64,000 nt of DNA. It comes from Aureimonas sp. ME7 (GTDB taxonomy: Bacteria; Pseudomonadota; Alphaproteobacteria; Rhizobiales; Rhizobiaceae). A model generated the notes under the pieces. It did not search any database. It was not told the DNA's origin and worked only from the letters and a program-made list of their open reading frames with translations. A program made the position numbers and the translations under genes. Every line of letters begins with the position of its first letter. Position 1 is the stretch's first letter. Below are positions 1 to 64,000 of the stretch, piece by piece. The stretch spans positions 62,001 through 126,000 of the forward strand of contig NZ_CAJCKW010000004.1 in NCBI RefSeq assembly GCF_903970965.1. The letters run 5' to 3'.

Positions 1-2423
<2,423 letters not shown>

Positions 2424-2430
2424 TGCTGTC

Positions 2431-4788
<2,358 letters not shown>

Positions 4789-4879
4789 TCCGACCCCTCG
4801 CCGTCATCTCATGGGAACGAACGCCGCAAGCCCGAACCCGATGGTTAATGAATCAGGTGAGGCCCAAAATGTCCAGAAC

Positions 4880-4905
4880 GCGCGGCCGGTTTCCTGCGGC
4901 CGCGC
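4880..4905. other. GC-rich hairpin between pepN and the sensor kinase
   Basis: A perfect 9-bp stem (GCGCGGCCG / CGGCCGCGC) with an 8-base loop lies in the 228-bp gap between the end of pepN and the start of the kinase, both on the minus strand. There is no clean T-tract on either side, so it may be a weak terminator for pepN or a structured leader for the kinase. No protein or RNA gene is evident in the rest of the gap. Confidence 0.4.
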
Positions 4906-5016
4906 AATCCTGAATTCTGATTGTTGCAAGGGATCAACAGCGGTTTTCCAACGCTTTCCAAACCTGTGGTTAGCGAGTGGTAAATCCGTCGTCAGTGCGC
5001 ATTAGAATCAGGCTCT

Positions 5017-7698
5017 TCAAGCTAGGGTCCGGGTCAGAATATCGGTCAAATCCCGTGAGAGATTCGGTTGCGACGCCAAAGCCTGCAGGGCGGCGCGCGC
5101 TTCGCTTTGACGGGTCGGCTCGAACGAGCGCCACGAACGGAAGGCCGTGGCCAGCCGCGCGGCGGTTTGCGGGTTCAATTGGTCCAACTCGGCCAGTTGC
5201 TCGGCGACCCATCGATAGCCGCTGCCGTCCGCCGCATGGAAGATGCGCTGGTTTCCGGTCGCAAACCCGCCGATCAACGCGCGTGCTCGGTTCGGATTGG
5301 AAAGCGAGAACTTCGGATGATCGCGCAGCTGGCGCACGGTCTGCAGGGTTTGCGGAGCGGGAACCGTGGCTTGCAGCGCGAACCACTTGTCGAGAACCAG
5401 GGCGTCCGTCTCGAACGCGGCATAGAATCGGTCCAGCGCCTCGGCGGCTTCCGGCGCGGCGGGAAAGCGATGGGCGAGGAGGGTGGCCGCTGCCAGGCGG
5501 TCCGTCATGTTGTCGGCGCGGGTAAAGATCGCAAGGAGCTCGCCCGGTCCGACCTCGCCCGCCGACAGGAAATGCAGGAGGCCGTTGGCAAGGGCTCGGC
5601 GCCCGGCGCTGGCGGCGTCCGTTCCGAAGGCGCCGGACGTCGCGAGCAGCTCGTCCCGAACGGCGCGAAGTTTTTCCCCGCCGATCCGCGCAACGGCGGA
5701 CATCAACGCGTCGCGCGCGGAATGGATCGCTTCCGGGTTGACATTAGTCTCCAGAAGACGCGCGATTTCCGCTTCGCCCGGAATCGCGATCATCTGCGCT
5801 CGGAGTGCGGGCTCGAGGCGCTCGTCCAGCGCGCTTGAAAGGATGGCGTCGACGATCTGTAGGTCGAAGGATGTCGCGCTGCTGTCCCGGCTCGGCAATG
5901 CAGCGTTCTTCAACGCTTCGCCGAGAATGTCGTTCAGGGCACGCCAGCGGTTGAACCCGTTGGGATCGAAGGTCGCAAGGGCCAACCGGTCCGCAGAGCT
6001 CTGTTCGTGACGTAGAACAACGGGCGCCGAAAAGTCCCGCAGGATCGACACGAGCGGACGCTCGTTCAACCCATCGAAGACGATCTCCGCGTCCCTCGTC
6101 GTCAGATGGATGACGTCGCCTTCGATCTCGGCGCCGCCGGCCGACGCCTCCGCCGCGATATCCTGCCCGTCGCGCCCGACCAGTCCGAAGCGAATGGGAA
6201 TGTGCATGGGCTCGGTGCCCGTGCCCGCCGCGCCCTTCGACAAGCTCTGGGACAGGGAAAGCGTCAGCGCCCCGTCGGCGAAACGCTCGCGAACGTCGAG
6301 GACGGGCGTTCCGGCTTGATGATACCAAAGGGCGAAATGGGTGAGGTCGGTCGCGCCTGCTTCCTCGAAGCAGCGCAGGAAGTCCTCGATTGTCGCGGCC
6401 TCGCCGTCGTGCCGGTCGAAATACAGATCCATGCCTGCGCGGAACGCGGTTTCGCCGAGGATCGTCGCGATCATTCGGACGAGTTCGGCGCCCTTCTCGT
6501 AGACGGTCGCCGTGTAGAAGTTGTTGATCTCCCGGTAGCGGGTCGGGCGTACCGGATGCTGGAGCGGCCCCTGGTCCTCGGGAAACTGTTGTGCCTTTAG
6601 CCCATGGACGGACGAAATCCGCTTCACCGTCGCCGAGCGCTCGTCGGCGCTGAACTCCTGGTCGCGGTAGACCGTCAGCCCTTCCTTGAGGCAGAGCTGG
6701 AACCAGTCCCGGCAGGTGATGCGGTTGCCGGTCCAGTTGTGAAAATATTCGTGCGCGATCACGGTCTCGACGCCGGCATAGTCCGCATCGGTCGCCGTGT
6801 CGGGGCCCAGCAAAACGTATTTGTGGTTGAAGACGTTGAGACCCTTGTTCTCCATCGCCCCCATGTTGAAGTCCGAGATCGCGACGATGTTGAAGACGTC
6901 GAGATCGTATTCCCGGCCGAAGCGGCGCTCGTCCCATGCCATCGATCGGCGCGTGGCATCCATGGCGTAGGCGGCGCGGTCCGACAGGCCGGGTTCGGTG
7001 TAGATCGCAAGCTCCACGTCGCGCCCGCTCGCCGTGCGGAACGTGTTCTCCAGAACGTCGAGCCTGCCGGCGACCAGCGCGAAGAGATAGGATGGCTTCG
7101 GATGCGGGTCTTCCCAGATCGCGAAGTGCCGTCCCTCCGAAAGATCGCCATGCCCGGCGGGATTGCCGTTCGAAAGGAGAACGGGCGCGCTGTCCCGGTC
7201 CGCCTCGATCCGGACGCGGTAGGTCGCCAGGACGTCCGGCCGGTCGAGGAAGTAGGTGATGCGGCGGAAACCCTCGGCCTCGCATTGGGTGCACCAGACG
7301 CCGTTGGACCGGTAGAGGCCCATCAACTGCGTGTTGTCTTCCGGTCGCAGACGGGTTTCCAGCTTAAGTTCGAAGACCTCGTCCGCCGGGAGCCCTTGGA
7401 TCCGCAGTCGGTTTGCGGAAACCTCGTATTGCGACGGGTCGATGTCGGTCCCGTTCAGACTTAACGATGCGAGCGTCAACTGGTCGGCGTCGAGATCGAG
7501 CGGCGTATCGCGGTCCACTCCCGGTCGGCGCTGCATCGTCAGCCGCGAGGAAACGTCGGCCTTCCCGTCGTGCAGCGAAACGTCGAGATCGACATGGCGG
7601 ATGGAAAAGGGGGAGGGTTGGTAGTCTTCGAGCCGAACCACCTCGACTTCGTTGTGGCTGTTCATCGTCGCTACGCCCCGCTTGGAATGGTCCGACAT
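5017..7698 (-). CDS. pepN: Aminopeptidase N (M1 family zinc metallopeptidase)
   Basis: Cytoplasmic aminopeptidase that removes N-terminal residues from peptides. At 893 residues it has the usual length of bacterial PepN. The M1 exopeptidase motif GAMEN precedes the zinc site HEYFH (about residues 313-317), and the third ligand lies in the downstream LKEGLTVYRDQEF. The Ig-like middle and helical C-terminal regions are intact. The first ATG gives about 20 residues more than E. coli PepN; an internal ATG at codon 12 is an alternative start. The gene stands alone, 219 bp from the divergent transporter gene. Confidence 0.96.
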   Translation of the reverse strand: MSDHSKRGVATMNSHNEVEVVRLEDYQPSPFSIRHVDLDVSLHDGKADVSSRLTMQRRPGVDRDTPLDLDADQLTLASLSLNGTDIDPSQYEVSANRLRIQGLPADEVFELKLETRLRPEDNTQLMGLYRSNGVWCTQCEAEGFRRITYFLDRPDVLATYRVRIEADRDSAPVLLSNGNPAGHGDLSEGRHFAIWEDPHPKPSYLFALVAGRLDVLENTFRTASGRDVELAIYTEPGLSDRAAYAMDATRRSMAWDERRFGREYDLDVFNIVAISDFNMGAMENKGLNVFNHKYVLLGPDTATDADYAGVETVIAHEYFHNWTGNRITCRDWFQLCLKEGLTVYRDQEFSADERSATVKRISSVHGLKAQQFPEDQGPLQHPVRPTRYREINNFYTATVYEKGAELVRMIATILGETAFRAGMDLYFDRHDGEAATIEDFLRCFEEAGATDLTHFALWYHQAGTPVLDVRERFADGALTLSLSQSLSKGAAGTGTEPMHIPIRFGLVGRDGQDIAAEASAGGAEIEGDVIHLTTRDAEIVFDGLNERPLVSILRDFSAPVVLRHEQSSADRLALATFDPNGFNRWRALNDILGEALKNAALPSRDSSATSFDLQIVDAILSSALDERLEPALRAQMIAIPGEAEIARLLETNVNPEAIHSARDALMSAVARIGGEKLRAVRDELLATSGAFGTDAASAGRRALANGLLHFLSAGEVGPGELLAIFTRADNMTDRLAAATLLAHRFPAAPEAAEALDRFYAAFETDALVLDKWFALQATVPAPQTLQTVRQLRDHPKFSLSNPNRARALIGGFATGNQRIFHAADGSGYRWVAEQLAELDQLNPQTAARLATAFRSWRSFEPTRQSEARAALQALASQPNLSRDLTDILTRTLA

Positions 7699-7917
7699 CG
7701 GATAGCCTCGCAGCGAAGGCTTGCCAACGGCTCGATCGGTCGATCACGCCTTGTCGCGATGATTCGAGAAAGGTGAGGCAGGCTTATCGATCGCCGCTCG
7801 ACGCATCGCAAGCGGATGCTATGACCACCCGGAGCCGATGCGCGCATCCGACCGAATCGAAGTGCGCGGGGTCGTTTCCATGCCGCCCGCGTTCGCAGGC
7901 GGTCCGCAACCGCAGCG

Positions 7918-8880
7918 ATGTCTCGTTTCATGAACGCCTTGCCGCCCACCTTCGTCGACCAGCGGCCCATGCTCGGCATCGGGTTGAAGGTGCTGTCGGT
8001 CACCGCTTTCGTGGGAATGCAGACATCCCTCAAAGGGCTGGGCACCGAAATCCCGGCGGGGCAGCTGGTGTTCTTCCGCTCCATCTTCGCGCTCGTTCCC
8101 GTCCTGATCTATCTTCTGTGGCTCGGTACCCTTCGCAGTGCGCTCCGCACGGACGATATCGGCGGCCACTTCCTGCGCGGCGCGATCGGCGTGACGTCCA
8201 TGATCCTGGGCTTCTACGCGATCGGGCGGCTGCCCTATCCCGAATGGATCACGCTGTCCTATGCGGCGCCGCTTCTGACGGTCTTGTTCGCGTCCGTGTT
8301 TCTCGGCGAGATCATCGGCCGCTATCGCTGGACGGCCGTGATGCTCGGCCTGTTCGGGATCGTCGTGGTTGCGGCGCCGAACCTGACGGTTGGAGCAGGC
8401 TCCATCGGCCGCGAGCAAAGCTTCGGCATGGCCGCGTCGCTCGCCGGCGCCTGCGTTTCGGCGATCGCGATGATCCAAATCCGCCGCTTGGTGCGGACCG
8501 AGCGCACGGCGACCGTGGTGATCTACTTCTCGCTGACATCGAGCGCGGTCGCCCTCATCAGCGTTCCCTTCGGCTGGGTCTGGCCAAATCCGCAGCAACT
8601 GACCCTTCTGATCGTAGCGGGCTTGTTCGGCGGCGTCGGCCAGCTGCTTCTGACCTCGTGTTATCGCTACGCGGAAGCGTCGACCATCGCTCCCTTCGAA
8701 TACACATCGATGATCCTGGCCATCGCGATCGGCGCCTTCGTCTTCGGCGAGGTGGTCAGCGCGAGCACACTGATCGGCGGCTCGATTGTCGTGTCGGCTG
8801 GCGTCTTCATCATCGCGCGGGAGCACCATCTGGCGCGGAAGCGTCGCCTCGTTCGCCGGCTGCCCGATCCGACGAAATAG
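7918..8880 (+). CDS. DMT-superfamily (EamA) transporter
   Basis: A 320-residue polytopic membrane protein with two EamA repeats and about ten predicted hydrophobic segments. The first repeat carries the typical FFRS motif after helix 2 (GQLVFFRSIFAL), and the second repeat ends in a GEVVS...GGSIVVSAG segment. Members export or import small metabolites such as amino acids; the substrate cannot be told here. A second in-frame ATG four codons on is an equally good start. The basic C-terminal tail is short. The gene is divergent from pepN and convergent with a small secreted protein, with a hairpin terminator in between. Confidence 0.85.
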   Translation: MSRFMNALPPTFVDQRPMLGIGLKVLSVTAFVGMQTSLKGLGTEIPAGQLVFFRSIFALVPVLIYLLWLGTLRSALRTDDIGGHFLRGAIGVTSMILGFYAIGRLPYPEWITLSYAAPLLTVLFASVFLGEIIGRYRWTAVMLGLFGIVVVAAPNLTVGAGSIGREQSFGMAASLAGACVSAIAMIQIRRLVRTERTATVVIYFSLTSSAVALISVPFGWVWPNPQQLTLLIVAGLFGGVGQLLLTSCYRYAEASTIAPFEYTSMILAIAIGAFVFGEVVSASTLIGGSIVVSAGVFIIAREHHLARKRRLVRRLPDPTK

Positions 8881-8884
8881 AAAA

Positions 8885-8907
8885 CGCGGATCCCGAAGGG
8901 ACCCGCG
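8885..8907 (-). terminator. Rho-independent terminator
   Basis: Nearly perfect stem of about 10 bp (GCGGATCCC / GGGACCCGC with one wobble when read on the minus strand) and a 3-base loop. On the minus strand it is followed by a T-rich run (GTTTTCTATTT), so it mainly serves the small secreted-protein gene; it may also stop transcription from the convergent EamA gene. Confidence 0.65.
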
Positions 8908-8935
8908 CTCTCAAGTTTTCGACGTGGGGCCGTGA

Positions 8936-9265
8936 TCAGTAGCCGTAGGCCCAGGCCTTGTTCTTGGCGTCGTAGGAGTAGATCGCCGTTCCCGAGCCCG
9001 GGATGCTGAGGTTCTTCGGCGCCTGCTCGATGCCCGAACTGTCGGCTTCCGTTCCACCGAAATTGCTGCGGGCCGGCGCGCCGTAGGTGCCGCGAGCCAG
9101 GGGCTGACCCGACTGGACGCGCTGCTCGTGCCAGACCTTCTGCTGCTGGTCGTGCTGGTAACGAACCGCCTTCTCCTGTCCGGCGCGCGTGGTCTGCGCT
9201 GTGGCGGCGGTTCCCATTCCGGCGGCGCCGATCAGGGCGGCAGCGATGATGGCCATCTTCTTCAT
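8936..9265 (-). CDS. Small secreted hypothetical protein
   Basis: A 109-residue protein with a clear Sec signal peptide: MKKMAIIAAALIGAAG at the N-terminus and a likely cleavage after ATAQ near residue 23. The mature part is polar, rich in Gln and Arg at first, and ends in an aromatic segment (NKAWAYGY). No catalytic motif is visible. The frame is open further upstream, but the ATG at 9265 is preferred because GGGAG lies 6-10 bases before it and it directly begins the signal peptide. It has its own terminator. Function unknown; periplasmic location is inferred. Confidence 0.7.
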   Translation of the reverse strand: MKKMAIIAAALIGAAGMGTAATAQTTRAGQEKAVRYQHDQQQKVWHEQRVQSGQPLARGTYGAPARSNFGGTEADSSGIEQAPKNLSIPGSGTAIYSYDAKNKAWAYGY

Positions 9266-9403
9266 GTCGAACTCCCTTCGGTTTCGGGCGCCGGGCCACC
9301 GCATTCGCGGCCTCGGTGCTTCCAAATCGCAAGGCAAACGAACGACTTTGGCGGTTGGTTTCAAAAAAACGTCAGCGGGAATTTCGGATGGTCGGTCGTT
9401 GGA

Positions 9404-10261
9404 TCACCGCGCAAGTTCCGCAAGGCGTTCGCGCAGTGTCAGGAGATCGCGCCAGGCCCAGCGCTTCTGGCCGGGTTGCCGCAGGAGAAAGGCGGGGTGG
9501 AGCATGGCGATGGCAGGGATTTCCAGCCCGTTCGGCGTCGTCACGCTCAGCCAGCGCCCGCGCAGCCGCGTGATGGCCTCGTCCGAGCGCAGAAGCACGC
9601 GCGATGCCGGCGATCCCAGGCAGACGAGAACGCGCGGGCGAACGAGTTCGATGTGGCGCATCGTGAAAGGAAGGCAGAGCTCGGTTTCGGCGGGCGTCGG
9701 CGTCCGGTTGCCCGGCGGACGCCAGGGAACGGTGTTGGTAACCCGCACAGCGTCGCGCGCCACCCCGATCGAACCGAGCATCCGATCGAGCAGGCGTCCC
9801 GACCGGCCGACGAACGGCTCACCCGACAGATCCTCGTCGCGTCCCGGTGCCTCGCCGACCAGCATGAGGTCGGCGTCTTCCGCACCGTTGCCGAAGACGA
9901 GGTTCTTGGCCGTCTGCCGCAGACCGCAGCCGGTATAGGCCGTCAGCAGGGCTTGAAGCTCGGCAAGCGTCTGCGCGCTCGCCGCTTTTGATCTGGCATC
10001 CTCGATATCGCTCCGCCCGTGCTCGGCCATGGGAAGCCCCATGGCAGGGGGGGCGGCAGCGGCGGGACGCGCGGTCGGTTGCGGCTGCGTCCGTGCGGAC
10101 GCGGCGGACCCGTCGGGACGGCGACGGGTGGCCTCGCGTTCCGTTTCCGCAAACCGATCACGAGGTTCGTCCGCCACGAAGCTGCAAACGCCGGCGCGCT
10201 CGTACCAGTCGAGAAGCGCCGACCATTGATCCAGGGCCGAGGGGTGATCCGAATGCCGCAT
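9404..10261 (-). CDS. Uracil-DNA glycosylase, family-4-like
   Basis: Removes uracil from DNA to start base-excision repair. The 285-residue protein has a low-complexity N-terminal stretch (about 35-90, Ala/Pro/Arg-rich) and a C-terminal UDG domain with motif 1 GEAPGRDED (136-144), the FVGRSGRLLD segment, NRTPTPAE, and the C-terminal His motif LHPAFLLR. Cysteines that hold the [4Fe-4S] cluster in classical family 4 are largely missing: only Cys112 and Cys196 sit near expected places, and the usual K-C-R is replaced by PWRPP. The frame runs further upstream, but the ATG at 10261 gives the typical N-terminus. It is divergent from ETF-QO. Confidence 0.82.
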   Translation of the reverse strand: MRHSDHPSALDQWSALLDWYERAGVCSFVADEPRDRFAETEREATRRRPDGSAASARTQPQPTARPAAAAPPAMGLPMAEHGRSDIEDARSKAASAQTLAELQALLTAYTGCGLRQTAKNLVFGNGAEDADLMLVGEAPGRDEDLSGEPFVGRSGRLLDRMLGSIGVARDAVRVTNTVPWRPPGNRTPTPAETELCLPFTMRHIELVRPRVLVCLGSPASRVLLRSDEAITRLRGRWLSVTTPNGLEIPAIAMLHPAFLLRQPGQKRWAWRDLLTLRERLAELAR

Positions 10262-10338
10262 GGATCCCGTTGTAGTTCGCTTCGCGCCGCGCCGCATCCT
10301 GTTTCCGCGCGCTCGGTAAGCGCGTCGAAATGACAGTC

Positions 10339-10366
10339 GCAAATTCTTACGTAAACGTAAGTTTGC
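10339..10366. promoter_or_regulatory. Palindromic operator upstream of ETF-QO
   Basis: Perfect inverted repeat CTTACG-TAAA-CGTAAG at 10346-10361, flanked by a further GCAAA / TTTGC pair at 10339-10343 and 10362-10366. It lies 83 bp before the ETF-QO start and in the gap divergent to the UDG gene. Its core resembles, from memory, the ACGTAAACGT-type sites of the MerR-family regulator LiuR, which controls branched-chain amino acid and acyl-CoA catabolism; that fits a gene receiving electrons from acyl-CoA dehydrogenases. The regulator itself is not in the window. Confidence 0.6.
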
Positions 10367-10448
10367 GGTTGCGCTTTCCAACCCGTCCGATAAGCCATAT
10401 CCACGCAGTTAGACTCATTCCATCAAGCCCCTACGACGAGGACTGACG

Positions 10449-12107
10449 ATGACCCAGACGCTTCCCGATCGCGAGTCGATGGAGTTTGACGTGGTGATCG
10501 TGGGCGCGGGTCCGGCCGGTCTGTCGGCGGCGATCCGGCTCAAACAGGTGAACCCGGACCTTTCCGTCGTCGTCCTGGAGAAGGGAGCGGAGGTCGGCGC
10601 GCACATCCTGTCCGGTTGCGTGCTCGATCCGTCCTCGCTCGACAAGCTCCTGCCGGAATGGCGCACGGAGGAAACCCCGATCCGCCAGCGGGTGACGGAG
10701 GACCGGTTCTACGTCTACGGGCCCCAGGGCGGGGTGCGCCTGCCGAATTTCGGCATGCCCAAGCTCATGGACAACCACGACAACTACGTCGTCTCGCTCG
10801 GCCTCGTTTGCAAATGGCTGGCGGAAAAGGCGGAGGGTCTTGGCGTCGAGATCTATCCTGGCTTCGCGGCGAGCGAGCTTCTGTTCGACGAGGCCGGCGC
10901 GCTCGTCGGGGTCGCCACCGGCGACATGGGCATCGAGCGTTCCGGCGAGCCGGGACCGGCGTTCCAGCGCGGCATGGCGCTGATGGGCAAGTATGTCCTG
11001 ATCGGCGAAGGCGTGCGCGGATCGCTGGCCAAGCAGCTGATCGCGCGGTTCGGACTGGCCGACGGCGCCGAGCCGCAGAAGTACGGCATCGGCATCAAGG
11101 AACTTTGGGAGATCGACCCAGCGAAGGCGAAGCCGGGCCTCGTGCAGCATTCCTTCGGCTGGCCGCTCGACATGTCCACCGGCGGCGGCTCCTTCCTGTA
11201 TCATCTGGAAGGCAACCAGGCCTATGTCGGCTTCGTGGTCCACCTGAACTACAAGAACCCCTATCTCAACCCGTTCGAGGAGTTCCAGCGCTACAAGACG
11301 CACCCGGACGTCGCCGAGCTCCTGAAGGGCGGCAAACGTCTTTCCTACGGCGCGCGGGCGATCTCGGAAGGGGGATACCAGTCGGTTCCGAAGCTCGTGT
11401 TCCCGGGCGGCGCCCTGATCGGCTGCTCGGCGGGCTTCGTCAACGTGCCGCGCATCAAGGGCGTCCACAACGCGATCTCCAGCGGAATGCAGGCCGCCGA
11501 AGCCGCGGCGGAGGCGATCGGCGCTGGCCGCGCGCAGGACGAGCTGACCCCCTACGAGGCGGGATGGCGGTCCTCGCCGATCGGGCGCGATCTGTTCCGC
11601 GTTCGCAACGTCAAGCCGCTCTGGTCGCGCTTCGGCACGGCGCTCGGCGTCGTGCTCGGCGGCATCGACATGTGGGCGCATCAGCTGATCGGACGCTCGC
11701 TGTTCGGCACGCTCGCCCACGGCAAGACGGACGCCGCATCGACCGAGCCGGCCGCCCGGCACAAGCCGATCCCTTATCCGAAGGCGGACGGCGTCCTCAC
11801 CTTCGACAAGACCTCCTCGGTGTTCCTGTCCAACACCAACCATGAGGAGGATCAGCCGATCCACCTCCGGGTCAAGGACTACGCGCTCCAGAAGACGTCG
11901 GAGCACGACGTCTATGCCGGCTTGTCCCAGCGATATTGCCCGGCCGCGGTCTACGAGTGGATCGAGGAAGGGGCCGACGCCCCGCGCTATCAGATCAACG
12001 CGCAGAACTGCGTTCACTGCAAGACGTGCGACATCAAGGATCCGAACGGCAATATCACCTGGGTGCCCCCGCAGGGTGCCGAAGGCCCGGTCTACGGGAC
12101 GATGTAG
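10449..12107 (+). CDS. Electron transfer flavoprotein-ubiquinone oxidoreductase
   Basis: Passes electrons from ETF, reduced by acyl-CoA and other dehydrogenases, to ubiquinone at the inner membrane. The 552-residue length matches the family. The FAD-binding dinucleotide fold is at the N-terminus (GAGPAGLSAA, about 18-27), and the C-terminal [4Fe-4S] ligands are Cys497 (CPAAVYEW) and Cys521, Cys524 and Cys527 (CVHCKTC). The typical end GPVYGTM is present. A GACGAGGA ribosome site precedes the ATG. It is followed after 42 bp by a glutathione transferase gene. The palindrome 83 bp upstream suggests control by an acyl-CoA-responsive regulator. Confidence 0.96.
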   Translation: MTQTLPDRESMEFDVVIVGAGPAGLSAAIRLKQVNPDLSVVVLEKGAEVGAHILSGCVLDPSSLDKLLPEWRTEETPIRQRVTEDRFYVYGPQGGVRLPNFGMPKLMDNHDNYVVSLGLVCKWLAEKAEGLGVEIYPGFAASELLFDEAGALVGVATGDMGIERSGEPGPAFQRGMALMGKYVLIGEGVRGSLAKQLIARFGLADGAEPQKYGIGIKELWEIDPAKAKPGLVQHSFGWPLDMSTGGGSFLYHLEGNQAYVGFVVHLNYKNPYLNPFEEFQRYKTHPDVAELLKGGKRLSYGARAISEGGYQSVPKLVFPGGALIGCSAGFVNVPRIKGVHNAISSGMQAAEAAAEAIGAGRAQDELTPYEAGWRSSPIGRDLFRVRNVKPLWSRFGTALGVVLGGIDMWAHQLIGRSLFGTLAHGKTDAASTEPAARHKPIPYPKADGVLTFDKTSSVFLSNTNHEEDQPIHLRVKDYALQKTSEHDVYAGLSQRYCPAAVYEWIEEGADAPRYQINAQNCVHCKTCDIKDPNGNITWVPPQGAEGPVYGTM

Positions 12108-12149
12108 TCGGCCGGTTCGCCTAGAACTGCCGAGGATGGGGAGATCGTC

Positions 12150-12758
12150 GTGTCGCAGAAGCTGAAGCTGTTCCACAACCCGCGAAGCCGGGCCGTCACC
12201 GCCCATTGGATGCTGGAGGAGGCGAGGGCGGACTACGAGCTCGTTCCGATCGCCTTCGACCCGGCAGGCGCGCGAGACCCCGCGCTTCTCGCCGTGAACC
12301 CGATGGGCAAGATTCCGACCCTCGTCCTGCCGGACGGAACGGTGGTGACGGAAACGGCGGCGATCCTCGCCTGGGTCGCGGACGCCTATCCGCAGGCCGA
12401 TCTGGCGCCCGCGCCCGGCTCGCCCGAGCGCGGCACCTATTATCGCTGGCTTTTCTTCTGCGGTTCCTGCTTCGAGCCCGCGCTGATCGAGCGGATGATG
12501 CGCGCCGATGCGCCGCCGCTGCCCAAGGGCATGGCAGGATGGGGCAGCTACGACGACGTAATCGATACGCTCGAGGGAACGATCGCGAAGGACTATCTCG
12601 TCGGCGATCGGTTCAGCGCGGCCGATCTTTATGTCGGCGCGCAGCTCTGGTGGGCGACCACGTTCAAGGCGCCGCGCGTCGCCGACAACCCGGCGATCCA
12701 GGCCTATGTCGGCCGGTTGACGGAGCGGCCGGCGTTCCGACGCGTCACCGGCGGCTGA
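12150..12758 (+). CDS. Glutathione S-transferase family protein
   Basis: A 202-residue protein with an N-terminal thioredoxin-like GST domain (KLFHNPRSRAV, with NPMGKIPTL and the glutathione-contact ETAAIL motif) and a C-terminal helical domain. It probably conjugates or reduces electrophiles with glutathione in the cytoplasm; substrate unknown. The start is GTG at 12150, chosen because GGGGAG sits 7-12 bases upstream. It may be cotranscribed with ETF-QO (42-bp gap). Its TGA abuts the stop of the convergent EEP gene in a TGATCA hexamer, leaving no intergenic DNA. Confidence 0.85.
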   Translation: MSQKLKLFHNPRSRAVTAHWMLEEARADYELVPIAFDPAGARDPALLAVNPMGKIPTLVLPDGTVVTETAAILAWVADAYPQADLAPAPGSPERGTYYRWLFFCGSCFEPALIERMMRADAPPLPKGMAGWGSYDDVIDTLEGTIAKDYLVGDRFSAADLYVGAQLWWATTFKAPRVADNPAIQAYVGRLTERPAFRRVTGG

Positions 12759-13769
12759 TCAACCGCCCGCGACATCGACGCTTGGCGCCTCGGGCTGTGG
12801 CGCCTCGGGCTGCGACGGCGCGACGCGGAAGTGGACGAGAACCGGAAGGTGGTCGGAGGACGTCGCCTTCAGGCGCTCCGTCCGCACGATCGAAATCGCG
12901 GGCGAGGCGAGGACGTTGTCGATCCCCAACCCGAAGTACCGACCCCATTCGGCGGATACCTGCTCGGGAAACCAGGTCGGCCCGATGCCCGGCACGACCC
13001 GGGTTCGCGTCGCCTCGGCATAGGCCGACAGGAACGCGCTCCAGGGCACGGAATTGAAGTCCCCCGCCAGGAGGACCGGCTCGGGCAAAACGCCGAGCGT
13101 TTCGCGGATGCGCTCGAACCGCTGCCATTGCTCGCCCGGCCAGGGCCAAAGCTGGTGATGCGCCGCCACCGTGACCGGGGTGCCGTTCAGATCGACCCGC
13201 GCCAGCGCCAGCGAGTTGCGGCTGTCGCAATGCGTTCCGGTGCCCGCTACGAAGGGCCGGCGCGAAAGGATGGCGGAATCGCCGTGGAAGCCGTCCGCGT
13301 CCTGACAGAAGACGCGGAAGGGATAGGTCGTATCCAGCGAGGAGAGGGCCGCCTGCCATTCCGGCGTGATCTCCTCGAGCGTGACGATGTCGGGGCGGGC
13401 GTCTGCGATCCGACGGATCGCCTCCGTCGGATCGCTCGCCTTCCACAGGACGTTCATCTGAAGAAGCGTGTAGACCGCGCCCGATGCGGAAGGATCGGCC
13501 TTTTCGGCTAAGAAGAAGGGTGCGGCGCTGCCGATGCCGAGCGCGGCGATCAGCACGGCGAATGCGGCGCTGGCCCGCAGCCGCATCCAGACGACGATGG
13601 GTGCGGCCAGCAGAAGAAGAACGGCAAGGTGGACGCGAAACTGCGCCACGCTGTCGAAGGCCAGCACCCAGGCTCCGAGGAAGCCCAGCCCGATGGCGAG
13701 GCTGGCCCCAAGCACGAGGACGCGCAGCCCGACCCGGACCCACGTCCTGTTCGCGGTCGATGTCGCCAT
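12759..13769 (-). CDS. Membrane-anchored endonuclease/exonuclease/phosphatase (EEP) family protein
   Basis: A 336-residue protein with three N-terminal hydrophobic helices (about 12-36, 46-62, 66-86) and a C-terminal EEP catalytic domain. Visible motifs are the metal-binding Glu in TLEEITPEW, AGDFNSVPW, and the terminal SSDHLPVL with the catalytic Asp-His. The domain probably faces the periplasm, but that is inference. The substrate (nucleic acid, phospholipid or nucleotide) is unknown. The ATG at 13769 lies 2 bp after the amn stop, so the two genes form an operon; longer in-frame starts would run into amn and are rejected. The C-terminus has a PEAP-type repeat (QPEAPQPEAP). Confidence 0.83.
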   Translation of the reverse strand: MATSTANRTWVRVGLRVLVLGASLAIGLGFLGAWVLAFDSVAQFRVHLAVLLLLAAPIVVWMRLRASAAFAVLIAALGIGSAAPFFLAEKADPSASGAVYTLLQMNVLWKASDPTEAIRRIADARPDIVTLEEITPEWQAALSSLDTTYPFRVFCQDADGFHGDSAILSRRPFVAGTGTHCDSRNSLALARVDLNGTPVTVAAHHQLWPWPGEQWQRFERIRETLGVLPEPVLLAGDFNSVPWSAFLSAYAEATRTRVVPGIGPTWFPEQVSAEWGRYFGLGIDNVLASPAISIVRTERLKATSSDHLPVLVHFRVAPSQPEAPQPEAPSVDVAGG

Positions 13770-13771
13770 GG

Positions 13772-15271
13772 CTACTGGAAGGCCGTTTCGAAGAACGAGC
13801 GCAGCTTGCGCGAGTGAAGCCGTTCCACCGGCATTTCCGACAGGCTTTGCATCGCTCGGATGCCGATCTCGAGATGCTGTGACACCTGCCGCTTGTAGAA
13901 CTCGGTCGCCATGCCCGGCAGCTTCAATTCGCCATGCAGCGGCTTGTCGGACACGCAAAGCAGCGTGCCGTAGGGAACGCGCAGGCGATAGCCGTTGGCC
14001 GCGATCGTGGCCGACTCCATGTCGAGCGCGATGGCGCGGGACATCGACAGACGCTCCACCGGCTCGGTCTGGTCGCGAAGCTCCCAGTTGCGATTGTCGA
14101 TCGTCGCGACCGTGCCGGTCCGCATCACCCGTTTCAGGTCGTAGCCGGACAGGCCGGTGACATCGGCCACCGCCTTTTCCAGCGCGACCTGCACCTCGGC
14201 GAGCGGCGGGATCGGGACCCAGGCCGGAAGATCCGCGTCCAGGACATGGTCTTCGCGCACATAGGCGTGGGCGAGAACGTAGTCGCCGAGCGCCTGCGTG
14301 TTGCGAAGCCCGGCGCAGTGCCCGAGCATCAGCCAGGCATGCGGGCGCAGCACCGCCACGTGGTCCGTGATCGTCTTGGCGTTGGACGGGCCGACGCCGA
14401 TATTGATCATCGTGATACCGCTCGCATCCGCCCGCTTTAGGTGATAGGCGGGCATCTGCGGCAGGCGCGGGGGCGCGAGGCCCGTTTCGGGCTCCGACTG
14501 CCCGGCACGGGTGACGAGATTGCCCGGCTCGACGAAGCTCTCATAGCCCCGACCGCCGTCCTCCATCAGCATCCGCGCCATGGCGCAGAACTCGTCCACA
14601 TAGAACTGGTAGTTCGTGAAGAGGACGAAGTTCTGGAAGTGGCGCGGGCTGGTCGCGGTATAGTGCGCCAAGCGCAGGAGCGAGTAGTCGACACGTTGCG
14701 CGGTGAACGGTCCGAGCGGCAGCGGGGCGCCCGGCTGCGGCACGAAATTCCCGTTGACGATCCGGTCGTCCGTTGCCTCGAGATCGGGCACGTCGAAGAT
14801 GTCGCGCAAGGGCTTGTCGAGCTTCTCGGCCAGCGCCCCGTCGACATAGGTCCCCTCGGGCAGGGCGAAGTGCAGCGGCATCGGCGTCTGCGAAACGCCG
14901 ACCTCGATCGGCTGCCCGTGGTTGCGCAGGAGCTGCTCGAACTGCTGGACGAGATAGTCGTTGAAAAGCTCGGGCCGCGTGATCGTGGTGGCGTAATGCC
15001 CCGGTCCCGGCACGAAGCCGAAGGACAGGCGCGAATCGACGCGCGCATGGCCGGCCGTGTGGATCGCGGCTTCCGGATAGAAGGCGCGGTAGCGTTGTGA
15101 CGTGTCGCTGGATTCCAGCACCCGGTCGAAGCTGTCGCAAAGGAACCCGACGGACGCGTCGTAGATCTCGCGCAGCGCGTCCACCGCCGCCTGCGGCTCC
15201 GTGAACGCGCGCGTCGCGATCGGCGGCGGCGTCGAGATGTCGGGTGCGGGGCGAGCGGGCAACTGGGTCAT
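13772..15271 (-). CDS. amn: AMP nucleosidase
   Basis: Hydrolyses AMP to adenine and ribose 5-phosphate in the cytoplasm. The 499-residue length fits the family (about 480-500). An N-terminal AMN-specific domain covers roughly the first 200 residues, followed by a phosphorylase-like fold with the GITMINIGVGPSNAKTI and LGHCAGLRN segments and the substrate-contact ALDMESATIAANG motif. It is the first gene of a two-gene operon with the membrane EEP protein (2-bp gap). Adenylate salvage or purine-pool control is the expected role. Confidence 0.94.
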   Translation of the reverse strand: MTQLPARPAPDISTPPPIATRAFTEPQAAVDALREIYDASVGFLCDSFDRVLESSDTSQRYRAFYPEAAIHTAGHARVDSRLSFGFVPGPGHYATTITRPELFNDYLVQQFEQLLRNHGQPIEVGVSQTPMPLHFALPEGTYVDGALAEKLDKPLRDIFDVPDLEATDDRIVNGNFVPQPGAPLPLGPFTAQRVDYSLLRLAHYTATSPRHFQNFVLFTNYQFYVDEFCAMARMLMEDGGRGYESFVEPGNLVTRAGQSEPETGLAPPRLPQMPAYHLKRADASGITMINIGVGPSNAKTITDHVAVLRPHAWLMLGHCAGLRNTQALGDYVLAHAYVREDHVLDADLPAWVPIPPLAEVQVALEKAVADVTGLSGYDLKRVMRTGTVATIDNRNWELRDQTEPVERLSMSRAIALDMESATIAANGYRLRVPYGTLLCVSDKPLHGELKLPGMATEFYKRQVSQHLEIGIRAMQSLSEMPVERLHSRKLRSFFETAFQ

Positions 15272-15335
15272 GAACCCTATCTAGCCGAGGACAGCGGCCC
15301 GGGAAATGGGGCGAGCGGGCGCCGACGCGCTCCGC

Positions 15336-15485
15336 TCAGCGAACGCAGACGGCGCCCTGTTCGTAGCACCCCTGCACCACCGACTGCGCGGCTCGCTCAC
15401 CGCTACGGTCGTGATGGACGAGGGCCGAGAAGCTCACCGCGAAGAGCGCGAGAAGCGAGGTGACGACGGAAAGGCGGAAGACCAT
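15336..15485 (-). CDS. Short signal-peptide-bearing protein (49 aa)
   Basis: A 49-residue frame beginning MVFRLSVVTSLLALFAVSF, which reads as a signal peptide or a single membrane anchor, followed by a short polar part with two cysteines (QGCYEQGAVCVR). An AGAGGAG ribosome site lies 8-14 bases before the ATG, which is what makes this small frame credible. Similar tiny secreted Cys-containing proteins occur in Hyphomicrobiales genomes, but I cannot name a family. It lies upstream of amn on the same strand (64-bp gap from its stop to the amn start). Confidence 0.55.
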   Translation of the reverse strand: MVFRLSVVTSLLALFAVSFSALVHHDRSGERAAQSVVQGCYEQGAVCVR

Positions 15486-15550
15486 GCTGATCGCTCCTCT
15501 GAGGGGTCGGTCCGATGATTGATCGCCGAACCTGAATCCGGGCTGGAGCG

Positions 15551-15604
15551 CCCGTTCAGGACCCGTTCAGCGGCTTTGACACCGGCTGAGCGGGTCCTTG
15601 CGAC
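15551..15604 (+). promoter_or_regulatory. Tandem CCCGTTCAG repeat with a TTGACA-like -35
   Basis: The nonamer CCCGTTCAG occurs twice head-to-tail (15551-15559 and 15562-15570). It is followed at once by TTGACA (15576-15581), a consensus -35 hexamer; the -10 position 17 bp on (TGCGAC) is poor. The element is about 90-140 bp upstream of the GST gene. The repeat could be an operator overlapping a promoter. Evidence is positional only. Confidence 0.3.
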
Positions 15605-15690
15605 GTGTTCCCATCATCACCATCCCGCCCCATGGTGCAACCCCGGCCGATCCGCCCTAGCTTGGATGCAAGCAGCTCCAAGGAGGCTCC

Positions 15691-16398
15691 ATGCCCGATC
15701 AGACCCAGCCTATCGAACTCCACTACTGGCCGACCCCCAACGGCTGGAAGGTGTCGATCCTTCTGGAGGAACTCGGCGTTCCCTACGAGTTGAAGCTCGT
15801 CAACATCGGGGCGGGCGACCAGTTCAAGCCGGAGTTCCTGGCCATCGCGCCCAACAACCGCATGCCGGCCATCGTCGATCCGGAAGGGCCGGGCGGCGCG
15901 CCGATCTCGGTGTTCGAATCGGGCGCGATCCTCCAGTACCTCGCGCGCAAGTTCGCTCGATTCTACCCCTCGGACGAGCGGGCTCGCGTCGCGGTCGATG
16001 AATGGCTGTTCTGGCAGGTCGGCGGCCTTGGGCCGATGGCGGGCCAAGCCCATCACTTCCGTCAGTATGCGCCGGAGAAGATTTCCTACGGAATCGACCG
16101 ATATACCAACGAAGTCAACCGCTTGTACGGCGTCATGAACAAGCGGCTAGAAGGGCGCGAGTTTCTGGCGGACGAGTATTCGATCGCCGACATGGCCTGC
16201 GTCGGATGGATCGTGCCCCATGCCAACCAGGGACAGGACCTCGAGGATTTCCCCAACCTCAAGCGCTGGTTCGGGACGCTGAACGCGCGCCCGGCGGTTC
16301 AGAAGGGGCTGGCCGTCGGCAAGGAGGAGCGGGAGCGGCTCAACCTCGCGCAGGACAAGAACGCCCAAAGCGTCCTCTTCGGGCAGCGCGCGCGTTGA
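15691..16398 (+). CDS. Nu-class glutathione transferase (YghU/YfcG-like)
   Basis: A 235-residue GST whose N-terminal motif TPNGWKVSILLEEL is the hallmark of the Nu class (YfcG/YghU), where the TPN residues act in glutathione-dependent disulfide reduction rather than the usual Tyr/Ser/Cys chemistry. The cis-Pro region NNRMPAIVD and the glutathione-binding FESGAIL motif are present, and the helical domain with SIADMACVGW is complete. An AAGGAGG ribosome site precedes the ATG. Likely a cytoplasmic disulfide-bond oxidoreductase. Monocistronic, with a hairpin after its stop. It is not a close copy of the GST at 12.2 kb. Confidence 0.9.
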   Translation: MPDQTQPIELHYWPTPNGWKVSILLEELGVPYELKLVNIGAGDQFKPEFLAIAPNNRMPAIVDPEGPGGAPISVFESGAILQYLARKFARFYPSDERARVAVDEWLFWQVGGLGPMAGQAHHFRQYAPEKISYGIDRYTNEVNRLYGVMNKRLEGREFLADEYSIADMACVGWIVPHANQGQDLEDFPNLKRWFGTLNARPAVQKGLAVGKEERERLNLAQDKNAQSVLFGQRAR

Positions 16399-16405
16399 TG
16401 AAAGG

Positions 16406-16433
16406 GACGGGGAGCCGGAGCCAGCTCCCCGTC
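16406..16433. terminator. Hairpin terminator between convergent genes
   Basis: Perfect 10-bp stem GACGGGGAGC / GCTCCCCGTC with an 8-base loop, between the GST and the convergent acyltransferase; its right arm overlaps the acyltransferase stop codon. T-tracts are short on both sides (AGTTCTTG on plus, CCCTTTC on minus), so it is probably a bidirectional but imperfect terminator. Confidence 0.55.
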
Positions 16434-17589
16434 AGTTCTTGAACAGGAAGATGACCGCGACGAGAGCGTAGGCCCCGACGAAGATCCAGGCCCAGCGCCG
16501 GAAGCTTTCGGGCGTCGAACGATCCGAGCGTTTGCGCAGGAATCGGTACATCCGCAGGTCCAGCATGCCGAGCGGCGCGGCCACCGCGATGGACGCTGCG
16601 ACGGCCACGAACCAGAGCGCCACCGGATCGAGCGGCACGTAGGTGTAGACCGACATGATGATCGGCACGTGGCAGAGGTAGAGCGCGTAGCTCCAGTCCC
16701 CGAGCTTGGTCGCCGCGCGCGTCACCACCGTGTCGCGCTCCCCCCGATATTCCGGCAGAAGGGCCAGCCCGACCAGAATGACGGCCGCGGCGGCCGAATA
16801 CAGGCGGGCGAGACCGACGTCGGCAAGGTCCGCGCTCACTGCCGCGAAGGCCACCGCGATCACGGCAAGCGCCGGCTGAAACTTGTGTCGGCGCGCCAGG
16901 GTGGGAATGAGGAGCCCGCCCGCGAAGGCCGCGTTGACGGCCATGAACGGCATTTCCGTGATGTAGGTGATCAGCCGTCCCTGAAGCGCCGGATACAGAA
17001 AGGCGCTGGCGATCGACAGCACGATCCATCCGACCGCGATATGGTTCAGCCATCGAAGGAGGCCGGCCGTCGTCACCACGAACAGGAGGACGTAGAAGAA
17101 CACTTCGAAGACGAGCGTCCATTCCACGGCCAGCCGGTAATTCCCGTTGGGCCCGATCGGCACCAGCGAGAGGGCACGCGAATCGATGCCCCCGTCGAGG
17201 CCGAGCGCGAAGGGCAGGATGATCGCGGCGAGGAAGAAGATCGGGTAGATCCGCAGGACGCGATGGATCAGGAACGGCGCGGGCGCCGTCGTGCGGATGA
17301 TGTCCGCCATAAGGGCGCCGGAGATCGCGAAGAACACGGCGACGCCGACCAGCCCGAACTCGTGGTCGAAGATCGAGGAGAAGCGCGTGTCTCCGAACTC
17401 GAACTCCGTATAGGTCGAGGCGTGGTAGAGCAGTACGAAGAGCGCGGCGATGCCGCGCAGCCACTGAAGGTTGCGGTTGCGCTGCCGAAACAGGGGAAGC
17501 GGCTCGTGGACGGCGGTGACCGACGCGGCCGGACCGGACGCCGGGGCCAGGATCGGTACGGGTCGTTCCATGTCGCTCGTCTGGGCCAT
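16432..17589 (-). CDS. Acyltransferase 3 family membrane protein
   Basis: A 385-residue polytopic protein with about ten hydrophobic segments. The N-terminal catalytic region WLRGIAALFVLLYH carries the R-G-x-A-A...H motif of acyltransferase-3 (OafA/NodX-like) enzymes, which transfer acetyl or other acyl groups to exported glycans, lipids or polyols. A cytoplasmic N-terminus of about 35 residues precedes it. Its ATG overlaps the stop of the upstream DUF2147 gene (TGATG), so translation is probably coupled. The glycan or lipid target is not apparent. Confidence 0.87.
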   Translation of the reverse strand: MAQTSDMERPVPILAPASGPAASVTAVHEPLPLFRQRNRNLQWLRGIAALFVLLYHASTYTEFEFGDTRFSSIFDHEFGLVGVAVFFAISGALMADIIRTTAPAPFLIHRVLRIYPIFFLAAIILPFALGLDGGIDSRALSLVPIGPNGNYRLAVEWTLVFEVFFYVLLFVVTTAGLLRWLNHIAVGWIVLSIASAFLYPALQGRLITYITEMPFMAVNAAFAGGLLIPTLARRHKFQPALAVIAVAFAAVSADLADVGLARLYSAAAAVILVGLALLPEYRGERDTVVTRAATKLGDWSYALYLCHVPIIMSVYTYVPLDPVALWFVAVAASIAVAAPLGMLDLRMYRFLRKRSDRSTPESFRRWAWIFVGAYALVAVIFLFKN

Positions 17590-17939
17590 CAGCCGCTGGC
17601 CCCCGTGCGGGTCCAGGTCTGGGATCGGCAGAACACCTTGGCCACGCAGCCGGTGAGTGTCAGTTGGTTGCCTTCGATCTCGACCCGGCCTTCGTACTGC
17701 TTGTCGTTGGAAGGATCGATCACGCTTCCCGTGTAGCGCTGCCCGCTCCCTTGCATGATCCCGACCGTCTTGCCGGCATATTTGCCGCTGTTCACCTTGG
17801 AGCAGAAGCCTTGCGGGCAGGCGCGGTAGCTGACCGTTTCGCCGTTGGACAGGCGCCAGACGCCCAGAATGGGCTCGGCCGCCGCCGCCGGCGCACCCAG
17901 CGCGATGGCGACCGCTGCCGCTTGGAGCAGGCGAGGCAT
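17589..17939 (-). CDS. DUF2147 domain secreted protein (copy 1)
   Basis: A 116-residue protein with a signal peptide (likely cleavage after PAAAA near residue 21) and a DUF2147 domain: PILGVWRLSNGE, a Cys pair around CPQGFCSKV, and the ending CVAKVFCRSQTWTR. DUF2147 proteins are small periplasmic beta-rich proteins of unknown function. Four cysteines in the mature part suggest disulfides. It lies 85 bp after a second DUF2147 gene and overlaps the acyltransferase start by one base, forming a likely three-gene unit. Confidence 0.82.
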   Translation of the reverse strand: MPRLLQAAAVAIALGAPAAAAEPILGVWRLSNGETVSYRACPQGFCSKVNSGKYAGKTVGIMQGSGQRYTGSVIDPSNDKQYEGRVEIEGNQLTLTGCVAKVFCRSQTWTRTGASG

Positions 17940-18024
17940 GGCAGAACTCCCGAGGATCGATCCGAAGAGCGATCCCCCAAAAGGGAAGGCTGCGTCAAGG
18001 GCGCTCTGCGTCGGGAACGGCGCG

Positions 18025-18372
18025 TCAGAGACGCGTCAGCGCCTGGGACCGACAGATCAGGCCGCCGAGAACGCAGCCGGAAACCGACAGAGTGTCGCCC
18101 GTCAGCTTGCCCTTGCCGGAATATTCCTTGCCGCCCTTCGTATAGTCGGTGACGGTGCCCTCGTAGTTGCCCCCGCCAGACGGCTTCATCTGGCCGAACG
18201 TCTTTCCCTTGTTCGGACCGTTTACGTAGGTCAGGCAGAAGCCGCCCGAACAGGCCGCGATCCTGGCATCGTTGCCGGACGGCATGCGCCAAGTGCCCTC
18301 GATCGGGTCCGCCGCCAGAGCGCCGCCGGTCAGCATCGACAGCGCGAAGGAAAGGGTCGCGAGATGTTTCAT
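18025..18372 (-). CDS. DUF2147 domain secreted protein (copy 2)
   Basis: A 115-residue paralogue of the next gene: signal peptide MKHLATLSFALSM... with cleavage after ALA near residue 20, then PIEGTWRMPSGND, ACSGGFCLTYV and the ending CVLGGLICRSQALTR. The same Cys positions are kept as in copy 1, while the remaining sequence is only moderately alike, so the duplication is not recent. The ATG at 18372 has GGGAGG 5-10 bases upstream; longer in-frame starts lack this. First gene of the DUF2147-DUF2147-acyltransferase unit. Confidence 0.82.
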   Translation of the reverse strand: MKHLATLSFALSMLTGGALAADPIEGTWRMPSGNDARIAACSGGFCLTYVNGPNKGKTFGQMKPSGGGNYEGTVTDYTKGGKEYSGKGKLTGDTLSVSGCVLGGLICRSQALTRL

Positions 18373-18712
18373 GATTCCTCCCAAGGTCGCCGTCGCCTCC
18401 CAACGGTCCGGTCGCCTTCCGCGAACGTAAACGGGAACCCGCATCTCGCCAAGCGGCGTCGAGTGCATCTCCGGTTTCGGCTTTCGCGAACATCGTCAAC
18501 GCGGCGCCAACGCGCATCCTCAACGAAGGTGTAAGCCATCCAAGAAAGCAGCGGCCGCAAAGGGGTTTGATGCTTCGGGAGGGAAAGTATCTCCAAGCCG
18601 TGAATGCTGTATTCAATTCAAATTAGCCACGCATTTTAAGCGACGTTTCAAACTGCGCTGCCATTCTTCGATCCAAGGGCCGAACGCACAAGGCCCAAAC
18701 GGAGATCGGCAG
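18373..18712. other. 340-base divergent intergenic region
   Basis: Separates DUF2147 copy 2 (minus) from the Sel1-like gene (plus). The right half (about 18600-18660) is AT-rich with TTCAATTCAAATTAG and CATTTTAAG runs, likely promoter DNA. I see no open frame with a credible start, no RNA gene and no strong hairpin. Confidence 0.4.
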
Positions 18713-18979
18713 ATGGCACGCTTCGATTTGCAGGATGGAGATTTCGGCACCGCTCTCGGCGTGGCGGCACCGATGGGCGAAACACTGTTCGCCATGGGCC
18801 TGCGCCTTTCGGCCGGCAGCGGCGCCGACCTCGTTTCGGCCCACATGTACTTCAACCTCGCCGACCAGATGGGTGTCGAGGATGCCGCTTCGCACCGCTA
18901 CGAGGTGGCGGAGGCGATGACAAAGGCCGAAATTGGCCGGGCGCTTCGCTCGGCGCGCGAGTGGTTGGCGCGCAACTGA
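18713..18979 (+). CDS. Short Sel1-like repeat protein
   Basis: An 88-residue soluble protein without a signal peptide. The central part (about 20-60: LFAMGLRLSAGSG...VSAHMYFNLADQMG) matches the pattern of a Sel1/TPR-like helix pair, followed by a charged helix containing EAMTKAEIGRALRSAREWL that is common at the end of such proteins. Probably a protein-protein interaction module; partner unknown. GGAG lies about 8 bases before the ATG. Monocistronic, convergent with the aminotransferase. Confidence 0.65.
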   Translation: MARFDLQDGDFGTALGVAAPMGETLFAMGLRLSAGSGADLVSAHMYFNLADQMGVEDAASHRYEVAEAMTKAEIGRALRSAREWLARN

Positions 18980-18995
18980 CCGCGCCAAGGGGCTC

Positions 18996-20102
18996 TCAGC
19001 CGAGCTCGCGCCTCGCCTTTTCCAGGGATTTGGCTAAGGCGGCGGCGAAGAGCTCAAGCTGCTCGTCGGTACCGACGGTCACGCGGATCATCCGGTCCAG
19101 CGGCGCGACGCCCGGCATGCGGATGAAGACCCGCTCGGCGAGAACCCCGTCCAGCACCTTGCGGGCGAACGCGCCGTCCCGGCCGCAGTCGATCGTGACG
19201 AAGTTCGTGGCCGAAGGGAGTGGGCGCAGTTCCGCATCCCCCGCAATTTTCGCGAGTCGGTCGCGAGCGCGAACGATCCGCGCCACCGTTTCGCTGAGGA
19301 AGCCCTGGTCGGCCAGGGCCGCGAGGGCGCCCGCCTGGGCCATCCGCGACACACCGAAATGGTTTCGCACCTTGTTGAAGTGGGCGATCGTCTCGGGCGC
19401 GCCCACGATATAGGCGACGCGTACGCCCGCCATTCCATAAGCCTTCGAGAAGGTACGAAACCGCAGGACGTTCGGCTGGATTCGACCGATCGGCGGCAGC
19501 GCGGAAGGTGGTGCGAGGTCGCTATAGGCCTCGTCGAGGACCAGCAGCGTATCGTTTGGGGTTTCTCGCATCAGGCGCTCGACGTCGGCGCTCTCGTGCC
19601 AACTGCCGGTCGGATTGTCGGGATTGGCGAAATACAGGAGCTTGGTGCGCTTCTCCCGCGCTCGGTCCAGAAGCGCGTCGATATCTTCACGATCGTCCCG
19701 GTAGGGTACGAAGTCCAGCGAGCCGCCGTGCCCCGCCACCTGATAGTTGAAGGTCGGATAGGCGCCGAGCGAAGTGACGGCGCGGTCTCCCGGCTCCAGC
19801 GTCAGCTTTGCCAGAAGGCCGAAGAGACCATCGATTCCCTCGCCGACCATGATGTTGTCGGGATGCAGCCCGTGATGGGCCGCGATGGCCTCGCGCAGGG
19901 CGAAGTGTTCGGGATCGCCATAGGCCCAACTTTCCGAAGCGGCGCGTGCCATCGCCTCGACCACCCGCGGCGAGGGACCGAACACGCTTTCGTTGGCGCC
20001 GAGACGGGCCTGGAACGGCACGCCGAGTCGGCGCTCGATGGCCTCGGGGCCTACGAAGGGAACGGTCGCGGGAAGGCGGAGAGCCAGAGACGTGAACGGC
20101 AT
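18996..20102 (-). CDS. Class I/II PLP aminotransferase, HisC-like
   Basis: A 368-residue fold-type I aminotransferase close to histidinol-phosphate aminotransferases. Visible are the N-P-T-G-like loop ANPDNPTGSW (159-168), the Asp-x-x-Tyr DEAYSD that contacts PLP, and the Schiff-base Lys220 in TFSKAYGMAG. The C-terminal Arg region RMPGVAPLDRMIRVTVG is present. It could be HisC or a relative for aromatic or other amino acids; there is no his gene nearby, so I leave the symbol blank. Monocistronic. Confidence 0.85.
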   Translation of the reverse strand: MPFTSLALRLPATVPFVGPEAIERRLGVPFQARLGANESVFGPSPRVVEAMARAASESWAYGDPEHFALREAIAAHHGLHPDNIMVGEGIDGLFGLLAKLTLEPGDRAVTSLGAYPTFNYQVAGHGGSLDFVPYRDDREDIDALLDRAREKRTKLLYFANPDNPTGSWHESADVERLMRETPNDTLLVLDEAYSDLAPPSALPPIGRIQPNVLRFRTFSKAYGMAGVRVAYIVGAPETIAHFNKVRNHFGVSRMAQAGALAALADQGFLSETVARIVRARDRLAKIAGDAELRPLPSATNFVTIDCGRDGAFARKVLDGVLAERVFIRMPGVAPLDRMIRVTVGTDEQLELFAAALAKSLEKARRELG

Positions 20103-20731
20103 GGAACTCTCGGTCGGATACAGTTGTCGAAGTGTTTAGGTGAAATCGCGGGGCCTCGAAAGTTGACCCAGCAGCAAAACGCGGGGTCCGGCAAAGGGAG
20201 AAGCGATCCTGATCCGCGGGTCGCACGCCGAGGGTCTCGTATCCTCCGGCTTGATCTTGGATGCGGCATGCAGAATCACGCCTCGGTCAGACTCGAAGCG
20301 CGACACGGCCCCGCCCCATTTCTGCCCGAAGTGCGGCGTTTCCACTGTTTCGATCGAAAGGGCAGTCTCGGTCTTTCATGACCGCGCGCCGCCATGGGCA
20401 GGGTTCGTGGGCGGTTCTTCTGCCTTGGTCGAAGCTTGCGAACCCCTGTGGCGCAAGGTTTCGGTAAGGTTCGGGCAAGCTCGGCCCGGCCGGCGCCATT
20501 ATGGTTAACGGCGTGTGAACGCAAACGTGGCCTGGCTGCAACAGCGGTGTGGCCAACACGTCTCGGAGGCGGGGGTGTGTCGTTTCCGTGATTGCATCCG
20601 CGCCGCGTCTGAATATTCTCAACATCGAAAGAGCGGGGGACGACCCGGACTTTCAACGGGGATGGGGCAGGGAAGGCTGTCCTTCGAAACGAAGCCCAAC
20701 CCTAACCTATAACTTGACTGGAGGTCAGGAC
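20103..20731. other. 629-base region upstream of the porin
   Basis: Long divergent gap between the aminotransferase and the porin. One plus-strand frame (20251-20508) contains a HFCPKCG zinc-knuckle-like sequence but lacks a ribosome site and any other family signal. A 6-bp hairpin (CTTGCG / CGCAAG) lies at 20435-20457. The rest, rich in short direct repeats, probably holds the porin promoter and a long leader. No RNA gene recognised. Confidence 0.35.
20592..20619 (+). promoter_or_regulatory. Putative sigma-70 promoter of the porin gene
   Basis: TTGCAT (20592-20597) and TATTCT (20614-20619) are separated by 16 bp, each matching four of six consensus positions. The -10 overlaps the palindrome GAATATTC. 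Transcription from here would give a leader of about 105 bases before the porin ATG. Read by eye only. Confidence 0.35.
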
Positions 20732-21976
20732 ATGAACATTAAGAGCCTTCTTCTCGGCTCCGCTGCGGCCCTCGTCGCAGTTTCCGGCGCCCGCGCTGCC
20801 GACGCCATCGTGGCCGTCGAGCCCGAGCCGGTCGACTACGTCCGCGTCTGCGACGTGTACGGCAAGGGCTTCTACTACATCCCGGGCACCGAGACCTGCT
20901 TGTCGGTCGGCGGTTACGTCCGCTTCCAGGTGAACGTCGCCGGTGACCCGGCCGTGAACCTCGAAGGCGACGACTACCAGGTCGCCAGCCGCGTTCGCGC
21001 CCGTCTGAACTTCGACGCCCGCGAAGAAACCGAGCTCGGCACCCTGCGCGCCTTCGCCCGCCTCCAGGCCACCAACACCTCGGGCGGCTCCAACGGCGTC
21101 GCGATCGATCAGGCCTACATCCAGCTCGGCGGCCTGCTCATGGGCTACCGTGACACGCTGTGGTCGTCCGGCATCGGCGGTCTCGAAGACGGCCTTCTGA
21201 CCGACTCCGACCTCGTCGTCGGCGACTTCAACACCAACCAGGTCTCCTACACCTTCGCCGCCGGCGGCTTCTCGGCCACGCTCGGCCTCGAAGACGACGG
21301 CACGGGCGACGTGGTTCCGGACGTCCACGGCAAGATCGTGTACTCGGGTGCATGGGGCGGTGCTTACCTGTCGGCCGTGTACGACGAGACGTTCAACGCT
21401 GAAGACGTTTCCGACATCTTCGGCGACAACAACCAGTTCATCACGCTCTCGGGCAACTTCCCGACCCTTCTTCAGGACGGCAACAACGACGCCTTCGCTC
21501 TGAAGGGCGGCGTGCTCCTGAAGGACCTGATCGCTCCTGAGTCGCAGCTGAAGATCGAGGGTCACTACGCCTTCGACCCGACGGTCTACGCGACGATCGA
21601 CGGTCTGGCCACGGTCAACACCTTCGCCGCCAACAACCCGAACATCCTCAACCCGACCCCGGGTTCGGTTCCGATCGTTCTCGAGTATGCGGTCGGCGCG
21701 GGCTACGCCCAGGCGTTCGGCAAGCTCGGCGTGGCGCTCGCTGGCCAGTACGGCGAGACCTTCGACACGCAGTTCTTCGTGCTCAACCCGGTGGGTCAGG
21801 TCACGACGTTCGACGCGTCCGGCGAGTACTGGGCTGCCGTTGCCAACGTCGGCTACCAGATCACCAACAACTTCGCGACGCTCGGCGAAGTCGTCTACCG
21901 GAACGTCGACTTCGGCGGTCCGATCGGCGACACCGACCAGGTCAGCGGCTTCCTCCGCTTCCAGCGCGACTTCTAA
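20732..21976 (+). CDS. Outer-membrane porin, Omp2b/porin-2 type
   Basis: A 414-residue general porin: signal peptide MNIKSLLLGSAAALVAV... with cleavage after ARA near residue 22, a short VEPEPVDYVRVCDVYG segment typical of the alphaproteobacterial porin family with a Cys pair (VCDVYG...TETCL), alternating beta-strand sequence, and the terminal Phe (FQRDF) needed for outer-membrane assembly. GGAGGTCAGGAC precedes the ATG; the open frame upstream of it is not coding. Codon use is strongly biased, as expected for a highly expressed gene. A strong terminator follows. Confidence 0.93.
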   Translation: MNIKSLLLGSAAALVAVSGARAADAIVAVEPEPVDYVRVCDVYGKGFYYIPGTETCLSVGGYVRFQVNVAGDPAVNLEGDDYQVASRVRARLNFDAREETELGTLRAFARLQATNTSGGSNGVAIDQAYIQLGGLLMGYRDTLWSSGIGGLEDGLLTDSDLVVGDFNTNQVSYTFAAGGFSATLGLEDDGTGDVVPDVHGKIVYSGAWGGAYLSAVYDETFNAEDVSDIFGDNNQFITLSGNFPTLLQDGNNDAFALKGGVLLKDLIAPESQLKIEGHYAFDPTVYATIDGLATVNTFAANNPNILNPTPGSVPIVLEYAVGAGYAQAFGKLGVALAGQYGETFDTQFFVLNPVGQVTTFDASGEYWAAVANVGYQITNNFATLGEVVYRNVDFGGPIGDTDQVSGFLRFQRDF

Positions 21977-22002
21977 TCCGACCTTTCGGATCTGAAACAA
22001 GG

Positions 22003-22026
22003 GGCCCGGCGAAAGCCGGGCCTTTT
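22003..22026 (+). terminator. Rho-independent terminator of the porin gene
   Basis: Perfect 8-bp stem GGCCCGGC / GCCGGGCC with a GAAA tetraloop, followed by TTTT, 26 bases after the porin stop codon. Confidence 0.9.
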
Positions 22027-22029
22027 GGC

Positions 22030-22758
22030 GTTTGGGGTAAGGGCATATCGAGGAGGCCCGACCGTGCGTTTCATTTCGAGGATACGGCAGTCCAATTCTT
22101 TCCCGCTCCTGGGAGTAGAAGCGTTTAGCTCCCTTGATCCCGCTCGCTTCGAACTGCCCTCATTCGGAGTGGTGCACCGCTCACGAAAGACCGAATGCAT
22201 GAGCGAGGATGCCGTCATTGAGGGGAGGGTAAGACCGACGCCCTTTGGTATGAGAATGGAGGTTTCGGCGAGGCGTGCTGTGTGCCTCGATGATCCTTCC
22301 CGAAACTAGTCCGTCGTCCCACCGTCTGTTGCCTGGGAAGGTGAGGAGGGGAACACCTACTGTCTTACCCTTGGCACTAGCAGCTGTTCGGCGCCCTGCC
22401 ACTCAAAGTCTACGACCTGGTTCGGACGCGCTGAAACGCTTCAGCTCGGGTGTTCACATGCATCGGAGGTGCATCTATGGGCGTGGACCGGATCCCTCTG
22501 TCTTCTACTAAGAAATTACGGATGCCACCTCGCCGGAACGCCGTGCCGAACCATACGGAACGGTGGATCGGCCCGCGCCGGCCTTCATCAAATGGAGAGA
22601 TTCGAGCCTCTGCGCCAATCGATGCCGAAAGCCTCTCGAGGCCATCGCACGAGATCTTCAAAGGCTTCGGCTCATTTGCCGGCACACCGCATTGGACTTC
22701 CCATCCCTTCGCACACCGTTCCAACAACCGATGCTTCCCCCGGGAAAGCACGCGCGAA
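22030..22758. other. Gene-poor stretch between the porin and the lytic transglycosylase
   Basis: About 730 bases with no frame that has both a ribosome site and protein-like composition. The sequence is less GC-rich than its surroundings and contains two CTAG tetramers, which are rare in such genomes. A short hairpin with ATGCA / TGCAT arms is at about 22457-22473. It may be decayed or horizontally acquired DNA, or it may carry an unannotated RNA; nothing could be identified. Confidence 0.45.
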
Positions 22759-22788
22759 AACGCCCGGCCGCCATGCGCTCCGGGCGTT
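22759..22788 (-). terminator. Terminator of the lytic transglycosylase gene
   Basis: Perfect 9-bp stem AACGCCCGG / CCGGGCGTT with a 12-base loop, located 26 bases past the stop on the minus strand and followed there by TTTTCG. Confidence 0.7.
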
Positions 22789-22814
22789 GCGATTCCGGGA
22801 AGGGAAGGAGGGCG

Positions 22815-25007
22815 CTAGCCCCGGCGGCCCAGCGTCAGGTCGCGCTCGATATCGAACCCGGCGCCGAGGCGCATCTTGTAGACCTGATAGTTTTCCATCA
22901 CGCGCTGGACGTAGTTGCGCGTTTCGGTGAAGGGGATCAGCTCTACCCAGTCCACCACCTCATCGATCGACTTGCGACGCGGATCGCCGAAACGGTCAAT
23001 CCATTCGCGCGCACGCCGAGGGCCGGCGTTGTAGGCGGCGAAGGTCAGGATGTAGGAGCCGTCGAACGATGAAATCTGCTGGCCGAGATACTGGGTGCCG
23101 AGCAGGGTGTTGTAGGACACGTCGTTCAGAAGACGTGCCTCGGAGTAGGGGACCCCGGCATTCTTCGCCAAGCCCTTGGCGGTCGCCGGCATGACCTGAA
23201 GCAGGCCGAGCGCGCCGACCGGCGACTTGGCCTTCGGATTGAAGGCGCTTTCCTGGCGTGCGATCGCATAGGCGAGTGCCTTGCCCGATGCCGAGATGTT
23301 GGCGCTCTGCGGGATGACGCCGATCGGGAAGGCGAGCGCCGGGGCATCGACGCCGCGCGCATAGGCCGCCTTGCCGACGCCGAGCGCCAGGCTATGATCG
23401 CCGCGCCGTTCCGCCATGCTCGATAGAATGGCCAACTCGCCGGGGCTGTTCAGCTCTTCCGCGAGAGCCCGATACAGACTGTCGGCGCGCCAGGACGAGC
23501 CGATGGCCTCGAGCCGCTTGATCGCGCGAACCGCCTCGCGGTTTTCGAACGTCTGCCGTTCCGCGTTGGACGGCCGAGGATAGGCGATCTCGCCCGGCGC
23601 GCGGCCGAGCTTGGCGCTGGCAAGCTGACCGTAGTAGGTCGCGCCGTATCGCGAGGCCTTGCCATAGTAGTCGCGCGCGCTGCCGGGGCCACCCGCTTCG
23701 GCTGCTCGGCCGAGCCAGTAAAGAGCACGGGACTGCGTCAGCGGCCTCGAGGAAATCTGACTGATCCGCGCGAAATGCTTCGAAGCGATCGCCGGATCGT
23801 TGAGGTAGCGCAGCGCGTACCAGCCGGAATGGAACTCGGCCTCGACCGCCTCCGTCACACCTTCGGCGGAATGCGCGGCGACAAGCCGATAGGCCGCGCG
23901 TCGATCCCCCCTTTCCAGAAGCATGCGCGACACGATGCGGCGCTCGTTCCACCACGCGTCCGGATCGACCAGCGAGGCCTTGTCACGCGGCGCCTTTTCC
24001 AGGATCGCCGCAGCTTCCAGGAACTTGTCCTTCTTGCGCAGGTTCTCGGCGGCCGTGAACAGGTAGCTCGGGTCCGATTTCAGGCTGGGATGGACGCGCG
24101 CCAGGAGTTGGTCGGCGTCGCCGGTGCCCTGGATCGATGCGGCGCGCGCCTTGAACAGCGACTCGGCGCCGGCCAGCGTGGCCACGCGCGACGCATCGCC
24201 GACGCGATCGGCGTAGAGCAGCTTGTCCATACGGAACTTGTGGTCGGCGCGCGTCAGAAGCGCTCCGAAGGTCGACAGCATCTTCCCCTCGGTCGCCTTG
24301 TCCAGCCGGTCGTTGCGCCAGGAGCGGACGATGGTCTCCTTCGCCTTGCCGGCTTGGCCCAGCTCGATATAGGCGCGGGCGAGCGCCATCGCGCCCTCCG
24401 GCGTCTTCGGCGCGTCGCCGGCGAAGGCGCCGACGACGTCGCCAGCGCGCATCGGGTCGCGATAGAGTGCGCGTTCGAGATTGGCGCGGATCGTCGACAT
24501 GCCCGGCCAGCCGCGGAGCTCGATCGCGGTATGGGCGATCTCGGCGGCGGGCACGTCGCTCGTGCCGCGCAGTGCGATCGCCCAGGACATGATGTGCCGA
24601 TCGAGCGAACCCGGCGCCATGCCTTCGCGAATGGCGAGAGCGCGGGGAAGGTCGCGATGCGTCGCGTCGAGCCCGGCCTGCAGGTCGCCTCGGATCGGCG
24701 TCACGTTGGAAACGCGCGAGCCCATCGCGGCGATCGAGGAGGTGAACGCCATCGCGTCCGCCGGCGCCGCCTGAGGCCGGCTCGCCGGCTGCGGCTGGCG
24801 AACCAGCGGGTTGGCGCTCGGGCGCGGGGCCGGGGGCGCGCCGAAGCGCTGCGCATCGGGCTCCTGCTTTCGACCGAAGAGATTGGGCATCTTCAACGTA
24901 GGCAAAGGCAGGCGCGGCATGAAGCCTTCGGCCGCCGCCGTGCCGGCCAGAAGCAGCGACAGGAGGGCCGGAGCGAGAAGGGTCTTGGCCCGGGTCGACT
25001 GTCGCAT
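22815..25007 (-). CDS. Soluble lytic murein transglycosylase
   Basis: A 730-residue periplasmic enzyme that cleaves peptidoglycan glycan strands to 1,6-anhydromuropeptides. It has a signal peptide ([22 protein letters not shown], cleavage after AAA near 24), a long helical superhelix, and a C-terminal SLT domain with catalytic Glu in ARQESAFNP (about residue 587), [10 protein letters not shown] and the AYNAGPRR motif. The overall plan is that of Slt70. The ATG at 25007 is chosen because GCAGGAGA sits just upstream and the signal peptide starts there. It is divergent from dapA. Confidence 0.92.
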
Positions 25008-25129
25008 GGGATCTCCTGCGGTACGGATATCACAGACGCTCTGACACTTGAGCGCATGGTTGATCAAAGCTTGCCCCAGCCCGATGAAGAAGCGGTAAAC
25101 CCTACCCGATCACGAATGGTCACCTTCGC

Positions 25130-25157
25130 TTGTTTCACGTCGGTGGCTTCTTTATGG
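25130..25157 (+). promoter_or_regulatory. Putative promoter of dapA
   Basis: TTGTTT (25130-25135) and TTATGG (25152-25157) spaced by 16 bp, about 150 bases before the dapA ATG, in the gap divergent to the lytic transglycosylase. Weak match, by eye only. Confidence 0.28.
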
Positions 25158-25304
25158 TGCGGGCGTCCGCGCGAGCGGGTCGGACTATTCGTGCCGGCCG
25201 CTTGGCGTGTGGCGTGGCGCCGCAGGGTCGTCCATCGCCCGACCCGAGCACGCCCGACGTCGCTTCGGCCAAAACATCATCCGCGCGTCGACGGGAGTGA
25301 CGAC

Positions 25305-26189
25305 ATGACCTTCAAGGGTTCGCTGACGGCTTTGACCACCCCGTTCACCGAGGACGGGCGCGTCGACGAGGTCGCCTTCCAGTCCCTGGTCGAATGGCAG
25401 ATCACCGAGGGCACCCACGGTCTCGTGCCGGTCGGCACCACGGGCGAAAGCCCGACCCTGACCCACGCCGAGCACAAGCGCGTGGTGGAGCTCTGCATCG
25501 AGGCGGCGGCGGGCCGCGTTCCGGTCATGGCGGGGGCGGGCTCCAACAACACGGCCGAAGCGGTGGATCTCGCCCGTTCGGCCAAGACGTCGGGTGCCGA
25601 CGGCATCCTCGTCGTCACGCCCTACTACAACAAGCCCAATCAGCGTGGGCTCTACGCGCACTATGCGGCCGTGGCGAAGGCGGTCGATCTGCCGATCTTC
25701 ATCTACAACATTCCCGGCCGCTCGATCATCGACATGACGCCGGAGACGATGGGCCGGCTCGCGAAGGATTTTTCCAACATCGTCGGCGTCAAGGACGCGA
25801 CCGCCAAGCTCGATCGCGTGTCCGAACAGCGCATCACCTGCGGCGCGGACTTCGTTCAGCTTTCGGGCGAGGACGCGACGGCGCTCGGCTTCAACGCCCA
25901 TGGCGGTCTCGGCTGCATTTCCGTGACCGCCAATGTCGCGCCGCGCCTGTGCTCGGAGTTCCAGACGGCCTGCCTCGCCGGCGACTTCGCCAAGGCGCTG
26001 ACCTATCAGGACCGGCTGATGCCGCTGCACAAGGCGCTGTTCATCGAGCCGAACCCAACCGGCCCGAAATATGCGCTGTCGCGCCTCGGCAAGCTGCGCA
26101 ATGTCGTGCGCGAGCCGCTGGTGACGATCGAAGCCTCGACCGAGCAGGCGATCGATGCCGCGCTTCGCCATGCCGGCCTTCTGAATTGA
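25305..26189 (+). CDS. dapA: 4-hydroxy-tetrahydrodipicolinate synthase
   Basis: Condenses pyruvate with aspartate semialdehyde in the lysine and diaminopimelate pathway. The 294-residue TIM barrel keeps the catalytic set: Thr45-Thr46 in [10 protein letters not shown], Tyr134 in FIYNIPGR, and the Schiff-base Lys163 in GVKDAT. GGGAG precedes the ATG. The frame is open for over 500 codons upstream, but that part is antisense to the transglycosylase and is not coding. It is followed by smpB in the same direction, with a hairpin between them. Confidence 0.97.
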
Positions 26190-26216
26190 TCCGGGCGCCC
26201 GGCCGCCCCATCTAGC

Positions 26217-26239
26217 GAAGGCGCCGAGGAGGCGCCTTC
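26217..26239 (+). terminator. Hairpin between dapA and smpB
   Basis: Perfect 9-bp stem GAAGGCGCC / GGCGCCTTC with a 5-base loop, followed by the pyrimidine-rich CTTATCCTT. It can end dapA transcription or attenuate read-through into smpB 28 bases later. Confidence 0.6.
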
Positions 26240-26267
26240 CTTATCCTTCGAGGCGACGCATCGATCC

Positions 26268-26747
26268 ATGGCAAAAGCGCCCAAGCCCAAATCCAACGTC
26301 GTCGCCGACAATCGCAAGGCGCGCTTCCACTACGAGATCATCGACACGCTGGAAACCGGCCTCGTGCTGACGGGAACCGAGGTGAAGGCGCTGCGCCTCG
26401 GCCGCGCGACGATCGCCGAATCCTACGCGACGGAGGAGCAAGGCGAGATCTGGCTGATCAACTCCTACGTGCCGGAATATCTCCAGGCCAACCGCTTCAA
26501 CCACGAGCCGAAGCGCCGGCGGAAGCTCCTTGTTCACAAGGCGCAGCGCAACCGTCTGGCCGGGGCTGTGCAGCGCGACGGCATGACCCTCGTTCCGCTC
26601 AAGATCTACTTCAACGACCAGGGCCGCGCGAAGCTCGAACTGGCGGTCGCCAAGGGCAAGAACGCGCCGGACAAGCGCGAATCCATCAAGGAGCGCGACT
26701 GGAACCGCCAGAAGCAGCGCGTGATGAAGGAAGCCGGGCGCGACTGA
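26268..26747 (+). CDS. smpB: SsrA (tmRNA)-binding protein
   Basis: Partner of tmRNA in trans-translation, which frees stalled ribosomes. The 159-residue protein has the expected length, the oligonucleotide-binding core ([23 protein letters not shown] is the conserved opening), and the basic tail ([16 protein letters not shown]) that acts in the decoding centre. The dapA-smpB neighbourhood is common in Hyphomicrobiales. The ssrA gene itself is not in the window. Confidence 0.97.
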
Positions 26748-26816
26748 CGGCTGCCCTCTTGGCGCTTCGGGCAGAGGGGCGTAACGTTTCCCGATCGATA
26801 GGGGAGGGAAGCGCCG

Positions 26817-27401
26817 ATGACGGATCTCACCACCTTGCCCGATGGGCTCGAGCCGCCGCTCGACGACGGGGCGGCGGCCCACCTCGTTGGGCGCATGCTG
26901 CCTTCGCTCTCCCTTTCCTCGACGGCGGGTGGCAGCGTCGATCTTTCGCGCTGCCGGGGTTTGGCCGTCGTCTACGCCTATCCGATGACCGGCCGGCCCG
27001 GCGCGCCGCTGCCCGGCGGCTGGAACGAAATTCCGGGTGCGCGGGGCTGCACGCCGCAGGCCTGTTCCTTCCGCGACCACTTTGCCGAACTTCGGGCGCT
27101 GGGCGTCGCGCACGTCTTTGGCGTGTCCACGCAGACCACGGCCTATCAGCGCGAAGCGGCCGAGCGGTTGCATCTGCCGTTTCCGCTTTTGTCCGACGCC
27201 GCTCTCGAATGGCAGGACATGCTGGACCTCCCGACCTTCGAGGCGGACGGCGACGTTCTGTTGAAGCGTCTCACGATGATCGCAAGGGACGGCGAGATCG
27301 TCGCGGCGCTCTACCCCGTATTTCCGCCCGATCGCAGCGCTTCGGATGTGCTGGACTGGCTGCGCGCGCGCAAAGACACTGCCTACGCCGCGCGCAACTA
27401 A
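26817..27401 (+). CDS. Peroxiredoxin, PrxQ/BCP-like
   Basis: A 194-residue thioredoxin-fold protein of the AhpC/TSA superfamily. The pattern GCTPQACSFRDH puts a peroxidatic Cys78 and a resolving Cys83 five residues apart, as in atypical 2-Cys PrxQ enzymes that reduce peroxides with thioredoxin. An insertion (PMTGRPGAPLPGGWNEIPGA) lies between the central strand and the active site, which is unlike small PrxQ. GGGGAGGGAA precedes the ATG. It follows smpB by 69 bp and converges on the UDG gene. Confidence 0.8.
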   Translation: MTDLTTLPDGLEPPLDDGAAAHLVGRMLPSLSLSSTAGGSVDLSRCRGLAVVYAYPMTGRPGAPLPGGWNEIPGARGCTPQACSFRDHFAELRALGVAHVFGVSTQTTAYQREAAERLHLPFPLLSDAALEWQDMLDLPTFEADGDVLLKRLTMIARDGEIVAALYPVFPPDRSASDVLDWLRARKDTAYAARN

Positions 27402-27417
27402 GGGCGGCCAAGCGTCC

Positions 27418-28086
27418 TCAGTCGAGGTGCTCGCGCACGGCTCGGAACACATCCACGAACATATCCTCCGTCAGCCGGCCCGTGTTCGTGTTGTAGCGCG
27501 AGCAATGGTAGGAAGAGAACACCCGCAAGGCGCCGATGTCGTGTTGGCCGCCATGGCTGAACGGCGCATGCTTCAATTTGGCGCCGAGCGCTCGCAGCGT
27601 GGAGTCGTGCGCGATGCGTCCGAGCGTGACGAGGGCCCGAAGGTTCGGCAGGGCTTCGATCGTCGGTGTTAGGAACCGGCGGCACGTGTTGATCTCCGCG
27701 CCGATCGGTTTGTTCTCCGGCGGCACGCAGCGCACGGCGTTGGTGATCGCGCTGCCCGTTAGTTCCAAGCTGTCGTCGGGCCGCGCTTCGAACTCGCCCT
27801 TCGCGAAGCCGAAGCGCTTCAGCGTCGCGTAGAGGAGATCGCCCGCATAGTCTCCGGTGAAGGGGCGTCCCGTCCGGTTCGCGCCGCGCACGCCGGGCGC
27901 GAGACCCACCACCAGAAGCGCGACGCTTTCCGGACCGGCCTCCGGCAGGAACGTATCCACCGGCGCGTTGTACCAATCCGGCTCGCGCGCGCGCCACTCG
28001 TGGCGGAACGCGGCGAGCCGAGGGCAGAGCGGACAGTCGCTCGGCGGCGAGGCGTCCGGCAGGGGCGGAGAGTGCGGGGCGATCAA
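27418..28086 (-). CDS. Type-5 uracil-DNA glycosylase
   Basis: Excises uracil, and in this family often other deaminated bases, from DNA. The 222-residue protein has all four expected [4Fe-4S] ligands: Cys18 and Cys21 in DCPLCPRL, Cys120 in RCVPPENK and Cys135 in NTCRRF. Motif 1 is GLAPGVRGANRTG (61-73), lacking the acidic residue of classical UDGs as in family 5, and the C-terminal motif YHCSRYNTNTGRLT is present. It starts 4 bp after the NYN gene stop, so the two are cotranscribed. Confidence 0.88.
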   Translation of the reverse strand: MIAPHSPPLPDASPPSDCPLCPRLAAFRHEWRAREPDWYNAPVDTFLPEAGPESVALLVVGLAPGVRGANRTGRPFTGDYAGDLLYATLKRFGFAKGEFEARPDDSLELTGSAITNAVRCVPPENKPIGAEINTCRRFLTPTIEALPNLRALVTLGRIAHDSTLRALGAKLKHAPFSHGGQHDIGALRVFSSYHCSRYNTNTGRLTEDMFVDVFRAVREHLD

Positions 28087-28090
28087 ACGG

Positions 28091-28687
28091 TTAGGCTCCT
28101 TCCACGTCCTCGTCCGCCGGGTCGGTTTCGATCCGCCGGGCGAGTCTCGCTTCGCGCTCGGCCGGGCTGCGGCCGACCTCGGCTTGAAGCGAGCGCAGGT
28201 CGATGAAGTGGTCGGCCTGCCGTCGCAGGTCGTCGGCGATCATCGGCGGCTGGGTCGACAGGGTGGACACGACGGAAACCTTCCGGCCTTTGCGCTGCAG
28301 CGCTTCCACGAGCGAGCGGAAGTCGCCGTCGCCCGAGAACAGGACGAAATGGTCCACCGCGTCGGCCAGCGCCATGGCATCGACGGCCAGCTCGATGTCC
28401 ATGTTGCCCTTGATCTTGCGCCTTCCCAGCGAGTCCGTGAACTCCTTGGCGGGCTTGGTGACCACGCGATACCCGTTGTAGTCGAGCCAGTCCACGAGGG
28501 GGCGGATCGAGGAGTATTCCTGATCTTCCAGAAGGGCCGTGTAGTAGTAGGCGCGCAGGAGATAGCCGCGCTTCTGGAAGGCCGTGAGGAGTTTCTTGTA
28601 GTCGATATCGAAGCTGAGAGCGCGGGACGCGGCATAGAGATTGGCGCCATCGATGAAGAGGGCGATCTTCTCACGGGTATCGAACAT
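28091..28687 (-). CDS. NYN-domain protein (LabA/DUF88, PIN-like nuclease fold)
   Basis: A 198-residue protein with an NYN (PIN-like) domain: [11 protein letters not shown] with Asp13 and Asn16, [13 protein letters not shown] with a second Asp pair, and LFSGDGDF with the third acidic site. These are the metal-binding residues of predicted ribonucleases of this family. A charged C-terminal tail rich in Arg and Glu follows. The ATG at 28687 directly begins the domain. It heads an operon with the type-5 UDG. Substrate unknown; RNA is usual for the family, but the neighbour hints at a link with nucleic-acid damage. Confidence 0.83.
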
Positions 28688-28902
28688 GGGGAGCCTTGCG
28701 GAGTGCCTGCCGGCGAATCGGGACGACACGGGACATCGAGTCGCAGGACCGAAGGATATGTGGCGCCAGCCGGCTTGGCTATAACCGCACCAAACTCCAT
28801 ACGGTCGCGACTGGTAATATTGGGTCGGTCCCTTGTGCTCCCATTGTCAAGGGGTTAAACGAGCGCTTCCGCTTCATCCCACCCGTTCCACAGGAGACAG
28901 GC

Positions 28903-29316
28903 ATGGCCCGCGTCACCGTAGAAGATTGCGTCGACAAGGTCGAGAATCGGTTCGAGCTCGTCCTCCTCGCCAGCCATCGGGCCCGGCAGATCGCGCAAGG
29001 CCAGCCGATCACTGTGGACCGCGACAACGACAAGAACCCGGTGGTCGCGCTCCGCGAGATCGCCGACGAGACGCTGTCGCCGGACGATCTCAAGGAAGAC
29101 CTGATCCATTCGCTGCAGAAGCATGTCGAGGTGGACGAGCCCGAGCCGCAGGCGCCTGCCGTCCCGGCCCTGACCGATTCCGCCGAGGCGGGCACGACCA
29201 CGGCCACCGCGTCGGACGATGACGACGATGCCGTCACCTTCGACCGGATGTCGGAGGACGACCTTCTCGCCGGCATCGAAGGGCTGATCCCGCCGGAAAA
29301 GAACGACGATTTCTGA
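28903..29316 (+). CDS. rpoZ: DNA-directed RNA polymerase subunit omega
   Basis: Small subunit that helps assemble RNA polymerase and forms part of a ppGpp site. The 137-residue protein starts [13 protein letters not shown], includes [15 protein letters not shown] and [12 protein letters not shown], and then has a long acidic C-terminal tail with a run of five Asp, as is typical in Hyphomicrobiales. The CAGGAGACAG ribosome site fixes the ATG at 28903; longer in-frame starts are not credible. It precedes the rsh gene by 111 bp. Confidence 0.97.
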
Positions 29317-29367
29317 TCGTCGGGCTGCAAGAACCCTTCCGGTTCTTCCGCAATGCAACCTATATTG

Positions 29368-29399
29368 AAAGGCGTCTGGAGCGATCCGGGCGCCTTTTT
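29368..29399 (+). terminator. Hairpin with T-run between rpoZ and rsh
   Basis: AAAGGCG / CGCCTTT stem (7 bp) with a 16-base loop followed by TTTTT, about 30 bases before the rsh start. A second hairpin (AAGAACC / GGTTCTT, 29329-29347) lies just upstream. They may act as a partial terminator or attenuator that sets the ratio of rpoZ to rsh. Confidence 0.45.
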
Positions 29400-29427
29400 C
29401 TCATGACCACAGGGATAAGCATTCGGC

Positions 29428-31623
29428 ATGATGCGGCAGTATGAACTCGTCGAGCGCGTGGCGGCCTACAAGCCGAACCTCGATGAGGCGCTGCTCAACC
29501 GGGCCTATGTCTACGCCATGCAGAAGCACGGCGCGCAGAAGCGGGTGAACGGCGACCCGTATTTCTCGCACCCGCTCGAAGTCGCCGCGATCCTCACCAA
29601 CCTGCGTCTCGACGAGGCGACGATCGCCACCGCGCTCCTGCACGACACGATCGAGGACACGGACGCGACGAGGAAGGAGCTCGACCACCTCTTCGGCCAG
29701 AAGATCGGGACGCTCGTCGAAGGGCTGACCAAGATCCGCCGGCTCGACCTCGTGTCGAAGAAGACCGCGCAGGCCGAGAACCTTCGCAAGCTGCTCCTGG
29801 CGATCGCGGACGACATCCGCGTCCTTCTCGTCAAGCTCGCGGACCGGCTGCACAACATGCGCACGCTTCATCACATGAAGCCGGAGAAGCGCGCGCGCAT
29901 CGCCGAGGAGACGATGGACATCTATGCCCCGCTCGCCGGGCGCATGGGCATGCACGACATGCGCGAGGAGCTGGAAACCCTCTCGTTCAAGTATCTCAAC
30001 GCCGAAGCCTACGAGACCGTCACGGCGCGTCTCGCCGAGCTTCGCGACCGCCATTCCGAAACGATCGCCCAGATCGAGGAAACGCTCACCGTTCGCCTGA
30101 AAGAGAAGGGGATCCATTCCTCCGTCTCGGGCCGCCAGAAGAAGCCCTATTCGGTGTTCTCCAAGATGCAGCGCAAGGCGCTGTCGCTGGAGCAGCTGTC
30201 CGACATCTTCGGCTTCCGCGTCATCGTGCCGGACGAGGAGGACTGCTACCGCACGCTCGGCATCGTTCACCGCACCTGGCCGCTCGTGCCCGGCCGGTTC
30301 AAGGACTACATCTCGATCCCCAAGCAGAACGGATACCGTTCGCTCCACACCACCATCGTCGGCCCCTCGCGCCAGCGCGTGGAACTGCAGATCCGTACCG
30401 AGGGGATGCACCACGTCAACGAATACGGCATCGCCGCGCACGAACTCTACAAGGACGGGCACGTCTCGCTTTCGACCGAGTCGGAAGCCTATTCCTGGCT
30501 GCGCCGCACGATCGAGTCGCTCTCGGAAGGCGATACGCCCGAGGAGTTCCTCGAGAACACCAAGCTCGAGCTGTTCCAGGATCAGGTCTTCTGCTTCACG
30601 CCCAAGGGCCGCCTGATCGCCCTGCCGCGCGGGGCGACGCCGATCGACTTCGCCTATGCCGTGCATACCGACGTCGGCGACACCTGCGTCGGCTGCAAGA
30701 TCGACGGGCGCATCATGCCGGTCGTCACCGAACTGACCAACGGCGACGAGGTCGAGATCATCCGCTCCAAGGCCGCCACCCCGCCGCCCGCCTGGGAGGA
30801 TGTGGCGGTGACGGGCAAGGCCCGCTCGGCGATTCGCCGCGCGGCGCGCCATGCCGTGCGCCGGCAATATTGCGGCCTCGGCCAGCAGATTCTGGAGCGT
30901 ACCTTCAACCGGGCCGGCAAGACCTTCGCGCGCGATGCGCTGAAGCCCTATTTGCAGAAACTCGGCCACCGCGACTTGGATGATGCGCTGGCAGCGGTCG
31001 GCCGGGGGGAACTGGCTTCGGCCGACGTGTTCCGCGCCGTTCACCCCGACTTCCAGGACAGCCGCGCCTTCAAGGGCGAGCGGCTCGGCGAAAAGGACGG
31101 CTGGTTCAATTTGAGAACCGCCAACGGTCTGATCTTCCGCGTGCCGGAGGAACTGGGCGAGGACGCGGGCGCTGCGCAGCTTCCCATTCGCGGCGCTGCA
31201 GGCGAACTGCCCGTGCGCTTCGGCCCGGACGGGGCGGTGCCCGGCGACCGGATCGTCGGCATCTTCCAGCCCGGGAGCGGCATCACGATCTACCCGATCC
31301 AGTCTCCGACGCTCACCGAATTCGACAATTCGCCCGATCGCTGGATCGACGTGCGCTGGGATCTCGACGCGGAGGCGACCGCGCGCTTTCCCGCCAAGAT
31401 TCGCGTCGCCGCCCTCAACGAGCCGGGGACGCTGGCCGAGATCGCCGAGACGATCGCCCTCAACGACGCCAATATCCACAACCTTTCCATGGCCTCGACG
31501 GCGCCCGACGTGACGACCATGGTGCTGGATCTGGAGGTCTGGGACCTCCAGCACCTGACGCGCACGCTCAATCAGTTGCGCGCCAAGGCTTGCGTCACCG
31601 ACGCCATCCGTGTGAACGGCTGA
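29428..31623 (+). CDS. rsh: Bifunctional (p)ppGpp synthetase/hydrolase, Rsh (RelA/SpoT)
   Basis: Single long RelA/SpoT homologue that makes and degrades the stringent-response alarmone. The 731 residues hold an intact hydrolase HD domain (His48 in FSHPLEV, His72-Asp73 in LLHDTIEDT), a synthetase domain (about 245-355; [19 protein letters not shown]), a TGS domain (about 383-445) and a C-terminal ACT domain (about 655-731). Both catalytic halves look functional. It lies between rpoZ and pyrE, the usual place in Hyphomicrobiales. Confidence 0.97.
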
Positions 31624-31663
31624 TCTCCGAAGGTATCGCGATCAGCGCCAGGGGCCGTCGGAC

Positions 31664-32242
31664 ATGCAGACCGAAGACGTCATCGAGATTTTCCGCAAGG
31701 CCGGAGCCTATCTGGAAGGGCACTTCATTCTGACCTCCGGGCGGCGCAGCCCGATCTTCCTGCAGAAGGCGCGGGTGTTCATGCATCCGCAATACACCGA
31801 GGAACTCTGCAAGGCGCTGGCCGAACGGCTGCGCGCGGCGATCGGCGGGCCGATCGACTATATCGTCGGCCCGGCCGTCGGCGGTCTCATTCCGGCCTAC
31901 GAGACCTCGCGCCATCTCGGCGCCCCCTCGATCTACGTCGAGCGCGAGAACGGCGTCTTTCGCTTGCGCCGCTTCGAGATCCCGAAGGGTGCGCGGGTGG
32001 TGATCATCGAGGACATCGTGACGACGGGCTTGTCGATCCGCGAAACGATCACCTGCCTGCGCGAGCTCGGCGCCGAGGTGCTGGCGGCGGGTTGCGTCGT
32101 GGACCGCTCGGCGGGCAAGGTCGATGTCGGCGTGCCGCTCGTGTCGCTGGCGCAATACGAGGTGCCGAGCTACGCTGCGGACGATCTGCCCCCGGAACTT
32201 GCCGCAATTGCGCCTATCAAACCCGGTAGCCGCTCGCTCTAG
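31664..32242 (+). CDS. pyrE: Orotate phosphoribosyltransferase
   Basis: Joins orotate and PRPP to form OMP in pyrimidine synthesis. The 192-residue protein has the PRPP-binding loop [13 protein letters not shown], the catalytic-loop region [17 protein letters not shown], and the N-terminal [11 protein letters not shown] that contacts orotate. It belongs to the short PyrE subgroup found in alphaproteobacteria. It is 40 bp after rsh and 23 bp before the DUF2062 gene, in the same direction. Confidence 0.96.
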
Positions 32243-32265
32243 TTGCCCTTGGAATCCAACGATCC

Positions 32266-32841
32266 ATGCTCTTCCGGCGTCGCCAGCCCGAAACCCTCGC
32301 GCAGCGCCTGCGCGGCGCCCTGTGGCCGCGCCGGTCGTGGCGGCGCTCGCTGCGCTACATGCAGAAGCGCGTCCTGCGCCTGCGCGCGACGCCGCACGCG
32401 GTGGCGGCGGGCGTCGCGGCCGGCGTCTTCGCGACCTTTACGCCGCTGATCGGCTTCCACTTCGTGATGGCCTTCGTGATCGCCTATCTGATCGGCGGAA
32501 ACATCGCGGCGGCTGCGCTGGGTTGCCTGATCGGCAACCCGCTGACCTATCCCGTGATCTGGGCCTCGACCTACGAGGCGGGGCGCTACGTCCTGCGCGC
32601 CGAAGTGCCGGATGGGCATGCGCCCGAAAGCCTCGGCTCCGCGCTGACGCATATGGACATCACGGCGATCTGGGAGCCCTACCTCAAGCCGATGCTGGTC
32701 GGCAGCGTCCCGCTCGGTCTGTTCTTCGCCTTTGTCGCCTACGCCCTGGTCCGCATCGGCGTCCAAAGCTTCCAGACCGCGCGCTCGCACAGGGCGAAGG
32801 TCGGTCGGGCAGGCCCCCGTTCGGCGGGAATGCCGTCGTGA
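32266..32841 (+). CDS. DUF2062 domain membrane protein
   Basis: A 191-residue inner-membrane protein. A basic N-terminal stretch (about 1-45, many Arg) precedes the DUF2062 core with [20 protein letters not shown] and the conserved [20 protein letters not shown] motif, then a last hydrophobic helix near 145-165. The biochemical role of the family is unknown; the gene is constantly found before acpS and lepB in this order. Its TGA overlaps the GTG start of acpS by 4 bp. Confidence 0.88.
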
Positions 32842-33242
32842 TCATCGGCTTGGGAAGCGACCTCATCGATATCCGTCGCATCGAAAAGACTCTCGATCGG
32901 CATGGGAGCCGGTTCACCGAACGCGTCTACACGCCGATCGAGCGCGAAAAATCCGATCGTCGTGCCCAGCGCGCGGCGTCCTACGCCAAACGCTTTGCGG
33001 CCAAGGAAGCCTGTGCCAAGGCGCTCGGAACCGGTCTGTCCCAGGGTGTCTTCTGGCGCGACATGGGCGTCGTCAACCTGCCGAGCGGCCAGCCGACCAT
33101 GGCGCTGACCGGCGGAGCGGCCGAACGGCTCGCCCGGATGCTTCCCGAAGGGCATCGCGGGGTGATCCACTTGACGATCACCGACGATTTTCCGCTGGCC
33201 CAGGCCTTCGTCATCATCGAGGCCCTTCCCGGCACGGTTTGA
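32838..33242 (+). CDS. acpS: Holo-[acyl-carrier-protein] synthase
   Basis: Transfers the 4'-phosphopantetheine arm from CoA to acyl carrier protein. The 134-residue length is normal. The N-terminal [15 protein letters not shown] with Mg-binding Asp8 and the [16 protein letters not shown] motif with the second acidic ligand are both present. The start is GTG at 32838, overlapping the preceding stop (GTGA), which indicates coupled translation. Confidence 0.95.
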
Positions 33243-33339
33243 GGCGCGGCCGGGAAACCGTTGCCGAAACCTTGCCGAGCCGTTACTAGGGCCGGGTGCG
33301 CCTCGGGGCGCGCAAGACCGCAATCAGGAACGCATTCGT

Positions 33340-34074
33340 ATGGTCGATCGCGCCGTCAGCAAGGACAAGGGTGGCTTCGGGGAGACGGTGAAGGTCGTCG
33401 TCCAGGCGCTGTTGCTTGCGCTGGTCATCCGCACCTTCCTGTTCCAGCCCTTCTCGATCCCGTCCGGCTCGATGATGCCGACGCTTCTGATCGGCGACTA
33501 TCTCTTCGTTTCGAAGTGGTCCTACGGTTTCTCGAAATACTCGCTGCCCTTTTCACCGGATCTGTTCGACGGCCGCATCCTGGCGTCCGACCCCGAACGC
33601 GGCGACGTCATCGTCTTCCGCAAGCCGAACGAGGTGCAGACCGACTACATCAAGCGCCTGATCGGCCTGCCGGGCGATCGCGTCCAGATGCGCGAGGGCG
33701 TGCTCTACATCAACGGGCAGGCGGTGCCCAAGGAGCCGGACGGCTTCTTCACCACCGAAAGCGGCACGCAGATCCCGCAATATCGCGAAACGCTGCCGAA
33801 CGGCGTGACCTACACGACGTTGGATGCCGAGCCCGATTCCGTCGGCGACAACACGCGCGAGTTCGTCGTGCCCGCCGGTCACTACTTCATGATGGGCGAC
33901 AACCGCGACAACTCGCTGGATAGCCGCTTCGACGTCGGCTACGTGCCCTTCGAGAATTTCGTCGGCAAGGCGCGGGTGATCTTCTTCTCCATGCAGAACG
34001 ACGCTTCGCCGCTCAAGATCTGGGAATGGCCGACCAACATGCTGCCGGGCCGCATCCTGACATGGCTCGGGTGA
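33340..34074 (+). CDS. lepB: Signal peptidase I
   Basis: Inner-membrane serine protease that removes signal peptides of exported proteins. The 244-residue protein has a single N-terminal membrane helix (about 16-36), the catalytic Ser44 in PSGSMMPTL, the general base Lys105 in YIKRLIGLPGD, and the downstream GDNRDNSLDSR box. It is 97 bp after acpS. Its stop overlaps the start of rnc. Confidence 0.97.
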   Translation: MVDRAVSKDKGGFGETVKVVVQALLLALVIRTFLFQPFSIPSGSMMPTLLIGDYLFVSKWSYGFSKYSLPFSPDLFDGRILASDPERGDVIVFRKPNEVQTDYIKRLIGLPGDRVQMREGVLYINGQAVPKEPDGFFTTESGTQIPQYRETLPNGVTYTTLDAEPDSVGDNTREFVVPAGHYFMMGDNRDNSLDSRFDVGYVPFENFVGKARVIFFSMQNDASPLKIWEWPTNMLPGRILTWLG

Positions 34075-34769
34075 AGGGCAACAGCGACGCGCTGGATCGC
34101 CTGCAGGACCGGATCGGCCTGCGCTTCGCCGACCTGAACCGGCTGGAGCGGGCACTCACCCATTCCAGCCTCAAGAAGTCGTCCACCGGCTCCAGCTACG
34201 AGCGGCTGGAATTCCTGGGCGACCGCGTTCTTGGCCTCGTCATCGCCGAGAAGGTCTTCGAGCTTTATCCCAAATCCGACGAAGGCGACCTGTCGCTCCG
34301 CCTCAACACGCTGGTCAGCGCGCAGACCTGCGCGGCCGTCGCCGACGAGATCGGGCTCTACGAATTCATTCGTCATGGCGCGGATTTGAAGCGCGCGGCC
34401 GCCGGTAAGAACCGCAACATCCGCGCCGACGTGGTGGAGGCGCTGATCGCCGCGATCTACCTCGAGCATGGTCTGGAGGTGGCGCGCGGCTTCATCTTGG
34501 AGCGCTGGGCTTCCCATATCGCGGCGCCGCAGGTGGCGCGGCGGGACCCGAAGACCGAGCTTCAGGAATGGGCGCACAAGCGTTCCGGCGCGCCGCCGAC
34601 CTACGAGCTTCTCGACCGGTCCGGCCCCGACCACGAGCCCGTCTTCACCGTTCGCGCCTCGGTCGCGAAGGTGGTGCCGGCCGAGGGGAGCGGGCCGTCC
34701 AAGCGTGTGGCGGAACAACGGGCCGCCGAGGCGATTCTCACTCGCGAAGGCGTGTGGGAAACATCCTGA
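34062..34769 (+). CDS. rnc: Ribonuclease III
   Basis: Double-strand-specific endoribonuclease for rRNA and mRNA processing. It has the signature ERLEFLGDRVLGLVIAE, the second acidic cluster in IRADVVEALIAAIYLE, and a C-terminal double-stranded RNA-binding domain from about residue 160. Two starts are possible: ATG at 34062 (13-bp overlap with lepB, 235 residues) and GTG at 34071 (4-bp GTGA overlap). I prefer the ATG, but the GTG is plausible given the coupling style of this region. Confidence 0.96.
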   Translation: MARVKGNSDALDRLQDRIGLRFADLNRLERALTHSSLKKSSTGSSYERLEFLGDRVLGLVIAEKVFELYPKSDEGDLSLRLNTLVSAQTCAAVADEIGLYEFIRHGADLKRAAAGKNRNIRADVVEALIAAIYLEHGLEVARGFILERWASHIAAPQVARRDPKTELQEWAHKRSGAPPTYELLDRSGPDHEPVFTVRASVAKVVPAEGSGPSKRVAEQRAAEAILTREGVWETS

Positions 34770-34848
34770 ACGGGCATTCCATGGGCGCCGAGAAGCGTCC
34801 TCATTCCTCAGGCCGCCGCGAAAAGCGGACCCAAGAGCGAGAGCACCT

Positions 34849-35796
34849 TTGAGCGAACACGAAACGACGCCGGACGAGACCACAACAGCCGTCGAGGCCG
34901 AAACCCCGACGCGATCCGGCTTCGTAGCGCTCCTCGGCGCGCCCAATGCCGGCAAGTCGACGCTGGTGAACCAGCTCGTCGGCACCAAGGTCTCGATCGT
35001 CACGCACAAGGTGCAGACGACGCGCGCGCTGGTGCGCGGCATCGCGATCCGCGACCGGACGCAGATCGTCTTCGTCGACACGCCCGGCGTCTTCAACCCG
35101 AAGCGGCGTCTCGACCGCGCCATGGTGCGCACCGCCTGGGGCGGCGCAAAGGACGCCGATATCGTTCTGCCAATCATCGACGCCGATCGCGGCTTGAACG
35201 ACGAGGTCCAAGCGATCCTCGCCCAGCTCGCCGACGTGAAGCAGCCCAAGGTTCTGCTTCTCAACAAGGTGGACCGGATCAAGCGCGACCGCCTCCTCGG
35301 CATGACGCAGGAGGTCAGCGCCAAGGCCGATTTCGAGCGCGTGTTCATGATCTCCGCGCTGACCGGATCGGGCTGCGACGACTTGATGTCGTTTCTGGCC
35401 CAGCGCCTGCCGGAAGGCCCGTGGTACTACCCGGAAGACCAGATTTCCGACCTGCCGCTGCGCCAGCTCGCGGCCGAGATCACCCGCGAGAAGCTCTATC
35501 TCCGCCTCCACCAGGAGCTTCCCTACGCTTCGACCGTGGAAACCGAGCTGTGGGAGCAGCGGCCCGACGGGTCGGTGCGCATCGAGCAGACGATCTATGT
35601 CGAGCGTCCGTCGCAGAAGGCGATCGTTCTCGGCCACAAGGGCGAGACGGTGAAGGCGATCGGACAGGCGGCGCGCAAGGAGATCACGGAAGCGGCGGAA
35701 CAGAAGGTCCATCTCTTCCTGTTCGTGAAGGTGCGCGAGAACTGGGGCGACGATCCCGAACGCTATCGCGAGATGGGGCTCGACTTCTCGTCCTGA
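34849..35796 (+). CDS. era: GTPase Era
   Basis: Ribosome-associated GTPase needed for 16S rRNA maturation and 30S assembly. From the proposed TTG start it has 315 residues: an acidic N-terminal extension of about 20, then G1 GAPNAGKS (30-37), switch G3 DTPG, G4 NKVD, and a C-terminal KH domain with the GHKGETVKAIGQAARKEI motif. No ATG lies between the rnc stop and the G1 motif in frame; the TTG at 34849 gives an N-terminus like that of other Hyphomicrobiales Era proteins. The start is therefore inferred. Confidence 0.93.
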   Translation: MSEHETTPDETTTAVEAETPTRSGFVALLGAPNAGKSTLVNQLVGTKVSIVTHKVQTTRALVRGIAIRDRTQIVFVDTPGVFNPKRRLDRAMVRTAWGGAKDADIVLPIIDADRGLNDEVQAILAQLADVKQPKVLLLNKVDRIKRDRLLGMTQEVSAKADFERVFMISALTGSGCDDLMSFLAQRLPEGPWYYPEDQISDLPLRQLAAEITREKLYLRLHQELPYASTVETELWEQRPDGSVRIEQTIYVERPSQKAIVLGHKGETVKAIGQAARKEITEAAEQKVHLFLFVKVRENWGDDPERYREMGLDFSS

Positions 35797-35879
35797 GCAT
35801 TCCCCGTCTCGTGTAAGAAGGCCTAAGCCGTCCTATATGAAAGGCCTGGCGCAGCGCGAACGGAGCATCCTCGCTTCCC

Positions 35880-36605
35880 ATGGAGTGGCGTGAACAGGGC
35901 ATCGTTCTCGGCGTTCGCCGGCAGGGCGAGACGAGTGTCGTCGCCGAGGTGATGACGCGCGCACGGGGCCGGCATCTTGGGCTCGTGCGTGGCGGGCGCT
36001 CGCGTCGGCTCCAGCCCGTTCTCCAGCCCGGCAACACGGTCGAGGCGACCTGGCGCGCCCGGCTCGACGAGCATCTCGGTTTCATGACGGTGGAGCCGGT
36101 CGAGCTTCGCGCCGCGCAATTGATGGGAAGCGCCGTCGGGCTCTACGGCATTCAGCTTCTGGCTGCGCACTTGCGCCTTCTGCCCGAGCGCGACGCGCAT
36201 CCGCGCCTGTTCGACGCGCTGGAACTGATCGTCGGACACCTGCACGATCCCTTGTCGGCCGGCGCGCTGATCCTGCGCTTCGAGATCGCGCTTTTGGAGG
36301 AGCTCGGCTTCGGCCTCGATCTCGAAACCTGCGCGGCCACCGGCGGGCGCGAGGCTCTCGTCTATGTCTCGCCGAAATCGGGCCGAGCGGTCAGCCGCGA
36401 GGCCGGCGAGCCGTGGAAGGACAGGCTGCTGCCGCTGCCGGCCTTTCTCCACGATGCGGCGGCGCCGACCGATCTGGCGGAAATCGGCGCCGGGTTTCGG
36501 ATGACCCGCTTCTTCCTCGCTCGCCATGTCTGGGAGCCGCGGGGCCTGCCCGAGCCGGAAGCCCGGCTGGGCACGCTCGGCGTCATCAACCGTTCGAAAG
36601 CGTGA
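35880..36605 (+). CDS. recO: DNA repair protein RecO
   Basis: Helps load RecA on SSB-coated DNA in the RecFOR pathway. The 241-residue protein begins [17 protein letters not shown], the standard OB-fold opening with an arginine-rich loop ([16 protein letters not shown]), and has the helical C-terminal domain with [15 protein letters not shown]. The zinc-finger cysteines of some RecO proteins are absent, as in many alphaproteobacteria. It closes the lepB-rnc-era-recO run; its last 20 bases overlap the convergent phosphatase gene. Confidence 0.94.
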
Positions 36606-37110
36606 GCGGGAGAACGAACGGCGTTCCGGCAAAGGCATCCGCGCCGCGTCCGATCCGCTGAATCGCGGCCACCATACGCCCGCCGCGCCCGAGCTTTTCG
36701 TCGGCTAGTTGGATCAGGAGCGGGTTGGGCGTCGCCGAGGGCGCGCGGCGGCGGAGCTCCTGCGCCAAGGCTTCCTCGTCGAGCTCCGGGTTGATTGCGA
36801 TCGCCAGGATATAGGCTGCCGCCGTCGACCGGCTGATGCCGGCCCAGCAATGGACGGCGAGCGGCTTCTCGCGGTTCCAGCGCCGGCCGAACTCCAGAAG
36901 CTGGTCGAGATGGTGCGACCCCGGGTGCGTCAGCCCTTCGGCGGGCGCGGCGATGTCGTTCATGCCGAGAAACAGATGCCGCTCCGCGCCGATCGAGGGC
37001 GGACGCTCTACTGCCGTGTCGGCGTTGATCAGCGTCACCACGTCGCCCGCGCCGTGCTCGGCGACGGTCGCGTGCAGATCGGCGAGCGAAGAAACCACGA
37101 GGTAGGTCAC
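36586..37110 (-). CDS. Protein tyrosine phosphatase-like protein
   Basis: A 174-residue cysteine phosphatase with the P-loop [15 protein letters not shown]: nucleophile Cys88 and Arg94 fit the C-x5-R rule. No upstream general-acid loop can be assigned with certainty. The substrate (phosphotyrosine, phosphoinositide or other) is unknown. Its ATG overlaps the stop of the HD-domain gene (ATGA), so it is the last gene of a coupled ygfZ-HD-phosphatase operon. The 3' end overlaps recO by 20 bp tail to tail. Confidence 0.82.
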
Positions 37111-37745
37111 GAGGCGATCGTCCTTTTCGTTGGAATGGCGCCGATATCCCGCAGGAAGCGGAAGCGCTCGATGAAGCGTCGGCCGATATCGGCGGCAGGC
37201 AGGGGGGTGAAGCGGTCAGGGGAAAGCGCCACGCCGCCCGGCTTGCCGAACAAGGCTTCGGCTTCCCTCGGCTCGAAGCCGGCCAGAAGCCTCGCCTCGA
37301 AATGGGCGGACACTTTGTCGGCGCCCTTGATCGCGCGCTTTACCGATGCGGGCAGTTCCGCCGGCAGGCCGAAGCGCAGATGGATCGCGCCTTGCAGCCG
37401 CGCTTCGACGCCCTTGTAGTCGCCGCCGAGCACGCTCTTGAACGGCGAGATCATGTCGCCGATGACGTATTCGGGAGCATCATGAAGGAGGGCGGCCAAC
37501 CGCCAGCGCGGGTCCGGCTCTCGTGCCGCGATGATCTCCTCCACGATCAGCGAATGCTGCGCGACGGAAAAGGCGTGATCGCCAAGCGTTTGCCCGTTCC
37601 ACCGCGCGACGCGCGCCAGCCCGTGGGCGATGTCCTCGATCTCGATGTCGAGCGGGGAAGGGTCGAGCAGGTCGAGCCGGCGGCCAGACAGCATGCGCTG
37701 CCAGACGCGCGGCGGCCTGGGCGCCTTCGATCCACGTCCCGTCAT
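37107..37745 (-). CDS. HD-domain phosphohydrolase, YfbR-like
   Basis: A 212-residue protein with an HD-domain metal site: His in GDHAFSVAQHSLIV, the HD pair in ALLHDAPEYVIGD, and a later Asp in KGADKVSAHFEA. This arrangement matches YfbR-type 5'-nucleotidases acting on deoxynucleoside monophosphates. The ATG at 37745 overlaps the ygfZ stop by 4 bp (ATGA), and its own stop overlaps the phosphatase start in the same way. A longer in-frame start would lie inside ygfZ. Confidence 0.84.
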   Translation of the reverse strand: MTGRGSKAPRPPRVWQRMLSGRRLDLLDPSPLDIEIEDIAHGLARVARWNGQTLGDHAFSVAQHSLIVEEIIAAREPDPRWRLAALLHDAPEYVIGDMISPFKSVLGGDYKGVEARLQGAIHLRFGLPAELPASVKRAIKGADKVSAHFEARLLAGFEPREAEALFGKPGGVALSPDRFTPLPAADIGRRFIERFRFLRDIGAIPTKRTIAS

Positions 37746-38590
37746 GCCTCGTCGGCGGCCGGCGTGGCGGCGGGCTCCGGCAGGGCGTAGGCCGCCCATT
37801 CCGGAACCTCGGCTTCCAGCGGCACGCCGTCCGCGCTCAAGGTGCCGCCGACTGCCAGGGCGTCGGCGAGCTTGTCGATCCGCACCATGCCGACGCCGAG
37901 GCTGCCGGCCGCAGAGAGAACCGTGCCGATCGTCTTGCCCGAGGCCTTGAGGTTCGCGCCCGGCGTCAGGTGCCCCTCGGCGCGAAGCACCATGATGCGG
38001 CGGCGCGCGGTGCCGCGATGCTGCATCCGGGACACGACTTCCTGCCCGACATAGCAGCCCTTGCGGAACGAGACCCCGCCGTTCTGGTCGAGGAGGACAT
38101 CGTGCGGGAACACGTCGGAGGCGGGAAAATCCCGCTCCGCTTCGGTGATACCGAGCGAGAAGCGCAGCGCCTCGAACGCAGTCGTATCATCGTCCAGCGC
38201 TTCGGCTTGCGCTCCGTAGACGCGGAAAACCTCGGCGGGGAAACGCCGATCCCGAAGGCCGGATGCCGGCGAAGTCGCTTCGTCCCAGGCCGCACCGACG
38301 GCTTCGTCGGACGGGACGATCGCGACCTTGGCGCGGAGCTTGTAGAGCGTGAGGCGTTTGGCGAGGTCGCCGCGCGCACCGGCCGCGACGTCGAGGCGCA
38401 AACCGCCCTCGATGCGGCTCGCCAGAAAGTCGAAGAGGATCTTGCCCTGTGGCGTCAGGAGGGCAGAGGGCCGAACGTCGCCTTCCTCCAATGTTTCGAG
38501 GTCGGCGGTGACGAGATTCTGCAGGAAGGATTGGGCGTCCTCGCCCGTCACGTGAAGCGTGGAGCGATCGGACAGTCGGGCGGAGGGCAT
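37742..38590 (-). CDS. ygfZ: Folate-binding protein YgfZ/GcvT-like (Fe-S cluster maintenance)
   Basis: Tetrahydrofolate-binding protein that supports synthesis or repair of certain Fe-S enzymes. The 282-residue protein has the hallmark motif K-G-C-Y-x-G-Q-E (RKGCYVGQEVVSRMQ) with the conserved Cys, and the GcvT-like fold opening with ALLTPQGKILFDF. First gene of the ATGA-linked trio with the HD hydrolase and the phosphatase. The start MPSARLSDRSTL is the natural one. Confidence 0.93.
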   Translation of the reverse strand: MPSARLSDRSTLHVTGEDAQSFLQNLVTADLETLEEGDVRPSALLTPQGKILFDFLASRIEGGLRLDVAAGARGDLAKRLTLYKLRAKVAIVPSDEAVGAAWDEATSPASGLRDRRFPAEVFRVYGAQAEALDDDTTAFEALRFSLGITEAERDFPASDVFPHDVLLDQNGGVSFRKGCYVGQEVVSRMQHRGTARRRIMVLRAEGHLTPGANLKASGKTIGTVLSAAGSLGVGMVRIDKLADALAVGGTLSADGVPLEAEVPEWAAYALPEPAATPAADEA

Positions 38591-38673
38591 GGGCGGTGAT
38601 CCACTGGCTTCGAGCTCGGCGCTCGTTGCCTATGTGCCGATCCGTTCGTTGAAGACAAGGGGCTAAGCGCGGC

Positions 38674-39522
38674 TCAGTCGCCGGCGACGAAGAACTCGAA
38701 CCGCCCTTCCGGCGAGATGCCGACGCGGTAGAAGTCGTAGGCCCCGTTGGCCACCATGCGCTGGTAGTCGCCCGCAGTCACCAGCTCGAACAGCTCGACG
38801 AGCTGCGGCTTGGTCAGCGCTTCGAGGTTCACCTGCGTGAAATAGGGCCAGACGTAGATGTCGTTCTCGCCATCCGCGTCGAGGCGGACATGGGAGGCTT
38901 CCAGCGTTTCCAGGAGAATGGCGAGAAGCTCGACGCCTTCGCCGTCCCCCGATGCATCCTTGAGCGTCTGGATCGGGTCCTGCTCCAGCGGCTCGGCGGA
39001 CACCACCGTTGGGTCCGCTCCGGTTTCCAGAAGCGGACGGAGCTTCTCGATGTCGCCGCTGCGCGCCGCCTCCATCAGCTTCTCGCGCAGGTCGCGAACC
39101 GGCTTCGGCAGGCCTTCGTCGCCCCGCACGATCTCGATCGGGGGAAGCTCGGTCTGGGGTGTCGCCCGTGCGCCTTCTTGCGCGCCGGCATCGGCGTCCC
39201 CATCGATGCCGTCGTCGCTCGGCGCCGCTTCGTTCGTTTGCTGGGCCCCGGGGGCGGGAGGTGTGCTCGGAGCAACCGTAGGCGGTGTTTCCTGCGCGAC
39301 CCCGGCAGGCGGCGTCGGCTGACTGGCGGGGGGAGGGGCTGAGGGCTCGGGCGCGCCCGGAATGGGCGGCAGGGGGACCGAGACGATGCCTTCGCGGCCC
39401 GGTGGGACCGTGCCGTCCTCGCCCGTGATCTGCGAAAAGGCGAGGGCCGGCGCGGTCGCAAAGCCGCCGGTCAGAAGAAGGGCGGATGCCAGACAGGCGG
39501 CGCGGAGTCGTGAAACGGTCAT
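38674..39522 (-). CDS. Secreted Pro-rich protein with an ankyrin-like C-terminal domain
   Basis: A 282-residue exported protein: signal peptide with cleavage after ALA near residue 28, a low-complexity linker rich in Pro, Ala and Thr (about 45-125), and a folded C-terminal half starting LREKLMEAARSGDIEKLRPLLETGADP, which reads as an ankyrin-type helix pair. AAGGGA precedes the ATG. The remaining C-terminal part (YVWPYFTQVNLEALT...YDFYRVGISPEG) is conserved-looking but unassigned. Probably a periplasmic envelope protein. Function unknown. Confidence 0.72.
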   Translation of the reverse strand: MTVSRLRAACLASALLLTGGFATAPALAFSQITGEDGTVPPGREGIVSVPLPPIPGAPEPSAPPPASQPTPPAGVAQETPPTVAPSTPPAPGAQQTNEAAPSDDGIDGDADAGAQEGARATPQTELPPIEIVRGDEGLPKPVRDLREKLMEAARSGDIEKLRPLLETGADPTVVSAEPLEQDPIQTLKDASGDGEGVELLAILLETLEASHVRLDADGENDIYVWPYFTQVNLEALTKPQLVELFELVTAGDYQRMVANGAYDFYRVGISPEGRFEFFVAGD

Positions 39523-39555
39523 TCCGATCCCTTCGCGAACTCTGTCATGCCGAAT

Positions 39556-39816
39556 CTATTGCAGCGAACGGACGGCGCGGAACTCGCCGAACTCCACGCG
39601 CTGGCGAAGCGTGTCGAGCATCTTGAGGACGTCCGCATCGCCGTGGCGGCGAACGAGTTCCGTCACCGCTGTCACCATCGCGGTCTCGGCGAGGATCTCC
39701 GTCTCGATGCCGTCCGAGATGCCGTCCGCCCAGGCCTCGCTATGATACTCGCTGGCGACTTGCTTCTTTTCGGCGACGATCAGCTCGTCGAGGTCGGAAC
39801 CGTGCAGATCGATCAT
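39556..39816 (-). CDS. Small conserved-looking hypothetical protein
   Basis: An 86-residue acidic protein starting MIDLHGSDLDELIVAEKK, with a largely helical middle (AWADGISDGIETEILAETAM) and ending FGEFRAVRSLQ. It has no signal peptide, membrane helix or known motif. The ATG at 39816 follows GGAG at 7-10 bases; the longer open frame upstream overlaps the next gene and is rejected. It lies between two exported-protein genes on the same strand. Unknown function. Confidence 0.6.
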   Translation of the reverse strand: MIDLHGSDLDELIVAEKKQVASEYHSEAWADGISDGIETEILAETAMVTAVTELVRRHGDADVLKMLDTLRQRVEFGEFRAVRSLQ

Positions 39817-39899
39817 ACCGGGAACTCCATTTTCCGCCTCGTGCAATGGCTGAACCACACGCGGCAGGCAACGACGATTTCCGCCGTCTGAACAAATCG

Positions 39900-40352
39900 T
39901 TAATTTCCGTACCTTGCGCCGATCTCTCGCGAAAGGTCGGCGCCTTCCTTGGCATATCTTTCCACCGCGACCGTCGCAGCCGGGGTACACTTTCGATAGG
40001 TGGACTCGAACGCGCGGTATCCCTGGTTGAAATGCGCCACGAGAACGCGCCGATCCGCCTCGCTCGGCGACTGCGCTTTCAGAATGGCGTCCATCTTCTC
40101 GCGCCACACGTCGGCATTCGCATCGCCGCAGATGCCACGCAGGAAATGCAACGAGCCGAGCACCGTCGCTAAGCGACCGAGCGGCTTCATGTACGGAGCG
40201 TTGGACGGCTTGGCCGTGCTCTCGGCGGGTGCCGGTTCGGCCGGCGCGGGCTTCTTGTCCTGAGCGCTGGAAGGCTGCATCGCCATCGATCCCAGCAGAA
40301 GACCGAGACCCAGGACGCGAACCAATTGAACCAAATTTTCCGCAGCGCTCAT
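39900..40352 (-). CDS. TIGR02301-family exported protein
   Basis: A 150-residue protein with an N-terminal hydrophobic signal (LVQLVRVLGLGLLLGSMAM, cleavage after SSA near 26), a Pro/Ala-rich linker, and a helical domain with YMKPLGRLATVLGSLHFLRGICGD, the hallmark of a family restricted to alphaproteobacteria. Two cysteines in the mature domain may pair. Function of the family is unknown. The ATG at 40352 is the start next to the signal; its ribosome site is weak. It is followed upstream by a NUDIX gene in the same direction, an order seen in relatives. Confidence 0.82.
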   Translation of the reverse strand: MSAAENLVQLVRVLGLGLLLGSMAMQPSSAQDKKPAPAEPAPAESTAKPSNAPYMKPLGRLATVLGSLHFLRGICGDANADVWREKMDAILKAQSPSEADRRVLVAHFNQGYRAFESTYRKCTPAATVAVERYAKEGADLSREIGARYGN

Positions 40353-40448
40353 GCGGCAGATTTGCAACTCGAATGGGGTGATTGCAAGACGCTCTTGACG
40401 CGCGGTCAAGAACTTGCCGCGTTAAGGTTAGCGCCCGAAAAGAACGGC

Positions 40449-40886
40449 TCAGCGCCCGGCCGACGGGGCGGTGGCGCCTGCCTCCTCGACGATGTCGGCG
40501 AGGCCCGGCGTCGTTCGCCCCTCCAACTCCATCGACCGGACCGCCTCCACCGGGACGAAGCGTGCCTCCTCCGCGTCGTCGGCGGCCTGGACGGTCTCCA
40601 CCGTCCCCTCGAAGCGCGCTCGGAATACGGCGATGACCGCATGGGCGTCATGCGCCGGGTCGATCGCTTCGTGCAGGCGCACGAATTCGACATGCGCCAA
40701 GGAGACGCCCGTTTCCTCGCCGAGCTCCCGGCGCGCGGCGTCCTCCAACCGCTCGCCGAACTCGACACGCCCGCCCGGCAGGCTCCATGCGCCCTTCCAC
40801 GGCGCATGGCCGCGCTTCACGAGGCACACCGCGCCCTCGCGCAGGAGGCAGACGGATACGCCGAGGAGAGGTCGTCTGACGGTCAT
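40449..40886 (-). CDS. NUDIX hydrolase, ADP-ribose pyrophosphatase-like
   Basis: A 145-residue enzyme that splits nucleoside diphosphate derivatives. The NUDIX box GRVEFGERLEDAARRELGEETG fits G-x5-E-x7-R-E-x2-E-E-x-G exactly. The opening LGVSVCLLREGAVCLVKRG and the WSLPGG before the box are typical of the small ADP-ribose or NADH-type group, but the substrate is not certain. ACGGGG precedes the ATG. It lies upstream of the TIGR02301 gene on the same strand. Confidence 0.88.
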   Translation of the reverse strand: MTVRRPLLGVSVCLLREGAVCLVKRGHAPWKGAWSLPGGRVEFGERLEDAARRELGEETGVSLAHVEFVRLHEAIDPAHDAHAVIAVFRARFEGTVETVQAADDAEEARFVPVEAVRSMELEGRTTPGLADIVEEAGATAPSAGR

Positions 40887-40957
40887 CCCCGTGGCATAGC
40901 GATCGCGCGCACCGCCGCCAAGTGTCGCCTCCGCGAGGGATGCGCTACATCCCCCTC

Positions 40958-41689
40958 ATGTGCGGACGCTTTTCCCTGACGGCCACGCCCGAAGCCGTGG
41001 CCGAAACCTTCTCGCTGGGCGCGCTCGACCCGTTCCCGCCGCGATACAACATCGCGCCGACGCAGCCCGTTCTCTACGTCGCGCCGGTCAAGCGGCGCGG
41101 TGCCGTGCGCCGGGAAGGGGCCTTGGCGCGCTGGGGTTTCATTCCCGCATGGGCGAGCGACCCGGCGCATCTGCCGCTGATGTTCAATGCGCGGGCTGAA
41201 AACGCAGGCGCGCGCAACTCGTTTCGAGCGGCGCTGCGCTATCGCCGCTGCCTCGTTCCGGCATCGGGCTTCTACGAATGGCGCCGCCGCGAGGGCGAGA
41301 AAGGGCAACCGTTCTTCATCCGGCCGGTGGATGGCGGGGTCGTCGCGTTCGCGGGGATCTTCGAAACCTTTCTCGCGCCGGACGGCAGCGAGATCGACAC
41401 GCTGGCTATCCTGACGGCGCCCGCCGAGCCTTTGCTTCGCCCGATCCACGAGCGCGCGCCCGTCGTGATCGGCGAGGAAGATTTCGAGCGCTGGCTCGAT
41501 GTAGAGAACCACGCGCCGGACGACGTCGCCGATCTTCTGCATGCCAGGTGGACGGATGGCTTCGCCGCGGTTCGGGTGTCCGATCTCGTGAATACGGTTG
41601 CCAACATGAGGCCGCAGGTTCAGGAACCGTTGGAGCCATCTTCGCCGCGCGGCGACGGCCCGTCGCCGAGCCAGCCGCGCCTTCTCTAG
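40958..41689 (+). CDS. HMCES/YedK-type SOS response-associated peptidase (SRAP)
   Basis: Binds single-stranded DNA and forms a covalent thiazolidine link with abasic sites, shielding them. Key residues are present: Cys2 in MCGRFSLT, Asn in FNARAENA, Glu in FYEWRR and His in IHERAP. Cys must be the residue after the removed Met, so the ATG at 40958 is the only functional start although the frame is open further upstream. The 243-residue length is normal. No SOS box was seen upstream. It is followed after 20 bp by an M42 peptidase. Confidence 0.93.
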   Translation: MCGRFSLTATPEAVAETFSLGALDPFPPRYNIAPTQPVLYVAPVKRRGAVRREGALARWGFIPAWASDPAHLPLMFNARAENAGARNSFRAALRYRRCLVPASGFYEWRRREGEKGQPFFIRPVDGGVVAFAGIFETFLAPDGSEIDTLAILTAPAEPLLRPIHERAPVVIGEEDFERWLDVENHAPDDVADLLHARWTDGFAAVRVSDLVNTVANMRPQVQEPLEPSSPRGDGPSPSQPRLL

Positions 41690-41709
41690 CCCCCGCCGAG
41701 CCCGTCGCC

Positions 41710-42747
41710 ATGAACATCGATCTCCTGAAGCGCCTTTGCGAAACCCCCGGCGTTCCCGGCCACGAACACCGCGTGCGCGATCTCATCGCGGCGGAAGCCG
41801 CCGATCTCTTCGACACGATCGAAACGGATGTGATGGGATCGCTGGTCTGCACGCGCAACGGAGAGGGCGACGATCCCGAGCGCGTGGTCCTCGCCTGCCA
41901 CATGGACGAGATCGGCTTCCTCGTGAGCCACGTCTCGGACAAGGGCTTCATCCACGTCTCACCGGTCGGCGGCTTCGATCCGCGCAACCTGTTTTCGCGT
42001 CGCGTGCTCGTGTGCACCGAGGGAGGCGACTACAAGGGGATCATGATGGCGGAGGGCAAGCCCATCCACATCTCCGCCCCCGAAGACCGCAAGAAGGTGC
42101 CGGAGCCGACGGACTTCTTCGTCGATATCGGCCTCGGGTCCGCCGCGAAGGACAAGGTGCGTGTCGGCGACTTCGTGGTGATGGACGAGCCGCTGGTCGA
42201 GATGGGCGAGCGCATCGTCTCCAAGGCTCTGGACAACCGCATCGCCTGCTGGCTCGGGCTCGAGGTCGCTCGCAAGCTCGCGTCGGACGGCGCGAAGCAC
42301 AAGTGCCGGCTCACCGTCGCCTTCACGGTTCAGGAGGAGGTCGGCCTTCGCGGGGCCCGCACGGTCGCCGCCGATCTGCGCCCCCATATCGGGATCGGCA
42401 TCGACACGACGCTCGCCTGCGACACGCCGGGCGTGCCCGAACGCGACAAGACCACCGAACTCGGCAAGGGCTTCGGGCTGCATCTGAAGGACAATTCCTT
42501 CATCGCCGATCTGCGGCTGACGCGCGAGTTCGAGGACATCGCCCGGGCGAACGACATTCCCTGGCAGCGCACGATCCTGGCCGGCGGCGGCATGGACGGG
42601 GCGGCGCTGCAGCAGGCGGCCTCGGGCGCGCGCGCCATCGGCATCGTGGTCGGCACGCGCTACATCCACACCGTCTGCGAGATGATCGACCGGCGCGATC
42701 TCCTTGCCGCGCGGGACGTGCTGGCGGCCTTCGTCGCCACCCGCTGA
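41710..42747 (+). CDS. M42-family metallopeptidase (glutamyl aminopeptidase/endoglucanase-like)
   Basis: A 345-residue di-zinc aminopeptidase of the M42 family, which forms large tetrahedral assemblies. The metal and catalytic residues are visible: His in ACHMDEIGF, Asp in KALDNRIACW, Glu-Glu in VQEEVGLRGA, Asp in GIDTTLACD, and His in TRYIHTVCEM. An insertion in the substrate domain (GGDYKGIMMAEGKPIHI) is usual. It is 20 bp after the SRAP gene and 13 bp before the LysE-type exporter, so the three may be cotranscribed. Substrate unknown. Confidence 0.9.
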   Translation: MNIDLLKRLCETPGVPGHEHRVRDLIAAEAADLFDTIETDVMGSLVCTRNGEGDDPERVVLACHMDEIGFLVSHVSDKGFIHVSPVGGFDPRNLFSRRVLVCTEGGDYKGIMMAEGKPIHISAPEDRKKVPEPTDFFVDIGLGSAAKDKVRVGDFVVMDEPLVEMGERIVSKALDNRIACWLGLEVARKLASDGAKHKCRLTVAFTVQEEVGLRGARTVAADLRPHIGIGIDTTLACDTPGVPERDKTTELGKGFGLHLKDNSFIADLRLTREFEDIARANDIPWQRTILAGGGMDGAALQQAASGARAIGIVVGTRYIHTVCEMIDRRDLLAARDVLAAFVATR

Positions 42748-42760
42748 GGGTTCACGAGCC

Positions 42761-43372
42761 ATGCTCTTCGAACCGGCGCTTCGCGGCTTTGCCACGGGCG
42801 GCGCGCTGATCGTCGCGATCGGCGCGCAGAACGCCTTCATTCTCGAACGGGGATTGGCGCGAAGTCACGTCTTCACCCTTTGCCTGATCTGCGCGCTGTC
42901 CGACGCCGTGCTGATCGCGGCCGGCGTCGCGGGGCTCGGACGGCTGATCGCAGCCCACCCGTCGCTCCTTTGGTACGTGACGCTCGGCGGCGCGCTTTTT
43001 CTGGCCGCCTATGCGCTGATCGCCGCGCGCCGTGCGCTGGCGCCGTCCGCAATGTCGGTCCGGGGCGGGCGGGAAATGACATTGCGGGCGGCGGCTGGCA
43101 CCTGCCTCGCCCTGACCTTCCTCAACCCGCATGTCTATCTGGATACCGTGATCCTGCTCGGCAGCCTGTCGGCGCGCTATGGCGAAGCGGGGGCCCGCAT
43201 CGCCTATGCAGCCGGCGCGATGACGGCTTCGTTCGCCTGGTTCTTTGCCCTTGGCTACGGCGCCCGCCTTCTGGCGCCGCTCTTCGCGCGACCGTCGGCC
43301 TGGCGCGTTCTGGACGCGGTGATCGCGTCCATCATGTCGCTTCTCGCCTTTGGCCTCGTTCGAAGCCTTTAG
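42761..43372 (+). CDS. LysE/ArgO-type amino acid exporter
   Basis: A 203-residue membrane protein with six predicted helices. The opening FATGGALIVAIGAQNAFILERGLARSH is the signature of the LysE/ArgO branch that exports lysine or arginine, and FLNPHVYLDTVILLG is its second conserved block. It begins 13 bp after the M42 peptidase stop. The pairing suggests it could relieve excess amino acids from peptide breakdown, which is inference only. No LysG/ArgP-type regulator is adjacent. Confidence 0.88.
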   Translation: MLFEPALRGFATGGALIVAIGAQNAFILERGLARSHVFTLCLICALSDAVLIAAGVAGLGRLIAAHPSLLWYVTLGGALFLAAYALIAARRALAPSAMSVRGGREMTLRAAAGTCLALTFLNPHVYLDTVILLGSLSARYGEAGARIAYAAGAMTASFAWFFALGYGARLLAPLFARPSAWRVLDAVIASIMSLLAFGLVRSL

Positions 43373-43384
43373 GCCTTCGTCGGC

Positions 43385-43567
43385 TCAGTCGTGGGCGTTG
43401 TGGTTGGCCGTGTGCAGCTTGCGGCTGATCTGCAGCGCCTGTTCCTTGCGGCGGGCGGCGCTGGCAGCCAGAACGGCGGCGATGCCGATATCGCCGTAAT
43501 TCTTGAGAAACTCTTGATCGCGCTCGCGCTCACGTCGCGACTGGAAGTTGAACTGCTGCTGGGTCAT
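43385..43567 (-). CDS. Small basic hypothetical protein
   Basis: A 60-residue frame beginning MTQQQFNFQSRRERERDQEFLKN, highly charged at first with an Ala-rich middle (IAAVLAASAARR) and ending in His/Asn. No signal peptide and no recognised motif. The ribosome site is weak, and a longer in-frame start at 43651 exists. It converges on the LysE gene and is divergent from cysS. Coding potential is judged from composition and position only. Confidence 0.45.
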   Translation of the reverse strand: MTQQQFNFQSRRERERDQEFLKNYGDIGIAAVLAASAARRKEQALQISRKLHTANHNAHD

Positions 43568-43864
43568 TCCGAATGCCTGTCGGGTTTTGCGTGGAGCGGC
43601 GAATTGAGCGTCGGATTGCGACGGTTTGGCGGCGCGAATCAGGAAAATCAAGGAATCTATACTTAACGAAACGTTGCGACCGGGACATGTGGCGTGAACG
43701 CATCATTGTGCGATGCGGTACAAAATGCTCTTCAAGGACTTATACTTCCCACTCGCCTACACGCCGTCGTGAAGGACGGTGCGATCCTGCCTCGGTTTGA
43801 ACCGAGCGTGCTTTGGCTGTAGCTCTGCCTTGCCGCCTCGGCGGCGACGTTTCGAGGGCCTACG

Positions 43865-45298
43865 ATGAATCACCGCGCCATTCCGCTGCTGCTCACCAAC
43901 ACGCTGACCCGCACCCGGGAGGAGTTTCGTCCGCTGGACTGGCGCTCCGACACCGTGCCGGAAGACGAGCGCCGGGTGCGGATGTATGTGTGCGGACCGA
44001 CGGTCTACGACTTCGCCCATATCGGCAACGCCCGGCCGGTGATCGTCTTCGACGTCCTGTCCCGTCTCCTGCGTCATCTCTACGGGGCCGAGAGGGTCGT
44101 CTATGTCCGCAACATCACGGACGTCGACGACAAGATCAACGCACGCGCGGCAAGGGACTATCCCGATCTTCCCTTGAACGAGGCGATCGCGCGCGTCACC
44201 GAAAAGACCGCCGCGCAGTTCCATAAGGACGTGGCGGCGCTCGGATGCCTGCCGCCCGACGTGGAGCCGCGCGCCACCGCCTTCGTTTCTCCGCGCGCCG
44301 ACGGCTTGCCCGACATGGTGTCGATGATCGAGACGCTGATCGCGAAGAACCATGCCTATGTCGCGGGCGGCGAGGTTCTGTTCGATGTGTCGTCGATGCC
44401 GGGCTACGGGGCGCTGTCGCATCGCAAGCTCGAGGACCAGCAGGCCGGCGCGCGTGTCGCGGTCGAGGCGTACAAGCGCAACCCGGCCGACTTCGTCCTT
44501 TGGAAGCTGTCGAGCGAGGGCGAGCCCGGCTGGGACAGCCCGTGGGGTCGTGGGCGTCCGGGCTGGCATATCGAATGCTCGGTGATGAGCGCGGCCTATC
44601 TCGGCCAGACCTTCGATATCCATGGCGGCGGTCTCGACCTGATCTTCCCGCACCACGAGAACGAGATCGCCCAGTCCTGCTGCGCGCACGGCACCGAGCG
44701 CATGGCTGAAGTCTGGCTGCACAACGGCTTCGTCCAGGTGGACGGGCGCAAGATGTCGAAGTCGGAAGGCAACTTCGTCACGATCGCAGATGTCCTGGAA
44801 AGCGAGACGATCGGCGGCCGGCGTTGGCCGGGCGAGGCGGTGCGCCTCCTGATGCTGAAGACTCACTACCGCGAGCCGATCGACTTCACGGCGGCCAAGC
44901 TCGAGGACGCGGTGCGCGAGCTGTCGAAGTGGGAGCGCCTGGCGCGCGCCGAAGGAACGATCGCAAGTGACACGGTCGACGACGAGTTCCTGCGCTTCGT
45001 CTGCGACGACCTTTCCCTTGCCAACGCGATCGCCCGCGTTCATGCGCTGTTCGACGACGGCCGAGCGGGGCATGCGCTCGCCTGCCTGAAGCTTCTCGGC
45101 ATCGAGCCGGTGCGCGAGCAGGCTCTGGCGCCGGACGCGGCTGCGCGGATCGCCGAGCGGTTGGAGCTTTTGCGGGCCAAGGACTTCGCGGCGGCCGACC
45201 GCATCCGAGAAGAGCTCGCGGCGCAAGGCATTCTTCTGAAAGACGGAAAGGACCCGGCCACGGGCGAGCGCGTCACGACCTGGGAGATCCGGCGTTGA
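43865..45298 (+). CDS. cysS: Cysteinyl-tRNA synthetase
   Basis: Charges tRNA-Cys. The 477-residue class I enzyme has the zinc ligand Cys43 in [10 protein letters not shown], the HIGH-type HIGN (52-55), the zinc and ATP-site block WHIECS...[19 protein letters not shown], and KMSKSEGNF. The C-terminal helical anticodon domain is complete. Its TGA overlaps the TTG start of the next gene (TTGA), so pip is translationally coupled. Confidence 0.97.
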
Positions 45299-46257
45299 GC
45301 CAGACGCGACGTCAGGCCTATCCGGCGATCCAGCCCTACCGGACCGGCCATCTCGATGTCGGCGACGGGCACGTCCTCTACTACGAGCTTTGCGGCGCGC
45401 CGGAGGGCAAGCCGGTCGTCTTCCTTCACGGGGGGCCGGGCAGCGGCTGCAGCCAGGCGCATCGGCGCCTGTTCGATCCGGCGCGCTACAACGTGCTCCT
45501 GTTCGATCAGCGCGGCTGCGGCCGGTCCTCGCCGCTCGGCGAGTTGCGAGCCAACACGACGCCCGATCTCGTTGAGGATATCGAGCGGCTCCGGCTCCAG
45601 GTCGGCTTCGAGCGGTTCATGCTGTTTGGCGGCTCCTGGGGCTCGACGCTGGCGCTCGCCTATGCGCAGGCGCATCCCGCGCGCGTCACCGAGATGGTGC
45701 TGCGCGGCATCTTCACCGGCCGGCGAAGCGAGCTCGACTGGTATTACCGGGAGGGCGCCGGCCGCCTGTTTCCCGACGAATGGGAGCGCTTCCTCGCCCC
45801 GCTTTCCGATGCCGAGCGCGCCGATCCCATCGCCTCCTATCGCGCCCTGCTCCTGGACGAGGACCGCAACGTGCGGGCGCGCGCGGCGCGCGCCTGGACC
45901 GACTGGGAGGCGCGAACCGTCTCCATGCGCGCGATCCACGACGTCGCGGGCGGGTTCGGTGCCAGCGATCACGCCATCGCCTTCGCCCGCATCGAGAACC
46001 ACTACTTCGTCCACGACCTTTGGATGGAGGAGGGGCAGCTGATCGCCAACGCCGACCGATTGGCCGGTATTCCCGGCATCATCGTCCAGGGGCGCTACGA
46101 CGTGGTCACGCCGCCCGTCACGGCTTGGGAACTCCACAAGGCCTGGTCGAATTCCGAGTTGCAGATCGTCGAGGACGCCGGGCACGCCTTTTCGGAACCC
46201 GGCACCCTCGATCGCCTGATCCGCGCGACCGATCGTTTCGCGGGCGGGCCAAGCTGA
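45295..46257 (+). CDS. pip: Proline iminopeptidase
   Basis: An alpha/beta-hydrolase (S33) that removes N-terminal proline from peptides. The 320-residue protein has [18 protein letters not shown] (oxyanion region), the nucleophile Ser in [10 protein letters not shown], the catalytic Asp in QGRYDVVTP, and His in [10 protein letters not shown]. The start is TTG at 45295, overlapping the cysS stop (TTGA), with GGGAG upstream. The cysS-pip link may only reflect operon economy. Confidence 0.93.
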
Positions 46258-46288
46258 GGGCCTGACAGCACCGGAAGGGGTAACGTCC

Positions 46289-46786
46289 ATGACGCTGAAC
46301 CATCGTTCGATCCGCACCGGCGGCTGCCAATGCGGCGCCGTCCGCTTCCGCATCGAGGGCAAGCTCGGCCGGGCTTCGGTCTGCCATTGCCGGATGTGCC
46401 AGAAGGCGTTCGGCGCCTTCTACGCGCCGCTGGTGCAGGTCGGGTCCGCGGCGCTCGTCTGGACGAAGCGCGAGCCGGCGCGTTTCCGCTCGTCCACCCA
46501 AGCCCTGCGCGGCTTCTGCGACGCTTGCGGAACCCCGCTCACCTACGAGGCGGCCGACGGCGTCGCGCTGGCTATCGGTGCCTTCGATGACCCGTCCGGC
46601 ATCGAGCCGGAAATCCAGTTCGGGGTCGAGAACAAGCTTCCGTTCGTGGACGGTATCGGCCATCTGCCCGCGCGGACCACGCAGGACGACGTCGCCGACG
46701 CGCCTTATCTCGCCGACGTCGTTTCGCTCCAGCATCCCGATCGCGACATGTCGGGAGACGCGCCGGGCGAGTCCCGCCGGATCTGA
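46289..46786 (+). CDS. GFA/CENP-V family zinc protein
   Basis: A 165-residue protein of the glutathione-dependent formaldehyde-activating-like family. All zinc-binding cysteine groups are present: GGCQCGAVRF, CHCRMCQKAFGAF and FCDACGTPLTYE. Most members have no proven activity, so a formaldehyde role is not claimed. GGAAGGGG precedes the ATG. It follows pip by 31 bp in the same direction. Confidence 0.87.
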   Translation: MTLNHRSIRTGGCQCGAVRFRIEGKLGRASVCHCRMCQKAFGAFYAPLVQVGSAALVWTKREPARFRSSTQALRGFCDACGTPLTYEAADGVALAIGAFDDPSGIEPEIQFGVENKLPFVDGIGHLPARTTQDDVADAPYLADVVSLQHPDRDMSGDAPGESRRI

Positions 46787-46903
46787 GCGCGAAGCGCACG
46801 ACCCATCACGAATTCGAATAAGTCGCATCAGAGAAACTTTGGTGCGCTGACGATGAGCAGTCGGTACAAGCGTGGCGTCGTCCTGTCGCCCTGCGAGCAT
46901 GCC

Positions 46904-47824
46904 ATGTCGGACCCATCTCCCGAACCTGCCAGGGGCTACGCCTACGGCGTCGTCGCCTACCTGATCTGGGGTCTGGTCCTGCCGATCTACATGAAGCTCC
47001 TGGCGCATGTTCCCGCGCTGGAGGTCATGGGCCAGCGCGTTCTCTGGTCGTGGGTGCTGACGCTCGGCATCCTCGTCGTTTCGGGCAAGCTGTCCGGCCT
47101 GCGTCCCGCGCTGACGCCGCGAGTGCTGGCGATCCTGGCGGTCACCGCCTGCCTGATCGCCGTGAACTGGGGGGTCTACGTCCTTGCCATCGCGACAGGG
47201 CACGGGCTCGATGCGGCGCTCGGCTACTACATCAACCCGCTGGTCAATGTCCTTCTGGCGGCCGTCTTCCTCGGCGAGCGTTTGAACCGTTTGCAAAGCG
47301 CGGCGGTCGCCATCGCGGCAGCTGGCGTACTGATCCTGACGATCGAAAACGGTGGGCTCCCGTGGGTGTCGCTCGCCCTTGCGTTGTCGTTTTCCGCCTA
47401 CGGGCTCCTGCGCAAGACCGTGCCGATCGCGGCGACAGAAGGCTTTTTCGTCGAGGTGACGCTCCTCCTCCTACCCGCCCTCCTGATCTCGATCTGGCTG
47501 GTGCGCGGCGGCACGGGCCATTTCGGCACGGGCGCCTTCGAAACCTGGCTTCTGGTCGGAACCGGCGTCATCACGGCGGTGCCGATGATCCTGTTCTCGC
47601 TCGCCGCGCGCCTCCTGCGCTACACGACGGTCGGCCTCCTGCAATACATCGCGCCGACGCTGATCGCGCTGACCTCGATCTTCCTGTTCGGGGAGCCCTT
47701 CGGCTTGTGGCAGGGGGTCGCCTTCGCCTGCATCTGGGGCGCACTGGCGCTTTACAGCTGGTCCATCCTGCGGGTCCGTCGCGCTCAGGCGAGGCTCCGG
47801 CCGGCGGCGGAAGCGGTCGGCTGA
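46904..47824 (+). CDS. rarD: RarD-type EamA transporter
   Basis: A 306-residue DMT-superfamily membrane protein with about ten hydrophobic helices. The N-terminal GYAYGVVAYLIWGLVLPIYMKLL and the segment VMGQRVLWSWVL are hallmarks of the RarD branch, as are LGYYINPLVNVLLAAVFLGERL and LLQYIAPTLIALTSIFLFGEPF. The substrate is unknown; chloramphenicol resistance is only a historical label. The ATG at 46904 is preferred over 46853 because the longer start adds a Cys/Lys-rich leader absent in the family. Confidence 0.88.
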   Translation: MSDPSPEPARGYAYGVVAYLIWGLVLPIYMKLLAHVPALEVMGQRVLWSWVLTLGILVVSGKLSGLRPALTPRVLAILAVTACLIAVNWGVYVLAIATGHGLDAALGYYINPLVNVLLAAVFLGERLNRLQSAAVAIAAAGVLILTIENGGLPWVSLALALSFSAYGLLRKTVPIAATEGFFVEVTLLLLPALLISIWLVRGGTGHFGTGAFETWLLVGTGVITAVPMILFSLAARLLRYTTVGLLQYIAPTLIALTSIFLFGEPFGLWQGVAFACIWGALALYSWSILRVRRAQARLRPAAEAVG

Positions 47825-47837
47825 AGCCCGGAGCGGC

Positions 47838-48443
47838 TCAGAGCCGCTCGATCACTTCGGGCACACCTTCCTTCGCGCGGTGCGGCGCCGCGGCTTCCAG
47901 TGCCGGCAGAAGATCCAAGATCCGGTCCACCACGATGGGGCGTACCTGGTGCGCCGTGTGGATGAAGCCCGCGTCCCGCATATGGTCGAGAAGGTTCGAG
48001 AACGGGTCCCAGAAGCCGCCGATATTGGCGATGGCGATGGGCTTGGCGTGTCGCCCGAGCTGGCTCCACGTCATGATCTCGACGAGTTCCTCCAGCGTCC
48101 CGATGCCGCCGGGCAGGGCGACGAATGCGTCCGCCCGTTCGAACATCTTGTGCTTGCGCTCGTGCATGTCCTCGGTGATCACCAGCTCGTCGAGGCGCTT
48201 CAGCTCGCTCTCGGTCGCCTCCATATCGATCAGGAAGCGGGGAATGATCCCGGTGACCTGGCCGCCGGCGGCGATCACCGCGTCCGAGACCGCGCCCATG
48301 ATACCTCGCGTGCCCCCGCCGTAGACGAGCTGCATTCCCGCCTCGCCCATAGCGCGGCCAAGCGCCTGGGCGGCTTCCATGTGGATGGGATCGCGGCCCG
48401 GGGAGGAGCCGCAGTAAACGCAGAGGGATCGAATCGAAGTCAT
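47838..48443 (-). CDS. LOG-family nucleotide 5'-monophosphate phosphoribohydrolase
   Basis: A 201-residue protein of the LOG (Lonely guy) family, which splits cytokinin ribotides or purine monophosphates to base and ribose 5-phosphate. The motifs GGGTRGIMGAVSDAV and PGGIGTLEELVEIMTW (PGG-x-GT-x2-E) are intact. A hairpin (GAGCGGCT / AGCCGCTC) spans its stop codon. It follows bioN by 58 bp on the minus strand and may be read through from the bio operon. The physiological substrate in bacteria is uncertain. Confidence 0.9.
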   Translation of the reverse strand: MTSIRSLCVYCGSSPGRDPIHMEAAQALGRAMGEAGMQLVYGGGTRGIMGAVSDAVIAAGGQVTGIIPRFLIDMEATESELKRLDELVITEDMHERKHKMFERADAFVALPGGIGTLEELVEIMTWSQLGRHAKPIAIANIGGFWDPFSNLLDHMRDAGFIHTAHQVRPIVVDRILDLLPALEAAAPHRAKEGVPEVIERL

Positions 48444-48501
48444 GGCGGAAAGGGTCTTCCGATCGGGTTTGGGGGTCAAGGGGAGGGGATGTCGCTGGCG
48501 G

Positions 48502-49092
48502 TCAGCTTCGGGCGTCGATCGCTTCGGCGATCTCGTCGGCCATGCGCAGCGTGCGGAGGATGAGGGGCACTGCCATCGCGAACACGGATCGCTCCAGCCC
48601 GCGCGCGGCCTGCGCCTCGCGAACGTCCTGCATCACGACGCCGATCACGGGAATGAAACGGATGGCGAGGCTGATGGCGAGCCCGACCCGGGCGGGATCG
48701 ACGCCGACGAAGCGAAGGAAGAACAGGGCGCGCTCGATGGTCTCCGTCATCGCCCAAACGCGCGTCGTCGCCGTCACGATGCCGGCGAGCAGAAACAGCG
48801 CCAGGAGGCGCGACACGACGAGAGCGGCTTCCAACGGCCCCGCGATCCAGACCTGAACCGCGCCGATCAGGACCGCAAGAGGCAGAAGGGCACGAACGGC
48901 AACCCAAGCCGCTCCGAACGGAAGGCGTGAGAGGGGAAACAGGGCGAGCGCCACAACCAGCGCTGCAAGCGACGCCGCAAGGCTCGGCTTCCAGAACAGA
49001 AGCGTGCCGACCAGCGCAAGGCAGGCCAGCTTGGCGCCGACCGGCGCGCGATGGAGAAGCGACGAGCCGGGGCGATACAGGCTGCCGATCAT
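48502..49092 (-). CDS. bioN: Energy-coupling factor transporter T component (BioN-like)
   Basis: A 196-residue membrane protein linking the ATPase to the substrate-binding S unit of an ECF transporter. It has about five hydrophobic helices and the coupling motif REAQAARGLER; the second, C-terminal coupling helix ends as ADEIAEAIDARS, so the protein stops right after the second Ala-Arg-type motif, shorter than group II EcfT. Its ATG overlaps the bioM stop by 4 bp. Third gene of bioY-bioM-bioN. Confidence 0.87.
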   Translation of the reverse strand: MIGSLYRPGSSLLHRAPVGAKLACLALVGTLLFWKPSLAASLAALVVALALFPLSRLPFGAAWVAVRALLPLAVLIGAVQVWIAGPLEAALVVSRLLALFLLAGIVTATTRVWAMTETIERALFFLRFVGVDPARVGLAISLAIRFIPVIGVVMQDVREAQAARGLERSVFAMAVPLILRTLRMADEIAEAIDARS

Positions 49093-49766
49093 CGAAGGGA
49101 CAGGTCGCGGTAGAAGGCAACGGCCTCGGCTGGCGCACCATCGCGGACCACCCGGCCGCCATCGAAGACGAGAACCCGGTCGAACCCGTCCAGAAGCGAC
49201 AGATCGTGGGTGACGAGGACGACGGCGGGGCCCGCCCCGTCGACCGCGTCCATCACCCGACGCGTGTTGCGCAGGTCGAGAAGCGTCGTCGGCTCATCAA
49301 GGACCACGAGCTTCGGCTCGAGCACCATGACGCCCGCCAGCGCGACGAGCTGGCGCTCGCCCCCGGACAGCTCGTGCACCAGCCGCTCGCCGAAACCGGG
49401 CAAGCCGAAGCGCGCCAGCGCCGCTGCCACGCGCTCCGCGATCTCGGGCTTCGGAACGCTTCGGTTCTTAAGGCCGAAGGCGAGATCCTCCGCCACGGTT
49501 GGATAGACGATCTGGTGGTCCGGGTTCTGGAACAGGAAGCCGACGTCGCGCCGCACCGCCTTGGTCTCGCTCGCCGTGTCGCGGCCGAAGACGCGCACCG
49601 AACCTTCGCTGGGGGCGAGCAGTCCGTTCAGGAGCCGCGCGAAGCTGGATTTTCCGGACCCGTTCGCGCCTACGACGCCGATGCGCCGCTCCACCAGTTC
49701 GAGGTCGAGACCCGACAGAACGCGGCGGCCGCCGCGCTCCAGACCAACACGATCGAAGCGGATCAT
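49089..49766 (-). CDS. bioM: Biotin ECF transporter ATPase (BioM-like)
   Basis: A 225-residue ABC ATPase: Walker A GANGSGKSS (34-42), the Q-loop FLFQNPDHQI, the signature LSGGERQLVALA, Walker B LVVLDEPTT, and the switch His in VLVTHDLS. It powers biotin uptake together with BioN and BioY. It overlaps both neighbours by 4 bp (ATGA), so the three proteins are likely made in coupled amounts. Confidence 0.9.
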   Translation of the reverse strand: MIRFDRVGLERGGRRVLSGLDLELVERRIGVVGANGSGKSSFARLLNGLLAPSEGSVRVFGRDTASETKAVRRDVGFLFQNPDHQIVYPTVAEDLAFGLKNRSVPKPEIAERVAAALARFGLPGFGERLVHELSGGERQLVALAGVMVLEPKLVVLDEPTTLLDLRNTRRVMDAVDGAGPAVVLVTHDLSLLDGFDRVLVFDGGRVVRDGAPAEAVAFYRDLSLR

Positions 49767-50326
49767 CCCGCTCGGCGGGCCGAGCGTGCATCCATCAGCG
49801 GATAGGCCTTGGCGACGGTAACGACGATCGCGGCAGCCAGTCCGGCCTTGACGAGGTCGCCGGGAATGAAGGCCATCGAGCCGGCGGCAGCCTTCAAAAG
49901 AGGAACGCCGGCGATCAGCGTGATGGCGGGGATGCCGCAGGCATAGAGCGTGACGATGCCGCCGACGACGGCCGCGAGGAACGCGGTGACGAAGTTCAGA
50001 CGGGGCAGGAAACGCTCGGTCAGTGCGCCCGTGACGAAGGCGGCCGGCAGCCAGCCGAGGAAAAAGCCGACCGTAGGCCCGGCCAGCACGGCAAGACCGC
50101 CGCGCCCGCCCGACAGAAGCGGAAGGCCGGTGAGAACGAGAACGATGAACAGGATGATCGCCAGCGTTCCGCGCCGCGCACCGAGCATGCCGCCGGCCAG
50201 CATCACGCCCATCGACTGCGCCGTGATGGGAACGCCGATCACCGGGAGCGTGATGGCGGGAAACGCGCCCAGCACCGCCATCAGCGCGGCGAAGAGAGCG
50301 ATCAAGACGATGTCGCGGGTGCTCAT
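49763..50326 (-). CDS. bioY: Biotin transporter substrate-binding protein BioY
   Basis: The 187-residue membrane S component that binds biotin. It has six hydrophobic segments, the PITAQSMGVMLAGGMLGARRG block after the second helix and GPTVGFFLGWLPAA, both typical of BioY. The ATG at 50326 is preceded by a GGAGTATCC ribosome site; the longer frame upstream runs into the aminotransferase gene and is rejected. First gene of the bioYMN set. Confidence 0.92.
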   Translation of the reverse strand: MSTRDIVLIALFAALMAVLGAFPAITLPVIGVPITAQSMGVMLAGGMLGARRGTLAIILFIVLVLTGLPLLSGGRGGLAVLAGPTVGFFLGWLPAAFVTGALTERFLPRLNFVTAFLAAVVGGIVTLYACGIPAITLIAGVPLLKAAAGSMAFIPGDLVKAGLAAAIVVTVAKAYPLMDARSARRAG

Positions 50327-50350
50327 TCCAAGGATACTCCTATCGGCATC

Positions 50351-50372
50351 TTGCACTGTGCCGCGTTGCACA
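50351..50372. promoter_or_regulatory. Dyad and repeat upstream of bioY
   Basis: TTGCAC occurs twice in direct orientation (50351-50356, 50366-50371), 9 bp apart, overlapping an inverted repeat TGTGC-N6-GCACA (50357-50372). It sits 25 bases before the bioY ATG in the 92-bp gap. It does not match the TTATNNATAA-type BioR box I would expect in this group. Putative operator only. Confidence 0.35.
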
Positions 50373-50418
50373 AAGTCTCTTAGCCGGGCGGTCGGAAGGC
50401 GTCGAGATGACGGATGCG

Positions 50419-51276
50419 TCAGATCGCCTTGGCGATCGCCTCGGCAAGATAGGTCGCCCGCAGGCGACGCGCGATTGGTCCGGGGCGCCCATCGCCGATC
50501 GGCTGTCCATCGATCTCGACGACGGGGGTCACGAAGGCCCCGGCCGAGGTGATGAAGGCTTCTCGGGCCAATTGCGCGTCGGTGACGGTGAAAGGCTGCT
50601 CCTCCACCCGCAATCCGGCTTCCGCAGCGACCTTCAAGAGCGCGGCCCGGGTAATGCCGTGCAAGATATCGTGGCTGAGAGCGCGGGTGCGGATCGCGCC
50701 GTCCTGCGTCACGATATAGGTGTTGTTGCTCGTGCCCTCGGTAACGAAGCCGTCTTCCACGAACCAAGCGTCGTCCTTGCCCTGCGCCTTGGCCGCCATC
50801 TTCGCCATCGCGGGGTAGAGAAGCTGCACCGTCTTGATGTCCCGGCGCGCCCAGCGCAGGTCCGGCACGGTCGCGATGCGTAGGCCCCGTTCCACCTCCG
50901 GCGTTTCGATCGCGCCCCGCGCCTGCGTGAAGAGAACGAAGGACGGTGCCGTTCCCGTGGGCGGAAAGGCGAAGTCGCGGTCCGCTTCCCCGCGCGTGAC
51001 CATCATATAAACGTGACCGAGTTCCAGCGAATTGCGAGCCACGAGTTCCCGGTGCAGCACGAGGATCGTCTCGTCGTCCGCCGGGGAGGGGAGAGAAAGT
51101 TCGGCGAGCGAGCGACGAAGCCGGGAGCAATGGGCCGGGAAATCGATCAGCCTGCCGCCGATCACCGCCGTCACCTCGTAGACCGCATCCGCGAACAGAA
51201 GGCCGCGATCGAACACGGAGACCTTGGCGTCCGCTTCCGGAACGAAGGCGCCATTCACATAGACGGTTCGGCTCAT
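50419..51276 (-). CDS. D-amino acid aminotransferase (class IV)
   Basis: A 285-residue fold-type IV PLP enzyme. The PLP Lys is in RRDIKTVQLLYPAMAK, and the cofactor-contact segments EGTSNNTYIV and RALSHDILHGITR are intact. The N-terminal VFDRGLLFADAVYEV motif and the substrate-loop pattern fit D-alanine transaminase (Dat) better than IlvE, but 4-amino-4-deoxychorismate lyase is a related alternative. The start at 51276 is chosen for the GAGAG upstream. It is divergent from xylB. Confidence 0.83.
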   Translation of the reverse strand: MSRTVYVNGAFVPEADAKVSVFDRGLLFADAVYEVTAVIGGRLIDFPAHCSRLRRSLAELSLPSPADDETILVLHRELVARNSLELGHVYMMVTRGEADRDFAFPPTGTAPSFVLFTQARGAIETPEVERGLRIATVPDLRWARRDIKTVQLLYPAMAKMAAKAQGKDDAWFVEDGFVTEGTSNNTYIVTQDGAIRTRALSHDILHGITRAALLKVAAEAGLRVEEQPFTVTDAQLAREAFITSAGAFVTPVVEIDGQPIGDGRPGPIARRLRATYLAEAIAKAI

Positions 51277-51467
51277 CGGTGCTCTCACGGCTCGTGTCGT
51301 CGAGCCGAACTCCTATCCCGCCGCGCCACGAATCGAAAGAAGCGCAAGCCCGCGCCCGTGTTAAATCGCATCGGGTGTTGAAGGCGGCCGCGATCCGCAG
51401 TTACCTGTCGGCCACAACGGAATCGACGCGTCGCGATCGGTTCCCACGCGGAGGAGAAGGCGTTCGC

Positions 51468-52925
51468 ATGGGCCATTATCTTGGGCTGGATCTCGGCACA
51501 TCGTCGCTGAAGGCTCTGATCATCGACGAGAACCAGACGCCGCTGGCCACCGTCAGCGCGCCGCTCGAAGTGGCCCGGCCGCACTTCGGCTGGTCCGAGC
51601 AGGCCCCGGCGGACTGGATCGCGGCGTGCGAACGGGTCTTCGAGCAGCTTAAGGCAGAGCACGGCCAAGCGCTGTCGGAGGTGGAAGGGATCGGCCTGTC
51701 CGGCCAGATGCATGGGGCGACGCTTCTGGATGAACGGGACGAGGTGCTTCGCCCCTGCATCCTGTGGAACGACACCCGCTCGCACGAGGAAGCGGAGGAA
51801 CTCGACGACGAGGACGCGCGCGCCATCACCGGCAATATCGTGTTTCCCGGCTTCACCGCCCCGAAGCTCCTCTGGGTCGCGCGCAACGAGCCGCGCCTGT
51901 TCGACGAGGTTCGCCGCGTTCTCCTGCCGAAGGATTATCTTCGCCTTTGGCTGACGGGCGAGGCAGCATCGGACATGTCGGATGCCGCTGGCACGGCTTG
52001 GCTCGACACCGGCGAACGCCGTTGGTCGGCGGAGATGCTGCGCCGGACGCGGCTGTCCGAGGACGCGATGCCGCGCCTCGTGGAGGGCAGCGAGGCGAGC
52101 GGCACGCTGCGCGCCGAACTTGCCCAGCGCTGGGGGCTGCGCCCCGGCATCGTCGTGGCGGGCGGAGGCGGCGACAACGCCGCCTCGGCCTGCGGCGTCG
52201 GTGTCACGCGGCCTGGAACCGGCTTCCTGTCGCTCGGCACGTCCGGGGTCCTGTTCACCGCAAGCGCGGGATACGATCCGGTTCCCGACACCGCCCTCCA
52301 TACGTTCTGCCACGCAATCCCCGGCCTGTGGCACCAGATGGGCGTGACGCTTTCGGCCGCCGGTTCGCTGGAATGGCTATCGGGCGTCCTCAAGGAAAAG
52401 CCCGGCGACCTCGTCGCCAGTGCCGGTAGCGAGCTGACGGCGCCCGGCCGGCTCCTCTTCCTGCCCTACCTTTCCGGCGAGCGGACGCCGCACAACGACG
52501 CCGCCGTGCGCGGGGCCTTCATCGGGCTGGAGGCGAGCACGACGCGGGCGGAAATGGTCCGTGCGGTTCTGGAAGGCGTCGCCTTCTCGATCCGCGACTG
52601 CCTCGACGCGGCGCCCGATGCGTCCTGGGTGCGCCAGCTGATCGCGGTCGGCGCGGGGTCGCGCTCCGAACTCTGGCTCCGGATCATGGCGAGCGTCCTG
52701 GAAACGCCCGTCGCACTGCCGGCGGCCGGCGACTTCGGCGCGGCCTTCGGCGCTGCCCGCCTCGGCCTGTGTGCCGCGACGAACGCGGACCCGAGCTCGG
52801 TGATGACCGATCCGCCGATCGCCGCGCGCTACGAGCCGGAGGAGCGCCTCGTGGAGGCTTTCGGCCACGCGCACCGCCGCTACCAGTCGATCTACCCGGC
52901 GCTGAAGACGGCCGCCCGCACTTAA
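51468..52925 (+). CDS. xylB: Xylulokinase (FGGY family)
   Basis: Phosphorylates D-xylulose for entry into the pentose phosphate pathway. The 485-residue sugar kinase has the N-terminal ATPase fold (LGLDLGTSSLKALIID), the sugar-binding GLSGQMHGATLLD and LWNDTRSHEE motifs typical of XylB, and the C-terminal YLSGERTPHND signature. GGAGGAGAAGG precedes the ATG; the frame is open further upstream without a ribosome site. No xylose isomerase or sugar transporter gene is adjacent, so the pathway context is elsewhere. Confidence 0.92.
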   Translation: MGHYLGLDLGTSSLKALIIDENQTPLATVSAPLEVARPHFGWSEQAPADWIAACERVFEQLKAEHGQALSEVEGIGLSGQMHGATLLDERDEVLRPCILWNDTRSHEEAEELDDEDARAITGNIVFPGFTAPKLLWVARNEPRLFDEVRRVLLPKDYLRLWLTGEAASDMSDAAGTAWLDTGERRWSAEMLRRTRLSEDAMPRLVEGSEASGTLRAELAQRWGLRPGIVVAGGGGDNAASACGVGVTRPGTGFLSLGTSGVLFTASAGYDPVPDTALHTFCHAIPGLWHQMGVTLSAAGSLEWLSGVLKEKPGDLVASAGSELTAPGRLLFLPYLSGERTPHNDAAVRGAFIGLEASTTRAEMVRAVLEGVAFSIRDCLDAAPDASWVRQLIAVGAGSRSELWLRIMASVLETPVALPAAGDFGAAFGAARLGLCAATNADPSSVMTDPPIAARYEPEERLVEAFGHAHRRYQSIYPALKTAART

Positions 52926-52975
52926 GAAGCCGGCGCGCGACTCCTGCGCGCAGTTTCAACGACCCACACAGCAAG

Positions 52976-53006
52976 AAGCCCGGCATCCTGCGATGCCGGG
53001 CTTTTT
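52976..53006. terminator. Strong bidirectional terminator
   Basis: Perfect stem of at least 11 bp (AGCCCGGCATC / GATGCCGGGCT) with a CTGC loop and TTTTT on the plus strand. It ends xylB; on the minus strand a shorter T-run (GGGCTTCTTG) follows, so it can also serve livK, whose stop lies 18 bases away. Confidence 0.9.
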
Positions 53007-53023
53007 CACCTCGAGGCCGACGC

Positions 53024-54133
53024 TTACTTCGCGGCGGTCTGGATGTAGTCGTACTTGCCAGCCTTCCACTCGTAGATCACGTAGCCCGGCAGGGTGACGT
53101 CGCCCTTGTCGTCGAACTTGAGATCGCCGATCACGGTCGGGAAGGTCTCGGAATCGAGCGTCTTGACGACGTCCTCGTACTCGGTAGAGCCCGCCTTCTT
53201 CACCGCATCGGCCCAGGCCTGGATCGCGGCGTAGGTGTAGAGGACGTAGCCTTCGGCCGTCTTGCCGGACTGGGTGATCTTCTCGACCACCGGGGCGGCG
53301 ATCGGGTTCTTGCGCGGATCGGGCGAGAAGGTCATCAGCGTCCCTTCGCCGGCATCGCCGGTGATCGCCCAATATTCGTCGGTGACGATGGCATCGCCCG
53401 ACATGATCTTGGCCGCGACGCCCTGTTCCTTCATCTGGCGAGCGATCAGGCCGGCTTCGGTGTGGTAGCCGCCGATATAGACCAGCTTCACGTCGGCCTG
53501 CTTCAGCTTCGACACGAGCGCCGTGTAGTCCTTTTCGCCAGCGGAGTAGGACTCGACGAGCGTCGGCTTCTTGCCGTTGGCTTCCATCGCCTTGGCGGTC
53601 TGCTCGGCGAGGCCCTTGCCGTAGGCCGACTTGTCGTCGAGCACGGCGACGTTCTGGTCCTTGTAGGTTTCGGCGATGTAGGCGCCGGCAACCTCGCCCT
53701 GCTGGTCGTCACGGCCGCACACGCGGTAGATGCCGTCCGACGGGCGCTTGTCGGTGAAGTCCGGGTTGGTGGAAGCCGGCGAAATCTCGACGATGCCTTC
53801 TTCCGAGTAGACCTGGCTCGCGGGGATCGAGGAGCCCGAGCAGAAATGACCGGCGACGAAGCCGACGCCCTGCGAGGCGAACTGGTTGGCGACCGCCACG
53901 GCCTGCTTCGGATCGCAGGCATCGTCACCGATCGAGAGCTTCAGCATCTCGCCATTGACGCCGCCCGCCGCGTTGATATCGGCCACGGCCTGCTCGGCGC
54001 CGACGCGCAGCTGCTCGCCGAAGGTCGCGTACTGACCCGTCATCGGGCCCGCGACGCCGATCGTGATGTCTGCGAAGGCGGCGCCGCCCAGCACGACGTT
54101 GAGGGCCACACCGGCCAGAAGCGCTTTCATCAT
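53024..54133 (-). CDS. livK: Branched-chain amino acid ABC transporter, periplasmic binding protein
   Basis: A 369-residue substrate-binding protein: signal peptide (MMKALLAGVALNVVLGGAAFA, cleavage near 21) and mature start DITIGVAGPMTGQYA, the hallmark of LivJ/LivK-type proteins. The Cys pair in DDACDPKQ...GHFCSGSS likely forms the usual disulfide. AAAGAG precedes the double ATG. It is the last gene of the liv operon, 143 bp after the DUF6867 gene, so it may also have its own promoter. Confidence 0.92.
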   Translation of the reverse strand: MMKALLAGVALNVVLGGAAFADITIGVAGPMTGQYATFGEQLRVGAEQAVADINAAGGVNGEMLKLSIGDDACDPKQAVAVANQFASQGVGFVAGHFCSGSSIPASQVYSEEGIVEISPASTNPDFTDKRPSDGIYRVCGRDDQQGEVAGAYIAETYKDQNVAVLDDKSAYGKGLAEQTAKAMEANGKKPTLVESYSAGEKDYTALVSKLKQADVKLVYIGGYHTEAGLIARQMKEQGVAAKIMSGDAIVTDEYWAITGDAGEGTLMTFSPDPRKNPIAAPVVEKITQSGKTAEGYVLYTYAAIQAWADAVKKAGSTEYEDVVKTLDSETFPTVIGDLKFDDKGDVTLPGYVIYEWKAGKYDYIQTAAK

Positions 54134-54276
54134 CTCTTTGTTTTCCCTGTTGCTTCGCGGACCGCGATCCCGGTAGCCGTGCCGATCGGAACCACGCGTC
54201 AAGGGCGAGTAAAGACCAAGGCGGTGGTTTGCGGAATAGGGATTCTCATTTCGATGGACGAATTCGGCCGATTTTT

Positions 54277-54644
54277 TCAGCGCTGAACGGCCTGCACAAG
54301 TCTTGAGCCCTCGAACCGGTACTGACGCGCCATCTGCCCCTTCCGGGTGAGCATTCGCCCGAGGGAAGCGAACAGGAGAATCACCACCGCGTCGACGATG
54401 CCGTAGTGCAAGGCCGTCGCGATCGTCGCGGGTGGGAGGAAGAACGTCCCGTTGAACAGGCTGAAATGTAGGAAGCGTATCGCCACCGTCAGAAGCAGGC
54501 AGTAGAACACCATCATGCCCCAACCGCTCCAACTGCGGGCGGTGGAACGGCCGATCGCGAAGGCGAGGGCGCCGCCGATGACGACGCTGACGAGAAGAAA
54601 CTCGAAGAACGTCACTTCCCAGAGAAAGGCGAGTTCCTTTTCCA

Positions 54645-54645
<1 letters not shown>
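54277..54645 (-). CDS. DUF6867-like membrane protein in the liv operon
   Basis: A 122-residue protein with three to four hydrophobic helices (about 8-32, 42-62, 78-96) and a short basic C-terminal tail. It has no catalytic motif. Its ATG overlaps the livF stop by one base (TGATG), and it lies between the ATPase and the binding-protein genes. Proteins of this type are regularly found in liv operons of Hyphomicrobiales; role unknown, perhaps an accessory of the permease. Confidence 0.78.
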
Positions 54646-55411
<766 letters not shown>

Positions 55412-55415
<4 letters not shown>

Positions 55416-56398
55416 GCGCCGACCCCTCCCGCCAGCCCCGCGTCGCGGACCGCCCCGTCGATGTCGCCTCGATCGAGCTTTTCTTCCACCGCTTCGACCT
55501 CCTCGTCGTCGACCCCGAGATAGGCCGCGATGACGCGCGGATCGTTGCGCACGGCGTGGGCTGTCCCGTCCGAGATTTTCTGTCCGTAGTCGAGGACGAC
55601 GATATGGTCCGAAATTTCCATGACGACGCCCATGTCGTGCTCGATCAGGAGAATCGACACACCGAAATCGTCGCGCAGCGAGCGCAGGAGCGTGTTGAGT
55701 TCGGCCGATTCGCGCGGGTTGAGGCCGGCGGCCGGCTCGTCCAGGCACAGGAGCACTGGGTCGGTGCACATGGCGCGCGCGATCTCGAGGCGCCGCTGAT
55801 CGCCGTAGGACAGGTCCGCCGCCGGGTCGTCGGCGCGGTGCAGGAGCGCGGTGCGCTTCAGCCAGTCCACCGCCAGATCCTGCGCCGCTTGCCTCGCCCG
55901 GCGGTATCCCGGCAGGCCGAGAAGACCGCCGATGGTGAAGCCGGAGGCGGCCATCAGCTTGTTGTGCTGGGCGACGAGGAGGTTCTCGAACACGGTCATC
56001 CCGCCGAACAAGCGGATGTTCTGGAACGTGCGCGCGACGCCCGCGACCTCCGTGATCCGGAAATCGCTCATGCGCTCGAGCAGGAAGATCTCGCCGCCGT
56101 CCGTCTTGAGGCTCTGGGCGCCGGAACGGGTGACGCGGTCGACCGCTTCGGCGCCGAAATCCTTGCCGCGACGAAGCGCGATACGGCCCTCGGTCGGCTT
56201 GTAGAAGCCGGTGACGCAGTTGAACACGGTGGTCTTGCCGGCCCCGTTCGGGCCGATCAGCGCGGTGATGTCGCCGCGCCCGACCTCGAAGGACAGGTCG
56301 TTGATGGCGACGAGGCCGCCGAAGCGCATCGTCAGATGCTCGACGGTCAGCACCGGGTCGCGGGTCCAGCGACCCGCCGTCGGGTGAAGCTCAGCCAT
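55412..56398 (-). CDS. livG: Branched-chain amino acid ABC transporter ATPase LivG
   Basis: A 328-residue ABC ATPase, longer than E. coli LivG (255) because of an insertion after the Q-loop region (RVTRSGAQSLKTDGGEIFLLERM, about 105-127) and a C-terminal acidic tail (DDEEVEAVEEKLDRGD). Walker A GPNGAGKTT, signature LSYGDQRRLEIARAM and Walker B LLCLDEPAAGLNP are intact. The signature Gly-Gly is Tyr-Gly (LSYGD), normal for LivG. Coupled to livF by ATGA. Confidence 0.95.
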
Positions 56399-56400
56399 GA

Positions 56401-57861
56401 TCAGTGTCCTTCGCCCTGGGCGACCATGTCCGCGCCAATGGCCTTGCGCTCCTTGTAGACGGCCGACGGTTGGCGCGAGGACACGAGACCGCGCGGCTTC
56501 CAGACCATGATGCCGACCATCGCGACGCCGAAGATCAGCATGCGGTACTGCGTCGGATCGAAGCCTGCGCCGAAGATCGCCTGGAGGAAGCCGAGGTTTC
56601 GAAGTAGCTCGATGCCGCCGATCATGACGATCGAGGCGATCACCACGCCGATCTGCGAGCCGAGGCCGCCCAGAACGACGATGGCGAGGATGATCGCCGA
56701 TTCGAGGAAGGTGAAGCTTTCGGGCGAGATGAAGCCCTGGCGCGTGGCGAAGAAGGAGCCGGCAAAACCGCCGAACATGGCGCCGGTGGCGAACGCCGTC
56801 AGCTTGACGTTGGTGGTGTTGATGCCGAGCGCCCGGCAGGCGATCTCGTCCTCGCGCAAAGCTTCCCAGGCGCGCCCGACCGGCATGCGGCGCAGCCGCA
56901 GGGTGACGAAGTTGGTGAGGAGGGCGAGTGCGAGGATGATGTAGTACAGGAAGATGAAGCGGTGGATGGCGTCGTAGGGAATGCCGAAATAGTTGGAGAA
57001 CGAGCCTTCGCCGCGGCCGAAGTCCAGCCCGAAAAGCGTCGGGCGGGGAATGCCGAGAAGACCGTTGGGGCCGCCCGTGAACTGGTACCAGTTCAGGAGG
57101 ACGACGCGGATGATCTCACCGAAGGCGAGCGTGACGATGGCGAGGTAGTCGCCGCGAAGACGCAGGACCGGGAAGCCGAGAACGATGCCCCAAAGTGCGG
57201 CGAAGAGCCCCGCCATCGGCAGGCAGACCCAGAAGCCGAGCTCGAAATTGATCGCCAGAAGCGCGAAGGAATAGGCGCCGACGGCATAGAAGGCGACGTA
57301 GCCGAGATCCAGAAGCCCGGCGAGACCGACGACGATGTTGAGGCCCCAGCCGAGCATCACGTAGGTGAGGATCAGGATGGCGAGGTCGATCAGGTATCGA
57401 TCGCTCGACGGCGCGAGGGCCTGAACGAGGAAGGGCAGGGCGAGGGCGACGATCAGGAGACCGAGGCCGAGAAACCGACCGAGACCGGCGCCCTTCGTCG
57501 ATACCGTCTTGTTGGTCTTGGGAAGCGCGGCCTTACGCTCTCGGCGCTGGAACACGAGAAGGCTGAGAAGGAAGCGGACACCGAAGGCGATCGCAACGGC
57601 GACGAGCCAGAGATCCCAGCGCGCCCAGAAAACAAGACCGCCGGGTGCGATGTCGGTTCGCAGCGCCAGGAAGAAGAGCGTCAGCGCGGCGACGATGGCG
57701 GCGGTGATCAGGGCCTCGCGCAGGGCGATGGCGACGGGGCTGGCGGTCGGGGGTGGGGGAGCTGCGAAGGGAGGTTCGCCGCGCATCGCGTCGCGGACGC
57801 CCTCGCGCTGGACCTGAGCGCCCTCGGGCAAGGCGCTGGTGGTGTTGCTGAGATCCGTCAT
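56401..57861 (-). CDS. livM: Branched-chain amino acid ABC transporter permease LivM
   Basis: A 486-residue permease with about ten helices. The N-terminal 110 residues include a cytoplasmic segment and two extra hydrophobic helices (about 47-67 and 83-103) before the core, a known feature of high-molecular-weight LivM. The EAA-like loop [20 protein letters not shown], which docks LivG/LivF, is present. It is 2 bp from livH and 2 bp from livG. Confidence 0.94.
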
Positions 57862-57863
57862 GA

Positions 57864-58766
<903 letters not shown>

Positions 58767-58956
58767 GAACCCTCTTCGATTCGGCCGACCGCTGGAATCC
58801 TTCGGTCGCAACCGCCGGAAGCCGCTCAACCCTGATGCATGTCGGTTTTTTTAGCAATCGGCCACGCGACGGCCAAATCGGTGATCCATGAAATGAAGGT
58901 GGAAAAACTCCGACATATGCGATCTCGTGACCGGCGCAGAGGACGCTGGCCGCTTC

Positions 58957-58973
58957 TCTGGAATTGCTCTAAA
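58957..58973 (+). promoter_or_regulatory. Irr-type (ICE) box upstream of rirA
   Basis: TCTGGAATTGCTCTAAA matches the 17-bp Irr box pattern TTTAGAA-N3-TTCTAAA (as I recall it) at 11 of 14 arm positions. It ends 51 bases before the rirA ATG, in AT-rich promoter-like DNA (an AATTGC direct repeat at 58962 and 58975 overlaps it). Irr control of rirA links haem and Fe-S iron sensing in Hyphomicrobiales. Confidence 0.55.
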
Positions 58974-59024
58974 TAATTGCCACATGACGAGAATGGCGAA
59001 CGGCCTACCTTTGGGAGACGACCG

Positions 59025-59513
59025 ATGCGGCTGACCCGCCAGACGAACTATGCGATCCGCCTCCTGATGTATTGCGCAGCCAATCCCGATCGTCTCAGTC
59101 GGGTGGGGGAGGTCGCCGCCGCCTACAACGTGTCGGAACTGTTCCTGTTCAAGATTCTCCAGCCCCTGGTGGAGGCGGGCTTCGTCCAGACCGTACGCGG
59201 CCGCAACGGAGGCATCCGTCTGGCCCAACCGGCTGAAGCGATCACGCTGCGCGCCGTGGTGGAGGTGACGGAAGAGAGCTTCGCCATGGCGGAATGCTTC
59301 GAGACCGGTGCCGTCGATTGCCCGTTGATCGACAGCTGCGCCCTGAACGCCGCCTTGCGAGCGGCGCTCGATGCCTTTCTCGGCACGCTCGGCGGCTTCA
59401 CGATCGAAGGGCTGGTCTCGTCCAGCGGTTCGATCCGGCATCGTCTGGGGCTCGCCGACCCGGTTCCATCCTCGTTTGGCGCTCCGCCCGCGCTTGTCCC
59501 TCTGGCCGGCTGA
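59025..59513 (+). CDS. rirA: Iron-responsive Rrf2-family repressor RirA
   Basis: Represses iron uptake genes when its Fe-S cluster is loaded. The 162-residue protein opens MRLTRQTNYAIRLLMYCAAN, has the winged-helix block SELFLFKILQPLVEAG and the hinge VRGRNGGIRL, and carries the three cluster cysteines in AECFETGAVDCPLIDSCALN with the RirA spacing. GGGAGACGACC fixes the ATG at 59025. Its stop abuts the stop of the convergent glycosyltransferase within a 14-bp palindrome. An Irr-like box lies upstream. Confidence 0.92.
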   Translation: MRLTRQTNYAIRLLMYCAANPDRLSRVGEVAAAYNVSELFLFKILQPLVEAGFVQTVRGRNGGIRLAQPAEAITLRAVVEVTEESFAMAECFETGAVDCPLIDSCALNAALRAALDAFLGTLGGFTIEGLVSSSGSIRHRLGLADPVPSSFGAPPALVPLAG

Positions 59514-60728
59514 TCAGCCGAGCATACGCTCGATCAGCGAGATCTGACGAGGGAGTGCGACGCGCTTCAGATCGTAGTCGCGCACCACCGTCTCGCGGGC
59601 TGCCCGGCGCATGTCGCGGAACCGCTGCGGGTTCGCCAGCGCCTCGACCACGGTATCGGCAATTTCCTGCGGATCGAAGAAGTCGACGAGCAGGCCGTTT
59701 TCGCCATGGCGGACGACCTCCTCCACCGGCGCCGTCCGCGAGCCGATCAGGAGGCATTCGGTCGCCATCGATTCCAGCATCGACCAGGACAGGACGAACG
59801 GGTAGGTCAGATAGACGTGCGCGTCCGACACTTGAAGCAGCTTCTTGAAGTCGTCGTACTCGACCCGGCCGACGAAGTGGACCCGGCTTTCATCGACCGG
59901 GTTCTCCTTCAGGAAGCGCGCCTTGTAGGTTTCGCCCTCCGGCAGGCGCGCGCCGTAGGAAACCCCGTCGCCCCCGACCAGCACGATATGTGCGTCCGGC
60001 GCCTTCTTCAGGATGCGGTCGATCGTGCGCATGAAGATGTGGAAGCCGCGATAGGGCTCCAGATTGCGCGCGACATAGGTGACCAGCGGAAACGAGCCGT
60101 CGAAGGTCCGGCCGTTCAACGTGACGCTCGGGCGTTCCGAGGGCCCGATCTGGTCGGTATCGACGCCGTCGTGGATGACCTCGACCTTGGACTGGAAGAT
60201 TTCTGGAATTCGGCTGTGCTGCCAGTGTGTCGGCGATAGGCCGACATCGGTCGACTCGAGGCAGGACAGAATCATCTGGTTGCGGCAGCGCAGCTGGAAC
60301 TTCAGCTCCGGGTTGCTCGGGAACTCCGGATCGAACCCGACGTCGGCCCCCTGGGCGCTATAGTAGAACTCGATGTAGCTGAGGAGGGGAACGTCGGGAA
60401 AGATGTCTTTGACGAACTGCGTCTCGCCCCAGCCGCTGTGGCCGATGATGATGTCCGGCCGGACGTTTTCCTTCTGCATCTGAAGAAGCAGCCGCGCCAC
60501 GCCTTGGCCGTGCAGGATCGCGTCTTCGGTGGTGCGCAGATAGTTGTGGATCTGCGGGTTGGGTGCGCGATGGGGCGTGTATTCCACCAGCCGGACGCCG
60601 GGTAGCCGGTTCTTGGTCGGCTTGGTGATGAAGAAGATGCGGTTGTCCGCTGCGAGCGCCCGGCAAAGGTGGAGGAACTGGCCGGGGAAGTTCTGATGGA
60701 TGAAAAGAAGGGTCTTGTTCTTGATCAT
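59514..60728 (-). CDS. GT4-type glycosyltransferase
   Basis: A 404-residue GT-B glycosyltransferase. The N-terminus LLFIHQNFPGQFLHL is a hallmark of a group found in polysaccharide clusters, and the C-terminal donor domain has VARNLEPYRGFHIFM, the acidic loop FVGRVEYDDFKKLLQVSDAHVYLTYPFVLSWSMLESM (E-x7-E type), and EVVRHGENGLLVDFFDP. Donor and acceptor are unknown. Alternative starts exist at 60743 (ATG) and 60749 (TTG); 60728 gives the family N-terminus. It lies 102 bp after the type I secretion adaptor gene on the same strand. Confidence 0.86.
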   Translation of the reverse strand: MIKNKTLLFIHQNFPGQFLHLCRALAADNRIFFITKPTKNRLPGVRLVEYTPHRAPNPQIHNYLRTTEDAILHGQGVARLLLQMQKENVRPDIIIGHSGWGETQFVKDIFPDVPLLSYIEFYYSAQGADVGFDPEFPSNPELKFQLRCRNQMILSCLESTDVGLSPTHWQHSRIPEIFQSKVEVIHDGVDTDQIGPSERPSVTLNGRTFDGSFPLVTYVARNLEPYRGFHIFMRTIDRILKKAPDAHIVLVGGDGVSYGARLPEGETYKARFLKENPVDESRVHFVGRVEYDDFKKLLQVSDAHVYLTYPFVLSWSMLESMATECLLIGSRTAPVEEVVRHGENGLLVDFFDPQEIADTVVEALANPQRFRDMRRAARETVVRDYDLKRVALPRQISLIERMLG

Positions 60729-60829
60729 GTCGGGACAGGCCATACGCAACGGGACTTCATCCCGGCGCGTCTGTCACGAGCGGGACAGGCGGGGCGGCGC
60801 ACTCCCGAAGAGGCGCGCCGCCGAAAGGC

Positions 60830-62215
60830 TCATTCCTCTCGGAAGGCGCGATCCATCGAGTTGGTGATGGGCGACAGGAGATAATCGAGCGCGGTGCGCT
60901 CGCCGGTCGGCACCATCACTTCTGCCGGCATGCCGGGATAGAGGCGGATGTCGTGCGACAGGTGGGAAAGCGCCGTCGGGGGAACTTCGATATCGGCCTT
61001 GAAGTAGGCGGTGCCGTTCTCGGTGGTGAGGCGGTCGGGCGAGACGCGCAGGATCTTGCCTTCCACGGACGGGGTGACACGCTGGTTGTAGGCGGTCAGC
61101 TTCACCATCGCCATCATGTTCGGCTCGACCTTGGCGATGTCCTGCGGATTGATCATCGCCTCGATCACGAGCTGCGTGTCGTCGGGGACGATATCCATGA
61201 TGCGCTCGCCGGCGCCCACCACGCCGCCGTTGGTGAACTGGGTGAGCCCGAGAATCGTACCCTTCACCGGGGCGCGCACTTCCGTCAGGTCTAGCGTCGC
61301 CCGGGCCGATTGGAGGCGGGGCACGATGTTGGCCATGTCGGACTGAACGGTGCTGATGCCTTCGTTCGCTTCCGTCAGGCGGTCCTGCTTCAGACGGTTG
61401 ATCTGCATCTCCGCTTCGCCCTGCGTCTCGCGAGCTTCGGCGATCTGCGAGCGGAGGCTTCCGGTCTGGCCGCCGAGATCGACGGAGGCGCGCTCCAGCG
61501 CCAGAACCTGCGTCTTGGGCGCGAGGCCCTTGGCGAGGAGGGAGGCGACGCCCTTCTTCTCTTCCTCGATCAGCTCCTGCTGCCGGTCGATCGAATTGAT
61601 CTGCACCTCGTAGCCGCTGATGCGTGTCGAAAGCTGCTGCTTGCGCTGCTCCAGGATGTCGATCTGGGTTTCCAGGCCCTGCTTGCGGGTCTGGAAGAGG
61701 ATGGTCTGATCGGTGACCAGCTGCTCGATCGACGGGTCGTCGCGGCGCTCCAGAACTTCGGGCGGGAAGGTGATCTGGTCCTCGCCCTTGCTTTCCGCGG
61801 TGAAGCGGGCGCGGCGGGCGAGGAGGTTCATCAACTGGTTGTCGTAGACCTCGTAGGCCGAGCGCGCCTGCACGTCGTCCATGCGCAGGAGGATGTCGCC
61901 GGCTTCGACGCGCTGCCCGTCGCGCACGAGAACCTGCGAGACGATGCCGCCGTCGCGATTCTTCACGACCTTGCGGCTGTCTTCCACCTTGACGACGCCG
62001 CTGGCGACAACGGCGCCGCTGAGCGGCGCGAACGCGGCCCAGACGCCGATGCCGACGATGAAAACGGCGACGATGGCAGAGCCGAGCACGATCGGGCGCC
62101 GAAGGCCGAAGTCGAAGGCGGCGTCGTCGCTCATCGGCGGGGGTGGGAGCTTGGCCGCCTCGGGCGAGACGTTCGGGTCGAGCTCGGGCTTTTTCCTGAA
62201 AGCGATCACGGACAT
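60830..62215 (-). CDS. HlyD/PrtE-type type I secretion membrane fusion protein
   Basis: A 461-residue periplasmic adaptor that connects an inner-membrane ABC exporter to a TolC-like outer-membrane channel. An N-terminal cytoplasmic tail (about 50 residues) precedes one membrane helix (about 62-85), a lipoyl half-motif (DGGIVSQVLVRDGQRVEAGD), a long coiled-coil region (about 155-320), the second lipoyl half (APVKGTILGLTQFTNGGVV) and a beta-barrel domain. The start at 62215 has AAGAGA upstream. It lies 25 bp after the ABC gene. Confidence 0.92.
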   Translation of the reverse strand: MSVIAFRKKPELDPNVSPEAAKLPPPPMSDDAAFDFGLRRPIVLGSAIVAVFIVGIGVWAAFAPLSGAVVASGVVKVEDSRKVVKNRDGGIVSQVLVRDGQRVEAGDILLRMDDVQARSAYEVYDNQLMNLLARRARFTAESKGEDQITFPPEVLERRDDPSIEQLVTDQTILFQTRKQGLETQIDILEQRKQQLSTRISGYEVQINSIDRQQELIEEEKKGVASLLAKGLAPKTQVLALERASVDLGGQTGSLRSQIAEARETQGEAEMQINRLKQDRLTEANEGISTVQSDMANIVPRLQSARATLDLTEVRAPVKGTILGLTQFTNGGVVGAGERIMDIVPDDTQLVIEAMINPQDIAKVEPNMMAMVKLTAYNQRVTPSVEGKILRVSPDRLTTENGTAYFKADIEVPPTALSHLSHDIRLYPGMPAEVMVPTGERTALDYLLSPITNSMDRAFREE

Positions 62216-62240
62216 GGCTGTATCTCTTGCGGCTTCAGGT

Positions 62241-63989
62241 TCAGGAGGAGGCCGGAAGCGCCTTGGCCTCCGGCGCCTTCGCAACGGCGGAGGGCTGCTG
62301 CTGAGGCGCGGCAGCGGGGGCGGCGCCGGTGGGTGCGGGGGCGACGACGCGGGCGAGGACTTCGTCGCGCGGGCCGAAGCGCTCCACCATGCCGTCGCGC
62401 AGAAGGAGGATCTTGTTGGAATAGTTCAGCGCCGACATCCGGTGCGAGATGACGACGACCGTGGAGCCGATGCGGCGTAGCGCAACAATGGCGGCCAGAA
62501 GCGCCTGCTCGCCTTCGGAATCGAGCGAGGCGTTGGGCTCGTCGAGGACGACGAAGGAGGGCTTCTCGTAGACCGCGCGGGCGAGCGCGACGCGCTGGCG
62601 CTGCCCGACCGACAGCATGGCGCCGCCTTCGCCGAGTTCGGTGTCGTAGCCTTCCGGCAGGCGCAGGATCAGGTCGTGGACGCCGGCCATCTTGGCGGCT
62701 TCCAGCACGGCCTCGTCGTTGGTGTCGGGCGCGAAGCGGGCGATGTTCTCGCGCACCGTGCCGGAGAAGAGTTCGACGTCCTGCGGGAGGTAGCCGATGT
62801 GGCGGCCGATGTTGGAGCGCGACCAGGAATGCATCTCCGCGCCATCGAGGCGCACGGAGCCGGAGGAGGGGCGCGCGACACCGATCAGGAGGCGGGCGAG
62901 CGAGGACTTGCCGGCGCCGGACGGGCCGATGAGGCCGAGGCAGTCGCCCGGCTCCAGCGCGAAGTTGAGGTTCTTGAGGAGCGCCTTGTTGGTGGCGGGG
63001 AAGGCGTAGAAGCAGGCTTCCACCGACAGGCGGCCGGCCGGGCGCGGCAGGGCCATGCCGGCTTCGGGAGCCGGGAACTCCTTGAGAAGGGAGTTGAGGC
63101 GCTCGAAGGCCTGGCGCGAGGCGGTGATGGCGGACCAGGAGCCGACGGCGCGCTCGACCGGGGCAAGAGCACGCGCCATTAGCATCATCGAGGCGAACAT
63201 GACGCCGGGGCCGGTCAGGCCTTCGATGACGAGGACGGCGCCGCCGGCCAGAATCGCGACCTGGAGGAACTGGCGGGTGAAGCGGATGGTGGCCTGGATC
63301 GTGCCGCCGCGCTCGGAGGCGAGCTCCTGCGCCGAGAGCATGGCCATGCGGTCGCGGTTCCAGCGCTTCGACAGGCCGGGCAGCATGCCCATCGCGTAGA
63401 TGACTTCGGCGTTGCGCAGGCCCGAATCGGTGGCCGAGTAGGAGCGCTGGCCGGCGACGTTGGCGTCCTTGAGGGCGGGCTTCGTCAGATGCTCGTTGAA
63501 GAGGGCGAGGCCGAAGAGGACGACGGCGCCGATCAGCGACAGGAGGCCGAGGCGCCAGTCGATCGCCATGATGACGATCAGGAAGATCGGGGCCCAGGGC
63601 GCGTCGAGGACGGCGTTGGTGACGTTGCCGGCAAGGCCCTGGCGGAACGTGTCGAGATCGCGAAGCGCGGAGGAGCGGACGGGGCGGCCGGCACGAAGGC
63701 CGGCGTTGACCACCGCGTCGAGGAGGCGCGGGGCGAGGCGGCGATCGAGCATGGAGCCGATCTTGATGAGGATGCGCCCGCGCAGCTCCTCGAGTGCTGT
63801 CATCACGCCGAAGGCCATGACGACGGCGATCGTCAGATACAGAAGCGTTTCCTCGGAATGCGAGGTCACGACGCGGCTGTAGACCTGCGTCATGTAGATC
63901 GGCAGCGCGAGGTAGAGGAGGTTGGATCCGAAGGAGAAGAGCGCGGCGAAGGCCATGGGCCGGATGCCGGACTTCAGCGCGTCGCGCAT
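62241..63989 (-). CDS. Type I secretion ABC permease/ATPase (PrtD-like), possibly extending past the window
   Basis: A fused exporter with a six-helix membrane domain (about 1-310) and a C-terminal ATPase: Walker A GPSGAGKSS (about 356), Q-loop GYLPQDVELF, signature LSVGQRQRVALARA, Walker B FVVLDEPNASLDSEGE, and switch His in VVVISHRM. The signature has Val where Gly is usual (LSGGQ). No C39 peptidase domain is seen. It ends in an Ala/Pro/Gln-rich tail. At 582 residues it has PrtD length, so the ATG at 63989 is likely the start, but the frame is open to the edge. No substrate gene is visible. Confidence 0.9.
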   Translation of the reverse strand: MRDALKSGIRPMAFAALFSFGSNLLYLALPIYMTQVYSRVVTSHSEETLLYLTIAVVMAFGVMTALEELRGRILIKIGSMLDRRLAPRLLDAVVNAGLRAGRPVRSSALRDLDTFRQGLAGNVTNAVLDAPWAPIFLIVIMAIDWRLGLLSLIGAVVLFGLALFNEHLTKPALKDANVAGQRSYSATDSGLRNAEVIYAMGMLPGLSKRWNRDRMAMLSAQELASERGGTIQATIRFTRQFLQVAILAGGAVLVIEGLTGPGVMFASMMLMARALAPVERAVGSWSAITASRQAFERLNSLLKEFPAPEAGMALPRPAGRLSVEACFYAFPATNKALLKNLNFALEPGDCLGLIGPSGAGKSSLARLLIGVARPSSGSVRLDGAEMHSWSRSNIGRHIGYLPQDVELFSGTVRENIARFAPDTNDEAVLEAAKMAGVHDLILRLPEGYDTELGEGGAMLSVGQRQRVALARAVYEKPSFVVLDEPNASLDSEGEQALLAAIVALRRIGSTVVVISHRMSALNYSNKILLLRDGMVERFGPRDEVLARVVAPAPTGAAPAAAPQQQPSAVAKAPEAKALPASS

Positions 63990-64000
63990 TTCAGGCGCGA

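Follow-up and report, generated by a model that had tools for sequence, protein, structure and literature searches.

Two published studies describe repression of rirA by Irr under low iron in Agrobacterium and its relatives (PMC7762939, PMC6386902), an observation that the citing papers credit, for A. tumefaciens, to Hibbing & Fuqua 2011. Another study reports a gel shift of the Brucella rirA promoter by Irr and describes, for Brucella melitensis, an ICE belonging to rirA (PMC10374146). As stated in PMC7762939, Irr acts as an activator or a repressor according to the location of the ICE. PMC6386902 further reports that rirA of wild-type S. fredii is higher, not lower, in iron-poor medium, that it rises with iron in a rirA mutant, and that this gene is autoregulated, yet that the fbpA-rirA intergenic region has no IRO box. 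In R. leguminosarum, RirA regulates irrA and itself (PMC6386902). The autoregulation and IRO boxes treated in that study, for R. leguminosarum, A. tumefaciens and S. fredii, concern the same promoter as the one considered here in Aureimonas.

We analysed this promoter in a stretch of 64,000 nucleotides from Aureimonas sp. ME7 (hereafter the window), which belongs to an assembly of 4.38 Mb; among the named loci listed, those closest to it by RirA come from Aureimonas species. The ICE consensus is an inverted repeat, TTTAGAA-N3-TTCTAAA; this operator consensus and a haem-responsive regulator of the Fur family are common to the Bradyrhizobium ICE/Irr regulon and to Aureimonas. With Agrobacterium tumefaciens and Brucella melitensis, Aureimonas shares the regulator, the target, an ICE-type site in the promoter and the expected sign of control at low iron, whereas the window box has an unusual base in its right arm and the Aureimonas case is a prediction from sequence. 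The link from Irr to rirA is not new in kind, having already been reported for Agrobacterium and Brucella; a limited literature search found no published Aureimonas work on iron and rirA.

The ICE-type box before rirA and its conservation

The two features on which the analysis centres are:

58957 to 58973, forward strand: putative Irr box (ICE), TCTGGAATTGCTCTAAA, in the rirA promoter, proposed from its ICE match, its conservation in genus and family and a matrix score of 22.9
59025 to 59513, forward strand: rirA coding sequence, 162 amino acids, Rrf2-family iron regulator (NF008886)

The rirA product matches the NCBIfam equivalog model for RirA (NF008886) over residues 1-144 with 232.8 bits for a cut-off of 193, which identifies it as RirA. 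The genome also encodes Irr (NF045678, 222.5 bits, cut-off 150), on whose presence the first-pass annotation had made its reading depend, together with two other Fur-family proteins, one probably Mur and the other a weaker match. A divergent ORF on the minus strand (57864-58829), branched-chain amino acid ABC permease-like by eye, shares the rirA intergenic region.

The position of TCTGGAATTGCTCTAAA, its agreement with the ICE pattern TTTAGAANNNTTCTAAA at 11 of 14 arm positions and the 51 bases between its end and the rirA ATG at 59025 were all confirmed as the first-pass annotation had given them. It is the sole ICE-type site with at most three mismatches in the window. Chance would supply 0.15 such matches per window, at least one match appeared in 14 of 100 shuffles, and the whole genome holds 27 ICE sites for 15 sites of the reversed control pattern; the ICE match in this single sequence is therefore only suggestive.

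Conservation within the genus is more informative. All 21 Aureimonas genomes, assigned to the genus on the basis of named loci, contain rirA as well as irr (the latter by protein search), and each has a box located 33-62 bp before the rirA start. The common form is TTGGAA-N3-TTCTAA with small changes, an inverted repeat near the consensus (11 or 12 of 14 arm positions), and the scores range from 17.6 to 27.0 with a matrix trained outside the genus. Since the box occurs in 21/21 genomes and, in each of them, none of 500 first-order Markov resamplings of the genome's own upstream region reached its score, this conservation is far beyond chance. The 17-mer, whose conservation before rirA in relatives was the other point on which the first-pass reading hung, is thus retained throughout the genus, not letter for letter: the window box has C at base 11, the first of the right arm, a position occupied by T in the 20 other genomes of the genus. 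A C at that base was also found in two other family genomes and in one of 80 named loci. An inverted repeat of this kind, upstream of an iron-related gene, conserved in relatives and borne by a genome that encodes Irr, has the attributes of an ICE.

We extended the comparison to 121 family genomes, with rirA found in 117 (E up to 1e-25) and irr in 116 (E up to 1e-18); four genomes with irr (G025, G034, G039 and G077) gave no hit for rirA at E <= 1e-25. Each genome was represented by its best rirA copy; a further copy in G052 and weaker paralogues were excluded. Using a matrix built from 91 family promoters (Aureimonas held out, the rest of the family not) and a cut-off of 11 chosen after the scores were known, a box was found within 300 bp before rirA in 102 of 112 irr-bearing Rhizobiaceae genomes and in none of the five irr-less ones (Fisher 1.8e-5, kinship ignored). 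At the same score, the controls gave 19/2720 for shuffled upstream regions (first-order Markov resamplings) and 3/136 for the stretch 300-200 bp upstream. All 80 named loci examined, of at least 497 confirmed, have a box scoring at least 15 within 200 bp, this set overlapping that of the family genomes; one of them, from Sinorhizobium meliloti 4H41, reads TTTGGAATTGTTCCAAA.

The absence of the box from the irr-less genomes is dependent on measure and threshold. The count is also 0/5 at matrix cut-offs of 9 and 15, it becomes 3/5 at a score of 5, and a plain count of at least 11 of 14 letters gives 93/112 irr-bearing versus 2/5 irr-less genomes (Fisher 0.045). These five genomes (G006, G044, G076, G093 and G111) all keep rirA. 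They are reduced (1.1-1.5 Mb) and A+T-rich (0.68-0.81), and their best sites were reached by at least 5.6% of resamplings; an irr-bearing genome of 1.5 Mb, G091, is also without the box. None of the five exceeded the cut-off of the Irr model, against 4/4 comparison genomes; three of them have Fur-family proteins below that cut-off, and in G076 and G093 nothing matched the Fur family at E <= 0.001. In the ten irr-bearing genomes without a box (G043, G118, G049, G083, G015, G091, G053, G109, G010 and G095), a displaced operon box was sought 1.3-1.6 kb upstream and none stood above the resamplings (lowest p 0.185).

Other ICE sites and RirA-type operators

Among the 27 ICE sites of the window's genome, 15 were checked for their neighbours, and nine of these lie at iron, haem or Fe-S genes. 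Five of the other six are inside ORFs and one precedes a DUF1289 gene. The genes concerned are:

G000:C3:71837-71902, two ICE sites: Dps-like ferritin gene (Pfam Ferritin above cut-off, Dps models below theirs)
One ICE site: efeU (331.9 bits, cut-off 255)
One ICE site: FhuE-like siderophore receptor (cut ORF, below cut-off; site inside the longest ORF reading)
One ICE site: sdhB (first 110 residues only, below cut-off)
One ICE site: NifS-like cysteine desulfurase (below the equivalog cut-off)
One ICE site: hemA, 5-aminolevulinate synthase (665.6 bits, cut-off 338.55)
One ICE site: ccmI (above cut-off)
One ICE site: FbpA-like iron-binding protein (best solved relative 1y9u, E 1.1e-127; site 218 bases from the start)

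The two boxes before the Dps-like ferritin gene have starts 49 bases apart. The fbpA-like gene has an IRO-like site as well as an ICE box upstream (G000:C3:175332-175516), possibly a two-regulator promoter.

IRO-like sites, the putative operators of RirA, are distributed differently. The pattern TGA-N9-TCA, used as an untrained check, occurs in 57 of 136 rirA upstream regions and in 203 of 2720 shuffled ones; the sites in rirA promoters have A-rich and T-rich flanks and cluster at distances of about 20, 32 and 82 bases upstream of the start of the ICE. A matrix built from 58 family rirA-promoter sites (again with the genus, but not the rest of the family, held out) located an IRO-like site at rirA in 70 of the 100 irr-bearing genomes that lie outside both Aureimonas and the near genera, against 5 of 31 inside this group (genus 5/21, near genera 0/10; Fisher 1.5e-7, kinship ignored), nearness being defined by RirA/Irr likeness and not by a species tree. 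The five genus members concerned (scores 7.9-18.2) form one group with 99/99 support in a RirA+Irr tree; many of its forks are weak and the rows of the near genera are half-filled, and it was used for this grouping only. At the window's rirA, the best IRO score within 200 bp is -9.8 and no TGA-N9-TCA occurs within 300 bp. Three of the irr-bearing genomes without an ICE before rirA, namely G049, G091 and G109, do have a scoring IRO-like site at this gene.

The flanked IRO pattern is matched exactly only once in the window's genome (G000:C1:512141-512165, score 19.9), 17 bases before irr, which thus has an IRO-type site. Genome-wide, this pattern gave nine sites, the eight others having one mismatch, versus two for the control. 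Four of the eight precede two TonB-dependent siderophore receptors, a siderophore-binding protein and fbpA; the neighbours of the remaining four were inspected and no clear iron gene was seen. An IRO-like site just before irr was found in 21/21 genus genomes (shuffled 5/1050) and in 4 of the 60 other family genomes whose irr leader was examined, out of 114 that bear irr (shuffled 18/1200). Its left half-site is imperfect in many genus members. An RNA element was considered for this leader block; by eye, the arms pair inconsistently across the genus, and a DNA operator is therefore preferred.

Core promoter, AATTGC repeat and rival explanations for the box

Four further elements lie in or around the box:

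58947 to 58952, forward strand: place of the candidate -35 of the relatives, where it starts with TT; the window has TGGCCG (from flank conservation)
58970 to 58975, forward strand: weak candidate -10, TAAATA, overlapping the right arm of the box (from flank conservation at box offsets +18/+19)
58962 to 58967, forward strand: AATTGC copy 1, within the box; lacks conservation and is probably due to chance
58975 to 58980, forward strand: second AATTGC copy, with none at this place in relatives; probably due to chance

Column conservation over 124 boxes, themselves preselected by ICE likeness, is highest on the two arms, where it reaches 2.07 bits. Weak additional signals at offsets -10/-9 (T in 67 and 71, respectively, of 124 family promoters) and +18/+19 would suit a -35 and a -10 separated by a spacer of 17 bases. 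TT is present at the candidate -35 in 20 of the 21 genus genomes, only the window having TG. A simple promoter scan preferred offsets 2, 13 and 11 and was ambiguous, so that it serves as no more than a hint; as every one of these offsets places the box over the core promoter, the scan favours repression by occlusion.

The first-pass annotation had also proposed that the AATTGC repeat might be the site of a second regulator. The repeat does exist, yet two copies near the box were found only in the window among 121 box-bearing promoters, and we rejected it as a second site on account of this lack of conservation. The first copy arises from the C at box base 11, where the 20 other genus genomes have T; from the sequences compared, the repeat is probably a product of chance.

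On a first rival explanation, the conserved block would be only the -35 and -10 of rirA and not an operator. The right arm, TCTAAA/T, is indeed -10-like, the weak conservation of TT at box -10/-9 and of T at +18 fits such elements, and the promoter scan likewise sets its hexamers over the box. The left arm, however, is conserved nearly like the right one, with about 1.6-2.1 bits at four positions; this arm conservation is partly by construction, owing to the preselection of the boxes, but the genus alignment, which is free of it, still shows GGAA and TCTAA conserved. Both arms moreover agree with an operator already described, and the five irr-less genomes in which rirA persists lack the box by matrix score. 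We thus regard a bare core promoter as very improbable. We give as little credence to the use of the box by some other dimeric regulator, a Mur/Fur-like or Rrf2 protein. Candidates do exist in the genome, in the form of the probable Mur and the third, weaker Fur-family match, but in three of the five irr-less genomes Fur-family proteins persist although the box is absent by matrix score, and the RirA operator, TGA-N9-TCA, differs from the box and occurs apart from it in many rirA promoters.

A further explanation concerns the window's species only, in which the box might be decaying and no longer bound. The right-arm T-to-C change and the missing TT at -10/-9 are unique to this genome among the 21. 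The window box nonetheless scores 22.9, higher than 62 of the 136 promoters and higher than four genus copies with an intact TTC (17.6-17.8), and the right-arm C recurs elsewhere in the family and among the named loci. Decay seems unlikely.

A putative cross-wired iron network in Aureimonas

The preferred reading is that the 17-mer is the Irr-binding ICE box of the rirA promoter and that rirA is repressed at low haem, to which we assign a probability of about 0.86, a value slightly reduced to allow for the dependence of the irr-less contrast on the measure used. The conservation of the box in the genus and in the irr-bearing family, together with the presence of irr and of other ICE sites in the genome, indicates that Irr very probably binds the box and represses rirA. 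The cross-wiring suggested in the first-pass annotation, in which the haem-responsive regulator controls the Fe-S-responsive one, is supported by the conservation of the box in the genus (21/21) and by the presence of irr, and remains a prediction from these data.

We infer Irr binding, the sign of repression and occlusion at rirA as follows. When haem is scarce, as at low iron, Irr would sit as a Fur-family dimer on both inverted arms and would block RNA polymerase, since the box probably overlies the core promoter. Switching rirA off at low iron would help to relieve the repression of iron uptake by RirA. When haem is plentiful, Irr would leave the DNA and rirA would be transcribed.

The placement of the IRO-like sites adds a second, more speculative layer. 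The common arrangement in other Rhizobiaceae has RirA and Irr sites both at rirA, whereas Aureimonas has the IRO-like site at irr. Likewise, in contrast to the autoregulation described for R. leguminosarum, A. tumefaciens and S. fredii, the window's rirA is without an IRO-like site and one is found before irr instead. The rarity of such sites at Aureimonas rirA and their occurrence at irr in 21/21 genomes predict mutual repression: Irr would repress rirA via the ICE, and RirA would repress irr via the IRO site in the irr leader. On this comparison of promoters, Irr and RirA of Aureimonas may repress each other in a double-negative loop with little direct self-control. That the RirA operator has effectively been relocated from rirA to irr, creating such a loop at the cost of direct self-repression in most of the genus, is a tentative proposal to which we give somewhat less than even odds. 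The regulation of irrA by RirA in R. leguminosarum means that the loop would not be new at the level of the network, and the autoregulation of S. fredii rirA despite its lack of an IRO box means that a missing IRO is no proof of missing self-control. The irr genes of other genera could also have RirA sites of a kind that our matrix misses. Any novelty would thus be limited to the operator arrangement in Aureimonas.

Over the 136 rirA promoters compared, about nine tenths of the sampled irr-bearing Rhizobiaceae retain the site of a haem-sensing regulator at the gene of an Fe-S-sensing regulator. The exchange of IRO sites in Aureimonas, if real, would illustrate the rewiring in nature of an iron network with two regulators between close relatives. 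If the double-negative loop is true, it could let Aureimonas switch sharply or bistably between iron-rich and iron-poor states, in place of graded control.
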